61,486 nucleotides of DNA from Blastocatellia bacterium (GTDB lineage Bacteria > Acidobacteriota > Blastocatellia > HR10), in the NCBI GenBank assembly GCA_035573895.1, contig DATLZR010000044.1, positions 1-61,486 of the forward strand. The letters are read 5' to 3'. Shown here piece by piece: positions 1-61,486 of the stretch. Within the stretch, counting starts at the first letter, position 1. Each line of letters begins with the position of its first letter. The position numbers and the translations under genes are program-made. The notes under the pieces are model-generated. The model saw nothing but the letters and a program-made list of their open reading frames with translations, was not told the origin of the DNA and ran no database searches.

Positions 1-658
1 CAAGATCATTCCCGGCGGCACCCAGGAGCTTCGCCCCCGCCGCATCCCACTCTCTACTTGCACGAAAGACGGTCGCGCAGGAAACTGGAATGTTACTTTT
101 CCCCGTCTTCTTTGTCAATTGGCTATAGGCCCATGCCGTTGACACTTCCACTTCCGGGACGACGACGAGCACGTGGGAAGCATCCACATCGGGGAGGGGA
201 TAGACTTCCTCTCCTCGACCCACGCCCAGAGCTGTTCCCCCGTAGAAGAAAAACGGCACATCCGACCCGATGCGCGCTCCCAGCTCCAGCAACTCGCCCT
301 CGGTCACCGACAGCCCCCACAATCGCGTCAGAGCCAGAAACGTGACGGCGGCATTGCTGCTTCCACCTCCCAACCCCGCAGCCACGGGAATGCGCTTCTG
401 GATCCGAATTCTCACCCCCCGGCGCGTGCCGGTGGCTTCGCGCAGAAGCACTGCCGCACGATGGACCAGATTTCGCTCATCCGTCGGAACCGAAGGATGA
501 TCGCACTCGACCGCGATGGTGGATTCCACCGGCGTGAACTCCAGCCGATCGGTCAGATCAATCGTTTGCAACACGGTGCGAATCTCTCGATAACCGTCGG
601 GTCGAGGCCCAATCACTTCCAGCATCCAGTTGATCTTGGCGTAGGAGGGCAGGATCAT
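1..658 (-). CDS. ispE: 4-diphosphocytidyl-2-C-methyl-D-erythritol kinase (IspE), 3' end outside window
   Basis: This GHMP-family kinase phosphorylates the 2-hydroxyl of CDP-methylerythritol in the cytosolic MEP (non-mevalonate) isoprenoid pathway. The minus-strand translation starts MILPSYAKIN with the substrate lysine K8. It carries the ATP-binding glycine loop GLGGGSSNAA at residues 95-104 and GSDVPFF with the catalytic aspartate D133. About 219 residues are visible; the family is about 280-300, so the C-terminal end lies beyond base 1. The start codon overlaps the stop of the upstream CAP-domain gene by one base (TGATG), indicating translational coupling. The pathway assignment is strong; no other family fits this motif set. 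Confidence 0.93.
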   Translation of the reverse strand, partial: MILPSYAKINWMLEVIGPRPDGYREIRTVLQTIDLTDRLEFTPVESTIAVECDHPSVPTDERNLVHRAAVLLREATGTRRGVRIRIQKRIPVAAGLGGGSSNAAVTFLALTRLWGLSVTEGELLELGARIGSDVPFFFYGGTALGVGRGEEVYPLPDVDASHVLVVVPEVEVSTAWAYSQLTKKTGKSNIPVSCATVFRASREWDAAGAKLLGAAGNDL

Positions 659-1188
659 CAGGGATCGAGGAAAATCTGAGTGAAGTAATACGCTCCGCGA
701 GCCGATTGAGCGACTCCGATTCCCGTCTCCCGAAATCGGGGATCGAGGATATTCTGCCGGTGGTTCGGGCTCATCATCCAGCCGTGAATGACCACGAGCG
801 AGGGGACGACTTCCTCATAACAGAGGGCGAGGTTCTCGGCCGCCCGCTTCCAGCGGGAAAATCCCGCACGAATGAGCCGCACTTCCAGTGACTCGCCCCG
901 AGAGCTGATATGCGCCAGCCTATCGCGCTCGGCCATATCCCGGCTCTGTTGCTGGGCCAGGCTCCACAAAACCGGGTGCACCCGGAGCGGCGGCAGCCCG
1001 CGAATGATCCGCTCGGTATTGACATTGTCCAGCGTCCACCAGGCCACTTTCTCGCAGTAGAAGGGATCGGTCCAGCATGTGGTCGAGGACGCGCCTCCCG
1101 CGGAGCGCACGACCGCGGGCGCTCCGGACGGCGGGCTCACGGCCACAACCCCCAGGGCGATTGCCATGGCGAGCCTCACTCCCGTCAT
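658..1188 (-). CDS. Secreted CAP-domain (SCP/YkwD-like) protein
   Basis: A 176-residue protein with an N-terminal hydrophobic signal segment (residues about 1-25) followed by a CAP/SCP domain. Visible landmarks are the N-terminal helix DNVNTERIIRGLPPL, the His in LAHIS, the Glu in AENLA, the MSPNHRQNIL block and the terminal YYFTQIFLD strand; together these form the CAP cavity. Bacterial CAP proteins (YkwD type) are usually extracytoplasmic and their substrate is generally unknown, so no reaction is assigned. It sits 18 bp downstream of the TPR gene and overlaps the ispE start, so it is very likely cotranscribed with both. Confidence 0.85.
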   Translation of the reverse strand: MTGVRLAMAIALGVVAVSPPSGAPAVVRSAGGASSTTCWTDPFYCEKVAWWTLDNVNTERIIRGLPPLRVHPVLWSLAQQQSRDMAERDRLAHISSRGESLEVRLIRAGFSRWKRAAENLALCYEEVVPSLVVIHGWMMSPNHRQNILDPRFRETGIGVAQSARGAYYFTQIFLDP

Positions 1189-1206
1189 CGCCGCCGATGT
1201 GAGTCG

Positions 1207-3315
1207 TTACTTCCGACTCTTCTCCTCCCTCAGTTTCTGGAGTTTCTCCTCGATGCGCTTTTTCTCGCGGGACTCGCGGGCGAGCTTGTAGGCTCGCTCA
1301 AACAACTGCTCGGCTTTTTCCACCTTCCCCTTGCGGAGATAAAGATCACCGAGATGCTCATGGATGGTGGCATCGCGCGGCTGATAGATCAACGCCTGCT
1401 GCAGGTAATGCTCGGCTTCATCCAACTGCCCCAATTGAAAGTAAACCCAACCGAGACTATCGAGGTAAGCTCCGTTGGTCGGATCAATAGTGACGGCGCG
1501 GCGGATCAACTCCAGAGCCTCCTGCAATCGTTCACCGCGCTCGGCGAGATAGTAGCCGAGGTTATTGAGAGCAACGGCATTGTCGGGATCGCGATCGAGC
1601 AGCATGCGCAGAGTCGCTTCCGCTTCGGCAAAGCGATTCAACCGCTCCTGGGTGAGGCTCAGTTGGATGAGCAGCATATTGTTTCGGGGATCGCGGCGGA
1701 GGGCTTCCTGGATGGCGGCTTCGGCTTCTTTGTAGCGCTCGGCTTCGGAGAGGACCTGCGCTTTGGTGGAGAGAACTTCGATGTCCTCGGGGGAACCGGT
1801 CAGCAGACTGTCGAGCAAAGCCACCGCTTCATCGAGCCGACCCAGGCCACCGAGCGCCTGCGCCTGGAGCAGCTTGAACATCCGCTCCTGCGGATAGCGG
1901 CGCGCCGCCTGCTCCGCGTGTACGAGCATCTCGCGGTAGTTTTGCTCCTCCCGCAACGTATCAATGGCCAGCAGATCGGGCCGCGTGCTCGTGGGGCCGA
2001 GAATCTGGCGCATCCGCTCGAAGGTCTTGAACGCCTCCTCCCGACGACCGGCCTGACGATAAGCGAGTGCCAGACTCGTCAACACCTGTTCCACGGCGCG
2101 GCGAAACCGATCCGAGACCGATCCATCGGGATTGAGCAGGGCCTTGAGCATCCCCTCATAGGTGGCTACAGCATCATCCACCTGGCCCACTTCCTCATAG
2201 GTTTGCGCCAGGGTGAATTGCAGTTCGAGACTCTCGCTCGTCTCCAGCCCCCGAAGCGCAGTGCGCAACGTTTCGATCGCTTCGTTTCGCCGCCCGGCCC
2301 GACGATAGGCCTGGGCCGTCAGTCGCAACGCCTCTATATTACGGGGTTGATCGGCGAGAATCTTGCGCAGAATCTCGACCGCGTCGTCATATTTCCCGGC
2401 GAAGATGAGGGCCTCGGCGAAGTTGATGCGCAGCTCGCTATTGCTCGGATCGCGATCAAGGGCCTCACGATAGGTGCGCAGGGCTTCGGTCGTGTGCCCC
2501 TGATAGAGCAACGATTTGGCCAGCACCAGGGCATAATCCGAATCGGGACGAATCGTCAAAGCCCGCGCTGCATTCTCGGCGGCCCGACGGTAATCCCGCT
2601 TGTCAAAATAGATGAGGGCCAGACGATAGAATGCCTGATCCGCCGTCGGATCCCCGCTGGTCCATCGCTCCAGGGCTTCCTTTAACTTTTCCTCCTCTCC
2701 GAGCAGCGCGTACATCTGCGCCAGCGATTGCCAGGCTTCCAGGTCCAGCTCATCGTCCTCGACGACCTGGCGGAATTCCTCGACGGCCTTGCGCGCTTTC
2801 TCCCGATCATTGGCGCTCAGCGCCTCTTCTCGATAGATCAAGCCGAGCAGCCGATGGGCGTCGGCATTGCGAGGGTCGAGCGCGAGCGCCTGTTCCGCCT
2901 CACGTCGGGCATCGGCGGTATTGCGCAACCGATAATAGAGTTCGGCCAGCGCTACGTGAGGCTGAGGAGCCTGCGGATCCAGCTCGATCACCTTGCGGAA
3001 CGTCTCCTCCGCTCGATTGAAATCGCCTTGCATGGCATAGCGCATCGCCTGCGCGTAGGTCAGCAGCGCCGTCGCACGTCGTCTGGTTTTCTCATCAAGG
3101 GGTGGTCGGCCGCCCTGATCGGTCGTCTCGGGCGGAGTCTTCTGCGTCACCGCGCGGGAGGAAATCTCCCGGTCAACCGGCATCCCCATGAGAATCAGCA
3201 GGCACGCGAAGCCCAAACGGATGCCCCTTCGAAGCGGGCTCGCGCTTGCCCGCTCACGCTCGGTCTGACGCACCACCCCGCGCATGGATTCGAGAGTATC
3301 GTGATGTCCCTTCAC
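1207..3315 (-). CDS. Large secreted/periplasmic tetratricopeptide-repeat protein
   Basis: A 702-residue protein built almost wholly of TPR units from about residue 60 to 690, recognisable from repeated A-x3-Y-x2-LG-x-x4-A patterns and the DP-N-A helix turns. An N-terminal hydrophobic stretch (LGFACLLILMGM, about residues 34-45) preceded by arginines suggests export or membrane anchoring. The C-terminal tail is Lys/Glu/Arg rich. The start used is a GTG overlapping the stop of the upstream membrane protein gene (GTGA); an ATG ten codons later (3285) is equally possible. TPR arrays scaffold protein complexes; the partner is unknown, though the operon context suggests an envelope role. Confidence 0.85.
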   Translation of the reverse strand: MKGHHDTLESMRGVVRQTERERASASPLRRGIRLGFACLLILMGMPVDREISSRAVTQKTPPETTDQGGRPPLDEKTRRRATALLTYAQAMRYAMQGDFNRAEETFRKVIELDPQAPQPHVALAELYYRLRNTADARREAEQALALDPRNADAHRLLGLIYREEALSANDREKARKAVEEFRQVVEDDELDLEAWQSLAQMYALLGEEEKLKEALERWTSGDPTADQAFYRLALIYFDKRDYRRAAENAARALTIRPDSDYALVLAKSLLYQGHTTEALRTYREALDRDPSNSELRINFAEALIFAGKYDDAVEILRKILADQPRNIEALRLTAQAYRRAGRRNEAIETLRTALRGLETSESLELQFTLAQTYEEVGQVDDAVATYEGMLKALLNPDGSVSDRFRRAVEQVLTSLALAYRQAGRREEAFKTFERMRQILGPTSTRPDLLAIDTLREEQNYREMLVHAEQAARRYPQERMFKLLQAQALGGLGRLDEAVALLDSLLTGSPEDIEVLSTKAQVLSEAERYKEAEAAIQEALRRDPRNNMLLIQLSLTQERLNRFAEAEATLRMLLDRDPDNAVALNNLGYYLAERGERLQEALELIRRAVTIDPTNGAYLDSLGWVYFQLGQLDEAEHYLQQALIYQPRDATIHEHLGDLYLRKGKVEKAEQLFERAYKLARESREKKRIEEKLQKLREEKSRK

Positions 3316-3806
3316 TCGGTCACTCCTGTTGCCGTTTGATAGGCTTCCACCAGATCAAACCACTTCGAGCGGCGAGGAAAATTGTAGAGGATCAACAACG
3401 CCCCCACTCCCCCCAGTCGCATCATATCCTCCATCATCCGGGAGAGCAAACTCATGACGAGCCCGACGATGGCCACCACTTCGCCGAGCACTGCCAGGAG
3501 GATCGTCATGGTGGAGAGATGATCAACCAGTCCGCGCACACCCCGCGTCATCACCACGCGAGCCAACCGATCACTGCCCAGCATTGCCCGCCGGAAAAGG
3601 ATCAGGCCGATGCTGTAGACGAACGCGAAGCCATACGCCATGCGCCGCAGCTTCTGATACGCCAGGGCCGATTCGATGCTCACGCCTCCCATCTGACCAA
3701 CAAGAAATGCGACCAGGAAGTAAACGACGACCGAAGCGAGCAGAGCGAAGACGACAACGAGCGTCATCTGGTGTCGGCGCATGATGTATTCGGTCAGCTC
3801 GGTCAT
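3312..3806 (-). CDS. Small integral membrane protein of unknown function
   Basis: A 164-residue protein with about four hydrophobic segments (approximately residues 16-38, 52-70, 95-120 and 128-142) separated by short basic loops such as RRAMLGSDRLARV. I do not recognise the family. Its ATG overlaps the stop of the GspG-like gene (ATGA), and its own stop overlaps the start of the TPR gene, so it is the middle member of a translationally coupled trio. The coupling suggests that it, the GspG-like protein and the TPR protein act in one envelope process. No catalytic motif is visible. Confidence 0.75.
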   Translation of the reverse strand: MTELTEYIMRRHQMTLVVVFALLASVVVYFLVAFLVGQMGGVSIESALAYQKLRRMAYGFAFVYSIGLILFRRAMLGSDRLARVVMTRGVRGLVDHLSTMTILLAVLGEVVAIVGLVMSLLSRMMEDMMRLGGVGALLILYNFPRRSKWFDLVEAYQTATGVTE

Positions 3807-4444
3807 GGTTCGCTCGCTCCTTTGCGCGGCTGCGCTCCCACCATCTGCCCGTTCTCGATGACGATCTCATCGCCGGTCGCCGGTTTTCCGTCAGGCCCCA
3901 GGGATTCGAGGCGATAACCGCGGGTTCGGACGGAGTAAACGTAGCTCCGGTGCCAGTAATCTTCGCGGATGACGCGGGGCAGATAGGCGGGCGTCAGATG
4001 ATCAATGAGTCCGACGAAATCCGTCGCTGGAGGAAGAACGCCTCGTTCGCTGCGATAGGCCTCGATGGCACGGGCAATGGTACGAAGATCTTCGGCGGTG
4101 CGACGCGCTTTCTCCGCCTGCACGGCGGTCGTCCACAGCTCCACGTTCTCCCACTGTCGGTCCCCGATGCGCACGTCGGTGATCTCCCATCTTCCCTCCC
4201 GCCGGGTGAATTTGAAGGCCGTCAGGACGAAAGCTTCTACGATGGCGTCGCGCCCGAAAAAGGTCTCAATCCGGCGAATCTGAACGTTTTCTACGGGCAG
4301 ATTGGCTCCGCCCAGCGTGGCGATAAGCCGACGCGCATGGCCCGGAGACAATTTCTCCTCGGCCAGCACACCGCAGAAAAATGCGGCGACCACCACGAGC
4401 AAATACGCAATCCGCTTCGCCTTCTCGCCCGCTCGTTTTATCAC
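3803..4444 (-). CDS. Membrane-anchored protein with type II secretion GspG-like C-terminal domain
   Basis: A 213-residue protein with an N-terminal membrane helix (IAYLLVVVAAFFCGVLA, about residues 11-27). A C-terminal part from about residue 110 resembles the GspG major-pseudopilin fold: AIEAYRSERG, then LTPAYLPRV, YSVRTRGYRLES and LGPDGKPATGDEIVI. This is the usual order in GspG-like domains, including the Ca-binding D/G loop. The classical prepilin cleavage site (G followed by FTLIE) is absent, so it is probably not a true pilin subunit. The start appears to be GTG. It heads the coupled run that continues to ispE. Confidence 0.7.
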   Translation of the reverse strand: MIKRAGEKAKRIAYLLVVVAAFFCGVLAEEKLSPGHARRLIATLGGANLPVENVQIRRIETFFGRDAIVEAFVLTAFKFTRREGRWEITDVRIGDRQWENVELWTTAVQAEKARRTAEDLRTIARAIEAYRSERGVLPPATDFVGLIDHLTPAYLPRVIREDYWHRSYVYSVRTRGYRLESLGPDGKPATGDEIVIENGQMVGAQPRKGASEP

Positions 4445-4562
4445 ACCGCAATAGTAACAAACCGTTCAGGGGTTTGGCCAGCAGGCTGTGAGGGTGGGGT
4501 GCGGTGAGTGAGAATGTGCCGTCCTCCACCCGTCGCACCCCGCCAGCCGTGGGATCGCCGCT

Positions 4563-6107
4563 TCACGCCCGGTCATATCTTCCGGTGCCACTCCAGCGGC
4601 CATAGATCCAGGTAAGCTCGCCCAGCCGATCTCGCACCGCCTCCGTCAGCGCTGAGGGAAGAAACCGCCAGCGCCAGTTCCCGCTCGGACAGGCCGGGCG
4701 ATTCATCCGCGCTTCACTGCCCAGGCCCAGAATATCCTGTAGAGGAATGATGGCCAGATCCGCCACCGACGCAAGAGCAGCCCGAATGAACGCCCAGTGA
4801 ATCTCTCGACCGTCGGTGCCGAGGTAGCGGGCAGCGAACTCCCGCGATTGTTGCTCGGCTTCCCTCGAGCGCGTGCCCTGATCCAGGTTCCTCCACCAGC
4901 CCACGATCGTGTCGTTATCGTGTGTGCCGGTATAAACGCACAGATTCCGCTGATGATTGTGAGGCAAAAAGGGATGATGCGGATCACCGTCGAAGGCAAA
5001 TTGCAGGACGGCCATTCCGGGAAAACCACAGGCTTCCCTCAACTGTTCCACTTCCGGCGTAATTATTCCGAGATTCTCGGCCACAAAGGGGAGCACGCCG
5101 AGTTCATTTCGCAACGCCTCAAACAAAGCGGCTCCCGGCCCCTTCACCCATCGCCCCCGAATGGCCGTCTCCTCACCTGCGGGAACTTCCCAGAAGGCCT
5201 CAAATCCACGAAAATGATCGAGCCGGACAATATCCACAAGCTGAAGCATCACCCGCACGCGCTCGATCCACCAGCGGTATCCGGTCTCGGCCAGGGCCTC
5301 CCACCGGTAGAGCGGATGACCCCACAACTGTCCCGTCGGGCTGAAATAATCAGGCGGGACACCGGCCACCACCACCGGCCGACCTTCTTCATCGAGCTGG
5401 AACCAGTCGCGATGAGCCCAGACATCAGCGCTATCGTAGGCGACAAATAAAGGCAAATCGCCCATCAACCGTATCCCGCGCGCGTGACAATACCGTCGGA
5501 GTTCTGCCCACTGCCGGAAAAAAAGATACTGGTAGTAGCGGTGTCGCGTGATCTCTTCTGCCGCCCGTCGCTGCCACCTGCTCACGGCTTCTGCCTGCCG
5601 GAGCGCAATTGCCCGCTCCCACCGATTCCAGGAAGCGCCACCATGCGCCTGCTTGACGGCCATAAATAGAGCAAAATCGTCGAGCCAATCGGCCTGTTGC
5701 TCGCAAAAGGCATGAAACTTGTCCTTTTCGGTCGCTGATGCCGAGGCCTGGAACCGCTCGTAGGAGCGCCGCAACAACTCGCCCTTGACCTCAATGACCC
5801 GACCATAGTCAACGGTGCCTTCCGGGAACACCGATGCCGCCTCGACCTCGGAGCGTTCAAGAGTGCCATCCTCCACCAGTCGGTCCAGGCTGATGAGCAA
5901 CGGATTTCCGGCAAAAGCTGAGAGTGTTTGATAGGGCGAATCACCGTAGCCCGTCGGACCGAGAGGCAACACCTCCCAAATGCCCTGCCCGCTCGAGGCC
6001 AGAAAATCGGCAAACCGATAGGCCGACGGGCCGAGATCTCCTATGCCACACCCGCCCGGCAGCGACGTAACGTGCAGCAGAATTCCACTCGTTCGAGCAA
6101 ATCTCAT
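4563..6107 (-). CDS. malQ: 4-alpha-glucanotransferase (amylomaltase), GH77
   Basis: A 514-residue cytosolic GH77 enzyme that transfers alpha-1,4-glucan segments in maltodextrin and glycogen metabolism. Diagnostic motifs are the N-terminal SGILLHVTSLPG and GIGDLGPSAYRFADFL, then GDLPLFVAYDSADVW, the nucleophile region VRLDHFRGFEAFW, the acid/base region VAENLGIIT, and GTHDNDTIVGWW. Length matches the compact bacterial amylomaltase type. The ATG at 6107 was chosen over the longer reading to 6176 because the conserved domain begins immediately (MRFARTSGILLH) and a GGGAG lies upstream. It is transcribed divergently from TonB receptor 1. Confidence 0.95.
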   Translation of the reverse strand: MRFARTSGILLHVTSLPGGCGIGDLGPSAYRFADFLASSGQGIWEVLPLGPTGYGDSPYQTLSAFAGNPLLISLDRLVEDGTLERSEVEAASVFPEGTVDYGRVIEVKGELLRRSYERFQASASATEKDKFHAFCEQQADWLDDFALFMAVKQAHGGASWNRWERAIALRQAEAVSRWQRRAAEEITRHRYYQYLFFRQWAELRRYCHARGIRLMGDLPLFVAYDSADVWAHRDWFQLDEEGRPVVVAGVPPDYFSPTGQLWGHPLYRWEALAETGYRWWIERVRVMLQLVDIVRLDHFRGFEAFWEVPAGEETAIRGRWVKGPGAALFEALRNELGVLPFVAENLGIITPEVEQLREACGFPGMAVLQFAFDGDPHHPFLPHNHQRNLCVYTGTHDNDTIVGWWRNLDQGTRSREAEQQSREFAARYLGTDGREIHWAFIRAALASVADLAIIPLQDILGLGSEARMNRPACPSGNWRWRFLPSALTEAVRDRLGELTWIYGRWSGTGRYDRA

Positions 6108-6407
6108 CCGGCGCGTTTCTCCCTTTACCAGGCGTCTGCTTTCTCGTCTGCACCAGCTCGGTAAGTCTGTCTCCAATTGCAGCCATCGTCAACATACAAG
6201 CCCCGTCGTCGAAAAGAGCCGGAGAGGGCACACATTCGCGCCGAGTTCTAAAGACATCGTCGAAATTGCCCGGGAAAGGCGCCGAATGAGGGGAAGGTCT
6301 CTCTGCCCCTGGACAAATCATCAGCGGGGGGCTTTTGATCTGCGGGCGATTCTATTCTGGAGCGATTGCCCTGAACGGTTAGCGAGATTTTGGAAAGAAC
6401 GGAGGGC

Positions 6408-6444
6408 TTCCATTTTTTCGGATGTGATTTCCGAAAAAATGGAA
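6408..6444. promoter_or_regulatory. Perfect 15-bp inverted repeat (candidate enhancer/operator)
   Basis: Arms TTCCATTTTTTCGGA (6408-6422) and TCCGAAAAAATGGAA (6430-6444) are exact reverse complements separated by 7 bp. The dyad is A+T rich in an otherwise G+C-rich neighbourhood. It lies about 65 bp upstream of the sigma-54-like element, roughly -127 to -91 from the predicted start of transcription, a usual distance for an enhancer-binding protein. The alternative is a terminator for a short transcript; the T run sits inside the arm rather than after the stem, which argues against that. Confidence 0.6.
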
Positions 6445-6508
6445 AAAGGGTGGTCAAGCTATTCAGCTAACTGACTGTGTTTCTATTGCTTGAGCTTTAG
6501 ACCTCTCG

Positions 6509-6524
6509 CGGCACATTAATTGCT
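6509..6524 (+). promoter_or_regulatory. Candidate sigma-54 (-24/-12) promoter of TonB receptor 1
   Basis: The sequence CGGCACATTAATTGCT has GG at 6510-6511 and GC at 6522-6523 with exactly 10 bp between. It matches TGGCACR-N4-TTGCW at all but the first base. Transcription would begin near 6535 and the receptor start codon is at 6605. RpoN use is an inference; no rpoN gene is in the window. Confidence 0.5.
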
Positions 6525-6604
6525 ACCCCTTTGGTGCCCCTGTTTGACAGAGGCGGATCAGATTTCCCCCTTCCGGGGGTATTTCACAAACTGAGGAGGT
6601 AACG

Positions 6605-9600
6605 ATGAAGAGACATCATGGAAGGTACCTGGGAATCCTCGCAGGGCTTCTCCTGGTGAGCTGGTTCTCGGTTGTATCGGCTCAGGTACGTCCTGTGGGA
6701 CAGATCGTTGGTGTCGTTCAAGACCCGACGGGAGCTGTTGTCCCCGGGGCCGAGGTGAAGCTCGAAGATGAGGCAACTGGCGATACCCAAATCAGGAAAA
6801 CGGGTCCCGACGGAGGTTTTGTCTTTCTGAACCTCAACGTTGGGACCTACAAGGTGACGGTGACAATGTCGGGTTTTCGGACCGCCGTCTATTCGGGAAT
6901 CAAAGTGGATGCCGCGCGTACGACCAACGTGACCGTCACGCTCCAAATCGGCGAGATCGCTGAAGCCGTCGAAGTGATTGGCGGACTTGAGGTGCTGGAG
7001 CGAACGACAACAACCATCGAGACGACCGTCCGAGGCGATATTGTCCGGCGACTGCCGTTGAACAATCGCGATACACTGGATTTCACGCTGTTGATGCCCG
7101 GAGCCCAGCAGGGCGGAACGGCCCGTCAGAGCACGTTCCTCGGCCTGCCCAAAGGGGCCATCAATATCACGATGGACGGCGTCAACATTCAGGATAATCT
7201 GCTCAAGAGCGCTTTTGGCGGTGGCATGTTCACCATCATCCGGCCGCGCTTGGATGCCGTCGAAGAGGTGACGGTTAAGACGGCAGGCGTGGGCGCGGAG
7301 GCAGCGGGAGAAGGAGCGGTCCAGATTCAGTTCGTCACCCGTCGAGGGACGAACACCTTCCGCGGGACGCTCTTCTGGGACCACCGCAATGACGCGCTCA
7401 ATGCCAACACGTGGTTCAACAACGTCCTCGGACTGCGGCGGCCCAGGAACCTGCTCAATGTCTTCGGTGGCAATGTGGGCGGCCCGGTCTGGAAGGACAG
7501 GATCTTCTTCTTCTTCAACTACGAAGAGTTCAGATTGCCGGAGTCGCGTCCGCGAGAGAACCTGATCCTCACGACGGAAGCGGCCCAGGGCATCTTCCGG
7601 TATCGAGGAACCGATGGCACCGTGCGCACGGTGAATCTCCTGGAGGTGGCGAGGGCAGCCGGGTTCCCGGGCACAATTGATCCCACCATTGGAGACATGC
7701 TGCAGCAGATCAACGCGGCGCGATCGCGGGGAGCGATCAGCCCGTTCGACCTCTTCCGCGAGCGGTATCGGTTTGAAGCTCCCAGCATGCAGGTGCGACG
7801 CTTCCCCACGTTGCGCATGGACTATCACATCACGGACAAGCTGCGGTGGCATGGGGTGTGGCACTATAACTACTTCTCCTCGTTACCGGACACGTTGAAT
7901 TCGATGGATCCCACATTCCCTGGCCTGGGGAAGCCGGCCGGCCAGTATTCCAATCGCTTTTCCGTGACAACGGCCCTTCAGTACACGATCACGTCGAACA
8001 CGAACTATGAATTTCGCTTTGGAGTTCAGGGAGCGCCTGTGCAGTTCTTCCCCGAATCGGGACCGGAGATCTATCCGGCGGGCGTGCGCATCCTCTGGCC
8101 GCTTGGCTTGCAGAGTCTGCACGCGCGTCCGGGAGCCGCGGGAACCTCACTCGCACTTCCGTCGAGTCGAAACACCCCGGTCTACAATCTGCAGAACACC
8201 CTGGGTCTTGTGCGCGGAAAGCACTCGTGGGTTTTCGGTGGAACATTCACGCGCGTGGGCTTTATTGACAATTCCTTTGGTGGGGCAGGTATTCCCACGG
8301 TCTCCTTTGGTGTGGTGAGTGGAGATCCCGTCGCCTCGGTGATTCAGGCGGGATTGCCCAACATCAGCACGACGGATCTCGGGAATGCGCTGGCGCTCTA
8401 TGCGCTGCTGACGGGCCGGATCTCCGGCGTCTCCGGGAGTCGCAACGTGGATGAGAGGACGAAGCGGTACGTTCATCTTGCTCCACTGGTGCAGCGGGCG
8501 CGGCAGGACGAATTCGGCCTCTACTTCATGGATTCCTGGCGCGTGACGCCGGCGCTGACGCTCAACTACGGCTTGCGCTGGGAGTTCCAGGGGGCAGCCG
8601 AGAACACCAATGACATCTACACGAGCCCGCGGGCGGAAGATCTCTGGGGCATCTCCGGCGTCGGCAACCTGTTCAAGCCGGGTCTCTTCCGTGGGATCGC
8701 CGATCCGCAAATCGAGCAGCGCTCGCGCAAGGTCTATAACCGCGACTTCATCAATCCGGCGCCGAGCTTTGGACTGGCCTGGAATCCGCGATTTGAGAAC
8801 CCCTTCTTCCGCTTCCTGTTCGGAGACGAGCGCAAGTCGGTCTTTCGAGGAAGCTATTCCATCGCGTACACGCGCGAAGGGCTCAGCCACTTCACTCAAT
8901 TCGCTGGCGGCAACCCGGGTCTGACGCAGTCCATCTCGCTGACGGCGGGCGTAGACTTTCCAATCGGCGGGCTGCTCCTGCGGGATCGGTTGCCGGCATT
9001 CAGCGAAGATCCGCCGAGCTTCAGCTTCCCCACACCGCTTTCGCGCTTCACCTTCATCGGAGGCAATTTCTTCGCCTTCGATCCCAACATCCGGACGCCG
9101 TATGTCCAGTCGTGGTCCTTCGGCTGGCAGCGCGAGCTGACGCGCGACATGGCGATTGAAATCCGCTATGTCGGCAATCGCGGGACGAAGCTCTGGCGCG
9201 GGTTCAACCTGAATGAGGTGAACATCTTCGAGAACGGGTTCCTGCAGGAGTTCCTCAATGCCCAGCGGAATCTGGCCATCAGCCGGGCCCAGGGACGCGG
9301 CAATCGCTTCGACAACCAGGGATTGCCGGGCCAGGTTCCCCTGCCGATCTTTGAGGCGGCCTTTGGCGCCCGTGGCCGTCAAGGGGCACTCCCGTTGGCC
9401 TCCGGGTTTGGAAGCGCTTCTTTCGTCGCCCTGCTGGATCAGGGTCAAGCGGGAGCCCTGGCCAATGCCCTGGCCTCTTCGGCAACATTCCTCTGCCGGG
9501 CGGTCGGAAGCGCCCTCCCGCGTTGTGCAGCTCTTGGCTTCGATGCACCGGGGGTCTTGCCGGTCAACTTCTTCCAGGCCAATCCCTATGCGGCCAACCG

Positions 9601-10444
9601 TGGCGTATGGCTGTTGACGAACGCCTCCTTCTCCACCTACAACGGGCTGCAGCTCATTTTCCGACGGCGCCTAGCGCAAGGGTGGCAGATGACGGCTCAC
9701 TATACCTTCTCCAAGGCCCTCACGGACCTCTACGCCGATTCCGCTGTTTCGAGCATCTCCTTCAGCACGCTGCGCAATCGGCGGATGGACAAAGGGCTTT
9801 CACCCTGGGACCTCACCCACGTCTTCGTGAGCGACTTCCAGTACGAGCTGCCCTTCGGTCCCGGTCGGCGCTGGTCGTCCAGCTCGGGCGCCCTCAACCG
9901 GCTCATCGAAGGATGGTTGATCGGTGGAATCGTTCGCGTTCAGTCCGGCCGTATCTTCCGGCTCACGAGCGGGCGAGCCACGGTGAACCAGTTTGACTCC
10001 GGCGTCATCCTCAAGGGGATCACGATCAAGGAATTGCAAGAGAAGATCGGCGTTCGGAAGGTTCCCGGCGCTCGTGACATCTTCTTCGTGACTCCGGACC
10101 TGATCGGACCCGATGGCCGCTCCAATCGGGCGATCCTGGACGTGCCAACGACGCCCGGTCAGTTCGGCTCGCTCGTTTTCCTGCGTGGTCCTCGATTTGT
10201 CAAACCCGATCTCACGCTCCAGAAGCGCACGCGGGTGACCGAGCGGATCAACGTCGAATTCTGGGCCGAGTTCTTCAATGCCTTCAACTACCAGAATTTC
10301 CTGATCGGCGGCCCGAATGCGGCGGGCATCACGCATAGCATTGACTCGACGGCCTTCGGGCGCACGACCGAGTTCTTCAACGATCTGGGCAATCAGGATC
10401 CGGGTCCGCGCATGATCCAGTTCCGCATCCGGGTGAACTTCTAG
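6605..10444 (+). CDS. Oar-like TonB-dependent outer membrane receptor (receptor 1)
   Basis: A 1279-residue protein with a clear signal peptide (LGILAGLLLVSWF, cleavage near VSAQ, residue 26). A carboxypeptidase-regulatory-like domain (about 30-115; VGVVQDPTGAVVPGAEVKL, YKVTVTMSGF) follows, then a plug region containing RRLPLNNRDTLDF and NITMDGVNIQDN, and a long barrel ending in the aromatic-terminated FRIRVNF typical of outer membrane barrels. Oar-like receptors are numerous in Acidobacteriota and take up unknown polymers or peptides using TonB energy. The start follows GAGGAGGT by four bases. Two hairpins follow the stop. It has its own regulatory region and is not in an operon. Confidence 0.92.
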   Translation: MKRHHGRYLGILAGLLLVSWFSVVSAQVRPVGQIVGVVQDPTGAVVPGAEVKLEDEATGDTQIRKTGPDGGFVFLNLNVGTYKVTVTMSGFRTAVYSGIKVDAARTTNVTVTLQIGEIAEAVEVIGGLEVLERTTTTIETTVRGDIVRRLPLNNRDTLDFTLLMPGAQQGGTARQSTFLGLPKGAINITMDGVNIQDNLLKSAFGGGMFTIIRPRLDAVEEVTVKTAGVGAEAAGEGAVQIQFVTRRGTNTFRGTLFWDHRNDALNANTWFNNVLGLRRPRNLLNVFGGNVGGPVWKDRIFFFFNYEEFRLPESRPRENLILTTEAAQGIFRYRGTDGTVRTVNLLEVARAAGFPGTIDPTIGDMLQQINAARSRGAISPFDLFRERYRFEAPSMQVRRFPTLRMDYHITDKLRWHGVWHYNYFSSLPDTLNSMDPTFPGLGKPAGQYSNRFSVTTALQYTITSNTNYEFRFGVQGAPVQFFPESGPEIYPAGVRILWPLGLQSLHARPGAAGTSLALPSSRNTPVYNLQNTLGLVRGKHSWVFGGTFTRVGFIDNSFGGAGIPTVSFGVVSGDPVASVIQAGLPNISTTDLGNALALYALLTGRISGVSGSRNVDERTKRYVHLAPLVQRARQDEFGLYFMDSWRVTPALTLNYGLRWEFQGAAENTNDIYTSPRAEDLWGISGVGNLFKPGLFRGIADPQIEQRSRKVYNRDFINPAPSFGLAWNPRFENPFFRFLFGDERKSVFRGSYSIAYTREGLSHFTQFAGGNPGLTQSISLTAGVDFPIGGLLLRDRLPAFSEDPPSFSFPTPLSRFTFIGGNFFAFDPNIRTPYVQSWSFGWQRELTRDMAIEIRYVGNRGTKLWRGFNLNEVNIFENGFLQEFLNAQRNLAISRAQGRGNRFDNQGLPGQVPLPIFEAAFGARGRQGALPLASGFGSASFVALLDQGQAGALANALASSATFLCRAVGSALPRCAALGFDAPGVLPVNFFQANPYAANRGVWLLTNASFSTYNGLQLIFRRRLAQGWQMTAHYTFSKALTDLYADSAVSSISFSTLRNRRMDKGLSPWDLTHVFVSDFQYELPFGPGRRWSSSSGALNRLIEGWLIGGIVRVQSGRIFRLTSGRATVNQFDSGVILKGITIKELQEKIGVRKVPGARDIFFVTPDLIGPDGRSNRAILDVPTTPGQFGSLVFLRGPRFVKPDLTLQKRTRVTERINVEFWAEFFNAFNYQNFLIGGPNAAGITHSIDSTAFGRTTEFFNDLGNQDPGPRMIQFRIRVNF

Positions 10445-10454
10445 GCAAGCCGAG

Positions 10455-10480
10455 GGAGTGCAAGGCACCCCTTGCACTCC
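10455..10480 (+). terminator. 11-bp perfect hairpin downstream of receptor 1
   Basis: GGAGTGCAAGG (10455-10465) pairs perfectly with 10470-10480 across a 4-base loop, starting 11 bases after the receptor stop. No U-tract follows, so it may act as an mRNA 3'-stabilising hairpin or an atypical terminator. Confidence 0.55.
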
Positions 10481-10491
10481 GTCTCCGGACA

Positions 10492-10522
10492 AGGGGAGAG
10501 GCTTGAAGCGAGCTTCTCCCCT
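10492..10522 (+). terminator. Second hairpin downstream of receptor 1
   Basis: AGGGGAGA (10492-10499) pairs with TCTCCCCT (10515-10522), with GCTTTGTG after it. It is adjacent to the first hairpin, so the pair together probably ends or protects the receptor transcript. Confidence 0.45.
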
Positions 10523-10742
10523 GCTTTGTGACGAGTTGCGGGGCTTCCACTCGCTTCTGGAACGAGTGGGCCTGGCCTGCCTGAAGAGACTACTCGTCCC
10601 CTCGTCTTCTCATTCATGATCCCTACTTCTTTGGGCTTCGGACCTTTTTTGGATGTCGCCGCCTTTCATCGAAAAAGTGCACATCGGGCCGATTCTTTTG
10701 GCCCATTCTTTCTGGCAAGCGCACAGGCCGACAGGATGCGGC

Positions 10743-10770
10743 TTGACTTTGGTTTGTCGTTCGTAATACT
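10743..10770 (+). promoter_or_regulatory. Candidate sigma-70-type promoter of the envelope polysaccharide locus
   Basis: TTGACT (10743-10748) and TAATAC (10764-10769) are separated by 15 bp, or 16 bp if AATACT is used. The element lies about 50 bp upstream of the FecR-like start at 10822 and is the only good promoter seen before the long overlapping gene run to 21710. Confidence 0.5.
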
Positions 10771-10821
10771 ATGGCTGCCGCGTGCAAACGGCAGGGCGGC
10801 GACGACAGGAGGCGTAAGCGA

Positions 10822-11508
10822 ATGAACCTGAGAACGGGTGTGACGCGGCTTGTTCTTATTCTTCTCCTCATCTCTCGAACTCCTCTACTGGTGGCGCAGG
10901 CTGCTTTGGGCGAAGTGATGGTCACGGGCCAGGTGATGGTCAACGATGTCGCGATCACCTCGGGCAGCACGGTGTTCAGCGGGAGTCGGGTGCGAACGCT
11001 GGCAGGTTCGCGGGCGATTGTTAATCTGCGTTCGGGAAGCGGACTGCTGGCTGTGGAAGCAGAGGGTGACTTGCGCCTGACCCGCATCGGCCAGGAGGTG
11101 GCCGTTGAGCTGACCAAAGGAGACATTATGCTCCGCCTTCAAGCGCCCTCGGTGGTGACTGTCTCAGATTTGACCGTTCGCTCCGCCGGCGGGAACGTCT
11201 ACCGCGTCGCTGTGGATGGTCAGGGAATCATCGTCAACGCTCTGGACAAGCCGCTCACCATTCGGGTCCAGGGACGGGAAACCCTGTTGCCTTCGGGCCA
11301 GACCTATCTGAGCTGGGATGAGCGGGTCCAATCCGGGTCCGGGCAATCCTCTCCTCAACAACCGTCGCCTCAGCCGCAACCTCGACGTCAGCGCCGTGCC
11401 ATCATCATCCCGGCCCTTATCATTGGCACCGTGGCCATTGCGCTCGGCCTGACGGTAGCGCACGGCGAGAGAACGAAAGTCGTCAGCCCGGTCGCTCCTC
11501 GCAGGTAA
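10822..11508 (+). CDS. FecR-like domain membrane-anchored protein
   Basis: A 228-residue exported protein with an N-terminal hydrophobic segment (LVLILLLISRTPLLVAQ). A beta-rich FecR-like region spans about 30-160 (VMVNDVAITSGSTVFSGSRV, SRAIVNLRSGSGL, VELTKGDIML, VRSAGGNVYRVAVDGQG). A Pro/Gln-rich linker and one C-terminal membrane helix (IIIPALIIGTVAIALGLTV) follow. FecR domains in such loci are usually structural or polysaccharide-associated rather than iron-sensing. AGGAGG at 10807-10812 selects the ATG at 10822. The stop overlaps the next start (TAATG), so it is coupled to the TPR gene. Confidence 0.75.
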   Translation: MNLRTGVTRLVLILLLISRTPLLVAQAALGEVMVTGQVMVNDVAITSGSTVFSGSRVRTLAGSRAIVNLRSGSGLLAVEAEGDLRLTRIGQEVAVELTKGDIMLRLQAPSVVTVSDLTVRSAGGNVYRVAVDGQGIIVNALDKPLTIRVQGRETLLPSGQTYLSWDERVQSGSGQSSPQQPSPQPQPRRQRRAIIIPALIIGTVAIALGLTVAHGERTKVVSPVAPRR

Positions 11509-12812
11509 TGCTGGCGATGTCTCCTCTTGTGGCCAGGCGAATTGTCCTGAAGCTGGATCACTCGTGGCAACGGGTGAGTTTTTTTCTCATCGGCTCCGGA
11601 TTGATCGCTCTCGCGTGTCTGGCCGTATTCCGGGAATTTCACGGGCTGGCCTGGGCGGCTCTCTACAAGGATGTCGAGGGATTACAAAACGCTTTGCGTT
11701 ACGTTCCCCGTGATCCGCAGGTGCACCAAGAACTGGGAACGATCTATCTGCTGGATCCGGCAGCGTTCGATCCGGCGAAAGCTCTCCATCATCTGAAGCA
11801 GGCGGTGGCTCTTTCGCCCTACGATGTTCGGGGATGGATCGGTCTGGGCCGGGCTTACGAGCAGCACGGGGACGATGCGCACGCTGATGCCGCCTATCGC
11901 CGGGCGATGGAGCTTGCACCGCATCACGTTCATCCGCACTGGATTTACGCCAATTTTCTCCTGCGCAGCGGTCAGCGCGAGCGCGCTCTGACCGAACTCC
12001 GTGCGCTCGCCGGACGGGCGGAATCGCTCGTAGGAAATATCTGTGATCTCCTGTGGAGTGCGACCGGCGGAGATGCCGGAGTTCTCGTGACCCTGGCCTC
12101 GACCCTGACGCCGCATGCCCGCGTTGTCGTCAGCCAGTTTCTCCTCACGCACGACCGCGATGCCGAAGGAATCGGTCTGTGGCGCTCGCTGCCCCGGAAC
12201 GCGCTGAAGATGGAGAGCGGAGAGAGAATCGTCGCCGCCTTTATCCGTCAGCGCCGATGGGACCTCGCACACCAGGTCTGGCGGGAGATGATGAACATCA
12301 CCGCTGGCGATGCTCCGGAGTCTGAGTTCGCCTTCTGGAACGGAGAGTTTCACCGTCCGGTCACCAACAGCGGTTTCGATTGGCATGTGCAATCAACCGC
12401 TGATGTGACAGCGACCATTGATACGACCAGCGGCTTTACCGACGATCGTTCCCTGCGACTGGACTTTCGCCGGCATGAGGGCGTCCGCTACGCCGGGACG
12501 CGCCATCTCGCTTTGGTGACCCCATCAACTCCTTACGTCCTGCGCTTCGTCTACAAGACCGAGGGCATGTTGAGAAAAAACGGTCTGGCCGTGGAAGTGG
12601 CGGATGCCGACGATCCCGCGCGCTGGCGGGTGCGAACCGAACCGCTGCAGGAGACCGGTCAATGGATCGAGAAACGAATATCGTTCGTCACGCCGCCCGA
12701 GGCGCGCGCTGTCGTCGTGACCATCGTGCGTGAACCGATCAGTCGCCTCTATGACTACATCGCCGGACGCATCTGGTTTGACTCTTTCGCCCTTGAATCA
12801 GAAAGTCGCTAA
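11508..12812 (+). CDS. Membrane-anchored TPR protein with C-terminal carbohydrate-binding-like domain
   Basis: A 434-residue protein. One membrane helix (about residues 23-42, VSFFLIGSGLIALACLAVF) is followed by three or so TPR units (about 55-170; VHQELGTIYLL, GWIGLGRAYEQHGDDAHA, PHWIYANFLLRSGQ). A middle helical region leads to a beta-sandwich-like C-terminus (about 265-430; ending GRIWFDSFALE) that resembles carbohydrate-binding modules. Such a layout is often found next to O-antigen ligases. It is translationally coupled to the FecR-like gene and precedes the O-antigen ligase; a scaffold for polymer assembly at the membrane is the likely role, by inference. Confidence 0.7.
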   Translation: MLAMSPLVARRIVLKLDHSWQRVSFFLIGSGLIALACLAVFREFHGLAWAALYKDVEGLQNALRYVPRDPQVHQELGTIYLLDPAAFDPAKALHHLKQAVALSPYDVRGWIGLGRAYEQHGDDAHADAAYRRAMELAPHHVHPHWIYANFLLRSGQRERALTELRALAGRAESLVGNICDLLWSATGGDAGVLVTLASTLTPHARVVVSQFLLTHDRDAEGIGLWRSLPRNALKMESGERIVAAFIRQRRWDLAHQVWREMMNITAGDAPESEFAFWNGEFHRPVTNSGFDWHVQSTADVTATIDTTSGFTDDRSLRLDFRRHEGVRYAGTRHLALVTPSTPYVLRFVYKTEGMLRKNGLAVEVADADDPARWRVRTEPLQETGQWIEKRISFVTPPEARAVVVTIVREPISRLYDYIAGRIWFDSFALESESR

Positions 12813-12880
12813 CCAACGAGATGGAGATGATCAGAGAGGTCCCGGCCGGCACCAGGAGCATCTCCGGCAACGGAGAGCGC

Positions 12881-14329
12881 ATGACTCGGATCCTGGACCG
12901 CGTGATCGTTATCGGCCTGCTGGGAGCGATCGTCGTAGCTCCCTGGCTTTTTGGCTCGGTCGAATTTTACGCCCGCCATCTGCTGACGGTCTGGTTGCTC
13001 GTTCTGCTCTTGCTCTGGAATGTGAAGGCGATGCGCGAGCGGCAGTGGATTCTTCAGCTCACACCGATTCACGGCGTGCTTGTGGCATTCGTCCTGGTGG
13101 CCGTGATGCAATCGCTCCCGCTGGGTCCTCTTTTGTCACGTCCGTCATTCCCTTCGATTCCGGACACCCGGTCGCTGGCGGAAGCGACCTCGCTCTCGCT
13201 CGATCCGGCGACGACGCGACGCACGGCCGTCACGCTGGCGACGCTCGTCGGTTATTTTTTCCTAGCCACCCACTTTCTGGCCACGCGGCGACGGTTGCTG
13301 GCTACGGTGATCGTCCTCATCCTGCTGGGATTCTCCATCGCTCTCGTGGGGGTGATCCACAAACTGACGTCCAACGGGAAGCTCCTCTGGTTCCGGGATG
13401 TGGAGGCCATTGAGATCGCCTTCGGACCGTTCGTCAATCGCAATCACTTCGCCGGATTCATCGAGATGATTCTGCCCTTGCCGCTGGCTTTGATTGTGGC
13501 TCAGGGGGTCGCCCGGGATAAGTGGATTCTCTACGGCTTTCTCACCGTTGCCCTGGGAACGGCGCTTGTGCTGTCGGCCTCACGGGGAGCACTCGTCGTG
13601 CTGGCAGCTCAATTGGTGGCCCTGCCGGTGCTCTCCCGCTGGATGTCGCAACAGCACGGGCAAAGGGCGGAAGATGCATCCTGCTCCGTCGCACCGAGGG
13701 GCCGCCGATTCCCCCGTCCGACAGTACGGGCAGCCGCAGGCGTTGTGATCCTCGTCGCCGGTATCTCGCTCGGCGTCGTTTGGATCGGAGCGGAACCCGT
13801 CATCAGCCGGTTCTCGTCGGCCAATCCTGACATGCGTTCTCAAAAGGACGAGGCCATGACCGCCGCAACGGACACGGGCGAATCTCTCAGTCGCCCGACC
13901 ATCTGGCGGACAACGATGCGCATGATCCGCGATCACCCCTTTCTGGGGGTTGGACTCGGAGCCTATCCGGTCGCCTACACGCGCTATGATGAAGCGACGG
14001 GGTTTTATCGAGTCGAACAGGCCCATAACGATTATCTCCAAATCATCGCCGAGGCGGGAGTGATCGGCCTTCTCTTACTCATCGCCTTTATGATCGCCGT
14101 CGGTCGAGCGGCGGGGGCGGCGCTCGCTTCCCCGATGGTCGTGGAACGGTCGCTGGCGCTCGGTGCCGCGCTCGGCTGCTGGGGGATTGCCGTTCACAGT
14201 CTGTTCGACTTCAATCTTCAGGTGCCGGCCAATGCCCTCCTTTTTCTCCTGCTGGTTGCCATTTTGACGATCCTGGGAAGCGAGAAGTCGCCGGGGGTAC
14301 TGACGCGATCGGAGAGCCGCTCGATCTGA
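12881..14329 (+). CDS. O-antigen ligase / Wzy-type polymerase family membrane protein
   Basis: A polytopic protein of 482 residues with about 10-12 membrane helices. The family loop RDHPFLGVGLGAYPVAY is followed by EQAHNDYLQIIAEAG (conserved His-Asn-Tyr and Glu), characteristic of the Wzy_C/WaaL family. NRNHFAGFIEMILPLPLAL is another typical block. It either polymerises glycan repeat units or ligates glycan to a lipid on the periplasmic face. The start used is the ATG at 12881 with GGAG five bases upstream; an in-frame ATG at 12821 would add 20 residues. The sixth to eighth genes of the cluster encode the flippase and glycosyltransferases expected for such a system. Confidence 0.85.
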   Translation: MTRILDRVIVIGLLGAIVVAPWLFGSVEFYARHLLTVWLLVLLLLWNVKAMRERQWILQLTPIHGVLVAFVLVAVMQSLPLGPLLSRPSFPSIPDTRSLAEATSLSLDPATTRRTAVTLATLVGYFFLATHFLATRRRLLATVIVLILLGFSIALVGVIHKLTSNGKLLWFRDVEAIEIAFGPFVNRNHFAGFIEMILPLPLALIVAQGVARDKWILYGFLTVALGTALVLSASRGALVVLAAQLVALPVLSRWMSQQHGQRAEDASCSVAPRGRRFPRPTVRAAAGVVILVAGISLGVVWIGAEPVISRFSSANPDMRSQKDEAMTAATDTGESLSRPTIWRTTMRMIRDHPFLGVGLGAYPVAYTRYDEATGFYRVEQAHNDYLQIIAEAGVIGLLLLIAFMIAVGRAAGAALASPMVVERSLALGAALGCWGIAVHSLFDFNLQVPANALLFLLLVAILTILGSEKSPGVLTRSESRSI

Positions 14330-14339
14330 GCAATCCGGG

Positions 14340-14397
14340 GAAATTTCGAGGCAGTTTGGACAGCGAGAAGCTGGCGCTCGGTTCGCCTCGAAGTTTC
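14340..14397. repeat. Imperfect inverted repeat after the O-antigen ligase gene
   Basis: GAAATTTCGAGGC (14340-14352) and GCCTCGAAGTTTC (14385-14397) pair at 12 of 13 positions across 32 bases. It lies in the only sizeable gap of the locus and could be a pause or processing site. No U-tract is present. Confidence 0.35.
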
Positions 14398-14512
14398 GCT
14401 CACTCGCCCAAGGCCACGCCCTCGGAGTCCGCAACACGGGAGCGCGAGTCCGTGAGGTGATCGGGAAGATGCAGGCCCTTCGGAGCGTCGGCACGAAGGT
14501 GCGCCTTTGCAG

Positions 14513-15559
14513 ATGACTCAATCCCGTATGACGGTGCTTGATCCTGCCCCGCCCGAGTTGTGGGATCGCGTCTGCAATACCTGCAGCTACGCGACCTTCT
14601 TTCATACGCGCACCTGGGCGGAGCTTCTGGTCAAGGCGTTTCCCGAGTGCAAACCGGCCACCCGCGCTTACATCTTCGACAACGGGACCGTGGCCGTGCT
14701 GCCGCTTATCGAGCGGCAGGCGGGCCTCAAAGGATTCTTCCGCTCGTATGAATCGGTCGCTCCCGGCGTCTATGGCGGACTCATCGCTGATGGAGATCTC
14801 TCGCCCGCGCAGGTCGAGAGCGTCTACCGGAGTTTGCGTGATGGTCGCACGGCGCAGGTGACCGTCATCGGTAATCCCTATGCCCCCTGGACGCTGCCCG
14901 AGGCGTTTCGCACGTCGCTATTGTTCACTCAATCTCTCCGGCTCGATGGTGAATTCAAGGATGTCTGGCAGAATTTCTCCCGAGGCAATCGGAGCAACAT
15001 CAGGAAAGCCCTCCGCAGCAATCTCGCCATTGACATTGCCCAGCGCGAGGAGGATTACTGGGAGTACTACAACGCCTATCAAGAGACGCTTCGTCGGTGG
15101 GGGCCTCGTGCTACCAGCCGCTATCCGGCGGAGTTGTTCCTCGCTCTGCGCACCTGCGATCCGGCCCAGGCGCGACTCTGGCTCGTGCGCAAATCGGGCG
15201 TGATTATCGGGGGGATCGTGGTCTTCTATCACCAGCGCCACGCCGTCTACTGGCACGGCGCCTTCATCGCCGCCTTCTTTGAATACCGCCCGAGCAATCT
15301 CGTTCACGCCGAAGCCATTCGTGATGCCTGCGCCCGGGGCTTCCAGTGGTACGATTTCAATCCGAGCGGCGGTCATGCCGGCGTCGTCCGTTTCAAACAA
15401 TCGTTTCACCCACAGGTTCTCTATTTTCATGCCGTGACGATTCCCGGCAGCCGCTGGTATCACCTCTACGCGCGCTGGCGCAACCGGTTGCTCGGGACGT
15501 GGTCGAGAGCGAAGGCAACTTCGGGTCAGGATGATCCTTCCGCGCCCGATGCGCCATGA
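14513..15559 (+). CDS. FemAB/GNAT-type acyltransferase-like protein
   Basis: A 348-residue protein resembling the FemAB-related GNAT family often found in exopolysaccharide loci. It has an N-terminal WDRVCNTCSYATFFHTRTW block, a central GNRSNIRKALRSNLAI helix, then ARLWLVRKSGVIIGGIVVFYH (GNAT-like beta strands) and DFNPSGGHAGVVRFKQSFHP near the end. In this family the fold transfers amino-acyl or acyl groups to glycan or peptide acceptors; the substrate here is unknown. The start is an ATG at 14513; a TTG two codons earlier is possible. It lies between the polymerase and the beta-helix acyltransferase, consistent with glycan modification. Confidence 0.75.
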   Translation: MTQSRMTVLDPAPPELWDRVCNTCSYATFFHTRTWAELLVKAFPECKPATRAYIFDNGTVAVLPLIERQAGLKGFFRSYESVAPGVYGGLIADGDLSPAQVESVYRSLRDGRTAQVTVIGNPYAPWTLPEAFRTSLLFTQSLRLDGEFKDVWQNFSRGNRSNIRKALRSNLAIDIAQREEDYWEYYNAYQETLRRWGPRATSRYPAELFLALRTCDPAQARLWLVRKSGVIIGGIVVFYHQRHAVYWHGAFIAAFFEYRPSNLVHAEAIRDACARGFQWYDFNPSGGHAGVVRFKQSFHPQVLYFHAVTIPGSRWYHLYARWRNRLLGTWSRAKATSGQDDPSAPDAP

Positions 15560-15684
15560 AAATCTCACCGCGGATGAACACGCCTGGGCCACAGATCATT
15601 TGCACGACCGCACAGCTTCCGGGTCTGCCCCCGAGGGAGCGCGGACGTCCTCATTGTGCGACTCCATTTTTTCTGAGGGATTCT

Positions 15685-16287
15685 ATGACCGTCAGAGGTG
15701 TCGTCCTTTTTTGCCGCCGCTTGCTGGCTGAAGCTCGCCGGCTCTATTACGAGGAAATTGTCCTCGATCGCCTTCGGTCGAGCAGCCGCCAGGTGACCAT
15801 TGATCGCAGCGCGCGAATCATCCGCCCGGACCGACTGACGCTTGGTGAGGGCGTTCTCATCCACGCCCACTCTTTGCTCTACTGTTCGGGCAGCGCGCCG
15901 GACGAACGCAGCCACGGACGGATCGTTCTGGGAAATCGTGTGGAACTTGGCTGGGGCTGCATTCTTCACGGAGGCGGGGCACAGATCATCATCCGGGATG
16001 ATGCCATCATCGGAGCCGGCGCCGTGCTCGTGTCGGAGATGTACAGCTATGCCGATCCCACGCGCCCGGCGCGACAGCAACCCAAGATCATGGGCGATAT
16101 TGTCATCGAAGAAAACGCCACCATCGGCGCCAACGCCGTCGTGCTTCCCGGAGTGACCGTTGGCCGCAGCGCCATCGTCGGAGCGGGCGCCGTCGTCACC
16201 ACCGATGTGCCGCCGTTCTCCGTCGCCGTGGGGGTTCCCGCTCGCGTCGTGAAACAACGGCATGCGGACGAACACCTACGTCCGTGA
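15685..16287 (+). CDS. Left-handed beta-helix (hexapeptide) acyltransferase
   Basis: A 200-residue protein with hexapeptide-repeat signatures from about residue 40: LTLGEGVLIHAHS, GRIVLGNRVELGWGCILHG, IIIRDDAIIGAGAVLVSEMYSYADP, then GDIVIEENATIGANAVVLPGVTVGRSAIVGAGAVVTTDVPP. It ends with the usual FSVAVGVPARVVK tail. Enzymes of this type O- or N-acetylate sugars using acetyl-CoA in the cytosol. The ATG at 15685 follows GAGGGA by four bases and gives a standard family length; a longer reading to 15556 lacks a good ribosome binding site and has an unlikely N-terminus. The stop overlaps the next ATG (TGATG). Confidence 0.88.
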   Translation: MTVRGVVLFCRRLLAEARRLYYEEIVLDRLRSSSRQVTIDRSARIIRPDRLTLGEGVLIHAHSLLYCSGSAPDERSHGRIVLGNRVELGWGCILHGGGAQIIIRDDAIIGAGAVLVSEMYSYADPTRPARQQPKIMGDIVIEENATIGANAVVLPGVTVGRSAIVGAGAVVTTDVPPFSVAVGVPARVVKQRHADEHLRP

Positions 16288-19010
16288 TGGCCCTCTCCCT
16301 TCGCCGAGATATGTCGCTCGCGGTCCGAACAACGACGGGGATTCTCTGGTCGGGAGGCGCTCAGTTTCTCCGTCAGATCCTGCAGATCGGGATCACGGCC
16401 GTTCTGGCGCGATTGCTCGCGCCCGCCGATTTCGGGCTCATCGGCATGGTCGTCGTTGTGACGGGATTTTTGAGCCTCTTCGGGGAGCTGGGACTGGGGC
16501 CGGCCCTCATCCAGAAGAAGGACCTGAGCGACGATCATCTCTGGACCGCCGTGACAGTCAGTCTCCTGAGCGGGTCGGCCCTCATGTTGCTGACGATGGC
16601 TGCCTCTCCGTTGATCGCCGGATTCTACCATGAGGCTCGCGTGGGTTCCGTCGCCCTGGCGCTGGCCTTCACGTTCCCCCTCACCGGTTTGGGCGTCGTC
16701 CCGCTCAATCTCTTACAGCGACGGATGGATTTCCGGAGTCTGGCGCTCATCGAGATCCTCTCGGTTGGCATCGCCGGAGGCGTTGCCGTCACACTGGCCC
16801 TTCAGGGAAAGGGGGTCTGGAGTCTGGTCGGACAGACTCTCACGGCGGTATTCACCAGCAGCGTGCTCGGCTGGCTCGTCGTGCGGCAGCGACCGACTCT
16901 CTCATTTCATCGCGCAGCCTTTGATGACCTCTTTCATTTCAGCGCACCGCTTGTCGGTTCCAATCTGCTCACCTATTGTGCCCGCAACGTTGACAATCTC
17001 CTCATCGGGCGATTCCTCGGCGCGACGGCTCTGGGATATTACGGGCTGGCCTATCGGCTCATGCTCTATCCGGTGCAAAACGTCTCGTGGGTTTTGAGTC
17101 GCGTTCTCTTCCCGGCTTTTTCTCACCTCCAGCAGGAGAGGGAGCGCGTCCGCCAGGGATACCTCCGCGCCCTCCGATTCATTTCACTGGTGACGTTTCC
17201 ACTGATGGCCGGGATGGCCCTGGTCGCGCCGGAACTCGTGCGCGTTCTCTACGGCCCGCAGTGGGATCGCACGGTCGGACTTGTGCGCATTCTCAGCCTC
17301 GTGGGGGCGCTCCAGTCCATCGGGACGACCATCGGGCCGATCTGCCTGTCACAGGGTCGCTCGGATGTTCTTTTTCGCTGGAATCTGCTCTCGGTGCCGA
17401 TTGTCTGCCTGGCCCTCGCCCTCGGTCTTCGCTGGGAGATCGAAGGCGTGGCCCTGGCCTATGCCTCGGCGAGTCTGGCCCTCTGGTACACATCGCATGC
17501 CATGACCAATCGCCTGATCAATCTCCCCATGTCCGAGTTCTTCCGCGCCCTCGCTCCAGCCGCTCTGGCCACAACGATCATGGCCGGAGTTGTTGGAGTG
17601 ATGAAACAGGTCCTCGTGGTGCCGAGCCAGGTGACTGAAGCGAAAGCTCTGGCACTGTGCGTCGGGGTCGGAGCGATCGTCTACGGCCTCGTGCTCTTAC
17701 TCGCCGGACCGCAGATTCTCCGCGACGCCATCGCCCTGGCACGACAGCTCGGCCGAGAGCAACGCTCTCTCTCCTCAGCCGAACCGCTTCCCTCGCCACA
17801 CTCGTGCCGGGATGCCACCACTCCGATTGTCGCTCAGATCAAGCCCGAGTATCTGCCGTTGTCGGAAACCTTCATCTACGAATTCTTGCGCGAGCTGAAG
17901 GCGTTCACCCCCGTCGTTCTGGCCGAGGATGTGAAGAATCTCGATCAGTTCCCCATTCCCCATCTCGTTGGTGTGCGCACGCGCGAGCTGTCGCTGTGGG
18001 AAAGGACGTCGGACAAAGTAATGGGGACGCTTCTCGGCGTGAGATCGGTGCGGGCCTACAGGTACTATGAAGCGATGCGCTCCCTGCAGCCGACCGTGAT
18101 CCACGCCCATTTTGGGCCGACGGGGGTGATGGCGATACCGATTGCCCGCACGCTCGGCCGTCCCCTGGTGACGAGTTTTTACGGCTACGATCTCTCGGCC
18201 CTCATGCGCCAGCCCGAATGGCAACGGGCCTATCAGGAACTCTTCCGGTGCGGCGATCGCTTTTTGGTCGAAGGACCGTTCATGCGACGGCGGCTCATCG
18301 GTTGGGGCTGCCCGGAAGAAAAAGTCCGAATTCAACGCATCGCCATTGACCTGGAGCTGTTTCCCTTTCGCCCGCGCCGGTGGAACCGGGAAGCGGTCAT
18401 CCTGCTTCAGGTCGGACGGCTCGTCGAAAAGAAAGGATACGACGATGCGCTGGCGGCGTTTGCCGAAGTCCACCGCCGCTATCCCCGCACGGAATTTCAC
18501 ATCATCGGGGATGGCCCGGACCGCGAGAAACTCCGGAGGCGCATTCACCAACTGGGCCTGGGCGAGGCCGTGAAGCTCCTCGGTTCGATGAGCCGCCGGG
18601 ACTACATCGCTCATGCCGAGCGATGTCACATTCTCATCCAGCCGAGCGTGACGGCGGATAACGGCGATGATGAGGGCGGTGCTCCCACCGTCCTTCTGGA
18701 GATGCAGGCCTCGGGAATGCCGATTGTGGCCACGCGGCACGCCGATATTCCCCACGTCGTCGTCGAGGGAGAAAGTGCACTGCTTGTGCCGGAACGCAAC
18801 CCGACGGCGCTCGCGGAGGCGATCCTGACGTTGCTGGATGCCCCGGAGCGATGGGAGCAAATGGCCGAGGCGGGCCGGGAATTCGTCGCTCGCTATCACG
18901 ACATACGGATCGAGGCGAGAAATCTGGAGAGGATTTACGCTGAACTGTGCGTGCCGGAAAGCGCGGCAATGTCTGCCCGCCGCACCAGTTCATCATGGCG
19001 CGATCTATGA
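16287..19010 (+). CDS. Flippase (MOP family) fused to a GT4 glycosyltransferase
   Basis: A single uninterrupted 907-residue reading. Residues about 1-490 are a Wzx-like lipid-linked oligosaccharide flippase of the lipopolysaccharide/teichuronic-acid type: SGGAQFLRQILQIGITAVLARLL, ADFGLIGMV, SGSALMLLTMAASPLIAGFY, RRMDFRSLALIE and LIGRFLGATALGYYGLAYR, with about 12-14 helices. Residues about 510-905 form a GT4 glycosyltransferase with the N-terminal KPEYLPLSETFIYEFL, VIHAHFGPTG, TSFYGYDLS, LLQVGRLVEKKGYDDAL, IIGDGPDREKL and the E-x7-E region EGGAPTVLLEMQASGMP. Usually these are two genes; here no stop separates them. GTG at 16284 is an alternative start. Confidence 0.88.
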   Translation: MALSLRRDMSLAVRTTTGILWSGGAQFLRQILQIGITAVLARLLAPADFGLIGMVVVVTGFLSLFGELGLGPALIQKKDLSDDHLWTAVTVSLLSGSALMLLTMAASPLIAGFYHEARVGSVALALAFTFPLTGLGVVPLNLLQRRMDFRSLALIEILSVGIAGGVAVTLALQGKGVWSLVGQTLTAVFTSSVLGWLVVRQRPTLSFHRAAFDDLFHFSAPLVGSNLLTYCARNVDNLLIGRFLGATALGYYGLAYRLMLYPVQNVSWVLSRVLFPAFSHLQQERERVRQGYLRALRFISLVTFPLMAGMALVAPELVRVLYGPQWDRTVGLVRILSLVGALQSIGTTIGPICLSQGRSDVLFRWNLLSVPIVCLALALGLRWEIEGVALAYASASLALWYTSHAMTNRLINLPMSEFFRALAPAALATTIMAGVVGVMKQVLVVPSQVTEAKALALCVGVGAIVYGLVLLLAGPQILRDAIALARQLGREQRSLSSAEPLPSPHSCRDATTPIVAQIKPEYLPLSETFIYEFLRELKAFTPVVLAEDVKNLDQFPIPHLVGVRTRELSLWERTSDKVMGTLLGVRSVRAYRYYEAMRSLQPTVIHAHFGPTGVMAIPIARTLGRPLVTSFYGYDLSALMRQPEWQRAYQELFRCGDRFLVEGPFMRRRLIGWGCPEEKVRIQRIAIDLELFPFRPRRWNREAVILLQVGRLVEKKGYDDALAAFAEVHRRYPRTEFHIIGDGPDREKLRRRIHQLGLGEAVKLLGSMSRRDYIAHAERCHILIQPSVTADNGDDEGGAPTVLLEMQASGMPIVATRHADIPHVVVEGESALLVPERNPTALAEAILTLLDAPERWEQMAEAGREFVARYHDIRIEARNLERIYAELCVPESAAMSARRTSSSWRDL

Positions 19011-20533
19011 GCGTGACGGGACGGGTGCTGTTCATCGCGCTGGCCTTCCCGCCGCACCCCGGCAGCGGAACGCTCCGATCCGCCAAGTTCGTCAAATACC
19101 TCGGCGCGTTCGGCTGGCAGCCAGTTGTGATCACGCTCGACTGGGAGAGAGTGCTTGAGCCGAGCGGGCTCGACGCATCCTTGCTCGAAGATGTTCCCGC
19201 TCACGTTCCCGTCTATCGGCTCGACCCGTTTCATCCCGTCCTTCACCTGAAGCAGATGATACGGCCGCCCTCGCCACCTCCGGCGGACCGACCGATCGTC
19301 ACGGAGTCGGAAGTCCCTCTGGAGGAGCAGGCCCATTCGTGGTTGTATCGAGGATTGCGGAGCGTTTACCACGGATTGCTCGCTCCCGTCGGAGATGAAC
19401 ACTTTTACTGGGCCTGGCGAGCCGTGCCTGATAGCATCGAGATTGCTCTGCGTCATCGAGTGGACGCGATCTTCGTGAGCGTGAGTCCCTGGACATCGGG
19501 ATTTCTCGGCCTCATGCTCAAGACGATTCTTGGCCTGCCCCTCGTTGTGGACTTTCGCGATTACTGGACGCTTTGGCCAATCAAGGCGCGACGACCCGTG
19601 CGCGACCGGCTGGATGCGCTGGCCGAACGTCTCCTCCTCCGGACGGCGGATCGGATCATCTGCGTTCACCAGGCGATGGCTGAGGATTTCGCCGGGTTGC
19701 ACCCCCGGGCTTCTGCCAAATGCGTCGTCATCCCCAACGGTTACGATCCGGAGGATTTCCCCCACCTCGGGCCGATGACGCTCACCGGCCAACTGTCTCT
19801 GATGACGATGACCGATGCCCGCCACGATGAAGGAGGCGAGCGGGAGCGACCTTTTCCCTCCCCTTCTCCGACACGCGGGATGGCTCACGAGCCGCCCATG
19901 ATGTCTTTGACTTCGGCGGGTTCGCCTCTGCCCTCTTCCTGGCCGCCCCGCACGTCGCTCGTTCACACGGGCATGGTCTGGGGCGATGCCGCCGGAGCCT
20001 TTCTCCGCGCTCTCGCTCAGCTCAAGCCGGAGGGCATCGAAGCGAGGCTGCACGTTCGTTTCGTCGGGGGATTGCCCCCCTCAAACATCCGCTTCCTTCG
20101 AGACCATCAGCTTGACTCACTGGTGACCGTGGAACCTCGAACGACACATCGCACGGCTCTCCAACGGATGAAGGCAGCAGATGTGCTGCTGCTTTTACTC
20201 ACCAGCCACGAGGGCGGGCGCAAATGGTATCCGGGAAAGCTCTTCGAGTACCTGGTTGCAGGAAAACCGGTGCTCGCTATCGCTCCGCCGGGCATCGCCA
20301 CGCAGCTCATCGAAGAGGCGGGGGTGGGAACGAGCGTTGACCACACAGATACCCGGCAACTGGTCGAGATGATTCGCTGGATCGCTCACCACCCCGACGA
20401 GTTTCGAGAAAGGTTTTACCACCCGCAGCCGTCGGTCATCGCTCGTTACGACCGGCGGCGGTTGACCGAACGGCTGGCCGAGACGCTCACGGAGGTGCGC
20501 TTCGGAATCGAACGATCCGATGTCTCGCGATGA
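19007..20533 (+). CDS. GT4-family glycosyltransferase with low-complexity inter-domain linker
   Basis: A 508-residue GT-B fold glycosyltransferase. The N-terminal domain begins GRVLFIALAFPPHPGSGTLR; VDFRDYWTLWP and IICVHQAMAEDF are typical of the acceptor domain. The C-terminal domain has TGMVWGDAAGAFL, GGRKWYPGKLFEYLVAGKPVL and the NGYDPEDF turn. Between the domains, residues about 255-313 are Pro/Ser/Met/Glu-rich with no predicted fold. The ATG at 19007 overlaps the preceding stop (ATGA), which decides the start over upstream in-frame codons. It probably adds one sugar during repeat-unit assembly on the cytosolic face. Confidence 0.82.
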   Translation: MSVTGRVLFIALAFPPHPGSGTLRSAKFVKYLGAFGWQPVVITLDWERVLEPSGLDASLLEDVPAHVPVYRLDPFHPVLHLKQMIRPPSPPPADRPIVTESEVPLEEQAHSWLYRGLRSVYHGLLAPVGDEHFYWAWRAVPDSIEIALRHRVDAIFVSVSPWTSGFLGLMLKTILGLPLVVDFRDYWTLWPIKARRPVRDRLDALAERLLLRTADRIICVHQAMAEDFAGLHPRASAKCVVIPNGYDPEDFPHLGPMTLTGQLSLMTMTDARHDEGGERERPFPSPSPTRGMAHEPPMMSLTSAGSPLPSSWPPRTSLVHTGMVWGDAAGAFLRALAQLKPEGIEARLHVRFVGGLPPSNIRFLRDHQLDSLVTVEPRTTHRTALQRMKAADVLLLLLTSHEGGRKWYPGKLFEYLVAGKPVLAIAPPGIATQLIEEAGVGTSVDHTDTRQLVEMIRWIAHHPDEFRERFYHPQPSVIARYDRRRLTERLAETLTEVRFGIERSDVSR

Positions 20534-21710
20534 CCTGAGGAGACCACTGCGGGTTGTGCATCTCTCGCCGACGCTCTTTGGCGAGGAGTTCATCACCGGG
20601 GGCGGCGAACGGTTCGTCACCGAGCTGGCCCGCGCGATGTCCCGTCTTGTTCCCACGCGGCTCGTGAGCTTTTCCGAGAGCGCCGGAGAAAGAAGCCGTC
20701 TTCACGACTGTCCCGGCTCCGGTCCCGCGACGGGCTGGAGAGCGACGGCGGGGCTCGACGTTCAACTCTTCAAACCTCTCGCCTTCGTTCGTGGCCAGAA
20801 GACCAATCCATTGAGCTTCCGCTTCCTCCGCGCACTGGCCGATGCCGACGTCATCCATTGTCATCAGTTTCACGTCCTGGCCACGACGCTGGCACTCGCC
20901 TACGGTCGGCTGCGAGGCAAGCGCCTCTTTGTGACCGATCTCGGCGGCGGCGGATGGGACCTCTCCTACCACTTCGATCTGGGCCGATGGGTTGACGGAT
21001 TCCTCCACATCTCCGAATTTTCCGCGCAGCAGGCGGACGCACGCTACCGACGGAAGAGTCACGTCATCTACGCGGGCGTCGCCGTTGAAAAGTTCCGCCC
21101 GACCGGTCACCCCAAGCGTCCAGTCGTTCTGTTTGTCGGACGACTGCTTCCCCACAAAGGGATCAACTATCTCATCGAGGCGATGGATCCCCAAACGGAA
21201 CTGCGGATCATCGGTCGTCCCTGGGAACCTCACCTGGCAGCAACACGGTCGGAAGAATACCTCGCGCTTCTTCGTCGCCTGGCAACAGGAAAGAATGTGC
21301 GTTTCATCTTCGATGCCGATGACGATCAGTTGGTCGAGGAATACTCAACGGCCCTGGTGACGGTCTTACCGTCAGTCTATACCGATGTTTTCGGCCAAAC
21401 GCGGCCAGCACCTGAGTTGCTCGGACTCACGCTCCTGGAATCACTGGCCTGTGGCACGCCGGTGATCGCCACTCGCGTGGGGGGAATGCCGGAGGTCGTC
21501 GAGGAGGGCGTGACGGGATTTCTCGTCCCCCCCAACAATGTTCGGGCGCTCGCCGAACGCATCGCGTGGATCAAGAATCATCCCGGCGAAGCTCAACGCA
21601 TGGGTGAGCGCGGTCGCCGGCATGTCGAAGAAAAGTTCACCTGGGATCAGGTCGCCCGCCGCGCTCTCGAAATCTATCAGCACGCCCTGGCGGCAACGGG
21701 GTCACGGTGA
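20520..21710 (+). CDS. GT4-family glycosyltransferase
   Basis: A 396-residue GT-B glycosyltransferase. The N-terminal signature [16 protein letters not shown] is followed by [15 protein letters not shown] and [13 protein letters not shown]. The nucleotide-sugar domain contains [51 protein letters not shown] and [20 protein letters not shown], a textbook GT4 C-terminal half with the conserved Glu pair. The start overlaps the previous gene by 14 bases. It is the last member of the envelope polysaccharide run; about 200 bp of non-coding sequence follow before rsgA. Confidence 0.88.
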
Positions 21711-21919
21711 AGCCATACGGGTTTTATAGCCTCTCCCGCTCATCGCGTCAGGAAACCTCATCTCACGGGCTGGAAGGGAGGCGAATCCTGCTCCCATACC
21801 ATTCAGGACGGAGGACGCGGCCTGGGGACTGAAGGCCCTCATGTGTCCCTGCTTGACGGGCTCGGAAGTCGCTTGATAGGCTTTGGCCGTCAGGAGTCGG
21901 GCAATGTGAAGCGCGTTTT

Positions 21920-22912
21920 ATGCGAGAAGGCGACCTGAGCGGAAGAGTGTTGAAGGCGATCCGTGGTCACTATTGGGTTGAGACTGACCGGGGGACCTTT
22001 CATTGTTATGCCCGCGAGAGCGTGATCAAGAATCTGAAGTCCTCACCCCCCATCGTCGTGGGCGATATCGTCACGCTGCAGGTGACGGATGAGCCGAAGA
22101 AAGAGGGCGTGATCGTTGATCTGCAGCCCCGTCGGACGAAGCTCTCGCGGAAAGTATTCACCGGGGCCCGCGAGGTAGAACAGATTGTGGCCGCCAATAT
22201 TGACCATCTCGTGATCGTCACCTCGGTGGCTCAACCTCCGCTTAAACCGGGGTTGATTGACCGCTATCTCGTCGCAGCAGCCAAAGGCGATCTGGCTCCC
22301 ATCATCTGCATCAACAAAATTGATCTTCTGCCTCCCCCGGAGGCGAGAACCGGCGACCGGGAATCGCTTCTCACTCAGACTGAGGACCAGGCGCTTCTCG
22401 AACAGGTCCTGGAGGTCAAAACCCTCTACGAGCAGTTGGGCTATCCCGTCGTTCTCACCAGCGCCAGGACGGGCGAAGGGATTGACACGCTCAGAGAGCT
22501 TCTCCGTGACTCGACGGCCATTTTCGCCGGTCATTCGGGGGTGGGGAAGTCCTCGGTGCTCAAGGCTCTCAATCCCGGCATGAAGGTGAAAGTATCCGAG
22601 GTCAATCCCCGGACAGGTCGAGGCCGTCACACCACGACGGCGGCTCAACTCGTTCCCCTGCCCGGTGGCGGATACGTCGTTGACACGCCCGGCATCCGCC
22701 AGCTCAGTTTGTGGGATGTCACTCCCGCCGATGTGCGCCGCGCCTTCGTCGAGATCGCCCGGTGGAGTCATCAGTGCCGATTCAACGATTGCTCGCACAC
22801 GGTCGAGCCCGAATGTGCCGTCCGCGAGGCCGTCGCCTCCGGCCGCATCCACCCGCGTCGGTACGAAACGTTCCTCTCGCTGCAACAAGAAATCACAACC
22901 GAGGAGGAGTGA
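21920..22912 (+). CDS. rsgA: Small ribosomal subunit biogenesis GTPase RsgA
   Basis: A 330-residue circularly permuted GTPase that assists 30S maturation. The order is an OB-fold (about 1-75), then G4 (CINKIDLL), the G5-like LTSARTGEG, G1 P-loop GHSGVGKSS (about 204-212), G2-like GRGRHTTTAA and G3 VVDTPGIRQL. A C-terminal zinc site follows (CRFNDCSHTVEPECAV). This permutation is diagnostic. A weak promoter-like TTGACG with a GATAGG 16 bp later lies at 21853-21880. A 9-bp hairpin follows the stop. It is not obviously linked functionally to the preceding polysaccharide genes. Confidence 0.95.
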   Translation: MREGDLSGRVLKAIRGHYWVETDRGTFHCYARESVIKNLKSSPPIVVGDIVTLQVTDEPKKEGVIVDLQPRRTKLSRKVFTGAREVEQIVAANIDHLVIVTSVAQPPLKPGLIDRYLVAAAKGDLAPIICINKIDLLPPPEARTGDRESLLTQTEDQALLEQVLEVKTLYEQLGYPVVLTSARTGEGIDTLRELLRDSTAIFAGHSGVGKSSVLKALNPGMKVKVSEVNPRTGRGRHTTTAAQLVPLPGGGYVVDTPGIRQLSLWDVTPADVRRAFVEIARWSHQCRFNDCSHTVEPECAVREAVASGRIHPRRYETFLSLQQEITTEEE

Positions 22913-22937
22913 GTCCGCGCGGCGATGTGAGGGATTC

Positions 22938-22959
22938 GCGAGGGGACATCTCCCCTCGC
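22938..22959 (+). terminator. Hairpin downstream of rsgA
   Basis: GCGAGGGGA (22938-22946) pairs perfectly with TCCCCTCGC (22951-22959) around a CATC loop, 25 bases after the rsgA stop. A CTTTTTC run lies about 12 bases after the stem. Confidence 0.55.
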
Positions 22960-23054
22960 TTCGTGGAATCGCCTTTTTCATCGCATCGCTTTTTCTTACT
23001 CTGGCTTGCTGAGGGGTAGGGGACGGTGATAGCATTGCTTTCACGGAGGAACCC

Positions 23055-24248
23055 ATGAATCGAGTGACAACCAGCGTTCTGACCGTTATCCTCCTGCTCG
23101 GCTTTGTGGCGGCCACGGCCATGCCGGGATTTCGGGCCTCCGGTGATTCTCAAGCGGGACGGCGTCCGCCCCGGCGGGAGCGACCGGTTCCGCCGCCGAG
23201 TGAGGAGAAAACGCCGCCCGCCGCAGAGAAGAAGGAAGCGGAAAAAGAAGTTGCGGCTCCACAATCGGGCCAGGAACAAAAGCCCCCTCGAAAGGAGGAC
23301 ATCCGCATCGAAGGCGAGCCCATTACGCTCACCTCGGAGCTGGTGACCGTTCCGGTCGTCGTCTTCGATAAGAGGAACGGGCGCGTCTACACGGGATTGA
23401 AGAAGGACAACTTCACCGTCCTCGAAGATAACGTGAAGCAAAACATCGTGACCTTTGACGGGGAAGAATCACCGATCACGCTCGTCCTGCTGCTGGAATA
23501 CAGTCGGCAAATCGAATGGTTCCGCGAAGAGGTCATCAATCCCGCCGGGCTCTTTGTGACCCGTTTCGTCAAACCCGGTGACTACATTGCCATTGTCGCC
23601 TTCGACATCCGCCCGGCTGTTCTCACCGATTTCACCGATAACGGGGGACGGTTGCGCGAAGCCGTTTATCTGCTCATCCGCAACCTGCCGGCCTTCAGCG
23701 AGAGCAATCTCTTCGATGCGCTGAATTTCGTCCTGCGCGGGGGGACGCTCGATGGCGTCGAGTACACGGGATTACAGGAGATCGAAGGGCGCACGGCGGT
23801 TTTGCTCGTCGCCATCGGCATTGACACCTTCAGCAAGATTAACTTCGACGACGCGCGGCGGATCGTAGAGAATGCTGGCGTCCCGATCTATGCCATCGGC
23901 ATCGGCGAACTGGCTTATCTGTTGCTGGAAAGCCGGCTGCCGCCGGAAGCGCGACTGACGTTTCTTCAGGCGCAGAATACGTTGAAAACGTTCGCCGAGG
24001 TCTCCGGCGGCCGCTTCTACAGCGTGCGATTTCAAGGGGCGTTGCCGTCAGTGCTCGAATCCATCTCCGTCATGCTGCGCACGCAATACACGCTCGGCTA
24101 CGTCCCCACCAACACCCGGCGCGAGGGCAAACGGCGAAAGATCCAGGTCCTCGTGGATGTTGACGGCGACGGCAAACCGGATAACGAGCGACTGGAAGTT
24201 CAGCATCGCCGGAGCTACGTCGAACCCAAGCCCGAGAAAAAGAAGTAA
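23055..24248 (+). CDS. Secreted VWFA-related (acidobacterial type) protein
   Basis: A 397-residue protein with a signal peptide (about 1-22). A Pro/Glu/Lys-rich low-complexity stretch (about 35-80) precedes the von Willebrand A-like domain. The domain begins with EPITLTSELVTVPVVVFDKRNG and GLKKDNFTVLEDNVKQ, the lead-in seen in the acidobacterial VWFA-related family, and ends RRKIQVLVDVDGDGKPD. The usual MIDAS D-x-S-x-S is replaced by LLEYSRQ at 147-152, so metal binding is doubtful. ACGGAGGAA precedes the ATG. The role is unknown, probably extracytoplasmic adhesion or interaction. It is convergent with the lipoprotein gene at 24265-25437. Confidence 0.85.
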   Translation: MNRVTTSVLTVILLLGFVAATAMPGFRASGDSQAGRRPPRRERPVPPPSEEKTPPAAEKKEAEKEVAAPQSGQEQKPPRKEDIRIEGEPITLTSELVTVPVVVFDKRNGRVYTGLKKDNFTVLEDNVKQNIVTFDGEESPITLVLLLEYSRQIEWFREEVINPAGLFVTRFVKPGDYIAIVAFDIRPAVLTDFTDNGGRLREAVYLLIRNLPAFSESNLFDALNFVLRGGTLDGVEYTGLQEIEGRTAVLLVAIGIDTFSKINFDDARRIVENAGVPIYAIGIGELAYLLLESRLPPEARLTFLQAQNTLKTFAEVSGGRFYSVRFQGALPSVLESISVMLRTQYTLGYVPTNTRREGKRRKIQVLVDVDGDGKPDNERLEVQHRRSYVEPKPEKKK

Positions 24249-24264
24249 GCCCATCCCCGACCGG

Positions 24265-25437
24265 TCACCGAGGGGGAGTCGGCCTCCTCTCCGATGACCT
24301 CAGGGGAATATAGTCCACCACGCCGAGTTCATAGTAACTGCGATAGTCGCCGGCATCGTGATGGCGGAGGAAGTTCTCCATGTATTGCAGCAAAGTCGTG
24401 ATGTAATAACCGGGAAGAGCCTCCGGGTGTTGATAACCAAAGCCCACGAAGCTACGGATGATAAGACTGCGATGATCGCGCGGCAACGTTCGCACATTCT
24501 CGGCAAAAGCGGCGAGCGCGTCCTGCTGGAGCAGATAGTATTCGACGTTGGAGGTGTAGAAGACCGAGACGACCTCCCCGATCTGCCGAAGGTAATCGCC
24601 GATGGCCCGCAAGGCTTTCGGACCAGCGAAATCGCCGGTCACCGGAATGATGAGATCTCGTTCCTGGAGTTGCTTGAGGAATTGAAAACTCTCCTCCGAG
24701 GCGAGAAAGTTCCGCTGGCGTCCGCTCAAATCGGTCTCCAGAAGCAACTCGCGGAGCGTGGGGAACGTCCGCCAGGACCGACGAGAGTAGGTCTCGTAGC
24801 GGATGTCAAGACCGGCCGCGTAAAAACTCCCGAAGATATACTCGATGCGTTCGCGATCGGTGGGGGTCAGGGGGAATTCGACGCGCTTTTCCAGATACTC
24901 GAAGACCCGTTTGAGCGTGGCCTGAAAAAGAGCGGGACTCGGTCGCGCCCGGTCAATCGCCGCCACGAGATCGTTGACCGACGCCGTCTCCCACTGCCTG
25001 AGCGATCCTTCCAGAGGCCGGCTGCAGAGCAACGAGAGAAACTCCGCGCGATTCCGCGCCAGGACGAAGAGAGCCTTGTAGAGCAGATGTTGCAGCCGAT
25101 TGTCCCGACGAATGTCGAGAATGAGCGCCCGGGTCGGTCGGATGGCGGCAATATAGGTGAAGTTCTGTTCCGGCCCGACGCCGATGTAAACGCCGCCGCG
25201 CACCTGAAGCTCATCGAGCTTGTTCAACACCTTCTGATAGCCGGTCTCGTTGGAGACGAGATTATCGCTGGGGAAATATCCGCCCTCTTCCGAGAGGGCA
25301 TCACTCAGTTCAGCAAACGTCGGTCGCTGCTGAACGATCACCCGGGGGGCACACGCCCCCGCGCCGATGCCGAGCAAAATTCCAACGACCAGCAGCGCCG
25401 CTGTGATGCGTCCGTGAGCGCGAGAAGCCTTTCTCAT
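24265..25437 (-). CDS. Conserved lipoprotein, LIC_10091-like family
   Basis: A 390-residue protein with a lipoprotein-type signal (LLVVGILLGIGAGAC; lipobox around GAGAC). The mature part contains YFPSDNLVSNETGY, VYIGVGPEQNFTYIAAIRP, LILDIRRDNRLQHLLYKALF, the helical ARNRAEFLSLL and FYTSNVEYYLL. From memory these match a family annotated LIC_10091-like (found in Leptospira and Acidobacteriota) that looks like a Rossmann/methyltransferase-related fold. No search was run and the activity is unknown. The start at 25437 was preferred to the longer reading because it directly precedes the signal peptide. It is divergent from the sigma-54 activator gene. Confidence 0.72.
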   Translation of the reverse strand: MRKASRAHGRITAALLVVGILLGIGAGACAPRVIVQQRPTFAELSDALSEEGGYFPSDNLVSNETGYQKVLNKLDELQVRGGVYIGVGPEQNFTYIAAIRPTRALILDIRRDNRLQHLLYKALFVLARNRAEFLSLLCSRPLEGSLRQWETASVNDLVAAIDRARPSPALFQATLKRVFEYLEKRVEFPLTPTDRERIEYIFGSFYAAGLDIRYETYSRRSWRTFPTLRELLLETDLSGRQRNFLASEESFQFLKQLQERDLIIPVTGDFAGPKALRAIGDYLRQIGEVVSVFYTSNVEYYLLQQDALAAFAENVRTLPRDHRSLIIRSFVGFGYQHPEALPGYYITTLLQYMENFLRHHDAGDYRSYYELGVVDYIPLRSSERRPTPPR

Positions 25438-25805
25438 CGTGCTGCCATCCCCTTCCCTATACATGGCGCGAGTGTAGCCCGAACTCCGTAACGGAATCAA
25501 GCGGCACGAAGGCTGCGCGTAGCAGCCGCATGAACGAGTCCCGGAGAAGCGACCTGTCCCAAGCGAGCCATTGGACGCGTCGCTTTTTCTCGCCCTTCTC
25601 TCCCCGCCAGGTTGGGCTCATCCTCGGGGCCTGGGCCCACCGTCGTCAGGCGGCTTTCAGGGGAAAGCCCCACGGGATGGTGTGCTGTCGTGATATGCTA
25701 TACTTGTGAAGTCATGACAATCGGCTTGACACCGATGGTGTTTCTGATCGAAGAGGCGAGAGAACGCCGGCTCGAAAGCCTGCGCTACAAGGGGGGACTA
25801 ATCCT
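25438..25805. other. Divergent intergenic region before the sigma-54 activator
   Basis: About 370 bp. It holds a 7-bp hairpin GGCTTTC/GAAAGCC (25652-25669), a GGCTGC/GCAGCC hairpin near 25511-25528, the extended -10 promoter at 25696-25704, and a possible 31-codon reading (25714-25809) that overlaps the activator start. Confidence 0.5.
25696..25704 (+). promoter_or_regulatory. Extended -10 promoter of the sigma-54 activator gene
   Basis: TGCTATACT combines the extended TGn element with TATACT (25699-25704). No good -35 is present, as is common for extended -10 promoters. Transcription would start near 25711, leaving about a 95-base leader before the ATG at 25806. Confidence 0.5.
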
Positions 25806-28214
25806 ATGATGACGGCTCAGGAAGCCGAGAGAGTTACGCTGGAACGACGGCTTCGGATGTATCAAGCCCGTGACGCTATCATCAATCGGTTGAATCCCGA
25901 AGCCCACCAGCTCATTGATCTGGACGTCTTTTTGCGAGCGGCGGCCTCCGAACTGGGGAAGCTCATGGAGGTGGATCGTTGTAACTTCCTCGTCCGCTCG
26001 CCTTCGGGTGAGTTGCGGATCGAGTACGAGTATCGCGCCGACGACTCCATTCCCTCGATGCTGGGATTGAAGGTCCCCACCGACATTCAGGCACTCAATG
26101 GCAAACTGGACCTTCGTCGTTCCATCGCCATCAACGATACGGCGGCGCTGACGCTGGATCCTCTCCTGGCCAAGATCGTGGAGATGACGGCCACGCGCTC
26201 GCTACTGATCGTCCCGGTGGTGCTCAAGTCGGAGGTGCTCGGCCTCATCGGACTCCAGTACTGCAAGAAGCCGCATTCCTGGTTGCCCGAGGAGATCAGC
26301 TTCATCGAATCCATTGCCCGGCAGGTCGCCATCGGCTATGCCTACACCAAGCTCTATTCGGAGAAGGAGAAAGAGGCCAACATCAATCGCGTCCTGCTGG
26401 AGATCGCCAACGACATCAACACGAGCGGAGATTTCCTCGATGTCACCGGCTCGGTCATTGACAAAGCGGTGGCGCTCATCGGGGCCGACGTCGGTTGTTT
26501 GGCCGTCCTCGATGCCAGCGGCAAGCATCTTCATTTTGATCTCGTGCGGGGACCGGGGCGGGACAGGTTGCGGGTCGAGCCGCTCGATGTGGAAGATCAC
26601 CCGATGGTGCGAGCGGCGTTCGAGGCGAGAAAACCATTGCCGCTGGCGTCTTCCGATGGCGGCGATCTGGCCGACTTCTTCCTCAATGTGCTGTTCTCCG
26701 GAGCCACGTCGGCCCTCATTGTCCCCATCATCATTCGGGACCGAGCGTTTGGATTGCTCAACCTCATCTGGCTCAGCCGCCCGCGACAGTTCACCCGCTA
26801 TGAAGTCGAACTGGTCGCCGGGATCGCCAATCAGATCGCCATCACGCTGGAGAAGGATCAACTGAGCGCTGAGGTCGTTCAACTCCGTCAGCAGCTTCGC
26901 GGCACGCGAGCGCCGGAGCCGATCATCGGGGTGAGCGAGAAGATCAAGAAATGCATCGAGATGGCCATGCACGTCGCCGACAGCCCGACGACCGTTCTGC
27001 TTCAGGGCGAATCGGGAACGGGAAAGGAGCTGATCGCCGACCTCATCCACTACAACAGCCCGCGCGCCAACAAACCGTATATCAAGATCAACTGTGGCGC
27101 TCTGCCCGAGACACTGCTGGAAACGGAACTCTTCGGACACGAACGCGGAGCCTTCACCGATGCTCGCAGCCGACGCATCGGCAAGTTCGAGGAAGCCAAT
27201 GGGGGAACGCTCTTCCTCGACGAGGTGGGGGAGATGAGTCTGAGCGCTCAAGTCAAACTCCTGCGCGTGCTGCAGGACGGAGAGTTCACCCGCATCGGAG
27301 GCAATCAGGTCATCAAGACCGATGTGCGCATCATTGCCGCCACCAACGTCGAACTGATGAAGGCCGTCGAGGCCGGGCGATTTCGCCTCGATCTCTTCTA
27401 CCGGTTGAATGTCTATCCCATTCGGATTCCGCCGCTGCGGGAGCGGCCCGAGGATATTCGTCCGCTCGTCATTCACTTCATCAAGCGCTATCAAAAGAAG
27501 TCGGGCAAGCGCATTACGGGAATTACGGAGAAGGCCCTGGAACTGCTGGAGAGATACACCTGGCCGGGGAACGTGCGCGAACTGGAGAACGCAATCGAAC
27601 GAGCGGTGATCCTGGCCTCGGGACGGATGATCACGGTGAACGACCTGCCGGAGACCATTCGCGGCAACCAGCAGGAATCGAGCCTCGCGGCCGCCGGCCT
27701 CGATGTCGGCGCTCCGGTGGAAGAGATGGAACGGCGCGTTCTTCTGGAGTCGCTCATGCCATCGCCGGGAGAGCGACGGGAGTATGTCTACCCTCTGGCG
27801 ATGCACTTCCTCGACCTCTACCGGAAGAAGCTGGGCAAGTCGGTCACGGGACTGAGCGAGCGCGCCTGGGAAGCGTTGCGGCGATATGACTGGCCGGGAG
27901 GTCTCCGCGAGCTGGAAGCCGTCATCGAACAGGCGGTCGCCACCACGACGGGAAATCTCATCACCGTCAGCGATCTCCCTCAGGCCCTCCGTCCGCTGTC
28001 GGCCGATGCCCCTCAGACAACGCTCGAGCTGGAAATCGGGCTGCCAATGAGCGAGGTCGAACGCCGGATCATTCTCCAGACGCTTGATTTCACCGGCGGC
28101 GATAAGACCAAGGCCGCCCGCTTGCTCAAGATCGGTCGGAAGACGCTCTATCGAAAACTGGAGAAGTACGGCGTCCTCCGGGAAGGATCATCCTCCCCGC
28201 GGTCGTCTCAGTGA
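25806..28214 (+). CDS. GAF-GAF-AAA+ sigma-54-dependent transcriptional activator with duplicated lid segment
   Basis: An 802-residue enhancer-binding protein. Two GAF domains occupy about 20-190 and 195-360. The AAA+ domain spans about 375-620, with Walker A GESGTGKE at 401-408, the sigma-contact loop GAFTDA at 448-453 (canonical GAFTGA), and Walker B LFLDE at 469-473. The lid follows with [10 protein letters not shown]. Residues about 545-651 are then repeated at 655-761 with an exact 110-residue offset (second WPG at 696-698). A complete Fis-type helix-turn-helix ends the protein ([20 protein letters not shown]). It would respond to a small ligand through GAF and drive RpoN promoters; the targets are unknown. 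Confidence 0.93.
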
Positions 28215-28768
28215 CGCGCGCTCTCCACCAGCCGCGCGGCGTGAGCGATGTAGTGAATGCCGGAGAACAGCGTGACGGCAAACGTTACTCCGTAGAGCCA
28301 TCGAAGCTGGTCGAGGAAAAGGCCCCAGGTATTGGCCGCGAGAACAACTGTCACGGTGAGAAATTGAATGCACGTGCTGACCTTTCCCGGCAGGCTCGGT
28401 CTGAACTCGCGAAAGTTCGTCGTCAGGAAAATGGCCGCTGCTCCCAGCACGATGAAGAGATCGCGGCTGATGACGATCACCGTCAGCCACAGGGGGATCG
28501 GGCGATAGGTGTGCCCCGGCAGCGTGAGAATGACAAAAGCTGTCACCAGCATCACCTTATCGGCCACCGGATCGAGGATGCGCCCGAGCGATGTGCTCTG
28601 GTGCAAATAGCGGGCCGTCAGACCATCGAGCAAATCGGTGATCGCCGCGATGACGAAAACAACGATGGCCGTGGAGAGCTTCTCTTCAACCGTCAGCAGG
28701 GCGAAAACGGGAATCAAAACGAGGCGGATCAGCGTGAGAATATTGGCGACGGTCATCACCTCGGTCAT
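28208..28768 (-). CDS. pgsA: CDP-diacylglycerol--glycerol-3-phosphate 3-phosphatidyltransferase
   Basis: A 186-residue integral membrane enzyme of the CDP-alcohol phosphatidyltransferase family, making phosphatidylglycerophosphate for PG/cardiolipin. The signature D-x2-D-G-x2-A-R-x8-G-x3-D-x3-D is complete: TDLLDGLTARYL followed by SLGRILDPVADK. About five or six membrane helices are present, starting ANILTLIRLVLIPVFALL. The ATG at 28768 overlaps the stop of the metallophosphoesterase gene (ATGA); longer readings are shadows. The 3' end converges on and overlaps the activator gene by seven bases. Length and motif fit PgsA better than phosphatidylserine synthase. Confidence 0.9.
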   Translation of the reverse strand: MTEVMTVANILTLIRLVLIPVFALLTVEEKLSTAIVVFVIAAITDLLDGLTARYLHQSTSLGRILDPVADKVMLVTAFVILTLPGHTYRPIPLWLTVIVISRDLFIVLGAAAIFLTTNFREFRPSLPGKVSTCIQFLTVTVVLAANTWGLFLDQLRWLYGVTFAVTLFSGIHYIAHAARLVESARH

Positions 28769-29670
28769 TCCCGCCTCAACTCGATGAGCGTGATCTCCGG
28801 ACGGCAGCGATAGCGGAAGGGGACGATCACCGTCCCCAGGCCGCGATTGACATAGATCTGAGTGCGGGCCTGTTGCCCGTATCCTCGGAGATAGGGCCAG
28901 AATCGCCGTGCTCGTCTCCGCCACGAGGGGATGTTGATCTGACCGCCATGCGTGTGGCCGGCCAGAACAAGCGCCACTCCGGCGGCAGCAGCCTGCCAGA
29001 TGATGTTGGGATTGTGCGACAGCAGAATGATCGGCCGGGTCGAGATCGCTCCCTGGAGAGCCCGCTGGAGATCGTCTTCGCCCAGCGTCGCATCGTCCAC
29101 CCCGGCCAGCGTGAGCGCATCGCTCTTTTTCCGGAGTTCCGTGTGAGCATTTCGCAAAAGCTCGATCCCTCGCCGCCGAAAAGCCCGCTCCAGCGCTGCC
29201 GCATCCGTCCAGAAATCATGATTGCCGAGGACGGCATAAACCCCATCGGGGGCACGCAACTCCCCGAGCACTTCGGCGCATCCCCCAATGTACCATCGTG
29301 AGTGGCTGACGTAATCGCCCGTGAGGACAATCAGGTCGGGCTCCAATCGGTTGGTTAAAGCGACGGCCCGAGCAATGTACTCGGCTTCGACGAAGGCGCT
29401 ATAGTGAATGTCCGAAAGGTGAACAAGCGTGTAGCCGTCAAATTCCGTCGGAAGATCGGTTACGCTGATCCGCTGATAGGTCACCTCAATATTGCGCGTT
29501 TCGTTCAGCAGCGTCCGCGCCAGCTCCATCGCGCTGGCCGTGATCCCCAAAACGGTTCGCGTTCGTTTCCGTGAAAGGGTTCCTTCCGAAGAAAAAAGAG
29601 ACCACCGCCGCAGCTCTCTTGCGAGACGACTCTCGCCGTCTTCCCGATGGCCATGTATCCCTCGTGGCAT
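28765..29670 (-). CDS. Calcineurin-like metallophosphoesterase (YkuE/LpxG-like)
   Basis: A 301-residue protein with the full dimetal phosphoesterase motif series: HLSDIHYSAF, LTGDYVSHS, GNHDFW, LLSHNP and AGHTHGGQI. The C-terminal INRGLG-like region (VNRGLGTVIVPFRYRCRPEI) is typical of YkuE-type membrane-associated phosphodiesterases. An N-terminal basic segment without a strong membrane helix precedes the domain. GGAGG seven bases upstream supports the ATG at 29670 over the reading to 29745. It is coupled to pgsA, which suggests a role in phospholipid or nucleotide-lipid turnover, by inference. Confidence 0.88.
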   Translation of the reverse strand: MPRGIHGHREDGESRLARELRRWSLFSSEGTLSRKRTRTVLGITASAMELARTLLNETRNIEVTYQRISVTDLPTEFDGYTLVHLSDIHYSAFVEAEYIARAVALTNRLEPDLIVLTGDYVSHSRWYIGGCAEVLGELRAPDGVYAVLGNHDFWTDAAALERAFRRRGIELLRNAHTELRKKSDALTLAGVDDATLGEDDLQRALQGAISTRPIILLSHNPNIIWQAAAAGVALVLAGHTHGGQINIPSWRRRARRFWPYLRGYGQQARTQIYVNRGLGTVIVPFRYRCRPEITLIELRRE

Positions 29671-29951
29671 TCTCTTTCCTCCATCCACCGAGCGAGCCGG
29701 GCCAGGCGAGCCCGTATTATGAACTCGGACGCGCCTCTCCGGCAAGAGGCCGGGGGAGTTTCAGGTGCACGTCGCAATTGTCGAACTCAATCCCAGAGGC
29801 CAGCCGGACCATTTCTTCGGATGCTCGTGTCCTTTCCTCCGTCTCCACGCGCCTGGCTCCTCTTTGCTGGCCCTTCCGGGACTGACCACGGCTTGACCGT
29901 CTTCCGGTGATCCTGCGGTGAAGTCGTGACCCCTCGGGCAAACCGCTGCCC

Positions 29952-32900
29952 TCACGGTCGGGAGAGTGTCTTCAGGATTTGCTGGGCGAGCGGGTTATCC
30001 GGCTCCAGGGAGAGCGCCCGCTCCGCCCATCGTCGCGCCCGATTCTTCTCTCCTTTTCGCAGATACGCTTCGGCCAGTCCGATATAGGCCGGCAGATGTC
30101 CCGGATCCACCTCCACCGCTTGTGTGAACTTCTCGATGGCTTGGTCGAACCAACCGTTGTCCATGCAGAACAGTCCGTAGTTGTAAGAGGTCATCGCCTC
30201 GGTCGGACGGAGTTGCAGGGCCTGGTCGAAAACGGCCTTCGCCTGACTGACGTGACCCATTTGCGCGTAGGCAATGGCCAGCAGGTTGAGCGCTTTGATA
30301 TTGTGCTGATCGGCAGCGAGGCTCTGTCTGGCGAGCTGCACGGCGTCAGCAGCAGCTCCCTGGTGATATTTGATGGTCGCCAGATAGAACAAAGCCTCGC
30401 TGTGACGTGGGTTCATGTTCAGAAGCATCTGAGCGATGGCAGTGAGTGATTCCCAATCGGCAGCTCCTTCATAGCAGGCAGCGAGTTGTTCCACCGCTCG
30501 AAGAGGAACTGACCGAGGAGAAGTTTCGACCAGGGGACGGAGCACACGAATACATTCCGAATAGGCCCGCTCATCGAAGTAGAGTGCCGCCAGCGCGAGT
30601 CGGGCTGCGAGATTGTCCTCGTTTTGCTGGAGAAGATCGCGGAAGAGGCGTTTGACCTCCGCCCGCTCATCGCCGGAACGGGCCGTGCGGCGAAGACCGT
30701 CCAGGGCTTCGGCGGCCCGGGGATTCCGCTCGAGAGCTTTCCGATACTGCTCGAATGCCAGCCAGGGACTTTCAGCGAACTCGTACATCTGCCCCCTGTT
30801 CTGAAAATTCACCCAGGTTGCCTGAGCATGAACCTCCCGCACGACCGGCGGGAGGGGAACGACCCTGGGAAAACCAACAAGCTCCCGGTAGTTCGACTCG
30901 CCGGTCCGGGCATGCATGTAGCGCGGGCTGGAAAATTCCAGCACCGGATGGTCGTCGCTGTTGGGCGGCACTCCCGCGGTGAAACGGTTCACGTCGTCCC
31001 CCTCCATCACGTAGAGGCTCAGGAGGCTGTCCAGATCAAAGATGGCGATCTTCTTCAGATCGTCGCTCACTTCTTTTCGCCTGAAGGCGCGCTCGAGTCG
31101 TTCTCGATGCAGCTCGAAAGAGCGATCCTTCGGGCCGAGCAAAAGCAGATCATTCTCATTGAGCGCCCACAGGCTCGCGCCCGGAAAGACTTCCTGGAAA
31201 GCCCTCAACACGCTTTTGAGATCGCGTCCGGACATGTTATAGCTGTGAAGCCACTGGCAGAAGATTCCCCGATCCGTCAGTCGAGCGTATACCAGTTGAA
31301 AGAACTCGCGGGTGAAAAGCCCGCTCACGCCGGCCATCCAGGGATTGGACGGTTCGGAGATGATCACATCGTACGTTTCCGCGGTCAGCAGGAGATGATT
31401 CCGACCGTCAGTGATGATGAGCCGCACGCGCGGATCCTCAAGAGCGCGTTCGTTGACATGGTGGAAAAAGCGCGACGCTTCGACGACCTCCGGCGACAGC
31501 TCGACGACGTCCACCCGACCGATGGGGTGCTTGAGCGCCGCATTCAGCGTCACGCCGCTGCCGAGTCCGATGATGCACACCCGGCCAGGCGCCTCGGCCA
31601 CAAGCAGAGGCAGATGAGCCAAAAGTTTTTGCGTCGTCATATCGCCACCGCTATCGCTGGCGTCTACCTTTCCTTCGATGGCGAGCGTCATCTCGTCGCC
31701 CTGTCGGCGGACGGAAACCGTCGCACTGACGCCCTCTTTGTAATAGACCAGGTCACCACGTGTGAGCAGCAGATCCAGATTCGCACTCTCAGCATAGAGG
31801 GCATATTTGTAGGCTCCCGCCGAAAGAAGCTCCGGATCCCATCGTGGGGAGAATCCGTAGCCCAACAGAGCGATGGCAAGAAGGAGCCCGCTCCCGATCC
31901 AGTCCCACCGCCGACGCGTGCGACTGATGAGCAGCGCCAACAAGCCGATGAGAAGATTCAATCCAACACCGGCGTGGAAGGTTCGCTCGGTGCCGACCAA
32001 CGGGATGAACAGGAATCCGGCCAGCAGCGATCCCGCGATGGCTCCGACGGTGTTGGCGGCGTACCCGTTCCCCAGCTCTTCGCCGAGTCTCCTTTTCTCT
32101 CGGACGTAGAGTTTCGTGGCGATCGGAAAGATCATCCCCATCAGAAGCGTAGGAACGAGCAGAAGGCCAAAGAGAAGCCCAAAGTGAACCGCCTGAAGCC
32201 GAACAAAATCCTCGGCATATCGGCGGACCACTCCGGCCAGGACAAGCGGGAGGCGATTGAGGACAGGCAGAAGGGCCAGAGTGGTCAATCCGATGAGCAT
32301 CTCCAGGGCCGAGAGCCGACAGCACAGAAGAGACCAGCCATCTTCTCGCCCACCCCAGCGATCCACTCTCTTGGCTGCAAGAAAACTCCCCAGGGCCAGG
32401 CCGACGATAAAGGTCGTGAGCATCAGGCTGAAAGCATAGACCGTCGGTCCGACAACGAGACTCAAAGTCCGCGTCCAGGCCACTTCATAGAGGAGGGCAA
32501 CGCACCCGGAGAGGAAGAAGATGAGTAGCACTACCCTCAGCCGCCAAGAGGCTGAACCCGGCGGCGTGATCCCTGAAGTGGTGACGATCGGCAAAACGTC
32601 ATTCGTTCTGTCCTTCCCCGGCACCGAAGACGCCGCCTTTTCGCTCTCCCGTCGGGCGGGCCGCCCCTCCCGGTCAAAGGAAAGGACTTCGTCGTCGAGA
32701 GGATGGTTCGTCAGAGGCAGACTCTGGGCGATGCCCAAAACCACGAGGCCCAGAACACCATTGGTCGCGCTCGCCATCCACAGCGTCAGGCGAGGTCCTA
32801 ACCAGGGCAATAAGACGAAGCCGGCACTGAAGCTTCCAAGCGCTGCGCCCACAGTGTTCAGCGCATAGAGTCGGCCCACTTCCAACCCCACCCGGTCGAA

Positions 32901-33488
32901 CCGATCCCGGCAGAAAAATCGGCTCAACACAGGCAGGGTTCCTCCCATGCAGGTGGTGGGGAGGATCAACAGGAGAAAGCCCACAGCGACCCGCGCCAGA
33001 TCGAGCATGTAACCGGAACCCGACGCATGCCGGTAGATGAAAGCGAACAGCGGTTCACACCCGGAGATCATCCGAGGGAGAAAGACGGCATACAGTCCAA
33101 TGACAATCTCCAGCAAACCATAGAGCCGGAGAAGGGATCTCCCACTGCGCATCCGATCGGCCAGCCGCCCCAGCAAGAAACCGCCGAGCGCCAATCCGGC
33201 CATGAAAGCAGCCACCACGGTGCTCACGGAGAAGACCGTGCGACCGGTGATCAAGGTGAAGGCTCGCACCCACAGGACTTCATAGACGAGGGCGCATAGG
33301 CCCGAAAGCAAAAAGCAAACCGTCAGAATCCACCGGATATGGACTGACCAACGTACCACGGCGCCACCCTTGAATTGGCTCGCACTGAAGCTTAAATAAG
33401 CGCTCCCGACGCCGTCAACCGCATTGGTCTGGGACGAACCGACAGCCGGTCGCACACGGAGCCTGGCCGGCAATGGGATGCATCTCAA
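29952..33488 (-). CDS. MFS-like membrane domain / spermidine synthase-like / TPR fusion protein
   Basis: An 1178-residue multidomain protein. The membrane part contains two related halves, about 55-250 and 320-560, each opening with the same pattern (CALVYEVLWVRAFTLITGRT and CALLYEVAWTRTLSLVVGPT, both followed by GLALGSFL/GLALGGFL). A spermidine-synthase-like Rossmann domain spans about 575-850 (IIGLGSGVTLNAALKH, VDVVELSPEVVEASRF, DGRNHLL, EPSNPWMAGVSGLF). About seven TPR units fill 900-1175. Such fused MFS/SpeE-like proteins are common in Acidobacteriota and not proven polyamine synthases. The annotated ATG may be too early; an in-frame GTG near 33359 directly precedes the first helix. Confidence 0.85.
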   Translation of the reverse strand: MRCIPLPARLRVRPAVGSSQTNAVDGVGSAYLSFSASQFKGGAVVRWSVHIRWILTVCFLLSGLCALVYEVLWVRAFTLITGRTVFSVSTVVAAFMAGLALGGFLLGRLADRMRSGRSLLRLYGLLEIVIGLYAVFLPRMISGCEPLFAFIYRHASGSGYMLDLARVAVGFLLLILPTTCMGGTLPVLSRFFCRDRFDRVGLEVGRLYALNTVGAALGSFSAGFVLLPWLGPRLTLWMASATNGVLGLVVLGIAQSLPLTNHPLDDEVLSFDREGRPARRESEKAASSVPGKDRTNDVLPIVTTSGITPPGSASWRLRVVLLIFFLSGCVALLYEVAWTRTLSLVVGPTVYAFSLMLTTFIVGLALGSFLAAKRVDRWGGREDGWSLLCCRLSALEMLIGLTTLALLPVLNRLPLVLAGVVRRYAEDFVRLQAVHFGLLFGLLLVPTLLMGMIFPIATKLYVREKRRLGEELGNGYAANTVGAIAGSLLAGFLFIPLVGTERTFHAGVGLNLLIGLLALLISRTRRRWDWIGSGLLLAIALLGYGFSPRWDPELLSAGAYKYALYAESANLDLLLTRGDLVYYKEGVSATVSVRRQGDEMTLAIEGKVDASDSGGDMTTQKLLAHLPLLVAEAPGRVCIIGLGSGVTLNAALKHPIGRVDVVELSPEVVEASRFFHHVNERALEDPRVRLIITDGRNHLLLTAETYDVIISEPSNPWMAGVSGLFTREFFQLVYARLTDRGIFCQWLHSYNMSGRDLKSVLRAFQEVFPGASLWALNENDLLLLGPKDRSFELHRERLERAFRRKEVSDDLKKIAIFDLDSLLSLYVMEGDDVNRFTAGVPPNSDDHPVLEFSSPRYMHARTGESNYRELVGFPRVVPLPPVVREVHAQATWVNFQNRGQMYEFAESPWLAFEQYRKALERNPRAAEALDGLRRTARSGDERAEVKRLFRDLLQQNEDNLAARLALAALYFDERAYSECIRVLRPLVETSPRSVPLRAVEQLAACYEGAADWESLTAIAQMLLNMNPRHSEALFYLATIKYHQGAAADAVQLARQSLAADQHNIKALNLLAIAYAQMGHVSQAKAVFDQALQLRPTEAMTSYNYGLFCMDNGWFDQAIEKFTQAVEVDPGHLPAYIGLAEAYLRKGEKNRARRWAERALSLEPDNPLAQQILKTLSRP

Positions 33489-33699
33489 AACGACATCTGA
33501 AAGGTTGCGTGGGGAGGGCGCGTCCAGAGGTCCGATGGTGTGCCGAGCGTAACCCGGGTTCCGTCAGGGGCGGCAGGGAGAGATGCCTGAGCGGAAAATG
33601 ATGAGCGAATGGCGCTTCCGTTCAACCCCGCTCTCATACGGACACGGACGGATTCGTCGGAAAATTCACGGACCCACAACCGGGGCTTGGAATTCCCGC

Positions 33700-33727
33700 T
33701 TGACAAGCCGCCCGGTTTGTCTAAAAT
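33700..33727 (+). promoter_or_regulatory. Strong sigma-70-type promoter of TonB receptor 2
   Basis: A consensus TTGACA (33700-33705) and TAAAAT (33722-33727) with 16 bp between. The predicted start near 33734 gives about a 32-base leader containing AAGGAGGTGA (33751-33760). Confidence 0.65.
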
Positions 33728-33765
33728 ACCCGGCATCCCGATCAAAAACTAAGGAGGTGAGGTAT

Positions 33766-36588
33766 ATGTGGAGGCGTTGTGTGGTGGTACTTCTCGCGGT
33801 GATGATTGTTGCACCCCCGGCGTTTCTGTGGGCGCAAGAAATCACCGGCTACATCAATGGGCATGTCGTAGATGAAAAGGGTGATCCTGTAGCGGGGGTC
33901 AAGATTACGCTCACGAGTGCGGTCATTATGGGTGAACGCACGACTCAGACCAACGAACTCGGTTCCTATGTCTTCGCGGCGCTCCCCCCAGGATTGTACA
34001 CGCTGAAGTTCGAAGCGAGCGGCTTCAAGACGGTCATTCGAACCGATGTGGAAGTTAAGGTTGGATTCACGGCGACGATCAACGTGACGCTAGAAGTCGC
34101 GGCGCTTCAGGAAGCGGTGACGGTCGTAGGGGAGACCCCTGTGCTGGATGTGACGACCACGCAGGTCGGGATCAACTATACCGAGCGGTTGTTGAAAGAA
34201 CTGCCGACGGCCCGCGACATCTGGGTGACATTGGCGATGACGCCCGGCATCACCATGACCCGACATGATGTGGGTGGGGCGACGGCGGGAACTCAAACCG
34301 GCTACAGGAACTACGGAGCTTCGGGCCAGAACTGGCCCAACATTGATGGCGTCATCACGGCGGAAGGTTCGGCAGCGGCGGGATTCTATTACGACTTCGG
34401 CGCGTTCACCGAGATGCAAATCGTGGCCGGGTCCAAGAGCGCCGAGGTTCCCGTCCCGGGTACCTTCATCAACACGATCATCAAAACGGGAACCAACGAG
34501 TTCCACGGCGAACTCTACGTGGATTACGAGACCGAGCGGTTCAACTGGGATAACCTGAATGATCAGTTGCGGGCGTTGGGCTTTGTCCGTCCTCAGAAGA
34601 TCAAGCTCTACAACGACTGGAATGCCAACGCCGGGGGACGCATCATCCGGGATAAGCTGTGGTGGTTCGCCTCCTGGCGCGATCAACGCAATCACGCGGG
34701 GGCCCTGGGTTTTGTCTCTCCCAAGGGTGAAACGGACCTCTTCCCGACGCGACTGCAAAACCAGACCATCAAGCTGACCTATCAGCTCACGCCGAACAAT
34801 ACCATTCATTGGTTCGCCCAGGGAGGACGCAAGATTCAGCCCTACCGGAACTGGCTGGCCAACATTCCGGATCGCTTCACTGCACCCGATGCCGTGGCCA
34901 ATCAGGATTCCTGGTCCTGGGCCGGCAAGGTGCAGTGGGTGGCGACGCTCTCGCCCAAGATCCTGCTGGATGTCAATGTCGGCCACATGGGATATGACTG
35001 GCCCCAACGGCCTTACAGCCATCGGCCACGACAGCTCGATCTGAACAATTCGGCCTTTCAGATCGGTCCACCGGAAACGGCGTTTTTCCTCAACGAGCAA
35101 CGACGCTGGCAATGGCAGGGGAGTCTCTCCTGGCGCGTGGATAACTTCCTCGGCGGCAGTCACAACCTCAAGTTCGGTGCCTGGCGATTGCTGGAATTCC
35201 GACGGCGCATCGAGTTCGGCGTGTGGGAGGGCAATGCGCAGGACACCGTCTACGTGTTCCGGGGCTGCACCGGCGTTGCCCCGAACCTCTCCTGCGCTAC
35301 GGCCACTCCCGTGGAAATTCGCCAGTACAACTATCCCTGGTTCTTCCATCAGGGATTGCACACGACGGCGTTGTTCGCTCAGGACGGCTGGGAGCTGGGG
35401 CGTCATGTCCGGTTGAATCTCGGCGTGCGTCTGGATCGCTATCGGAACTTCTGGAGGGATCAGAAACAGCCCGCCGGACGCTTCCAGCAAGAGTTCGTCA
35501 TTCCCAAGAATGATGACGTCACCCACTTTACCAACGTCGCTCCGCGATTGAGCTTCACCTGGGATCTGTTCGGTGACACGAAGACCGTGCTGCGGTTGAG
35601 CTACGGACGCTACTACTTCAATCCCAGCACCGATCTCGTTGATCTGGTCAATCCTTCAACCCGGACGTTCAAACGCTACTCCTGGAACGATAAAAATGGA
35701 GATCGAGATTGGTCGCCGGACGAGCTGACGCTGATTGCCGTCGTGGGAGGTCAGAATCGCACGCTGGATCCCGACATCAAAAACTCCTACACGGATGAGT
35801 TCACCGCCGGTTTGGAGCGGGAGCTATTCCGCGACTTCTCTCTGCGCTTCAACTTCATCCGCAAATTTGAGAAAAGGCGCTGGAACAGCTTCCCCCTGAA
35901 TGCTCCTTTCTCGGCCTATAACATTCCGGTGACGGTGACGGATCCGGGGCGCGACGGTCAAACCGGCACGGCGGATGATCGCAAGCTCACCCTCTATGAT
36001 ATTGATGACCACACTCGGCTGACCAATCCTCGGTTCCTGGTCTCGAACGATCCGGGATTTCTCAACAACTATGTGGCTTATGAGATCGAAGCCTTCAAAC
36101 GGATGTCCCGTCGGTGGATGATCGTGACCGGCTACACCATCGAGAAGCTCAACGAAGGCACCAATGCGACTAATCCCAATGCGCTTCTGAACAGCACGCG
36201 CTCGACCTGGGAGTGGCTCTTCAAGCTGCAGGGCATTTACGAGCTACCGCGGGGCTTCCAGATCAGCAGCATCTTCAAGCACCAGCGGGGTGATCCCTAT
36301 CGGCGGACGCTCAGCGTCACGTTGCCCAATTTGCGAACGGTCACCGTTTTTGCCGAAGGGTTCGACACCGGTCTGCGGCTGCCCAACGTCAATCTCTGGG
36401 ATCTGCGGTTCACCAAGCGATTCCGCATCGCCGAGCGTCATCGGGTAGAGGCATCGCTGGACATCTTCAACACCCTCAACGCCAATACGACACTGACGCT
36501 GGTGACGACGACGGGTTCGCGCTTCGGTCAACCGCTTTCGATTTTGCCGCCGCGAGTCGCCCGGCTGGCGTTCCGCTATTCGTTCTAG
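33766..36588 (+). CDS. Oar-like TonB-dependent outer membrane receptor (receptor 2)
   Basis: A 940-residue outer membrane receptor. A signal peptide (VVVLLAVMIVAPPAFLWAQ) is followed by the carboxypeptidase-regulatory-like domain (INGHVVDEKGDPVAGVKITL, LYTLKFEASGFKTV) and a plug region with LLKELPTARDIWVTLAMTPG and PNIDGVITAEG. The barrel ends RVARLAFRYSF with a terminal aromatic residue. It is shorter than receptors 1 and 3. AAGGAGGTGA five bases before the ATG decides the start; an open reading to 33583 is not needed. Unlike receptors 1 and 3 it has a consensus -35/-10 promoter. DUF1028-TPR follows and may process the imported ligand. Confidence 0.92.
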   Translation: MWRRCVVVLLAVMIVAPPAFLWAQEITGYINGHVVDEKGDPVAGVKITLTSAVIMGERTTQTNELGSYVFAALPPGLYTLKFEASGFKTVIRTDVEVKVGFTATINVTLEVAALQEAVTVVGETPVLDVTTTQVGINYTERLLKELPTARDIWVTLAMTPGITMTRHDVGGATAGTQTGYRNYGASGQNWPNIDGVITAEGSAAAGFYYDFGAFTEMQIVAGSKSAEVPVPGTFINTIIKTGTNEFHGELYVDYETERFNWDNLNDQLRALGFVRPQKIKLYNDWNANAGGRIIRDKLWWFASWRDQRNHAGALGFVSPKGETDLFPTRLQNQTIKLTYQLTPNNTIHWFAQGGRKIQPYRNWLANIPDRFTAPDAVANQDSWSWAGKVQWVATLSPKILLDVNVGHMGYDWPQRPYSHRPRQLDLNNSAFQIGPPETAFFLNEQRRWQWQGSLSWRVDNFLGGSHNLKFGAWRLLEFRRRIEFGVWEGNAQDTVYVFRGCTGVAPNLSCATATPVEIRQYNYPWFFHQGLHTTALFAQDGWELGRHVRLNLGVRLDRYRNFWRDQKQPAGRFQQEFVIPKNDDVTHFTNVAPRLSFTWDLFGDTKTVLRLSYGRYYFNPSTDLVDLVNPSTRTFKRYSWNDKNGDRDWSPDELTLIAVVGGQNRTLDPDIKNSYTDEFTAGLERELFRDFSLRFNFIRKFEKRRWNSFPLNAPFSAYNIPVTVTDPGRDGQTGTADDRKLTLYDIDDHTRLTNPRFLVSNDPGFLNNYVAYEIEAFKRMSRRWMIVTGYTIEKLNEGTNATNPNALLNSTRSTWEWLFKLQGIYELPRGFQISSIFKHQRGDPYRRTLSVTLPNLRTVTVFAEGFDTGLRLPNVNLWDLRFTKRFRIAERHRVEASLDIFNTLNANTTLTLVTTTGSRFGQPLSILPPRVARLAFRYSF

Positions 36589-36610
36589 GCCGGGCGATAA
36601 CCGTGTCGCC

Positions 36611-36651
36611 GGGCGTCGGCGGCCTGACCGCCGCCAGGACCGCCGACGCCC
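36611..36651 (+). terminator. 12-bp hairpin downstream of receptor 2
   Basis: GGGCGTCGGCGG (36611-36622) pairs perfectly with 36640-36651 across 17 bases, 22 bases after the stop. It is very G+C rich and has no U-tract; probably a 3'-end hairpin of the receptor mRNA. Confidence 0.5.
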
Positions 36652-36686
36652 CCAGATGAAGATGATCTCGATGAGAGAATCGGCCA

Positions 36687-36700
36687 TGTGCCATGGCACA
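36687..36700. promoter_or_regulatory. 14-bp perfect palindrome upstream of DUF1028 gene
   Basis: TGTGCCATGGCACA is its own reverse complement and lies about 110 bp before the DUF1028 start. It could be an operator; no cognate regulator is known. Confidence 0.3.
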
Positions 36701-36746
36701 CCACGAGGGATGAGAATGGACCTCCCCGTCCGCGAATGAAAAGCGC

Positions 36747-36768
36747 CCACGGATGTTCCTATCCGTGG
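36747..36768. repeat. 8-bp hairpin CCACGGAT/ATCCGTGG
   Basis: Arms at 36747-36754 and 36761-36768 with a 6-base loop. The ACGGATG-type core resembles a widespread degenerate intergenic repeat; a looser relative is around 42942-43000. Confidence 0.35.
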
Positions 36769-36808
36769 AAATGTTTCATCCGCTGGCAGGGATTTTGAGG
36801 AGGGAAAA

Positions 36809-37810
36809 GTGCGACGGAGGAAGAATCGGCTCGTCCACGCTGAAACGTTCCTTGCGCTGCTGCTTTTATTCGTTCCATCCCTTCAGTTGGCGGAGAAAGA
36901 CCCGGACGATCTCCTCTCCACATTTTCCATCGTCGCCTATGATCCCGACAACAAAGAGTGGGGCGTGGCCGTGCAGTCGAAGTTCTTTAACGCTGCAGCC
37001 ATCGTTCCCTGGGCGAAGGCCGGCGTCGGCGCCATTGCCACGCAAGCGTTCGCCAACTACTCCTACGGCCCGGAAGGACTCAAGCTGCTCGAGCAGGGGC
37101 TCAGTGCTTCCGAAGTCGTCAAGAGATTGACCGAGGCCGATCCCGAACGCGACCGGAGGCAACTGGCCGTCATTGACGCGCGGGGCACGGTGGAAACCTT
37201 CACCGGATCGAAGTGCACGCCCTGGGCGGGAGCCATCAAGGGGAAGTATTACAGCGCCCAGGGAAATATCCTCGTCGGCCAGCAGGTCGTTCAGGCGATG
37301 GGAAAAGCCTTCGAGGAAACCAGAGGTGATCTGGCTGACCGCCTCGTCGCTGCACTGGCGGCAGGGCAAGCCGCTGGAGGCGATGCGCGCGGAAAGCAAT
37401 CGGCTGGCCTGCTGGTCGTACGAGCCGGAGCCGGGTTCGCGGGAACGGATCGCTACATTGATCTGCGCGTGGACGATCATCCGGAACCGATCGAAGAACT
37501 GCAACGCCTGCTCCGCCGCTACCGGTTGACGCTGAAACTTTATCGCGCATTCTCCCTGGAACAGGAGGGAAAGATCACCGAAGCCATCCGCCTCGTTCGA
37601 GAGGTCGTGGAAAAAGATCCTCAGGACGGCGATGTGCACTATCGTCTGGCGGCGTTGCTGGCCAGGACGGGAGACAAACCGGCGGCTCTCGCGGAACTGG
37701 AGAAGGCGCTCACGCTCAACCGCCCCCTGGCGCTCCTTGTCACGCATAACCCGGCATTTGACAGTCTCAGAAATGAGCCCGCCTATCAAAAGTTGATGGC
37801 GGGAAGGTAG
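36809..37810 (+). CDS. Secreted DUF1028 (Ntn-hydrolase-like) protein with C-terminal TPR
   Basis: A 333-residue protein with an N-terminal hydrophobic signal (FLALLLLFVPSLQLA). The DUF1028 domain (about 37-245) shows TFSIVAYDPDNKEWGVAVQS, AKAGVGAIATQAFANYSYGP, CTPWAGAIKGKYYSAQGNIL and DLRVDDHPEPIEEL, the usual family blocks. About two TPR units follow (EGKITEAIRLVREVVEKDP, HYRLAALLARTGDKPAAL). DUF1028 proteins are thought to be Ntn-hydrolase-like and are often near peptidases. The start is a GTG behind GAGGAGGGA. It is placed between two TonB receptors, consistent with handling imported peptides. Confidence 0.82.
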   Translation: MRRRKNRLVHAETFLALLLLFVPSLQLAEKDPDDLLSTFSIVAYDPDNKEWGVAVQSKFFNAAAIVPWAKAGVGAIATQAFANYSYGPEGLKLLEQGLSASEVVKRLTEADPERDRRQLAVIDARGTVETFTGSKCTPWAGAIKGKYYSAQGNILVGQQVVQAMGKAFEETRGDLADRLVAALAAGQAAGGDARGKQSAGLLVVRAGAGFAGTDRYIDLRVDDHPEPIEELQRLLRRYRLTLKLYRAFSLEQEGKITEAIRLVREVVEKDPQDGDVHYRLAALLARTGDKPAALAELEKALTLNRPLALLVTHNPAFDSLRNEPAYQKLMAGR

Positions 37811-37882
37811 CCGGTTCGACGACCCTGATTTCAGTCGCGCACATACGGGTGACTCTCACGGCGCACTTTCGGCCCAAGGAAA

Positions 37883-37897
37883 TGGCTCTTCCTTTGC
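37883..37897 (+). promoter_or_regulatory. Candidate sigma-54 (-24/-12) promoter of TonB receptor 3
   Basis: TGGCTCTTCCTTTGC has TGGC and TTGC at the sigma-54 spacing (GG 37884-37885, GC 37896-37897, 10 bp between). The start of transcription would be near 37909, about 120 bases before the receptor ATG at 38031. Confidence 0.45.
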
Positions 37898-37935
37898 CGT
37901 TTCCGGAGGATGCTCTGCAACGAGAAAGGGTCTGC

Positions 37936-37952
37936 TCCCTGCCTGGCAGGGA
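37936..37952. repeat. 17-bp palindrome in receptor 3 leader
   Basis: TCCCTGCC and GGCAGGGA flank a single central base at 37944. It lies in the predicted leader of receptor 3 and could be an operator; as DNA it is a perfect dyad of 8-bp arms. Confidence 0.35.
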
Positions 37953-38030
37953 AAGGACTGAGTCAGTCGCCCGTCGGCCGGCCCCAGACATCGTTTTCAA
38001 AACACTCATCCCAGACAGGAGGTGAAAGCG

Positions 38031-41000
38031 ATGACACGCCAGGTGAGGTCTCTGATCTGCTGTGGTCTTCTGCTGGGGCTGTGGATGCTCGCGTCGCCGT
38101 CTCCGGCAACAGGGCAAACAGCCACAGGTACGATTACGGGAACGATTCGAGATGAAACCGGGGCGGTGGTTCCGGGAGCCACCATCACCGTGACGAATGT
38201 CAGGACCGGCTCGACGCGCGTGGGCGTGGCCGATGAAGCGGGTCGGTACGAAATTCCGCTGCTTCCGCCGGGAGAATATCACGTCGCCGCCGAAATGCAG
38301 GGGTTCAAGAAAGAAGTGCGCGTGGGCATTCTGCTTCAGGTCCAGCAAATCCTCACGGTGGATTTAACTCTGCGCGTCGGGCAGATCACCGAAGAAGTCA
38401 TGGTCACCGGCGAAGTTTCGCTCGTCGAGAGTAAAAGCTCGTCCGTGGGCAGCGTCATTGATGAGAAGCGGGTGGCTGAGCTGCCTTTGAATGGTCGCGA
38501 GGTGCTCCAATTGAATCTCCTGGTTCCCGGCGTCGTTCCGGCCATTCGCGGGTCTCAACTGGGGACGCAGGGCGGAGCCATTTACGCCCACGGAATGCGC
38601 GAGCACTCGAATTCCTTTTATCTCGACGGCATAGACCAGACCGATCGGGCCATCGGGCAGTTCTCCGTCAGCCCGATCATTGATACGGTCCGCGAATTTC
38701 GCCTCCAATCGGCGCGCTATTCAGCCGAGTTCGGACGGGCGGCCGGCGCTCAGATGAACGTGGTAAGTAAGTCGGGAACGAACACATTTCATGGGTCGGT
38801 CTTCTGGTTCTTGCGCAACGATGTGGTGGCCGCGCGAAATTTCTTCCAACCCAAGGATCTTCCCAAGCCCCCGTTCAAGCGGAATCAATTTGGTTTCACC
38901 CTGGGCGGACCGGTGGTGAAAAATCACAACTTCTTCTTCGTCGGATTTGAGGGGACGCGGCTGCGCAATGTGACCACGCGCGTGGGGCGCGTGCCGACGC
39001 CGGAGATGGTGCGGGGCGATTTCTCGGCGTTGCTCCCGGGCACCGTCATCAAAGATCCGCTCACGGGCCAACCGTTTCCGGGAAACATCATCCCGCGGGA
39101 GCGGATGAGTCGGATCGGTCAACGGGTGGCGTCGGTTTACCCGGCGCCGAATCAGAGGGATCCGATTCGGAATTACCTCTCGTCGCCGCCCAATCGGGAT
39201 GATGTAGATCGCTTCTTCGTGCGCATTGACCACGAGTTTTCCGAAAAGGATAAGCTGTTCGCCCGCTACGCCATTGATGACTTCGACAAGTTTTTCGGCA
39301 TCAACTTGTTTGGCGGCCCGTCCATCCTCCCCGGCTTCGGGCGACTGGATCAGTCTCGATTTCAGAGTCTCGGAGGGGGATTCATTCACGTCTTCAGCAG
39401 CACTGTCATCAATGAAGTCCGCATCGGCTATACCCGCTGGACGCTCAACTATCGCCCCGAAGAACAACGGAGCATGGTCAAGGAGCTGGGCATCCCCGGC
39501 CTCACGGACCTGCCGCGTAATACCGGCTGGCCGCTCTTTTCCATCAGCGGCTTTGCCGCCATCGGGGATGCAACGAACCTCCCGCAAGGGGGACCGGGCG
39601 TCACCTATCAGTTCTCCGAAGCGCTTCACATCCTCCGGGGGAAACACACGCTCAAGCTGGGGGCGGATTTGTGGAAATATCGCTTCGGCAATTTCTTCCT
39701 GGATGCTTCGGCTCGTGGATCATTCACCTTCACCGGCCAGTTCACCGGCCATCCGATTGCCGATCTTCTCCTGGGAATTCCCGTGCAGAGCTTCCGGGGC
39801 GTGGGCGCGTCGGATTTCACCAATTTCCAACAGTCGTACGACTTTTACGTCCAGGATGACTGGAAGGTGACGCCGAGATTGACGCTCAACCTGGGATTGC
39901 GATACGAGTACAACACGCCCTACATCGAGAAGAAGGATCGCTTCACCAACTTCTATATCAATCCTCCCCGGCTGGTCCTGGCGGGTCGGGACGGCGTCTC
40001 CCGTTCCACCTATGATGACGATCCCAACAATCTGGGTCCGCGCTTTGGCTTCGCCTATGACGTGATGGGGGATGGCAAGATGGCTCTTCGCGGAGGCTAT
40101 GGGATTTACTACGACCGCACGATCTTGAATACGATTCTGGGTCTGCGCCTCAACCCGCCCCACTACGAATTCAATCTCTTCCTCAGCGATCCGACGGTTC
40201 CGCGATTGACGCTGGAGAATCCCTTCCCGGCCGGAGCGGGCATCCCGCTTCTTCCCTCCCCGTCTTTCTTCGCCAAAGATTTTCGCGACGGATATGTGCA
40301 GCAGTGGAGCTTGAACATCCAGCGGCAGATGATCGGAGATTTGCTCGTGGAGATCGGTTACGTGGGATCGAAAGGGACGCACCTGTATCGGCAGCGCCAA
40401 CTGAATCAGCCGAAACCGGCTCCGGGTCCGGTTCAACCGCGTCGGCCCTTCCCGCAGTTTGGCAGCATCAACGGCATTGAATCGAGCGGGCACTCCACCT
40501 ACCACTCGTTCCAGCTCAAAGCCGACAAACGATTCTCGAAGAATTACGGGTTCCTTCTGGCCTACACGTTTGCTAAGTCCATTGACTCGAACTCGGCGTA
40601 TGCCGGTAACGCCCACACGACAAACAACGCTCAAGACGGTAACAACCTTCGCGCAGAGAAGGGACTCTCGTCCTTCGACATGAGACATCGGTTCTCGCTG
40701 AGCTACATCATCCAGTTGCCGTTTGGGCAGGGTCAGGCGTATTTGAGTAACGTCACCGGCTTTGTCGGTCAGCTCGTTTCCGGCTGGGAGATCACCGGCA
40801 TCACGACCCTGCAATCGGGCACGCCGTCGGATCCGCAACTGACCATTGACCGCAGCAACACCGGCATCTTCCGCGACCGTCCGAATCGGGTGGGCGATCC
40901 CAAGCTGGATAAAGCCACGCCCGATCAGTTCTGGAACCCGGCGGCCTTTGTGCTGCAACCCCAGTTCAGCTTCGGCAATGCGGGGCGAAATGTCCTGCCC

Positions 41001-41213
41001 GGACCGAACTGGATCAACTTCGATCTTTCGATTCTCAAGAACACTCAGATTCACGAGAAAATCAACCTTCAGTTTCGTACCGAGTTCTTCAATCTCTTCA
41101 ACCATCCGAACTTCTTCAATCCCGAGCGGTTCGTGGATACGGCCCTCTTTGGCAAGGTGACTGCCGCGGCCGATCCCCGGCTGATTCAGTTCGGGTTGAA
41201 GCTGATCTTTTGA
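38031..41213 (+). CDS. Oar-like TonB-dependent outer membrane receptor (receptor 3)
   Basis: A 1060-residue outer membrane receptor. A signal peptide (CCGLLLGLWMLASPSPATGQ) is followed by the carboxypeptidase-regulatory-like domain (GTIRDETGAVVPGATITVTN, YHVAAEMQGFKKEV), a plug (KRVAELPLNGREVLQLNLL, SNSFYLDGIDQTD, SARYSAEFGRAAGAQMNV) and a barrel ending RLIQFGLKLIF. AGGAGGTG overlaps a potential GTG start at 38022, so the ATG at 38031, correctly spaced from it, is chosen. The LPLNGR and SAEFGRAAGA blocks are typical of acidobacterial Oar proteins. The M20-like protein and a BNR protein follow, so the three may form one uptake and processing set. Confidence 0.93.
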   Translation: MTRQVRSLICCGLLLGLWMLASPSPATGQTATGTITGTIRDETGAVVPGATITVTNVRTGSTRVGVADEAGRYEIPLLPPGEYHVAAEMQGFKKEVRVGILLQVQQILTVDLTLRVGQITEEVMVTGEVSLVESKSSSVGSVIDEKRVAELPLNGREVLQLNLLVPGVVPAIRGSQLGTQGGAIYAHGMREHSNSFYLDGIDQTDRAIGQFSVSPIIDTVREFRLQSARYSAEFGRAAGAQMNVVSKSGTNTFHGSVFWFLRNDVVAARNFFQPKDLPKPPFKRNQFGFTLGGPVVKNHNFFFVGFEGTRLRNVTTRVGRVPTPEMVRGDFSALLPGTVIKDPLTGQPFPGNIIPRERMSRIGQRVASVYPAPNQRDPIRNYLSSPPNRDDVDRFFVRIDHEFSEKDKLFARYAIDDFDKFFGINLFGGPSILPGFGRLDQSRFQSLGGGFIHVFSSTVINEVRIGYTRWTLNYRPEEQRSMVKELGIPGLTDLPRNTGWPLFSISGFAAIGDATNLPQGGPGVTYQFSEALHILRGKHTLKLGADLWKYRFGNFFLDASARGSFTFTGQFTGHPIADLLLGIPVQSFRGVGASDFTNFQQSYDFYVQDDWKVTPRLTLNLGLRYEYNTPYIEKKDRFTNFYINPPRLVLAGRDGVSRSTYDDDPNNLGPRFGFAYDVMGDGKMALRGGYGIYYDRTILNTILGLRLNPPHYEFNLFLSDPTVPRLTLENPFPAGAGIPLLPSPSFFAKDFRDGYVQQWSLNIQRQMIGDLLVEIGYVGSKGTHLYRQRQLNQPKPAPGPVQPRRPFPQFGSINGIESSGHSTYHSFQLKADKRFSKNYGFLLAYTFAKSIDSNSAYAGNAHTTNNAQDGNNLRAEKGLSSFDMRHRFSLSYIIQLPFGQGQAYLSNVTGFVGQLVSGWEITGITTLQSGTPSDPQLTIDRSNTGIFRDRPNRVGDPKLDKATPDQFWNPAAFVLQPQFSFGNAGRNVLPGPNWINFDLSILKNTQIHEKINLQFRTEFFNLFNHPNFFNPERFVDTALFGKVTAAADPRLIQFGLKLIF

Positions 41214-41223
41214 GGAGAACGAA

Positions 41224-41292
41224 GTAGCGCGGATTTTCTAGTCTGCGAAAATCACGGGGCGAAAAAATCGCCGGCTGGAAAGCCCGCGCTAC
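41224..41292. repeat. REP-like palindromic element, copy A
   Basis: A 69-bp element opening GTAGCGCGG and closing CCGCGCTAC. The 24-base arms match at 19 positions, and three of the five differences would be G-U pairs in RNA. Its right arm shares 22 of 24 bases with copy B at 56815-56867. The GTAG end is typical of REP elements. Confidence 0.6.
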
Positions 41293-41320
41293 AGGCAATT
41301 ATTTTCAAGGGAGGACGACG

Positions 41321-42874
41321 ATGAATCTCACACGCAAACAGTTTATCGAATTCAGCGGCAAAGCGGTGCTGGGCGCCGGCGTCATGCCCAGCTTCTTCCA
41401 TTTTCTCGAAGCCCCGCGCGGCTTCATCGAGGACATCCTGGAATCGCCTCGCATCAAGAAGATTCACAAATACATCGAGGACCATAAGGCCGAACACATC
41501 GCCAAAGTGCAGCGCGATCTGCGTCAGCCGTCGGTCAGCAGTTGGAACATGGGCATCACCGAGATGGCCGAGCTGATGAAAGAGTCGTTCAAGGAGATCG
41601 GCTGCAAGGAAGCCGAACTGGTCAAAACCGATGGCAATCCGGGCGTCTGGGCCTGGTACGATGCCGGAGCCCGGAAGACCATCTCCCGCTACATGATGTA
41701 CGATACGCAACCGTTCAACGAGAAGGAGTGGTCGTCGCCGCCCCTCGCGGCCAATATCGTGAAGATGGATCCGTTTGGCGATGTCATCATCGCGCGCGGC
41801 GCGATCAATTCCAAAGGGCCCAATCGGCTCTTCCTCAATGCCTGCGAGGCGATCATCGCCTGTGAAGGAAAGCTCCCGGTCAACATCATGTTCACCTGCG
41901 ATGGCGAGGAAGAACAGGGAAGCCCTCATTTCCATCAGGTGCTCGCTCCCTACATTGACCGGCTGAAGACGTGCAATGCGCACCTCGGCGCCGGTCCCTC
42001 GCAGAATCGAGATGGGTTCGTCAACATGTCGCTCGGCAATAAAGGAATCGCCTACGTGGAGCTGGAATGTCACGGGGCGCGATGGGGGCGAGGGCCGCAG
42101 CGGATGCCGATTCACTCCAGTCGCAAAGCGATTCTCGACAGTCCCGTCTGGCGGCTCATCAAAGCGCTCTCCAGCATGGTGGACGAAACGGGCAATCGCA
42201 TCCTCATTGACGGATACTATGATGCCATTGTGCCGCCGACCGAGGAGGAGGAGATGCTCGTCAATACGCTGATTGCGCGATTCGGCGACCGGGCGCTTGC
42301 TTCCGAGCGGGAGAACGTCAAAGTCTGGATGAACAACTGGACGGCCGCCGAAGCCATTCGCCATCTCGTCTTCGACACGACGCTCAACATCAACGGCATC
42401 TGGGCGGGCTACACCGGTCCCGGTTCGGCGACGATTCTGCCGGAGAAAGCGGCGGTGAAAATTGATAGTCGGCTCGTCCCCAACCAGGTCATTGACGAGC
42501 AGATCAAGCTCATTCGCCAGCACCTGGACAAACACGGCTTCAGCGACATCAAGATGACCAAGCTCGGCGGCGGCGATGAATGGTCGCGCACGAGCGTTCG
42601 CGCGCCGGTCGTCCAAGCCGTGCTGGCCGTCTACAAATATTACGGCATCGAACCGGCCATCTGGCCGCGCTCGGCGGGCTCCAGCCCCGAAGCGCAATAC
42701 ACCCGACCGCCGCTCAATCTCCCGGCCTGTTCGGGCGGTCTCGGTCACGGCAGCCGTGCCCACGCCATTGACGAGTATCTGGTCATCGAGGGGAACGATC
42801 GCGTCGCCGGTCTGGTGAAAGCCGAGCAGTCCATCGTAGACATTTTATTCGTCTACGCTAATTGGCCGGAGTAA
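41321..42874 (+). CDS. M20-family metallopeptidase-like protein with altered metal site, Tat-like N-terminus
   Basis: A 517-residue protein of the M20 (carnosinase/ArgE-like) fold. The N-terminus TRKQFIEFSGKAVLGAG resembles a Tat signal with only one of the two arginines. The usual GH-x-D-x-x-P is YMMYDTQP at 124-131 (His replaced by Met126), and R-G-A-x-D-x-K-G-P is RGAINSKGP at 159-167 (bridging Asp replaced by Asn163). The catalytic/metal glutamates are kept (DGEEEQGSP), as is the C-terminal SRAHAIDE histidine. It may be a divergent hydrolase or a non-catalytic binder. A GGGAGG precedes the ATG. It follows receptor 3, consistent with peptide handling. Confidence 0.82.
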   Translation: MNLTRKQFIEFSGKAVLGAGVMPSFFHFLEAPRGFIEDILESPRIKKIHKYIEDHKAEHIAKVQRDLRQPSVSSWNMGITEMAELMKESFKEIGCKEAELVKTDGNPGVWAWYDAGARKTISRYMMYDTQPFNEKEWSSPPLAANIVKMDPFGDVIIARGAINSKGPNRLFLNACEAIIACEGKLPVNIMFTCDGEEEQGSPHFHQVLAPYIDRLKTCNAHLGAGPSQNRDGFVNMSLGNKGIAYVELECHGARWGRGPQRMPIHSSRKAILDSPVWRLIKALSSMVDETGNRILIDGYYDAIVPPTEEEEMLVNTLIARFGDRALASERENVKVWMNNWTAAEAIRHLVFDTTLNINGIWAGYTGPGSATILPEKAAVKIDSRLVPNQVIDEQIKLIRQHLDKHGFSDIKMTKLGGGDEWSRTSVRAPVVQAVLAVYKYYGIEPAIWPRSAGSSPEAQYTRPPLNLPACSGGLGHGSRAHAIDEYLVIEGNDRVAGLVKAEQSIVDILFVYANWPE

Positions 42875-43297
42875 ACGCTCTGACGGATCATTCGGGAGCC
42901 CTCGAGGGTCACCAGGGGCTCCGGTTCGGAACCGCGAAAAGTGTAACCACGGATGCGCCCGGAGGAGTCTCGTCATCTGTGCGAATCCGCGCCCATCCGG
43001 GGCGATTATCGAAGGAGATGTCTGAGACGCGGCACGAATCGGTGTCCTCTCCGACCCTTTCCCCGACAATTGCCATGCCTGCCGGTCAGGAACGAGGAAG
43101 ACCCGGAGTGCACGTCTCTTGCATGCCCAAACCGGCAGGCTCGACGCGTGCGCTCCCGGGGGTATTTTCAGGGAAATCACTCATGAACTGGACATTGGCC
43201 ACGAACTGAGGAAAATCTGGGAGCGCCCGTGGGAGCGGCTCAACGAGCGCTCCGGAGGCGTGCGCTCCCAGGGATTTTCACGGGAGGAAAACTCGAT
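42875..43297. other. Hairpin-rich intergenic region
   Basis: About 420 bp without a convincing gene. It contains a 7-bp hairpin GGAGCCC/GGGCTCC (42895-42922) after the M20 stop, a degenerate ACGGATG-type repeat near 42942-43000, and the repeated motif and nested hairpin at 43146-43270. Short readings through it consist of arginine/proline-rich repeat sequence. Confidence 0.5.
43218..43270. repeat. Nested G+C-rich hairpin with repeated GCGTGCGCTCCC motif
   Basis: TGGGAGCGC (43218-43226) pairs with GCGCTCCCA (43262-43270), and GGAGCG/CGCTCC pair inside. The motif GCGTGCGCTCCC at 43258-43269 also occurs at 43146-43157; both copies are followed within a few bases by TTTTCA. This suggests a duplicated intergenic element. 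Confidence 0.45.
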
Positions 43298-46200
43298 ATG
43301 AAAACACGGAAAACGACACGGATATTGACGCTCGTCAGCATGCTTCTTTTGCTGGCCGGGGTGATCTGGTGCGCACGGGCGACGGCGGAGAACCAGGCCG
43401 TCACCTATGATCCCGCCCTGTATCGGGCGATGCAATGGCGGCTGATCGGCCCGTTTCGCGGCGGGCGCGTCACAGCCGTCGCCGGCGTCGCCAGCCAGCC
43501 CCTCACGTTTTATTTCGGCGCCACCGGAGGTGGCGTGTGGAGGACCGACGATGGCGGTCTCTCCTGGCGCAATATCTCCGACGGCTATTTCAAGACCGGC
43601 TCCATTGGAGCCATCGCCGTGGCGGACTCCGATCCCAATGTGATTTACGTGGGCACCGGCGAGAGCTGTCCGCGCGGCAATGTCTCGCACGGAGATGGCG
43701 TGTACAAGTCAACCGATGGCGGTCGAACCTGGACCAATGTGGGATTGCGTGACACGCGCCATATCGCTCGCATTCGCATTCATCCGCAAAATCCCGATCT
43801 CGTCTATGTCGCCGCGCTCGGCCACATCTTCGGCCCCAACAGCGAACGCGGGATCTTTCGCTCCAAAGATGGCGGCAAGACGTGGGAGAAAGTGCTTTTT
43901 GTTGACGACAAGACCGGAGCGATTGACCTCAGCATGGATCCCACCAATCCGCGCATCCTCTATGCCGCCTTCTGGCAAGCTTTGCGTCAACCCTGGACGT
44001 TCATCAGCGGCGGCCCCGGCAGCGGGCTCTACAAGACGACCGACGGCGGCGATACATGGACGAAGCTGACGACGGGACTCCCGCAGGGGATCAAGGGGCG
44101 AATCGGCGTGGCCGTCTCGCCGGCCAATCCGGATCGCGTATGGGCGCTCATCGAAGCGGAAGACGGAGGCGTCTATCGCTCCGATGATGGAGGTCGCCGC
44201 TGGCGCTTGATGAATAAGGAGCGCAAGCTCCGTCAACGCGCCTGGTACTACACCCACATCTACGCCGATCCGAAGGACGCCGATACCGTCTACGTCCTCA
44301 ATACCGCCTTCTACAAATCCATTGATGGAGGGCGCACGTTCGACATCACCATTCGGGTGCCGCACGGCGACAATCACGACCTCTGGATCAATCCCAATAA
44401 TCCGCAGATCATGATCAACAGCAACGACGGCGGCGCCAACGTCACCTTCAACGGAGGACAGACCTGGTCGCCGCAGACCAATCAGCCGACGGCGCAATTC
44501 TATCGCGTCACGACCGACAACCGCTTCCCTTACTATGTCTATGGGGCGCAGCAGGACAATACCACCGTCGCCATCGCCAGCCGGACCACCGGCCAGGGGA
44601 TTGATCGCCCCGATTGGTATCCCGTCGGTGGCGGCGAGAGCGGTCACATCGCTCCCGATCCCCGCGACCCCAACATCGTCTATGCGGGCAGCTATGGCGG
44701 CCTCATCACCCGATACGATCATCGCACACGGCAGCAGCGCAATATAACGGCCTGGCCACAAACGATGGTCGGCGAAGCGGCCAAAGACATGAAGTATCGC
44801 TTCCAGTGGAACGCGCCGATCCTCATTTCACCCCATGACCCGAAGGTCATCTATCACGCCGCCCAGGTGCTCCTGAAGTCAACCGACGAGGGGCAATCCT
44901 GGCAAGAAATCAGCCCCGATCTCACCCGCAACGACAAAAGCAAGCAGGACTATTCCGGCGGGCCGATCACCCGCGACAACACGGGCGTTGAAGTTTACGG
45001 CACGATCTTCGCCCTGGCGGAATCACCGCGTCAGGCTGGCATCATCTGGGCCGGAACCGACGACGGCCTCGTCTGGGTGACGCGCAACGGCGGAAAGAAT
45101 TGGGAGAACGTAACGCCCAAAGAGTTGCCCGAATGGGGAACCGTCAATTCCATTGATGCATCGCCCCATGATCCGGCCACGGCCTATATCGCCGTTCATC
45201 GCTATCGGCTCGACGACTATCGTCCCTACATCTTCAAGACGAACGATTACGGGAAGACCTGGACCAAAATCACCTCTGGCATCCCGGAAAACGATTTCGT
45301 CCGAGTCGTGCGCGAGGATCCGGCGCGACGGGGCCTGCTCTATGCGGGAACGGAGACGGGCGTTTACGTCTCGTTCAACGATGGCCAGACGTGGCAGTCC
45401 CTGCAACTGAATTTACCGGTCGTCCCGATTCACGATCTGGCCATTAAGGACAACGACCTCATCGCGGCCACGCATGGGCGCTCGTTCTGGATTCTCGACG
45501 ATCTGACGCCGCTGCATCAACTGAGCGAGGCGGTGGCCAAAGCCGATGTTTATCTCTTCAAGCCTCGCGATGCCTATCGTATGGATGGGGGAAGCGCATC
45601 GCTGCCGAACATGGGTCAGAATCCCCCCAATGGCGTGGTCATCTACTACTACTTCAAGGAGAAGCCGCGCGGCGAGGTGAAACTGGAGGTGCTCGACAGC
45701 CGCGGCACGGTCATCCGGACGTTCTCCAGTCAAGCTCCCGCCGAAGCCGGTCCGCCGGGCGTTCCCCCGGAATTCGCCGAGTTCTTCGGCGCCGGGCCTC
45801 AACAGATGCGCCTGCCCGCCGAGGCCGGGATGAACCGCTTCGTCTGGAACATGCGGTATCCCGATCCCAGACGCGTTCCTGGCGCTGTCCTCTGGGGAAA
45901 TGTTCAGGGGCCCAAGGCCGTCCCCGGCATCTATCAGGTTCGCCTCACCGCTGAAGGGAAAACCCTGACCCAGTCATTTGAGATCAAGAAGAACCCCCTG
46001 TTGACGACAACCGCCGAGGATTTCCAGAAACAGTTCGACCTGCTCATTCGCATCCGCGATGCCTTCAGCCAGACGAGTGATGCCATCCTTCGGATCCGGG
46101 AGGTGAAGAAACAACTGGAGGGGCTCACCGAACGGGTGAAGGCACTGCCCAACAGTCAACGCCTGAGCGATGCCGCCAGGACGCTCGTCCAGAAGCTCAC

Positions 46201-46492
46201 GGCTATCGAAGAAGAGCTGATTCAAACGCGAAACGAAAGCCCACAGGACCCGCTCAACTTCCCACCCAAGCTCAACAACCAACTGGCCACCTTGTACGGA
46301 GCCGTGGCCAGCGCTGATGCTCGACCGACCGATGGAGCGGTGAAGCGGTTCGAGGAGCTGACGTCGCAACTGAATCGGCATCTCTCTCAGCTTCAGCAGG
46401 TGCTCACCCGGGATCTGGCCGACTTCAACAGGCTCATCCGCGATCAGGCCATTGCGCCCATCATCGTGCCTGAGCCGAAGCCCCTGCAATAA
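43298..46492 (+). CDS. Secreted BNR-repeat / VPS10-sortilin-like beta-propeller protein
   Basis: A 1064-residue exported protein with a signal peptide (LVSMLLLLAGVIWCA). Its beta-propeller part has many BNR/Asp-box units such as GVWRTDDGGLSWRNIS, GVYKSTDGGRTWTNVG, GIFRSKDGGKTWEKV, GLYKTTDGGDTWTKL and GVYRSDDGGRRW. The C-terminal third changes to a beta region (about 760-880) and a helical coiled segment (FDLLIRIRDAFSQTSDAIL). Proteins of this type are abundant in Acidobacteriota and often called glycosyl hydrolases, but no catalytic residue is evident. GGGAGGAAA supports the ATG at 43298. It probably acts with receptor 3 and the M20 protein. Confidence 0.87.
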   Translation: MKTRKTTRILTLVSMLLLLAGVIWCARATAENQAVTYDPALYRAMQWRLIGPFRGGRVTAVAGVASQPLTFYFGATGGGVWRTDDGGLSWRNISDGYFKTGSIGAIAVADSDPNVIYVGTGESCPRGNVSHGDGVYKSTDGGRTWTNVGLRDTRHIARIRIHPQNPDLVYVAALGHIFGPNSERGIFRSKDGGKTWEKVLFVDDKTGAIDLSMDPTNPRILYAAFWQALRQPWTFISGGPGSGLYKTTDGGDTWTKLTTGLPQGIKGRIGVAVSPANPDRVWALIEAEDGGVYRSDDGGRRWRLMNKERKLRQRAWYYTHIYADPKDADTVYVLNTAFYKSIDGGRTFDITIRVPHGDNHDLWINPNNPQIMINSNDGGANVTFNGGQTWSPQTNQPTAQFYRVTTDNRFPYYVYGAQQDNTTVAIASRTTGQGIDRPDWYPVGGGESGHIAPDPRDPNIVYAGSYGGLITRYDHRTRQQRNITAWPQTMVGEAAKDMKYRFQWNAPILISPHDPKVIYHAAQVLLKSTDEGQSWQEISPDLTRNDKSKQDYSGGPITRDNTGVEVYGTIFALAESPRQAGIIWAGTDDGLVWVTRNGGKNWENVTPKELPEWGTVNSIDASPHDPATAYIAVHRYRLDDYRPYIFKTNDYGKTWTKITSGIPENDFVRVVREDPARRGLLYAGTETGVYVSFNDGQTWQSLQLNLPVVPIHDLAIKDNDLIAATHGRSFWILDDLTPLHQLSEAVAKADVYLFKPRDAYRMDGGSASLPNMGQNPPNGVVIYYYFKEKPRGEVKLEVLDSRGTVIRTFSSQAPAEAGPPGVPPEFAEFFGAGPQQMRLPAEAGMNRFVWNMRYPDPRRVPGAVLWGNVQGPKAVPGIYQVRLTAEGKTLTQSFEIKKNPLLTTTAEDFQKQFDLLIRIRDAFSQTSDAILRIREVKKQLEGLTERVKALPNSQRLSDAARTLVQKLTAIEEELIQTRNESPQDPLNFPPKLNNQLATLYGAVASADARPTDGAVKRFEELTSQLNRHLSQLQQVLTRDLADFNRLIRDQAIAPIIVPEPKPLQ

Positions 46493-46509
46493 CGGTGACC
46501 GCTGACAAT

Positions 46510-46541
46510 GTGGAGGAAGCCTTCAGCCGGGCTTCCTCCAC
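46510..46541 (+). terminator. 12-bp hairpin downstream of BNR gene
   Basis: GTGGAGGAAGCC (46510-46521) pairs perfectly with GGCTTCCTCCAC (46530-46541) across 8 bases, 18 bases after the stop. No U-tract. The rest of the gap to 46968 holds only the promoter below and no recognisable gene. Confidence 0.5.
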
Positions 46542-46814
46542 GGCCTCCCACACGGACGTGGGTGACGTGTGAGGAGCAGGTGCTCGTGTCGCCGGGAACC
46601 ATTCCCAGAAGCAATGAAAAATCCTGATCCGCCGGCGGAGGAAACGGTCGAGCAGTTGGTCGCTCGGCTGGGCACCCTTCACCCGGCGGGAGAGATTGGC
46701 GCGTCTCGTGTTCTTTCACGAAGAGGTCAGGGGGGTGCCGCGGCGGCGGGGAGAAGATGTCCGAGACGCATCCCGGCGCCCCCGATGAGAACCGGCGAGA
46801 TGGCTCGACGGCTC

Positions 46815-46843
46815 TTCAAAAGGCACGCACTCGCCGTTATACT
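46815..46843 (+). promoter_or_regulatory. Candidate promoter of nadK
   Basis: TTCAAA (46815-46820) and TATACT (46838-46843) separated by 17 bp, about 125 bases before the chosen nadK start. Confidence 0.35.
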
Positions 46844-46968
46844 TGACCGGAAAATGACGCATGTGAGTGCAGGTTTCTGAAGATTCAGTACCGTGGCAAG
46901 GGACAACAAACAACGGATTTCTCGCCCCGCGTCGCAGAGGACGCGACGTCAGCACTCGTGAGCCTCTG

Positions 46969-47850
46969 ATGATTCAGATGCGCCGATTGGACATTCACCG
47001 CGTTGGTCTCCTGGTGAAACCCAAGATCACCGGGGCCGATCCGGTCATCGAGAAACTCTCGCAGATACTCGAGGCGCACGGCGCCGAGCTGTGGGCCGAA
47101 GAGATCGTCGAGAAGATGTCGCCTCATTGTCGGGCGCAGTTTGTGTCCCGCGAGGAGCTGGCGTCCTCGGTGGATCTGCTCATTGTGCTGGGCGGCGATG
47201 GAACCATGCTGGCGGCCTCGCGCCTGGTGGGAGAGCGGCGCATCCCCGTGCTCGGCGTTAATTTTGGCGGTCTGGGGTATCTCACCGAGTTCACTCTCGA
47301 TGAGTTGTTCCCCATGGTGGAGGCCCTCTTCACCGGCGAGGTGGCCATTGACTCGCGCATGCGACTCGATGCCGGCGTCTCCCGTGAGGGACGGGCGGTC
47401 GCCCAGTATTGCGTTCTCAACGATGCCGTGGTGAACAAAAGCGCCCTCGCCCGCATGATCGAAATCGAATGCTTCGTTGATGCTCACTATGTGACGACGT
47501 TCCGGGCCGATGGCATCATCGTGTCTACCCCGACGGGATCAACCGCCTACTCGCTCTCCGCCGGAGGACCCATCGTTCACCCGGCGGTGAGCGCCATCAT
47601 CGTCACGCCGATCTGTCCTCACATGCTCACGAATCGTCCTCTCGTCATCAGCGATGAGTCGGAGGTGATGCTGCGCCTCCGCACGGCCCGCGAAGAAGTC
47701 ACCCTCACGCTCGATGGTCAGGTGGGTTTCGCCCTCCAGGCCGGAGATGAAGTCCGGGCGCGAAAAAGCGCTCGGATGTTCGATCTCATCTGCCCGATGA
47801 ACAAGAACTACTTCCAGGTCCTGCGAGACAAGCTCCACTGGGGCCGCTGA
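46969..47850 (+). CDS. nadK: NAD kinase
   Basis: A 293-residue cytosolic enzyme making NADP from NAD and ATP or polyphosphate. Motifs in order are LLIVLGGDGTML (GGDG at 75-78), GVNFGGLGYLTEF, LNDAVVNKSALARMIEIE, FRADGIIVSTPTGSTAYSLS, GGPIVHPAV and TLDGQVGF. Length from the ATG at 46969 is standard; a GTG reading from 46867 would add 34 residues of unlikely sequence. No strong ribosome binding site is seen, so 46978 is also possible. It stands alone between the BNR gene and the GT39 gene. Confidence 0.95.
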   Translation: MIQMRRLDIHRVGLLVKPKITGADPVIEKLSQILEAHGAELWAEEIVEKMSPHCRAQFVSREELASSVDLLIVLGGDGTMLAASRLVGERRIPVLGVNFGGLGYLTEFTLDELFPMVEALFTGEVAIDSRMRLDAGVSREGRAVAQYCVLNDAVVNKSALARMIEIECFVDAHYVTTFRADGIIVSTPTGSTAYSLSAGGPIVHPAVSAIIVTPICPHMLTNRPLVISDESEVMLRLRTAREEVTLTLDGQVGFALQAGDEVRARKSARMFDLICPMNKNYFQVLRDKLHWGR

Positions 47851-47882
47851 CGACCGATTCCCTCCCCGCAGGAACGACCTAT

Positions 47883-47911
47883 TTGACCTTCCGAACGGCG
47901 CTCTGTATTAT
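47883..47911 (+). promoter_or_regulatory. Sigma-70-type promoter of GT39 gene with long leader
   Basis: TTGACC (47883-47888), 17 bp, TATTAT (47906-47911). The leader to the ATG at 48185 would be about 267 bases. I looked for cobalamin, TPP and SAM riboswitch landmarks in it and found none. Confidence 0.55.
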
Positions 47912-48184
47912 TCTCGCTTTTCGTGCGATGATGTGCGGAGACGCATTTTGTCTGCCGGTGGTGTGACAGGCTGTGAATCGGCCAGCGCGTCGCCGCAGTG
48001 GCGAGTTCCGGTCGGAGGTTTGACGGTTCGGGAACTGTTCGAAGGATGCACATTCCGAGTCGCCTTTTTGCCCGTGGTCCTTTGAGATCTCACCTCAGTG
48101 CTTCGCCCGTCGGCATGCCACGCACTGGCAGATCGGACGGCATCGTCGAGCTGAGAGTGGAAGAGGGCATGGGGAGGAAGAAGC

Positions 48185-50161
48185 ATGTCGCGGAGACGGA
48201 TGCAGGTTGTCGGAGTGATTCTACTGACGCTGATCGCTCTGGGATTTCGCGTTCACCGGCTGGGAGCCGTTGGATTGAGCGAGGATGAGGCCCGGAAAGT
48301 TCAAGCCGCACGAGCGTATCTGAAAGGGACGTTCATCGTCAACACCGAACATCCCATGCTGATGAAATCCTTCATTGCCGGATCGCTCGTCGCATCGAAG
48401 TGGTGGAACGAGAGGATCGCGCACGGCAGACCAGGTCTTCTCATTCCCGAGGAAGCAGCGGTGCGGTTTCCCAACGCTCTGTTTGGAGCGCTCACGACGA
48501 TCCCTTTGTTTCTCTTCGCCTGCGAGATGTTCACGCCGCTGGTGGGATGGACGACGGCGATTCTCTGGGCGACGGGCCTCAATGCCATCGCCATCAACCG
48601 CATTGCGAAGGAAGACACGCTGCTGGTCTTCTTTCTCTGGCTGGGCTATTTCTTCTTCACAAAAGCCAAGCATGAAGGACCCGTCGAGACCCCTCGACGC
48701 ATGCGGCTCTACATGCTCAGCGGCGCGAGCTTCGGTCTCATGATGGCCTCGAAATATTTCCCTCACTACATGGGGCTCATCTTCCTCTACAATTACCTGC
48801 GGCCGCATGATCGGCAGACGAATTATCCGCTCGGTCGGCAGGCGATGATTCGGTTCTTCCTCGCCCTTTTCCTGGCCTTCGCTTTGGCCAATCCGATCGT
48901 CTTTCATCCGGCCACCGTGCATTCGATTGGCGTCTATTTGACGGAGACGCGGGTGCCCCATCACGGCTACGAAATGATGGGCCAGCTTTACTACAACAAC
49001 GCCTGGATTTTCACCCAGCGCACGCCCTTCTACTTTTATTTCCTCTTCCTGTTGGTGAAGGTGCCGCCCGTGCTCATCCTGGCCTTTTTGGTCGGGCTGA
49101 TCATTATCACCCGGGGCTCGCACCTGAGCGCGAGAGTTCAGGCGAGTGCCCTCGCCGCGATGGCGATCTCCCCGCTCATGCTGCTCAAGCCGGGTTCGCC
49201 CGATCTGAAACCGGTGATCGTTTACATCCTCGTTCTTTTTTCCCTCTCGCTCCTCGTGGGACTGCTTTTTGTCATGGGGAACCGACGGGACGAAGGTCCT
49301 TTCTTTCTCCGCTTCATGCTGGCGTTCTGGATTGTTCCCTTCACGCTGTTCGGAGGAAAGTGGCTCCGCTATACGTTGAGCGTCATGCCGCTGGTGTACC
49401 TGACGGCGGCTGTTGGTATCTCCGTTCTGATCATCCGTTTGAGAGAGCGCCTCGGACCGGGCTGGGTCCGGTCGAGCGTCACGGCAGGGGTGATGGCTCT
49501 TTTCCTCCTCGTACCGACGGTGACGGCCCTGGCTCACCACCCCTACTATCTCCTCTATGTCAACACATTCGGCGGTGGGGAGAGTCGGCGGGCATTTTAT
49601 TTCCCTCACGATGAGATCTACGACGCGGGATTGCGCGAAGCCCTCCAGTTCATCGCCGAGCGGGCTCCCCGGCATAGCATCGTCGCTCAAGATGCTCCGA
49701 GCGTCATAGCCGTTTATGCCGAGAAGTTCCGGCGACCGGACCTGGTGAGCGTGGAACTCTCCAGCCGCGAATTCGATCTCGCCCGATGGACGCGTCATCC
49801 CGACGGCCATGCACGAGAGGAAGCGGTCTATATCATCGTCCAGCGAGGCCGGCGCTATTTCGAGAACGAAGCCTGGCTCCAGTGGCTCGATCGGAATTGT
49901 CGCCCGTTGACGGAGATTGTGGTTGACGGTGTCACGACGACCAGAGTGTATGAGCTTCATCAGTCCTGCTCTGTGCTCACGGCCGGAGCGACCACCAGCC
50001 CCCTCGATCCACGGGAGATCTCCGTCGGCATCGTGCCCGCCCCGGACTCCGCCGCAGGGGAAAGCAACGGATCGAGAGGTCAGGTTCTCCCGGTGGGTTC
50101 CCTTTTCGCTCCGGAGGTGAGAAGGAGGGCGAGAATCAGCCCGACCGGTCGGTCGGTGTGA
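48185..50161 (+). CDS. GT39-type (PMT-like) membrane glycosyltransferase
   Basis: A 658-residue polytopic membrane protein. The first periplasmic loop carries the GT39/ArnT-like acidic motif (LSEDEARKV) and EHPMLMK, followed by VRFPNALFGALTTIPLFLF, NRIAKEDTLLVFF and SKYFPHYMGLIF; about 10-12 helices precede a soluble C-terminal part (about 450-658). The family uses polyprenyl-phosphate sugars to glycosylate proteins or lipids outside the cytosol. The acceptor is unknown. The start follows GGGGAGGAAG. The C-terminal tail after about 600 is low-complexity and not needed for the family. It has a promoter and long leader of its own. Confidence 0.82.
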   Translation: MSRRRMQVVGVILLTLIALGFRVHRLGAVGLSEDEARKVQAARAYLKGTFIVNTEHPMLMKSFIAGSLVASKWWNERIAHGRPGLLIPEEAAVRFPNALFGALTTIPLFLFACEMFTPLVGWTTAILWATGLNAIAINRIAKEDTLLVFFLWLGYFFFTKAKHEGPVETPRRMRLYMLSGASFGLMMASKYFPHYMGLIFLYNYLRPHDRQTNYPLGRQAMIRFFLALFLAFALANPIVFHPATVHSIGVYLTETRVPHHGYEMMGQLYYNNAWIFTQRTPFYFYFLFLLVKVPPVLILAFLVGLIIITRGSHLSARVQASALAAMAISPLMLLKPGSPDLKPVIVYILVLFSLSLLVGLLFVMGNRRDEGPFFLRFMLAFWIVPFTLFGGKWLRYTLSVMPLVYLTAAVGISVLIIRLRERLGPGWVRSSVTAGVMALFLLVPTVTALAHHPYYLLYVNTFGGGESRRAFYFPHDEIYDAGLREALQFIAERAPRHSIVAQDAPSVIAVYAEKFRRPDLVSVELSSREFDLARWTRHPDGHAREEAVYIIVQRGRRYFENEAWLQWLDRNCRPLTEIVVDGVTTTRVYELHQSCSVLTAGATTSPLDPREISVGIVPAPDSAAGESNGSRGQVLPVGSLFAPEVRRRARISPTGRSV

Positions 50162-50229
50162 CGACGAGGCGTCAGGGGGCGATCTTCATCCAAGAGCTTT
50201 TGCTCCCTATGGTCTCGGTCTCGCGAACT

Positions 50230-50238
50230 TGATAAAAT
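50230..50238 (+). promoter_or_regulatory. Extended -10 promoter of citrate synthase gene
   Basis: TGATAAAAT contains TAAAAT (50233-50238) with the TGn extension; no good -35. About 42 bases before the start codon. Confidence 0.45.
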
Positions 50239-50279
50239 GAGGCAATGGATGGAAAAGCACTCATCATAAGGAGCGGGAT

Positions 50280-51566
50280 ATGGCACACGAAACACTGACC
50301 GTCATTGATAACCGCACGGGAAAAAGCTATGACATTCCCATCGAGAACGGCACGATTCGAGCGATTGATCTGCGACAGATTAAAGTCTCCCCGGACGACT
50401 TCGGGTTGATGAGCTACGATCCAGGATTCCTCAACACGGCGTCATGTAAGAGTCGAATCACCTTCATTGATGGAGAGCGCGGCATCTTGCGCTATCGCGG
50501 ATACCCCATCGAACAACTGGCCGAGAAGAGCACCTATCTGGAGACGGCCTACCTGATCATTCACGGAGAGCTTCCCACCAAGAGCCAGCTCGATGAATGG
50601 ACCTGGCAGATCACCCATCACACGATCCTGCACGAAAACATCAAGAAGCTCATGGACGCCTTTCACCACGATGCGCACCCGATGGGGATGTTCGTGAGCA
50701 CGGTGGCGGCGCTTTCGACTTTCTATCCCGAGGCGAAAAACATCTTCGATCCGGAGATCCGGCGCAAGCAGATGTACCGGTTAATTGCCAAAGTGCCGAC
50801 GATTGCCGCTTTCGCCTATCGCCACAGCCGGGGGATGCCTTACGCCTATCCGGACAATGATCTCTCCTACACGGGAAATTTCCTCAACATGATGTACAAA
50901 GCGACGGAGGTGAAATACCAGCCGAATCCGGTGCTCGAACGGGCGCTCGACATCCTCTTCATTCTGCACGCCGATCACGAGCAGAACTGTTCGACCAATG
51001 CCATGCGAAGTGTGGGCAGCTCGCACGTGGATCCCTATTCGGCGATGGCGGCGGCCGCGGCGGCCCTCTACGGGCCGCTTCATGGGGGAGCCAACGAGGC
51101 CGTCCTCCGCATGTTGCGCGAGATCGGCTCGAAGGAACGCATCCCGGACTACATCAAGCGGGTGAAGGCCGGAGAGGTTCGACTCATGGGATTCGGCCAC
51201 CGCGTCTACAAGAACTACGACCCGCGCGCTCGCATCATCAAGGAGACGGCCTACAAGGTCTTCGAGGTGACGGGCAAAAATCCCCTCATTGATATCGCTC
51301 TCGAACTCGAACGCATCGCCCTCGAAGATGATTATTTTATCAGCCGGAAGCTCTATCCCAATGTGGATTTCTATTCCGGCATCATCTACGAGGCGATGGG
51401 ATTTCCGGTGGAGATGTTCCCCGTGCTCTTTGCCATCCCGCGGACGTCCGGGTGGCTGGCTCAGTGGGAGGAAATGATCCTGGACAGCGAGCAGAAGATC
51501 GCTCGACCGCGCCAGATTTATCTCGGCTCGCCCGAGCGGAATTACGTCCCGATTACCGAACGGTGA
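50280..51566 (+). CDS. gltA: Citrate synthase
   Basis: A 428-residue TCA-cycle enzyme condensing acetyl-CoA and oxaloacetate. Motifs include the N-terminal DPGFLNTASCKSRITFIDG and GILRYRGYPIEQLAE, the active-site LHADHEQNCSTNAMRSVGSS (about 229-248) and GPLHGGANEAVLRML, and FGHRVYKNYDPRA (about 305-317). Length and the N-terminal beta-rich extension match the larger (type II-like) bacterial citrate synthases. AAGGAGCGGG precedes the ATG. A hairpin with a T-run follows. No other TCA gene is nearby, so it is monocistronic. Confidence 0.96.
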   Translation: MAHETLTVIDNRTGKSYDIPIENGTIRAIDLRQIKVSPDDFGLMSYDPGFLNTASCKSRITFIDGERGILRYRGYPIEQLAEKSTYLETAYLIIHGELPTKSQLDEWTWQITHHTILHENIKKLMDAFHHDAHPMGMFVSTVAALSTFYPEAKNIFDPEIRRKQMYRLIAKVPTIAAFAYRHSRGMPYAYPDNDLSYTGNFLNMMYKATEVKYQPNPVLERALDILFILHADHEQNCSTNAMRSVGSSHVDPYSAMAAAAAALYGPLHGGANEAVLRMLREIGSKERIPDYIKRVKAGEVRLMGFGHRVYKNYDPRARIIKETAYKVFEVTGKNPLIDIALELERIALEDDYFISRKLYPNVDFYSGIIYEAMGFPVEMFPVLFAIPRTSGWLAQWEEMILDSEQKIARPRQIYLGSPERNYVPITER

Positions 51567-51651
51567 GCGCGCGACCTCGGGATCACGGCATCTGGCGAGC
51601 GATGGTCGGACCGTTGAACGACAATCAGAGGAGGCAGCACTGCCCGGGCCG

Positions 51652-51671
51652 GGGAAGGGGCTTCCCTTTTT
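51652..51671 (+). terminator. Intrinsic terminator of gltA
   Basis: GGGAAG (51652-51657), a 3-base loop, CTTCCC (51661-51666), then TTTTT (51667-51671). The classical hairpin plus U-tract, 85 bases after the stop. Confidence 0.65.
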
Positions 51672-51826
51672 CGCTCGGACATTCGCATCCGCCAGTAACT
51701 GCGGGCGTGACAGCCGGAGCTGCAAAAGTTATCCGCAGCGTGCGGGCTGTCGTCTAAGGCAATGAAAAATCCCGCGGCGAATGAACGCGGATCAGTCAGA
51801 GCGCTCGCCTTAGTGGGATCTCTAGC

Positions 51827-52975
51827 GTGGCGATTTTTCGCCGGAGGAAATTGTTCGTGTTCCAGCAATCGGTGAAATTCGGACGCATTCTCGGCATTCC
51901 GGTGGGAGTGCACTATTCGTGGTTCATCGTCTTCGTTCTGGTCACCATGTCGCTGGTCGCCCAGTTCTCCGTCGCCCATCCCCACTGGAGTCCCGGAGAG
52001 CAATACGGTGTGGGACTGGCTACGAGCCTTCTCTTTTTCGTCTCGGTGATTCTCCATGAGCTGGGCCATAGCGTAGTCGCCCTGCGCAAGGGCATTCCCG
52101 TGCGTTCGATCACGCTCTTTGTCTTCGGAGGAGTGGCCCAGATCGAACGGGAGCCGAGCCGTCCCCGAGATGAATTTCACATCGCCGTGGCAGGTCCTGC
52201 GGTGAGTCTGCTCCTGGCGGGATTCTTCTATGGGCTCTCGCTGCAAGTGAGAGCGGCGAGCGAACCGCTGGGCGCGCTGACGGGATGGCTCGGGCAGATC
52301 AACTTCATTCTCGCCGCCTTCAATCTCATTCCGGGATTTCCGCTGGATGGCGGTCGTATCTTTCGCGCGGTGATGTGGAAATATACCGGCAGCTTTGATC
52401 GCGGGACGCGCATCGCTTCCACGACAGGTCAGGGGATCGCCTATCTCTTCATCCTCGGCGGCGTGTGGATGGCCTTCAGCGAAAACTTCGTGAGCGGCCT
52501 GTGGCTGGGATTCATCGGCTGGTTCCTGCTCAACGCGGCTCAAGCCACCGTGAGCCAGCTCGATCTCCGGCGGGTGCTGGCGGGCCTCCGCGCTGGCGAT
52601 GTGATGACCCGCGACTGCCTGGTCATGCCCAGCGATGTCAGTGTCGCCGAGCTGGTCGAGGAGCAACTGCTGCGCACCGGACGACGGTGTGCTCTGGTGA
52701 CCGAAGATGACCGCCTCGTGGGCCTGGTGACCGTCCATCAGATTCGTCAGGTTCCCCGCGACCGATGGCCTCACACCCAACTCCGCTCCATCGCCATCCC
52801 CGCCGCCGAACTTCATGCTGTGCCGCCCGAGATGGAACTGGCCGATGTGCTCGCCCTCATGGATGACTACCGGATCAATCAAGTTCCCGTCATCATCAAC
52901 GGGCGCATCATCGGCCTGCTCAGCCGGGAAGAGATGATGCATATTCTCCGAACGCGACTCGAACTCGGAGTGTGA
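51827..52975 (+). CDS. Site-2 protease (M50) family intramembrane metalloprotease with CBS pair
   Basis: A 382-residue membrane protease. Membrane helices surround the zinc motif HELGH (77-81), followed by FGGVAQIEREP, the HIAVAGPAVSLLLAG helix and the second catalytic block NLIPGFPLDGGR (166-177) with the metal-binding Asp174. A CBS-domain pair occupies about 254-380 (GDVMTRDCLVMPSD, CALVTEDDRLVGLV, VPVIINGRIIGLLSREEM). CBS domains sense adenine nucleotides and may gate proteolysis. It resembles Rip1/S2P-CBS proteases. The start appears to be GTG and lacks a strong ribosome binding site, so it is the least certain end. A redox protein gene follows closely. Confidence 0.9.
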   Translation: MAIFRRRKLFVFQQSVKFGRILGIPVGVHYSWFIVFVLVTMSLVAQFSVAHPHWSPGEQYGVGLATSLLFFVSVILHELGHSVVALRKGIPVRSITLFVFGGVAQIEREPSRPRDEFHIAVAGPAVSLLLAGFFYGLSLQVRAASEPLGALTGWLGQINFILAAFNLIPGFPLDGGRIFRAVMWKYTGSFDRGTRIASTTGQGIAYLFILGGVWMAFSENFVSGLWLGFIGWFLLNAAQATVSQLDLRRVLAGLRAGDVMTRDCLVMPSDVSVAELVEEQLLRTGRRCALVTEDDRLVGLVTVHQIRQVPRDRWPHTQLRSIAIPAAELHAVPPEMELADVLALMDDYRINQVPVIINGRIIGLLSREEMMHILRTRLELGV

Positions 52976-52995
52976 AAGGAAGGAGGAATGCGACC

Positions 52996-53658
52996 ATGCT
53001 CCTGGATGATCGAATCCGTGGAGAGATTCAGAAACGACTGTCGGGCCTCAGCCGCCCGGTCACTCTCATCTATTTCACCCAAGAACTCGAATGTCCCACC
53101 TGCCGGGAAACCGGCCAGCTTCTCCGGGAAACGGCCGAACTGTCGGACAAGATTCGGCTCGAAGTCTATAACTTCCAGCTTGACCGGGACAAAGCCGAAG
53201 CGTTTCAGATTGATAAGATCCCTGCCACCGTGGTCATGGGGGAGAAAGATTACGGCATTCGCTTCTATGGCATTCCCTCCGGCTACGAGTTCGCGACGTT
53301 TCTCGATACGATGCTGGCCGTCTCACGGGGGGACTCCGAACTCGCTCCGGAAACGCGCGAGAAGATTCGGGCGGTGACCAAACCGCTTCACCTTCAAGTT
53401 TTCGTCACGCCCACCTGTCCGTATTGTCCGGCGGCGGTGCGGCTGGCTCATCGAATGGCCATGGAGAGCGATCTCATTCGTGCCGATATGATCGAAGCGA
53501 CCGAGTTCCCTCACCTCGTCACCAAGTATCAGGTTCGCGGCGTGCCGCTGACGGTCGTCAACGAGACCGTTTTCATCGAGGGGGCCCGACCGGAACCTCA
53601 GTTCGTTGACGCCGTGCTCTCGGCTCTCGACGGCTCGACTTCAGAGGAAAGCCGATGA
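52996..53658 (+). CDS. Protein disulfide oxidoreductase with two thioredoxin folds
   Basis: A 220-residue cytosolic redox protein with two thioredoxin/glutaredoxin units. The first has CPTC at 33-36 and cis-proline region DKIPATVV. The second has CPYC at 141-144 and RGVPLTVV. This architecture is that of the PDO family, best known from hyperthermophiles, where it promotes disulfide formation in cytosolic proteins or works with thioredoxin reductase. AGGAGG at 52981-52986 selects the ATG at 52996; a GTG at 52972 overlaps the protease stop. It lies between the S2P protease and the ferritin-like gene, suggesting a redox or metal-stress group. Confidence 0.9.
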   Translation: MLLDDRIRGEIQKRLSGLSRPVTLIYFTQELECPTCRETGQLLRETAELSDKIRLEVYNFQLDRDKAEAFQIDKIPATVVMGEKDYGIRFYGIPSGYEFATFLDTMLAVSRGDSELAPETREKIRAVTKPLHLQVFVTPTCPYCPAAVRLAHRMAMESDLIRADMIEATEFPHLVTKYQVRGVPLTVVNETVFIEGARPEPQFVDAVLSALDGSTSEESR

Positions 53659-53697
53659 TCTCATACCACGACGGTACCAGTCCCTCAAGGAGGCTCT

Positions 53698-54114
53698 ATG
53701 GATAAGGACAAGATGGTGAAAGCGCTGAATCAAGCCCTCGCTCAAGAATATGCCTGCTACATCCGCTACAAAACGCATGCGTCGGTGATCACCGGCCCTT
53801 ATGCCCCCGGCGTGAGCGCCCGGCTCGATGAAATCGCCGAGGACGAAGAGCAACACGCCCAGCATCTGCGGGATCGCATCGTCGCCCTCGGCGGGACGCC
53901 CACCATGGCGCCCGAGGCGTCCGATCTCATCCCGGCCACCAAGCTCAAGGATATTCTCTCGGTCAACATCAAGGAGGAGCGAAAGGCCATTGCCATGTAT
54001 CAGAAGCTGCTCAACGCGATTCCCCGCGAGCAGCGCATCCTCTATGAGACCATCGAGCATATCCTGGAAGAGGAGATGGAGCATCTGGAGGAGCTGGAGC
54101 GGTTGCAGGAGTAG
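53698..54114 (+). CDS. Ferritin-like diiron-domain protein
   Basis: A 138-residue four-helix protein. The metal ligands appear as the QEYACYIRY glutamate/tyrosine pattern, AEDEEQHAQHL (E-x-x-H), IKEERKAIAMYQKLL and EEEMEHLEEL (second E-x-x-H), the usual arrangement of bacterioferritin/rubrerythrin-like diiron proteins. It is shorter than true bacterioferritin (about 155), so it is named only as ferritin-like. AAGGAGGC precedes the ATG. About 310 bp separate it from tatA. It may detoxify iron or peroxide, consistent with the adjacent PDO. Confidence 0.82.
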   Translation: MDKDKMVKALNQALAQEYACYIRYKTHASVITGPYAPGVSARLDEIAEDEEQHAQHLRDRIVALGGTPTMAPEASDLIPATKLKDILSVNIKEERKAIAMYQKLLNAIPREQRILYETIEHILEEEMEHLEELERLQE

Positions 54115-54350
54115 CGCCCTCGCGCCAGGCCCTGGCCGAGCGTGCGCGAACAAGCGATGAGGGACCTCGCGAAGAGGCGAGAGTTGAGTTCTCGCCAGCG
54201 TCACCGGAGAGAGGGGACGGATGCGACGGTCGCGGGGGAGGACGATGTGTCCCGATGCTCCCGCGCCGCGCTGTGATCGGCTTCCGGTTGCGGGCTGAGG
54301 CGGGCCGGGATCATCAGCGATTCCCATCTGCCCCTCTTCCCGGCCATCGC

Positions 54351-54380
54351 TTGACTTTCCCGTCGGTCCCGGCTCATAGT
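54351..54380 (+). promoter_or_regulatory. Candidate promoter of tatA-tatC
   Basis: TTGACT (54351-54356) with CATAGT (54375-54380) 18 bp later, 45 bases before the tatA ATG. It lies in the 310-bp gap 54115-54424, in which nothing else was recognised. Confidence 0.4.
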
Positions 54381-54424
54381 ATAGGCGTGCGCGCAAGGAT
54401 CAGAAGGCGGATGTAGGAGACGTC

Positions 54425-54736
54425 ATGTTCGGCGGATTGTCGGGAACGGAACTGCTCTTCATCCTTATCATTGCCCTGATCATCTTCGGGCCGCGTAAGC
54501 TGCCCGAACTCGGCCGCACAATCGGTCAGAGCCTGGCGCAGTTCCGCAAAGCATCAGAGGATTTCAAACGCTCCTGGGAGGAAGAAGTCTTCATCGAAGA
54601 GAAGCGGATGGTAACCTCGCCCACATGGATGGAGCCGGCGTCCTCCCCGCCTTCTCCGACAGCGTCCCTCGCCGCGCCTGAGCAGCCAACGCTCCCTGCA
54701 CATTCCCCGGACGAGAGCAACGTCAGTGAGTCTTAG
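54425..54736 (+). CDS. tatA: Twin-arginine translocase subunit TatA/TatB
   Basis: A 103-residue Tat component. It has one N-terminal membrane helix ([15 protein letters not shown]), then the hinge and amphipathic helix [20 protein letters not shown] characteristic of TatA/TatB. A long acidic, Pro/Ser-rich tail follows. The residue after the helix ([11 protein letters not shown]) fits TatA or a dual-function TatA/B; no separate tatB is visible, so one protein may serve both roles. It overlaps tatC by 11 bases, confirming an operon. It forms the transport pore for folded proteins with TatC. Confidence 0.9.
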
Positions 54737-55796
54737 GGCCGACGACGTCGAGATCAAGCTCGCCGAGGAGGAAGAACTCGCCGGGACCGAGATGTCCCTG
54801 CTGGAGCATCTGGAGGAACTCCGGCAGCGGTTGATTCGGTCGGTTGTGGCTGTTCTCGTTCTCCTGATGGTGTGCTGGTTCGCCCGCGAGGAAATTTTTC
54901 GCTTCCTCGAGAAGCCGGTGCGTCAGGCCCTGATGCGGGCGGAAGCTGCCGGAGTGCGCACGGCGCTGGAACCGCATCGCTTCAATTTGCGTGAAGGTGA
55001 ACGGTTTCAATATTCGCTGCCGGAAGAAGTTCGTGTGGGCGACCGCCTCATCCCGGCGGGAACGCCCGTTCCCGCCCGGGTCGAACGACGCGATGGGACC
55101 CTGGCGATTGTGCTCGCCGTTCCCTGGCTGACGGCCAGCGGCCTTGTCCCTGAAGGGACGCGACTCCCTGACCCGACCACCGCGAACGAGTCGGGCGAGA
55201 AGCTCATCGTTACCACCGTCCAGGAGGCGTTCAGCCTCTACATTCGCGTCTCCTTCTACGCGGCGCTGTTCCTCGCCATGCCATTTATTCTCTATCAGCT
55301 CTGGGCGTTTGTCTCGCCCGGCCTGTATCGTCACGAACGAAAATACGTGGCTCCCTTCATCATCATGGGCTCGTTCTTTTTCGTTCTGGGAGGAGCCTTC
55401 GGCTATTACATTGCCTTCCCTCGAGCCGCCGAGTGGTTGCTGGAGCTGGGGAGCGGATTCCGCCCGCTGCTCAAAGCGAGCGAGTATTTCGATCTCATCC
55501 TCATCATCATGCTCGGGCTGGGCGCTGTCTTTCAGATTCCCACGATCACCTTCTTTCTCGCCCGAATCGGCGTCGTCACGCCGGCCATGTTGTGGAAGCC
55601 CTGGCGGTACGCCATGCTGGGAATTTTCGTCCTGGCGGCGATCATCTCGCCCACCGGCGATATCCCCAATCTGCTGGTGTTTGCCCTGCCCATGATGGTG
55701 CTCTACTTCCTCTCGATTGGAATCGCCTGGTTCTTTGGTCGGCCCCGGACCGAAAGAGAGCAGAAAGCCAAGCGCCGTTCGGAGAAGGAGCCGTGA
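54726..55796 (+). CDS. tatC: Twin-arginine translocase subunit TatC with enlarged first periplasmic loop
   Basis: A 356-residue polytopic protein, the receptor for twin-arginine signals. The cytosolic N-terminal signature [14 protein letters not shown] starts at residue 23 of the GTG reading; an ATG at 54792 would begin exactly there. Other family blocks are [40 protein letters not shown]-like AVFQIPTIT and [12 protein letters not shown]. Between helix 1 and the helix beginning [12 protein letters not shown], residues about 74-158 form an insertion; the usual loop here is about 15-20 residues. The start is unsettled. It is in an operon with tatA; a GTGA overlap couples it to the alcohol dehydrogenase. 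Confidence 0.92.
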
Positions 55797-56818
55797 AAGC
55801 CGCCGTCCTGCATCGCTTCAACGAACCGTTGCGGGTCGAAGAGGTCGCGCTTCCCTCGCTCGACGCCGACGATGTCCTGCTCCGGGTGGAAGCCTGCGGC
55901 GTCTGCCATTCGGACGTGCACATTGCTCAAGGAGATTGGCCACCCCTGACAGGCATAACGAAACTTCCTCTCATCCTGGGGCATGAAGTCGTCGGTCGCG
56001 TTGTTCAACGAGGCGAAGCCGTCACCGATCTTCAAGAGGGAGATCGCGTGGGCGTCGCCTGGCTTCACTGGAGTTGCGGCCAGTGTCCGATCTGTCGCGA
56101 GGGGCGCGAAAATCTCTGTCCGGCCCAGAAAATCACCGGCGTGACGGTGGATGGCGGTTATGCCGAATTCATTCGGGCCAAGGCCAGTCACGTTGTGAAA
56201 GTACCCGAGGCGCTCACCCCGACCGAGGCCGCTCCGCTTTTCTGTGCCGGCGTCACGGTCTATCGAGCACTCACACGAGCGGACGTGAGATCCGGTCAAC
56301 GGGTCGCTTTGTTCGGCATCGGCGGTCTCGGTCACCTGGCCGTTCAGATGGCCAAAGGGTTCGGCGCCGAAGTCATCGCTGTGGATATTGCCGAGGAGAA
56401 ACTGGAGCTGGCCCGCTCTCTGGGGGCTGATCAGACGCTTCATGCGACACGGGACGCCGTGGTCTCGGAGTTGCGGGCAACAGGGGGCGTGCACGTGGCG
56501 GTTGTCACTTCGGCGGCCAGGGCCGCCTACGATACAGCCTTCGCCTCCTTGCGACCGGGTGGCACGCTCGTTGTCGTCGGTCTGCCGGCGGAACCGCTGA
56601 CATTCCCCGCGATCCTGATGGCGGCAACGGAAGCGCGAATTATCGCGTCGGCTGTCGGCACGCGTGAGGATTTACGACAAACGCTGGCACTCGCCGCGAC
56701 GGGGCGACTCCGCTGTCAGGTGGAAACCCATCCGCTGGACCGCATCAACGACATCTTTGATCGCCTGCGTCAGGCCCAAATCCCCGGTCGAGCCGTGCTT
56801 TGCTTGTGCGAAAAGTAG
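55793..56818 (+). CDS. Zinc-dependent alcohol dehydrogenase (MDR family)
   Basis: A 341-residue medium-chain dehydrogenase. It has the catalytic zinc cysteine ACGVCHSDVH, GHEVVGRV, and the structural zinc tetrad in CGQCPICREGRENLC. The NAD-binding GIGGLGHLAVQMAKGFG, then VIAVDIAEEKLELA, place it near the AdhA/AdhP (propanol-preferring/cinnamyl) group. The start GTG overlaps the tatC stop (GTGA); longer readings are shadows. The stop TAG lies inside the REP-like element beginning at 56815. It oxidises alcohols or reduces aldehydes in the cytosol; the substrate is not readable from sequence. Confidence 0.9.
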   Translation: MKAAVLHRFNEPLRVEEVALPSLDADDVLLRVEACGVCHSDVHIAQGDWPPLTGITKLPLILGHEVVGRVVQRGEAVTDLQEGDRVGVAWLHWSCGQCPICREGRENLCPAQKITGVTVDGGYAEFIRAKASHVVKVPEALTPTEAAPLFCAGVTVYRALTRADVRSGQRVALFGIGGLGHLAVQMAKGFGAEVIAVDIAEEKLELARSLGADQTLHATRDAVVSELRATGGVHVAVVTSAARAAYDTAFASLRPGGTLVVVGLPAEPLTFPAILMAATEARIIASAVGTREDLRQTLALAATGRLRCQVETHPLDRINDIFDRLRQAQIPGRAVLCLCEK

Positions 56819-56867
56819 CGCAGCCTCGCCAGGCGGCGAAAAACGCAGGCCGGAAAGCCCGCGCTAC
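56815..56867. repeat. REP-like palindromic element, copy B
   Basis: A 53-bp element opening GTAGCGC and closing GCGCTAC, with arms matching at 17 of 24 positions. The right arm ends GGAAAGCCCGCGCTAC, identical in copy A (41224-41292). Its first bases contain the alcohol dehydrogenase stop codon. Confidence 0.6.
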
Positions 56868-56902
56868 GGTGGGTACTTTTGCGTTTTGGAGGATTCATCG
56901 CG

Positions 56903-58213
56903 ATGGAGGCGCTCTTTTCACCGACCCTGATCGAAGCGGTGAGAGACAAATTCTGGTACGTGACGGAAGACAGTCAGGCCACCCCGCGGATCTTCTTCGA
57001 CAGTGCGGCGGGCAGCCTCGTTCTCCGAGAAGCTCAGGCCGCCATCGAACGCTATTCCCGGATGAGTTCATACGGAGGCGGGCTCTTTCCCGACTCTCTC
57101 GTTGTGGATGAACTGGCCGAGCGAGCGCGGGCGGCGGTGGCCGATCTCATCAATGCTCCCTCGCCCCCCTGCATCTTCACCGGCGAGTCGGCGACGGCGG
57201 TGCTGCGTCGGCTGGCCGAAGCCCTATTGCCGTCGTTACCTGACGGAAGTCGGCTCATCCTCTCGGCGGCCGATCATAATGCCAATATTGACGCCTGGCG
57301 ACGAACAGCAGATGAGCTGAAGGCGAAAGACTTCGATCTTCAGATGGTTCGGTTCGTGCCTGAGACGGGAACCATTGATCTCGGCCATCTCGAATCGCTG
57401 CTGAGCGATCGAGTTCGACTGGTCGCCGTCTCTCATGCCTCGAATGTACTGGGCGCGGAAAATCCCCTTCGGGACGTGCGCGCCCTGCTCGACAGAAAAT
57501 CTCCAGAAGCGGTCCTCGTCGTGGACGGCGTTCACTTCATCGCCCACGGTCCGGTTGACGTGCAGGCGATGCGCGCGGATGCCTACGTTTTCTCCAGCTA
57601 CAAGATTTTCGCGCAGCGGGGCCTGAGTTTCGCGTATCTGAGCAACCGGCTGGCCCGACTACCCCATTACAAACTGGCTCCCGCACCCGACGACCCTCCC
57701 GAAAGCTGGGAGTGGGGATTTCGCAATCCGGCCGATCTGGCTCCCATCATCGCCGTGAGAGATTATCTCGCCTGGCTCGGAACCGCATGCTTCCCCGCGT
57801 CGGCGGAGTCCGTGGACCTTCGCACGCGGGTTCAGCGCGGGCAGATCGCCATCCGTCAGTACGAGGCGACGCTTGTTCGCGCCCTGTTCGATGGCGTGGG
57901 GACGACGCCGGGATTGCGGGCGATGGAGGGTGTGACCATTTACGGCGTTCGAGACCCCGAGTTCTATCATCTGAAGGAGCCCACGGTCGCCTTCACCCTC
58001 CAGAGCCACACGAGCGATGCCGTGGCCGCAACTCTCTGGCGGGACTATCGCATCGCGGTGCGCAGCGGCGACCATTACGCGCAGCAAACACACCGCCATC
58101 TGGGAATCACCGACACCGTCCGGGCATCGCTTGCTCATTACAACACGGTGGAGGAAGTCCGCCAGTTCCTCAATGCCCTCGGCGAGATGACGCGGCGAGC
58201 ACCTCGCCCGTGA
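56903..58213 (+). CDS. Class V aminotransferase (cysteine desulfurase-like)
   Basis: A 436-residue PLP enzyme of the NifS/cysteine desulfurase-like fold. It has RIFFDSAAGSLVLREAQAAI at the substrate end, then FTGESATAVLRRLAEALL, SAADHNANIDAWRR, VAVSHASNVLGAENPL, VVDGVHFIAHGPVDVQAM and the PLP-lysine in SSYKIFAQRGLSF. The C-terminal half has VTIYGVRD and VRSGDHYAQQ, typical of the CsdA/isopenicillin-epimerase-like subgroup. It is not recognisable as IscS or SufS. GGAGG and the ATG at 56903 fix the start; an upstream reading is not supported. It follows the second REP-like element. Confidence 0.85.
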   Translation: MEALFSPTLIEAVRDKFWYVTEDSQATPRIFFDSAAGSLVLREAQAAIERYSRMSSYGGGLFPDSLVVDELAERARAAVADLINAPSPPCIFTGESATAVLRRLAEALLPSLPDGSRLILSAADHNANIDAWRRTADELKAKDFDLQMVRFVPETGTIDLGHLESLLSDRVRLVAVSHASNVLGAENPLRDVRALLDRKSPEAVLVVDGVHFIAHGPVDVQAMRADAYVFSSYKIFAQRGLSFAYLSNRLARLPHYKLAPAPDDPPESWEWGFRNPADLAPIIAVRDYLAWLGTACFPASAESVDLRTRVQRGQIAIRQYEATLVRALFDGVGTTPGLRAMEGVTIYGVRDPEFYHLKEPTVAFTLQSHTSDAVAATLWRDYRIAVRSGDHYAQQTHRHLGITDTVRASLAHYNTVEEVRQFLNALGEMTRRAPRP

Positions 58214-58566
58214 GAGATCGCGCGAGAGCACGGCGAACCATTTTTCCATTCTGAGCCCCGTCAGGAGCAGCACGCAGAAAAGGTTCAGTTACCGCCGTCC
58301 AGGAGAATGCGCAAGCCTCGTCGGGGGTGATGTGCTTAGAGCCGCCCGAGACGAAACATTCCCGCGTGCGTCAGGAACGACACGTGCAATCGTTGGTTGG
58401 GTCGGGACATGCCGCTCCTCTGGAGGCTTGGTCGCGGGGCCGCCATGTGCGGGCTATAACCACGTGGCTCCGCGCAGACCTGGCGGGATGCTGGCCGGAT
58501 GGCCTGATGGGAAGCTCGCTCGGACGTCACCGGTGGCGTCCTTCATTGACTCTGCCAGTCGCCGTT
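58214..58566. other. Intergenic region, no gene recognised
   Basis: About 350 bp between the convergent aminotransferase and HepT genes. No conserved domain, strong hairpin with U-tract or RNA gene was seen. Readings on the plus strand here run on opposite HepT and are judged shadows. Confidence 0.5.
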
Positions 58567-58986
58567 TTAACGCGTGAGGTATTCTTCGATGTAGCGGGCA
58601 AACGCGCGGAAATCGTCCAGCCGATTCTGCAGCACCTCATAGACCTCTCGCCGGTCCACCTCCACATACTCGTGAACGAGAATATTTCTGAACCCTGCCA
58701 TCCCTCGAATCCGCCGGGCGAATTCTCGAGGGAGAATTCCTCGTTCGCCGAGCTTATCAATGACATCGGCATATTCTTCAATCGCGGTTTCCCCCAGCGC
58801 TGCCAGGATGTGATTGCCTATATCGAGGACGACCTGAATGGAGAGTTGCAGGCCATGTTCCACCGACCACAAATCCCTTAAGCGTGAGGTCAACTGCTCG
58901 AAAGGGAGCTGACGTAACGTTTCCAGCTCGGCAACATAACGGGATAGCTCTCGCAGTTTTTTCCGAACAAGGTCCTTATCAATCAC
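58567..58986 (-). CDS. hepT: HepT-like ribonuclease toxin
   Basis: A 139-residue HEPN-domain protein of the HepT (DUF86) family. The active-site R-x4-H motif is RNILVHEY with R100 and H105. Helical blocks SVEHGLQLSIQVVLDIGNHIL and REFARRIRGMAGF are standard for the family. The GTG at 58986 gives the usual length and an eight-base overlap with the antitoxin gene; a reading to 59103 would overlap MntA further and lacks family support. HepT enzymes cleave RNA or tRNA and are controlled by the MntA partner, which AMPylates HepT. Expression is probably coupled to mntA. Confidence 0.85.
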   Translation of the reverse strand: MIDKDLVRKKLRELSRYVAELETLRQLPFEQLTSRLRDLWSVEHGLQLSIQVVLDIGNHILAALGETAIEEYADVIDKLGERGILPREFARRIRGMAGFRNILVHEYVEVDRREVYEVLQNRLDDFRAFARYIEEYLTR

Positions 58987-59431
58987 GCCAGCCGAATCTC
59001 CCCTGTCGAATTCGCTGAGAGATGTAACGATCATGCACCCTCCAGAGCGGCCTGAGATCGTTATACTCGGCGAGAGTGCGAACGTGAAAGGCAATGCGCT
59101 CACTGTCAGATCGAGAGAAGATGAGCTTGCCGTAACGAATCACCCGAAATCGAAGAGACGGCGGAGCCGTGTTGAGAACGACCAGATCAATGCCGCTCGT
59201 ACCGAGTATCTTCATCAGATCGGTGATCAGGCTGGCTCGATAGCCGTAGGGATAATTTCCCGTCAGCATCTTCGTATCCACGAAGATGGCTATATCCAGG
59301 TCGCTCAACCGGCCTGCTCTGCCACCGGCCACCGAGCCGAAGAGATAGGCGAATCCCACCTCCGCCCTCTGGCTGAAATAGGTGGTGAGCGTTGTCACAA
59401 TATGGCTGATATTCAACGTCACATCAGACAT
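58979..59431 (-). CDS. mntA: MntA-like nucleotidyltransferase antitoxin
   Basis: A 150-residue minimal nucleotidyltransferase. The signature G-S-x10-D-x-D is complete: FGSVAGGRAG then RLSDLDIAIF (S33, D44, D46). The third conserved region is SGIDLVVLNTAPP. In the MntA-HepT systems this protein AMPylates and neutralises the HepT RNase. The ATG at 59431 is preferred to one nine codons earlier since it directly precedes the first domain helix. It is immediately upstream of hepT, the standard gene order. About 325 bp of largely unstructured sequence lie upstream. Confidence 0.85.
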   Translation of the reverse strand: MSDVTLNISHIVTTLTTYFSQRAEVGFAYLFGSVAGGRAGRLSDLDIAIFVDTKMLTGNYPYGYRASLITDLMKILGTSGIDLVVLNTAPPSLRFRVIRYGKLIFSRSDSERIAFHVRTLAEYNDLRPLWRVHDRYISQRIRQGRFGWRD

Positions 59432-59629
59432 AGTAGGCTGGCCTTTGTGGGAGGTCAAGCGAGAGGGACGTCAGCGAAAGCGATAACTGCGTGCAAGCTC
59501 CTGTTCTACGGGGACCGATGCGCGAGCTTTTTTAAAGTTCCCTCAAGAAGCAATACAGCCGCCAGGAGCAGGCCCGCGTCGCTTTTGCTCGACTTGCGGG
59601 GAGTCGCGTGGCCAATCCTCTAGCCATTA

Positions 59630-59645
59630 GGCTCCGCGCGGAGCC
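59630..59645. repeat. 16-bp perfect palindrome
   Basis: GGCTCCGCGCGGAGCC is fully self-complementary. It lies about 110 bases downstream of the glutamate-synthase-like gene on its strand, in the gap 59432-59757, and could form a 3' hairpin. A second palindrome, CATGGCGCCATG, is at 59681-59692. No U-tract is next to either. Confidence 0.45.
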
Positions 59646-59757
59646 GGGGGATTGACATTCGCCCATCTGACGTGGCGACGCATGGCGCCATGTCCGGCCA
59701 TCCGTCAGCTCCCTCGGAGCAGCATCTTTTCGACGAACTGTGTCCGGAGTGAGGTGC

Positions 59758-61335
59758 TCACTCGTCCAGGATGCGCTCGGCGATTTCCTGATCGGCATCC
59801 ATGATGTAAGGGATACCGCTCACGTCGGCGGCCTCGCGCGTCAGCGCAGCGATGTCATCGCGGCTGATGTAGTCGAGGACGAATTTGCGATTCCCGCACA
59901 TCAGTTGGCGCAATCCCTGGGCCAGGCGCTGGAGATAGGTGTAGAGGCCGATGGCGCCCGGAGGAATCTTCTGAAAGTCGGCACCGAATCGGCGCTTGAG
60001 TTCCGGAGCCGTGATGAAGATCTCTTCGATCGTCTCGCCGAAGCGGGCGACGTAAACGGGAAGATCTCCGTCTTCGATGCGCCGGCCGAGCGTTTTGCCC
60101 ACCATGGCGGCGGCCAGGGGAGCGCGCGCCATGCCGATCAATTTGAAGTAGGGCGCGCCGAGAGCCAGGCCCTTGAAGATCTGGTCCTCGAAGGCGAATC
60201 CTCCGGCGATGGCGATGTCGGGGATGTACTCTCCTCGTTCGGCCAGACGTTTGACATAGCGATAAAGGAGCGAATGCAGCTCGACCGGCGGGACGCCCCA
60301 TTCGTTCATCATCCGCCAGGGACTCATGCCGGTTCCGCCGCCGGCTCCATCCACCGTGAGCAGGTCAATTCCGGCAATGGAGGAAAATTTGAGCGCCCGC
60401 GCCAGATCCGCCGGACGGTAGGCCCCGGTTTTGAGGAAGACGTATCGTGCGCCCGCCCGCCGCAACTCCTCCACGCGCTTGACGAAATCTTCCAGGGTCG
60501 GCATCCCGATCCGCGAATGACGCTCGAATTCCTTGAACGATCCGCGCTCGAAGGCCTGGACCACCTGCGGATCATCGGGATCGGGCAGGACAATATAGCC
60601 GCGCTGTTTCAACAGGCGGGCCTTGGCCAGGTCTTTGATCTTGACTTCGCCGCCGATGTCTTTGGCTCCCTGGCCCCACTTCAGCTCCACTGCTTCGACT
60701 TCGAGTTTGGAGATGACGTACTCATGAACGCCAAGGCGGGTGTCCTCGACGTTGGCCTGGACGACAATCGTCCCGTAGCCGTCTTGCCAGGATTTGTAGA
60801 GTTTCACCCGCCGTTCCATCTCCGGGGAGTGAACGACGCGCCCGTGACGGAATTCCGCCTGCTCGTCCATACCGCAGACGTTTTCGCCGATGGTGAGCGG
60901 AATGCCGGCAATAGCTGCACCGATGGCGAGTCCTTCCCAGTTGTTCTTGGCGATGGCCGTCGAGCCCAGGCCGGGAATGATGATGGGCAGCTTGACGCGA
61001 ATGCCCCTATCACGCCCGATGCGTCGCTCCAGCGAAACGGCGGGAAAGATGGCAGCATCGGGATCAGCCGAAACGCCGTGCGCACCGACGGTCGTCCCCA
61101 GGATGGTGAAATGGGAGAGATCAATGGGATAACGCTTTTCGGATGCCGCCGTGATGATTCCGAAAGGCTGCGGGTAGATGACCTCGGCTCCACGATAAGC
61201 CGACTTGCCGATCTCGCACATCCCGATGCAGCCATCAACACAGGTGGCGCACATCCCGCTCAATGACACCACCGAGTCTTCGGTTCGATTCTTGGTCAGC
61301 GTAGCGGCTGAGGCGTTAATCTTCGACAAACTCAT
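59758..61335 (-). CDS. Stand-alone glutamate synthase-like FMN-binding protein with N-terminal cysteine cluster
   Basis: A 525-residue protein equivalent to the central and FMN domains of GltB, with no glutaminase domain attached and no gltD beside it. Visible features are LTIGENVCGMD, VELKWGQGAKDIGGEVK, DLLTVDGAGGGTGMSPWRMM, DIAIAGGFAFEDQIFKGLALGA and RRIEDGD, matching the family. An extra cysteine cluster, C29-x2-C32-x3-C36-x3-C40, lies at the N-terminus and may bind an Fe-S cluster. GGAGGGG upstream fixes the ATG at 61335. It may make glutamate with an unlinked partner or act as a different FMN oxidoreductase; glutamate-synthase activity is not proven. Confidence 0.85.
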   Translation of the reverse strand: MSLSKINASAATLTKNRTEDSVVSLSGMCATCVDGCIGMCEIGKSAYRGAEVIYPQPFGIITAASEKRYPIDLSHFTILGTTVGAHGVSADPDAAIFPAVSLERRIGRDRGIRVKLPIIIPGLGSTAIAKNNWEGLAIGAAIAGIPLTIGENVCGMDEQAEFRHGRVVHSPEMERRVKLYKSWQDGYGTIVVQANVEDTRLGVHEYVISKLEVEAVELKWGQGAKDIGGEVKIKDLAKARLLKQRGYIVLPDPDDPQVVQAFERGSFKEFERHSRIGMPTLEDFVKRVEELRRAGARYVFLKTGAYRPADLARALKFSSIAGIDLLTVDGAGGGTGMSPWRMMNEWGVPPVELHSLLYRYVKRLAERGEYIPDIAIAGGFAFEDQIFKGLALGAPYFKLIGMARAPLAAAMVGKTLGRRIEDGDLPVYVARFGETIEEIFITAPELKRRFGADFQKIPPGAIGLYTYLQRLAQGLRQLMCGNRKFVLDYISRDDIAALTREAADVSGIPYIMDADQEIAERILDE

Positions 61336-61486
61336 AATCCCCTCCATCGGTAGAGATCTTTCGCTCATTCATGTTCGAACGGCTCCCGGCATCTTCTATC
61401 CCCTCTGGTGCTCCAGTCGTCGAATCACGATCTCACACGGGACCGAGGATCGGGTGAGTGCGGATGCCCGGCGGGCGCTTCGCGTT

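Follow-up and report, generated by a model that had tools for sequence, protein, structure and literature searches.

Tandem palindromes and a sigma-54 promoter upstream of an Oar-like TonB receptor gene in a Blastocatellia bacterium: a putative receptor regulon and its likely activator pair

Results

We analyzed a 61,486-nucleotide stretch of a Blastocatellia genome (hereafter the window), in which a tandem-palindrome operator at 6408-6444 and a sigma-54 promoter precede the gene for an Oar-like TonB receptor (Table 1). The operator probably acts as a two-site enhancer for an NtrC-like regulator (contig C104) paired with a kinase (contig C14), and would thus drive the receptor gene. The architecture, its recurrence, its target genes, its conservation and the presence of the motif at a kinase operon are direct observations. 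Oar-like TonB receptors number in the dozens in Acidobacteriota such as this hot-spring bacterium; here a shared operator and promoter unite nine of roughly 50 receptors in one regulon. With the regulon and the likely activator genes named, signal and substrates become testable.

Table 1. Features of the window discussed in the text
Feature	Position	Strand	Basis or remark
Divergent 4-alpha-glucanotransferase gene (GH77, malQ-like)	4563..6176	-	PF02446, E 3e-185; start codon uncertain
Tandem-palindrome operator (predicted enhancer)	6408..6444	+	about -127 to -91
Promoter-distal palindrome TTCCATTTTTTCGGAT	6408..6423	.	alignment of 32 sites
Promoter-proximal palindrome TTCCGAAAAAATGGAA	6429..6444	.	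alignment of 32 sites
Sigma-54 (-24/-12) promoter CGGCACATTAATTGCT	6509..6524	+	weighted score 21 of 22, best of the window
Inferred transcription start	6535..6535	+	deduced from -24/-12 position
Ribosome-binding site AGGAGG	6594..6599	+	read from sequence
Oar-like TonB receptor gene, 1279 aa (putatively controlled gene)	6605..10444	+	PF13620, PF25183
GAF-GAF sigma-54 activator	25806..28214	+	domain content

Operator and promoter upstream of the receptor gene

An earlier note on this DNA had described an exact 15-bp inverted repeat in front of the receptor gene. Indeed the arms (6408-6422 and 6430-6444) are fully complementary around a 7-bp loop, and no other perfect 15-bp inverted repeat in the window has so short a loop (20 bp or less); none at all appeared in 20 first-order Markov simulations. 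The reading as one long dyad was refined: comparison with other sites yields two tandem 16-bp palindromes of the TTCCR-N6-YGGAA type, 21 bp apart, and 6408-6444 is better read in this way.

The proposed GG-N10-GC element was confirmed as a sigma-54 site, with GG at 6510-6511 and GC at 6522-6523 in a TGGCAC/TTGC context, and so was the geometry, which places the operator upstream of an inferred start near 6535. CGGCACATTAATTGCT differs at 2 positions from TGGCACG-N4-TTGCW. A value of at least 21 on our weighted -24/-12 score is expected 0.0003 times by chance in a 40-bp stretch. The unweighted match alone does not exceed chance (7 sites with at most 2 mismatches in the window, against 8.3 expected), and the promoter is significant because of its position relative to the operator.

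The receptor, which starts with ATG at 6605, combines an N-terminal carboxypeptidase-regulatory-like domain (PF13620, E 9e-19) with an Oar-type barrel (PF25183, E 1.6e-130), as in Oar-like receptors, and a signal peptide was recognized by eye. On the side of the divergent malQ-like gene no good sigma-54 site was found, and this gene is not obviously under control of the operator. A short GC-rich inverted repeat, CCCCCTTCCGGGGG (6567-6580), was also noticed in the predicted 5' leader of the receptor mRNA, immediately before the ribosome-binding site.

Recurrence across the genome

Genome-wide matches to one arm coincided with strong sigma-54 sites at several places, from which the pattern TTCC[AG]-N6-[CT]GGA-N7-TCC[AG]-N6-[CT]GGAA was derived. 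It occurs 11 times in the genome with at most one mismatch (8 exact, 3 with one mismatch); beyond these, a second allowed mismatch adds one site and a third adds scattered ones, and the reversed pattern, used as control, gave zero exact matches. All 11 operators have a near-consensus sigma-54 site 64-91 bp downstream and on one side only (gaps of 64, 64, 64, 72, 74, 75, 75, 75, 78, 87 and 91 bp); none was found at the two weaker operator matches (more than one mismatch) where it was sought. Ten of the 11 promoters score at least 20.5 or exactly 20, and a score of at least 20 within 110 bp on either strand has a chance of about 0.015 per site. All 11 have the layout expected of an NtrC-family operator, in which palindromes recur across a regulon at 60-150 bp ahead of the sigma-54 promoter.

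Directly downstream of nine sites lie genes for Oar-like TonB receptors; the other two sites stand before a P-II gene (PF00543) and a gene for a CHRD-domain secreted protein (PF07452). Assuming 50 such receptors among 3400 genes, nine out of 11 corresponds to P about 1e-15. Among the best 30 sigma-54 consensus matches of the genome the palindromes are present at all four that precede receptor genes and absent from the others. Given roughly 50 distinct PF25183 proteins by our own count of frames, about a fifth belongs to the regulon. Pairwise the regulon receptors are mostly 26-44% identical, which shows that they are not one recently duplicated gene. Taken together, the earlier proposal of an enhancer and a sigma-54 promoter for an Oar-type receptor is strongly supported. 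The DNA-binding domain of RpoN is present once in the genome (PF04552, E 3.5e-58), so that the objection the note had raised in advance, a genome lacking rpoN, falls away.

The operator in front of the P-II family gene (113 aa) lies at 2961-2997 of contig C80 (L103), and the presence of this gene in the regulon hints, weakly, at a possible link to nitrogen status.

Sites in other genomes

The exact operator-plus-promoter pattern was searched in 84,980 species genomes. This resulted in 14 matches, 13 in Acidobacteriota/Blastocatellia MAGs (HR08, HR10, J050 and others) and one in Brevibacillus; HR10 is an order of Blastocatellia in GTDB (PMC8787282). An Oar-like receptor lies directly downstream in 12 of the 13, and the stretch of the 13th ends too soon. 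The match in Brevibacillus dissolubilis (L131, 2186-2311), a Bacillota genome, precedes CoA-transferase genes and probably arose by chance or serves a different activator. Apart from isolate records, the genomes used are mostly MAGs.

Across 145 class genomes, the exact tandem site at this spacing is confined to the order of the window, with three repeat-like exceptions that were set aside: in G043 and G056 the pattern belongs to local repeat clusters, and the match in G106 is a single direct repeat. The G043 locus (C44:69248-69427), from a distant family, is an array of TTCCGCAAACGCGGAA-like palindromes with two exact matches to the tandem pattern.

In six genomes of the same order (G015-G020) all 20 exact sites precede either TonB receptors (17) or kinase-regulator operons (3), counts that are not independent because the genomes are related. 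In G016 and G018 the window receptor's orthologues have kept operator and promoter (gap 99-100 bp) in diverged flanking upstream DNA. Order-wide, the spacings cluster near 64, 75 and 98 bp and depart from uniformity with a period of about 11 bp; this periodicity is supportive rather than decisive, since the period was fitted and the orthologues are related.

The kinase/regulator pair as candidate activator

The genome encodes 17-18 sigma-54 activators. In G015, G017 and G018 one exact site and its promoter, 78 bp apart, immediately precede the gene for a membrane histidine kinase, which is followed by a gene for an NtrC-like sigma-54 response regulator, and G016 has the same arrangement with small changes; TTCCGAAAAAATGGAA is identical in the window and in the operons of G015, G017 and G018. 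Control of its own genes through a conserved operator typically marks a regulator as the cognate one. Because the operator is conserved at kinase and kinase-regulator promoters, the pair is the likely activator of the operator in the window, and most likely it switches on its own genes in related bacteria.

In the genome of the window the regulator (C104:72-1484, 471 aa) comprises a receiver, a sigma-54 AAA+ domain and a Fis-type HTH; an orthologue to which it is 84% identical (L161:9334-10746) matches PF00072, PF00158 and PF02954 (HTH_8), which places both in the NtrC-like family. The kinase (C14:14514-17435, about 974 aa, 66% identical to its orthologue) adjoins two regulon receptors. A relative's kinase that was examined has a weak PDZ match, GAF, PAS, HisKA and HATPase, with transmembrane segments seen by eye. 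Kinase and regulator are on different contigs here and adjacent in the sister genomes. Against the pair, no operator was found upstream of the kinase gene in this genome; the regulator gene sits at a contig end, so that the sequence before it is missing.

The regulator is present in 133 of the 145 class genomes, and its HTH with the recognition helix is nearly invariant across the class. In distant families, where the kinase is 44-49% identical, one or two TCC[AG]-N6-[CT]GGA palindromes (17-21 bp apart) are found upstream of the kinase gene together with a sigma-54 element of the TGGAAC-N5-TTGC type. Palindromes plus promoter occur at 16 of 18 distant kinase-regulator operons, where chance would give about 3%, and at 2 of 42 regulator genes that do not adjoin a kinase gene; six kinase genes located apart have them as well. 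In these families a genome has about one exact tandem site at 18-bp spacing, mostly at the kinase, and the receptor regulon therefore looks like an extension within the HR10 order. It also speaks against the pair that the regulator is conserved class-wide and the receptor sites were found in one order only, though looser receptor sites may exist elsewhere.

The earlier note had pointed to the GAF-GAF activator encoded in the window, 19 kb from the operator, as the protein that binds there. By its domains it is a sigma-54 activator, and orthologues (59-66% over the sensor part) accompany the site in all site-bearing genomes of the order; G021 lacks both the orthologue and an exact site. The phylogenetic profile alone is thus compatible with it, as it is present wherever the order has exact sites. 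However, the motif is absent within 700-1000 bp upstream of this gene and its six orthologues, it marks the kinase promoter in G137, a genome without this activator, and the sites at the kinase-regulator operon would be left unexplained. Because the motif is missing at its promoters and present in a genome that lacks it, this activator is an improbable binder. Within the protein the AAA-lid region occurs twice, at about 545-626 and, in diverged form, near 655-735; this internal duplication lies ahead of the HTH, and orthologues align through it.

Slightly less probable still is that receptors and kinase operon are coordinated by another of the sigma-54 activators, or by a factor unrelated to sigma-54. 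Many activators are available in the genome, and a site at a regulator's promoter is no proof of binding by that regulator. Nonetheless, no other examined activator has the tandem motif upstream, the fixed distance from the sigma-54 promoters points to an enhancer-binding protein, and the conserved class-wide link to the kinase gene best fits autoregulation. An RNA hairpin, terminator or mobile repeat, as which a perfect inverted repeat with A/T runs could be read, is very improbable and was rejected, given that the dyad lies upstream of the inferred start and between divergent genes, that the sites precede particular genes at limited promoter spacing, and that the site at C27 consists of two direct copies of TTCCATTTTTCTGGAA, so that the short palindrome unit is conserved and not a long hairpin.

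Proposed mechanism

For the kinase/regulator pair we propose a course of events in which binding, phosphotransfer and looping are modelled on the NtrC family and the start site is placed from the -24/-12 element. The kinase would sense a signal and transfer phosphate to the C104 regulator, whose dimers would occupy the two palindromes, spaced by two helical turns. The AAA+ domains would oligomerize on this enhancer, and a DNA loop to RNA polymerase-sigma-54 at the promoter would lead to an open complex and expression of the receptor gene. The same switch would operate before 8 other TonB receptor genes, the P-II gene and the CHRD-domain gene, and in sister genomes before the kinase/regulator operon itself.

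A wider reading, to which we give an even chance, is that a class-wide self-activating kinase/sigma-54 regulator has been extended in the HR10 hot-spring order to TonB receptors that are scattered and share distant kinship, whereby a single two-component system would set much of the outer-membrane uptake repertoire, possibly by nitrogen status in view of the P-II gene. Sigma-54 is usually tied to nitrogen, motility and cell-surface genes; the regulon would extend its role to bulk control of outer-membrane uptake.

Comparison with known systems

The mechanism is ordinary and known; regulon, operator and regulator pair are new to the literature searched. In agreement with the earlier note, which knew of no described case, no sigma-54 regulon of TonB receptors was found in the searchable literature, and none for Acidobacteriota in particular (most subscription papers fall outside this set). 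A 2011 survey of sigma-54 nowhere mentions TonB or Acidobacteria, and the sole mention of TonB in a 2025 survey concerns TonB itself (COG0810) in Flavobacteriia.

NtrBC, AtoSC and ZraSR share with the present system a kinase with a regulator of receiver, AAA+ and Fis-type HTH, autoregulation (putative here), and a pair of palindromic enhancers that lies 60-100 bp ahead of a -24/-12 promoter, whereas the operator here is TTCCR-N6-YGGAA and the targets are TonB receptors. The regulator stays below the NCBIfam equivalog cut-offs for AtoC (467.9 of 714 bits) and NtrC (434.3 of 558.6), and fits no named NCBIfam equivalog.

PrsK/PrsR, the PEP-CTERM regulatory system, likewise is one kinase/regulator pair serving many dispersed cell-surface genes, before which a motif recurs at about 63 bp from a sigma-54 promoter (PMC1569441). 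In Proteobacteria, motif 1, ending in TTTACA, marks the PEP-CTERM genes (PMC1569441), whereas here TTCC/GGAA palindromes mark TonB receptors. The PrsR and PrsK models score below their cut-offs as well (379.5 of 502.6 and 103.7 of 300 bits), and given that both motif and model scores differ, a PEP-CTERM/PrsR regulon was rejected.

In the SusC/TonB systems of Bacteroidetes, as proposed here, a membrane sensor switches on TonB-dependent receptor genes. These are controlled by hybrid two-component systems and ECF sigma/anti-sigma pairs, whereas here sigma-54 is used and one regulator apparently serves many dispersed receptors. A one-piece sensor of the genome (Reg_prop-Y_Y_Y-PAS-sigma-54) was also considered as activator and set aside, as no protein of that length is present among the activators listed for G015-G018. 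This protein of 1363 aa (C169, 1297-5385; L121) consists of Reg_prop propeller repeats, Y_Y_Y, PAS, a sigma-54 AAA+ domain and a Fis-type HTH, as if a hybrid two-component sensor of the Bacteroidetes kind had been joined directly to a sigma-54 activator.
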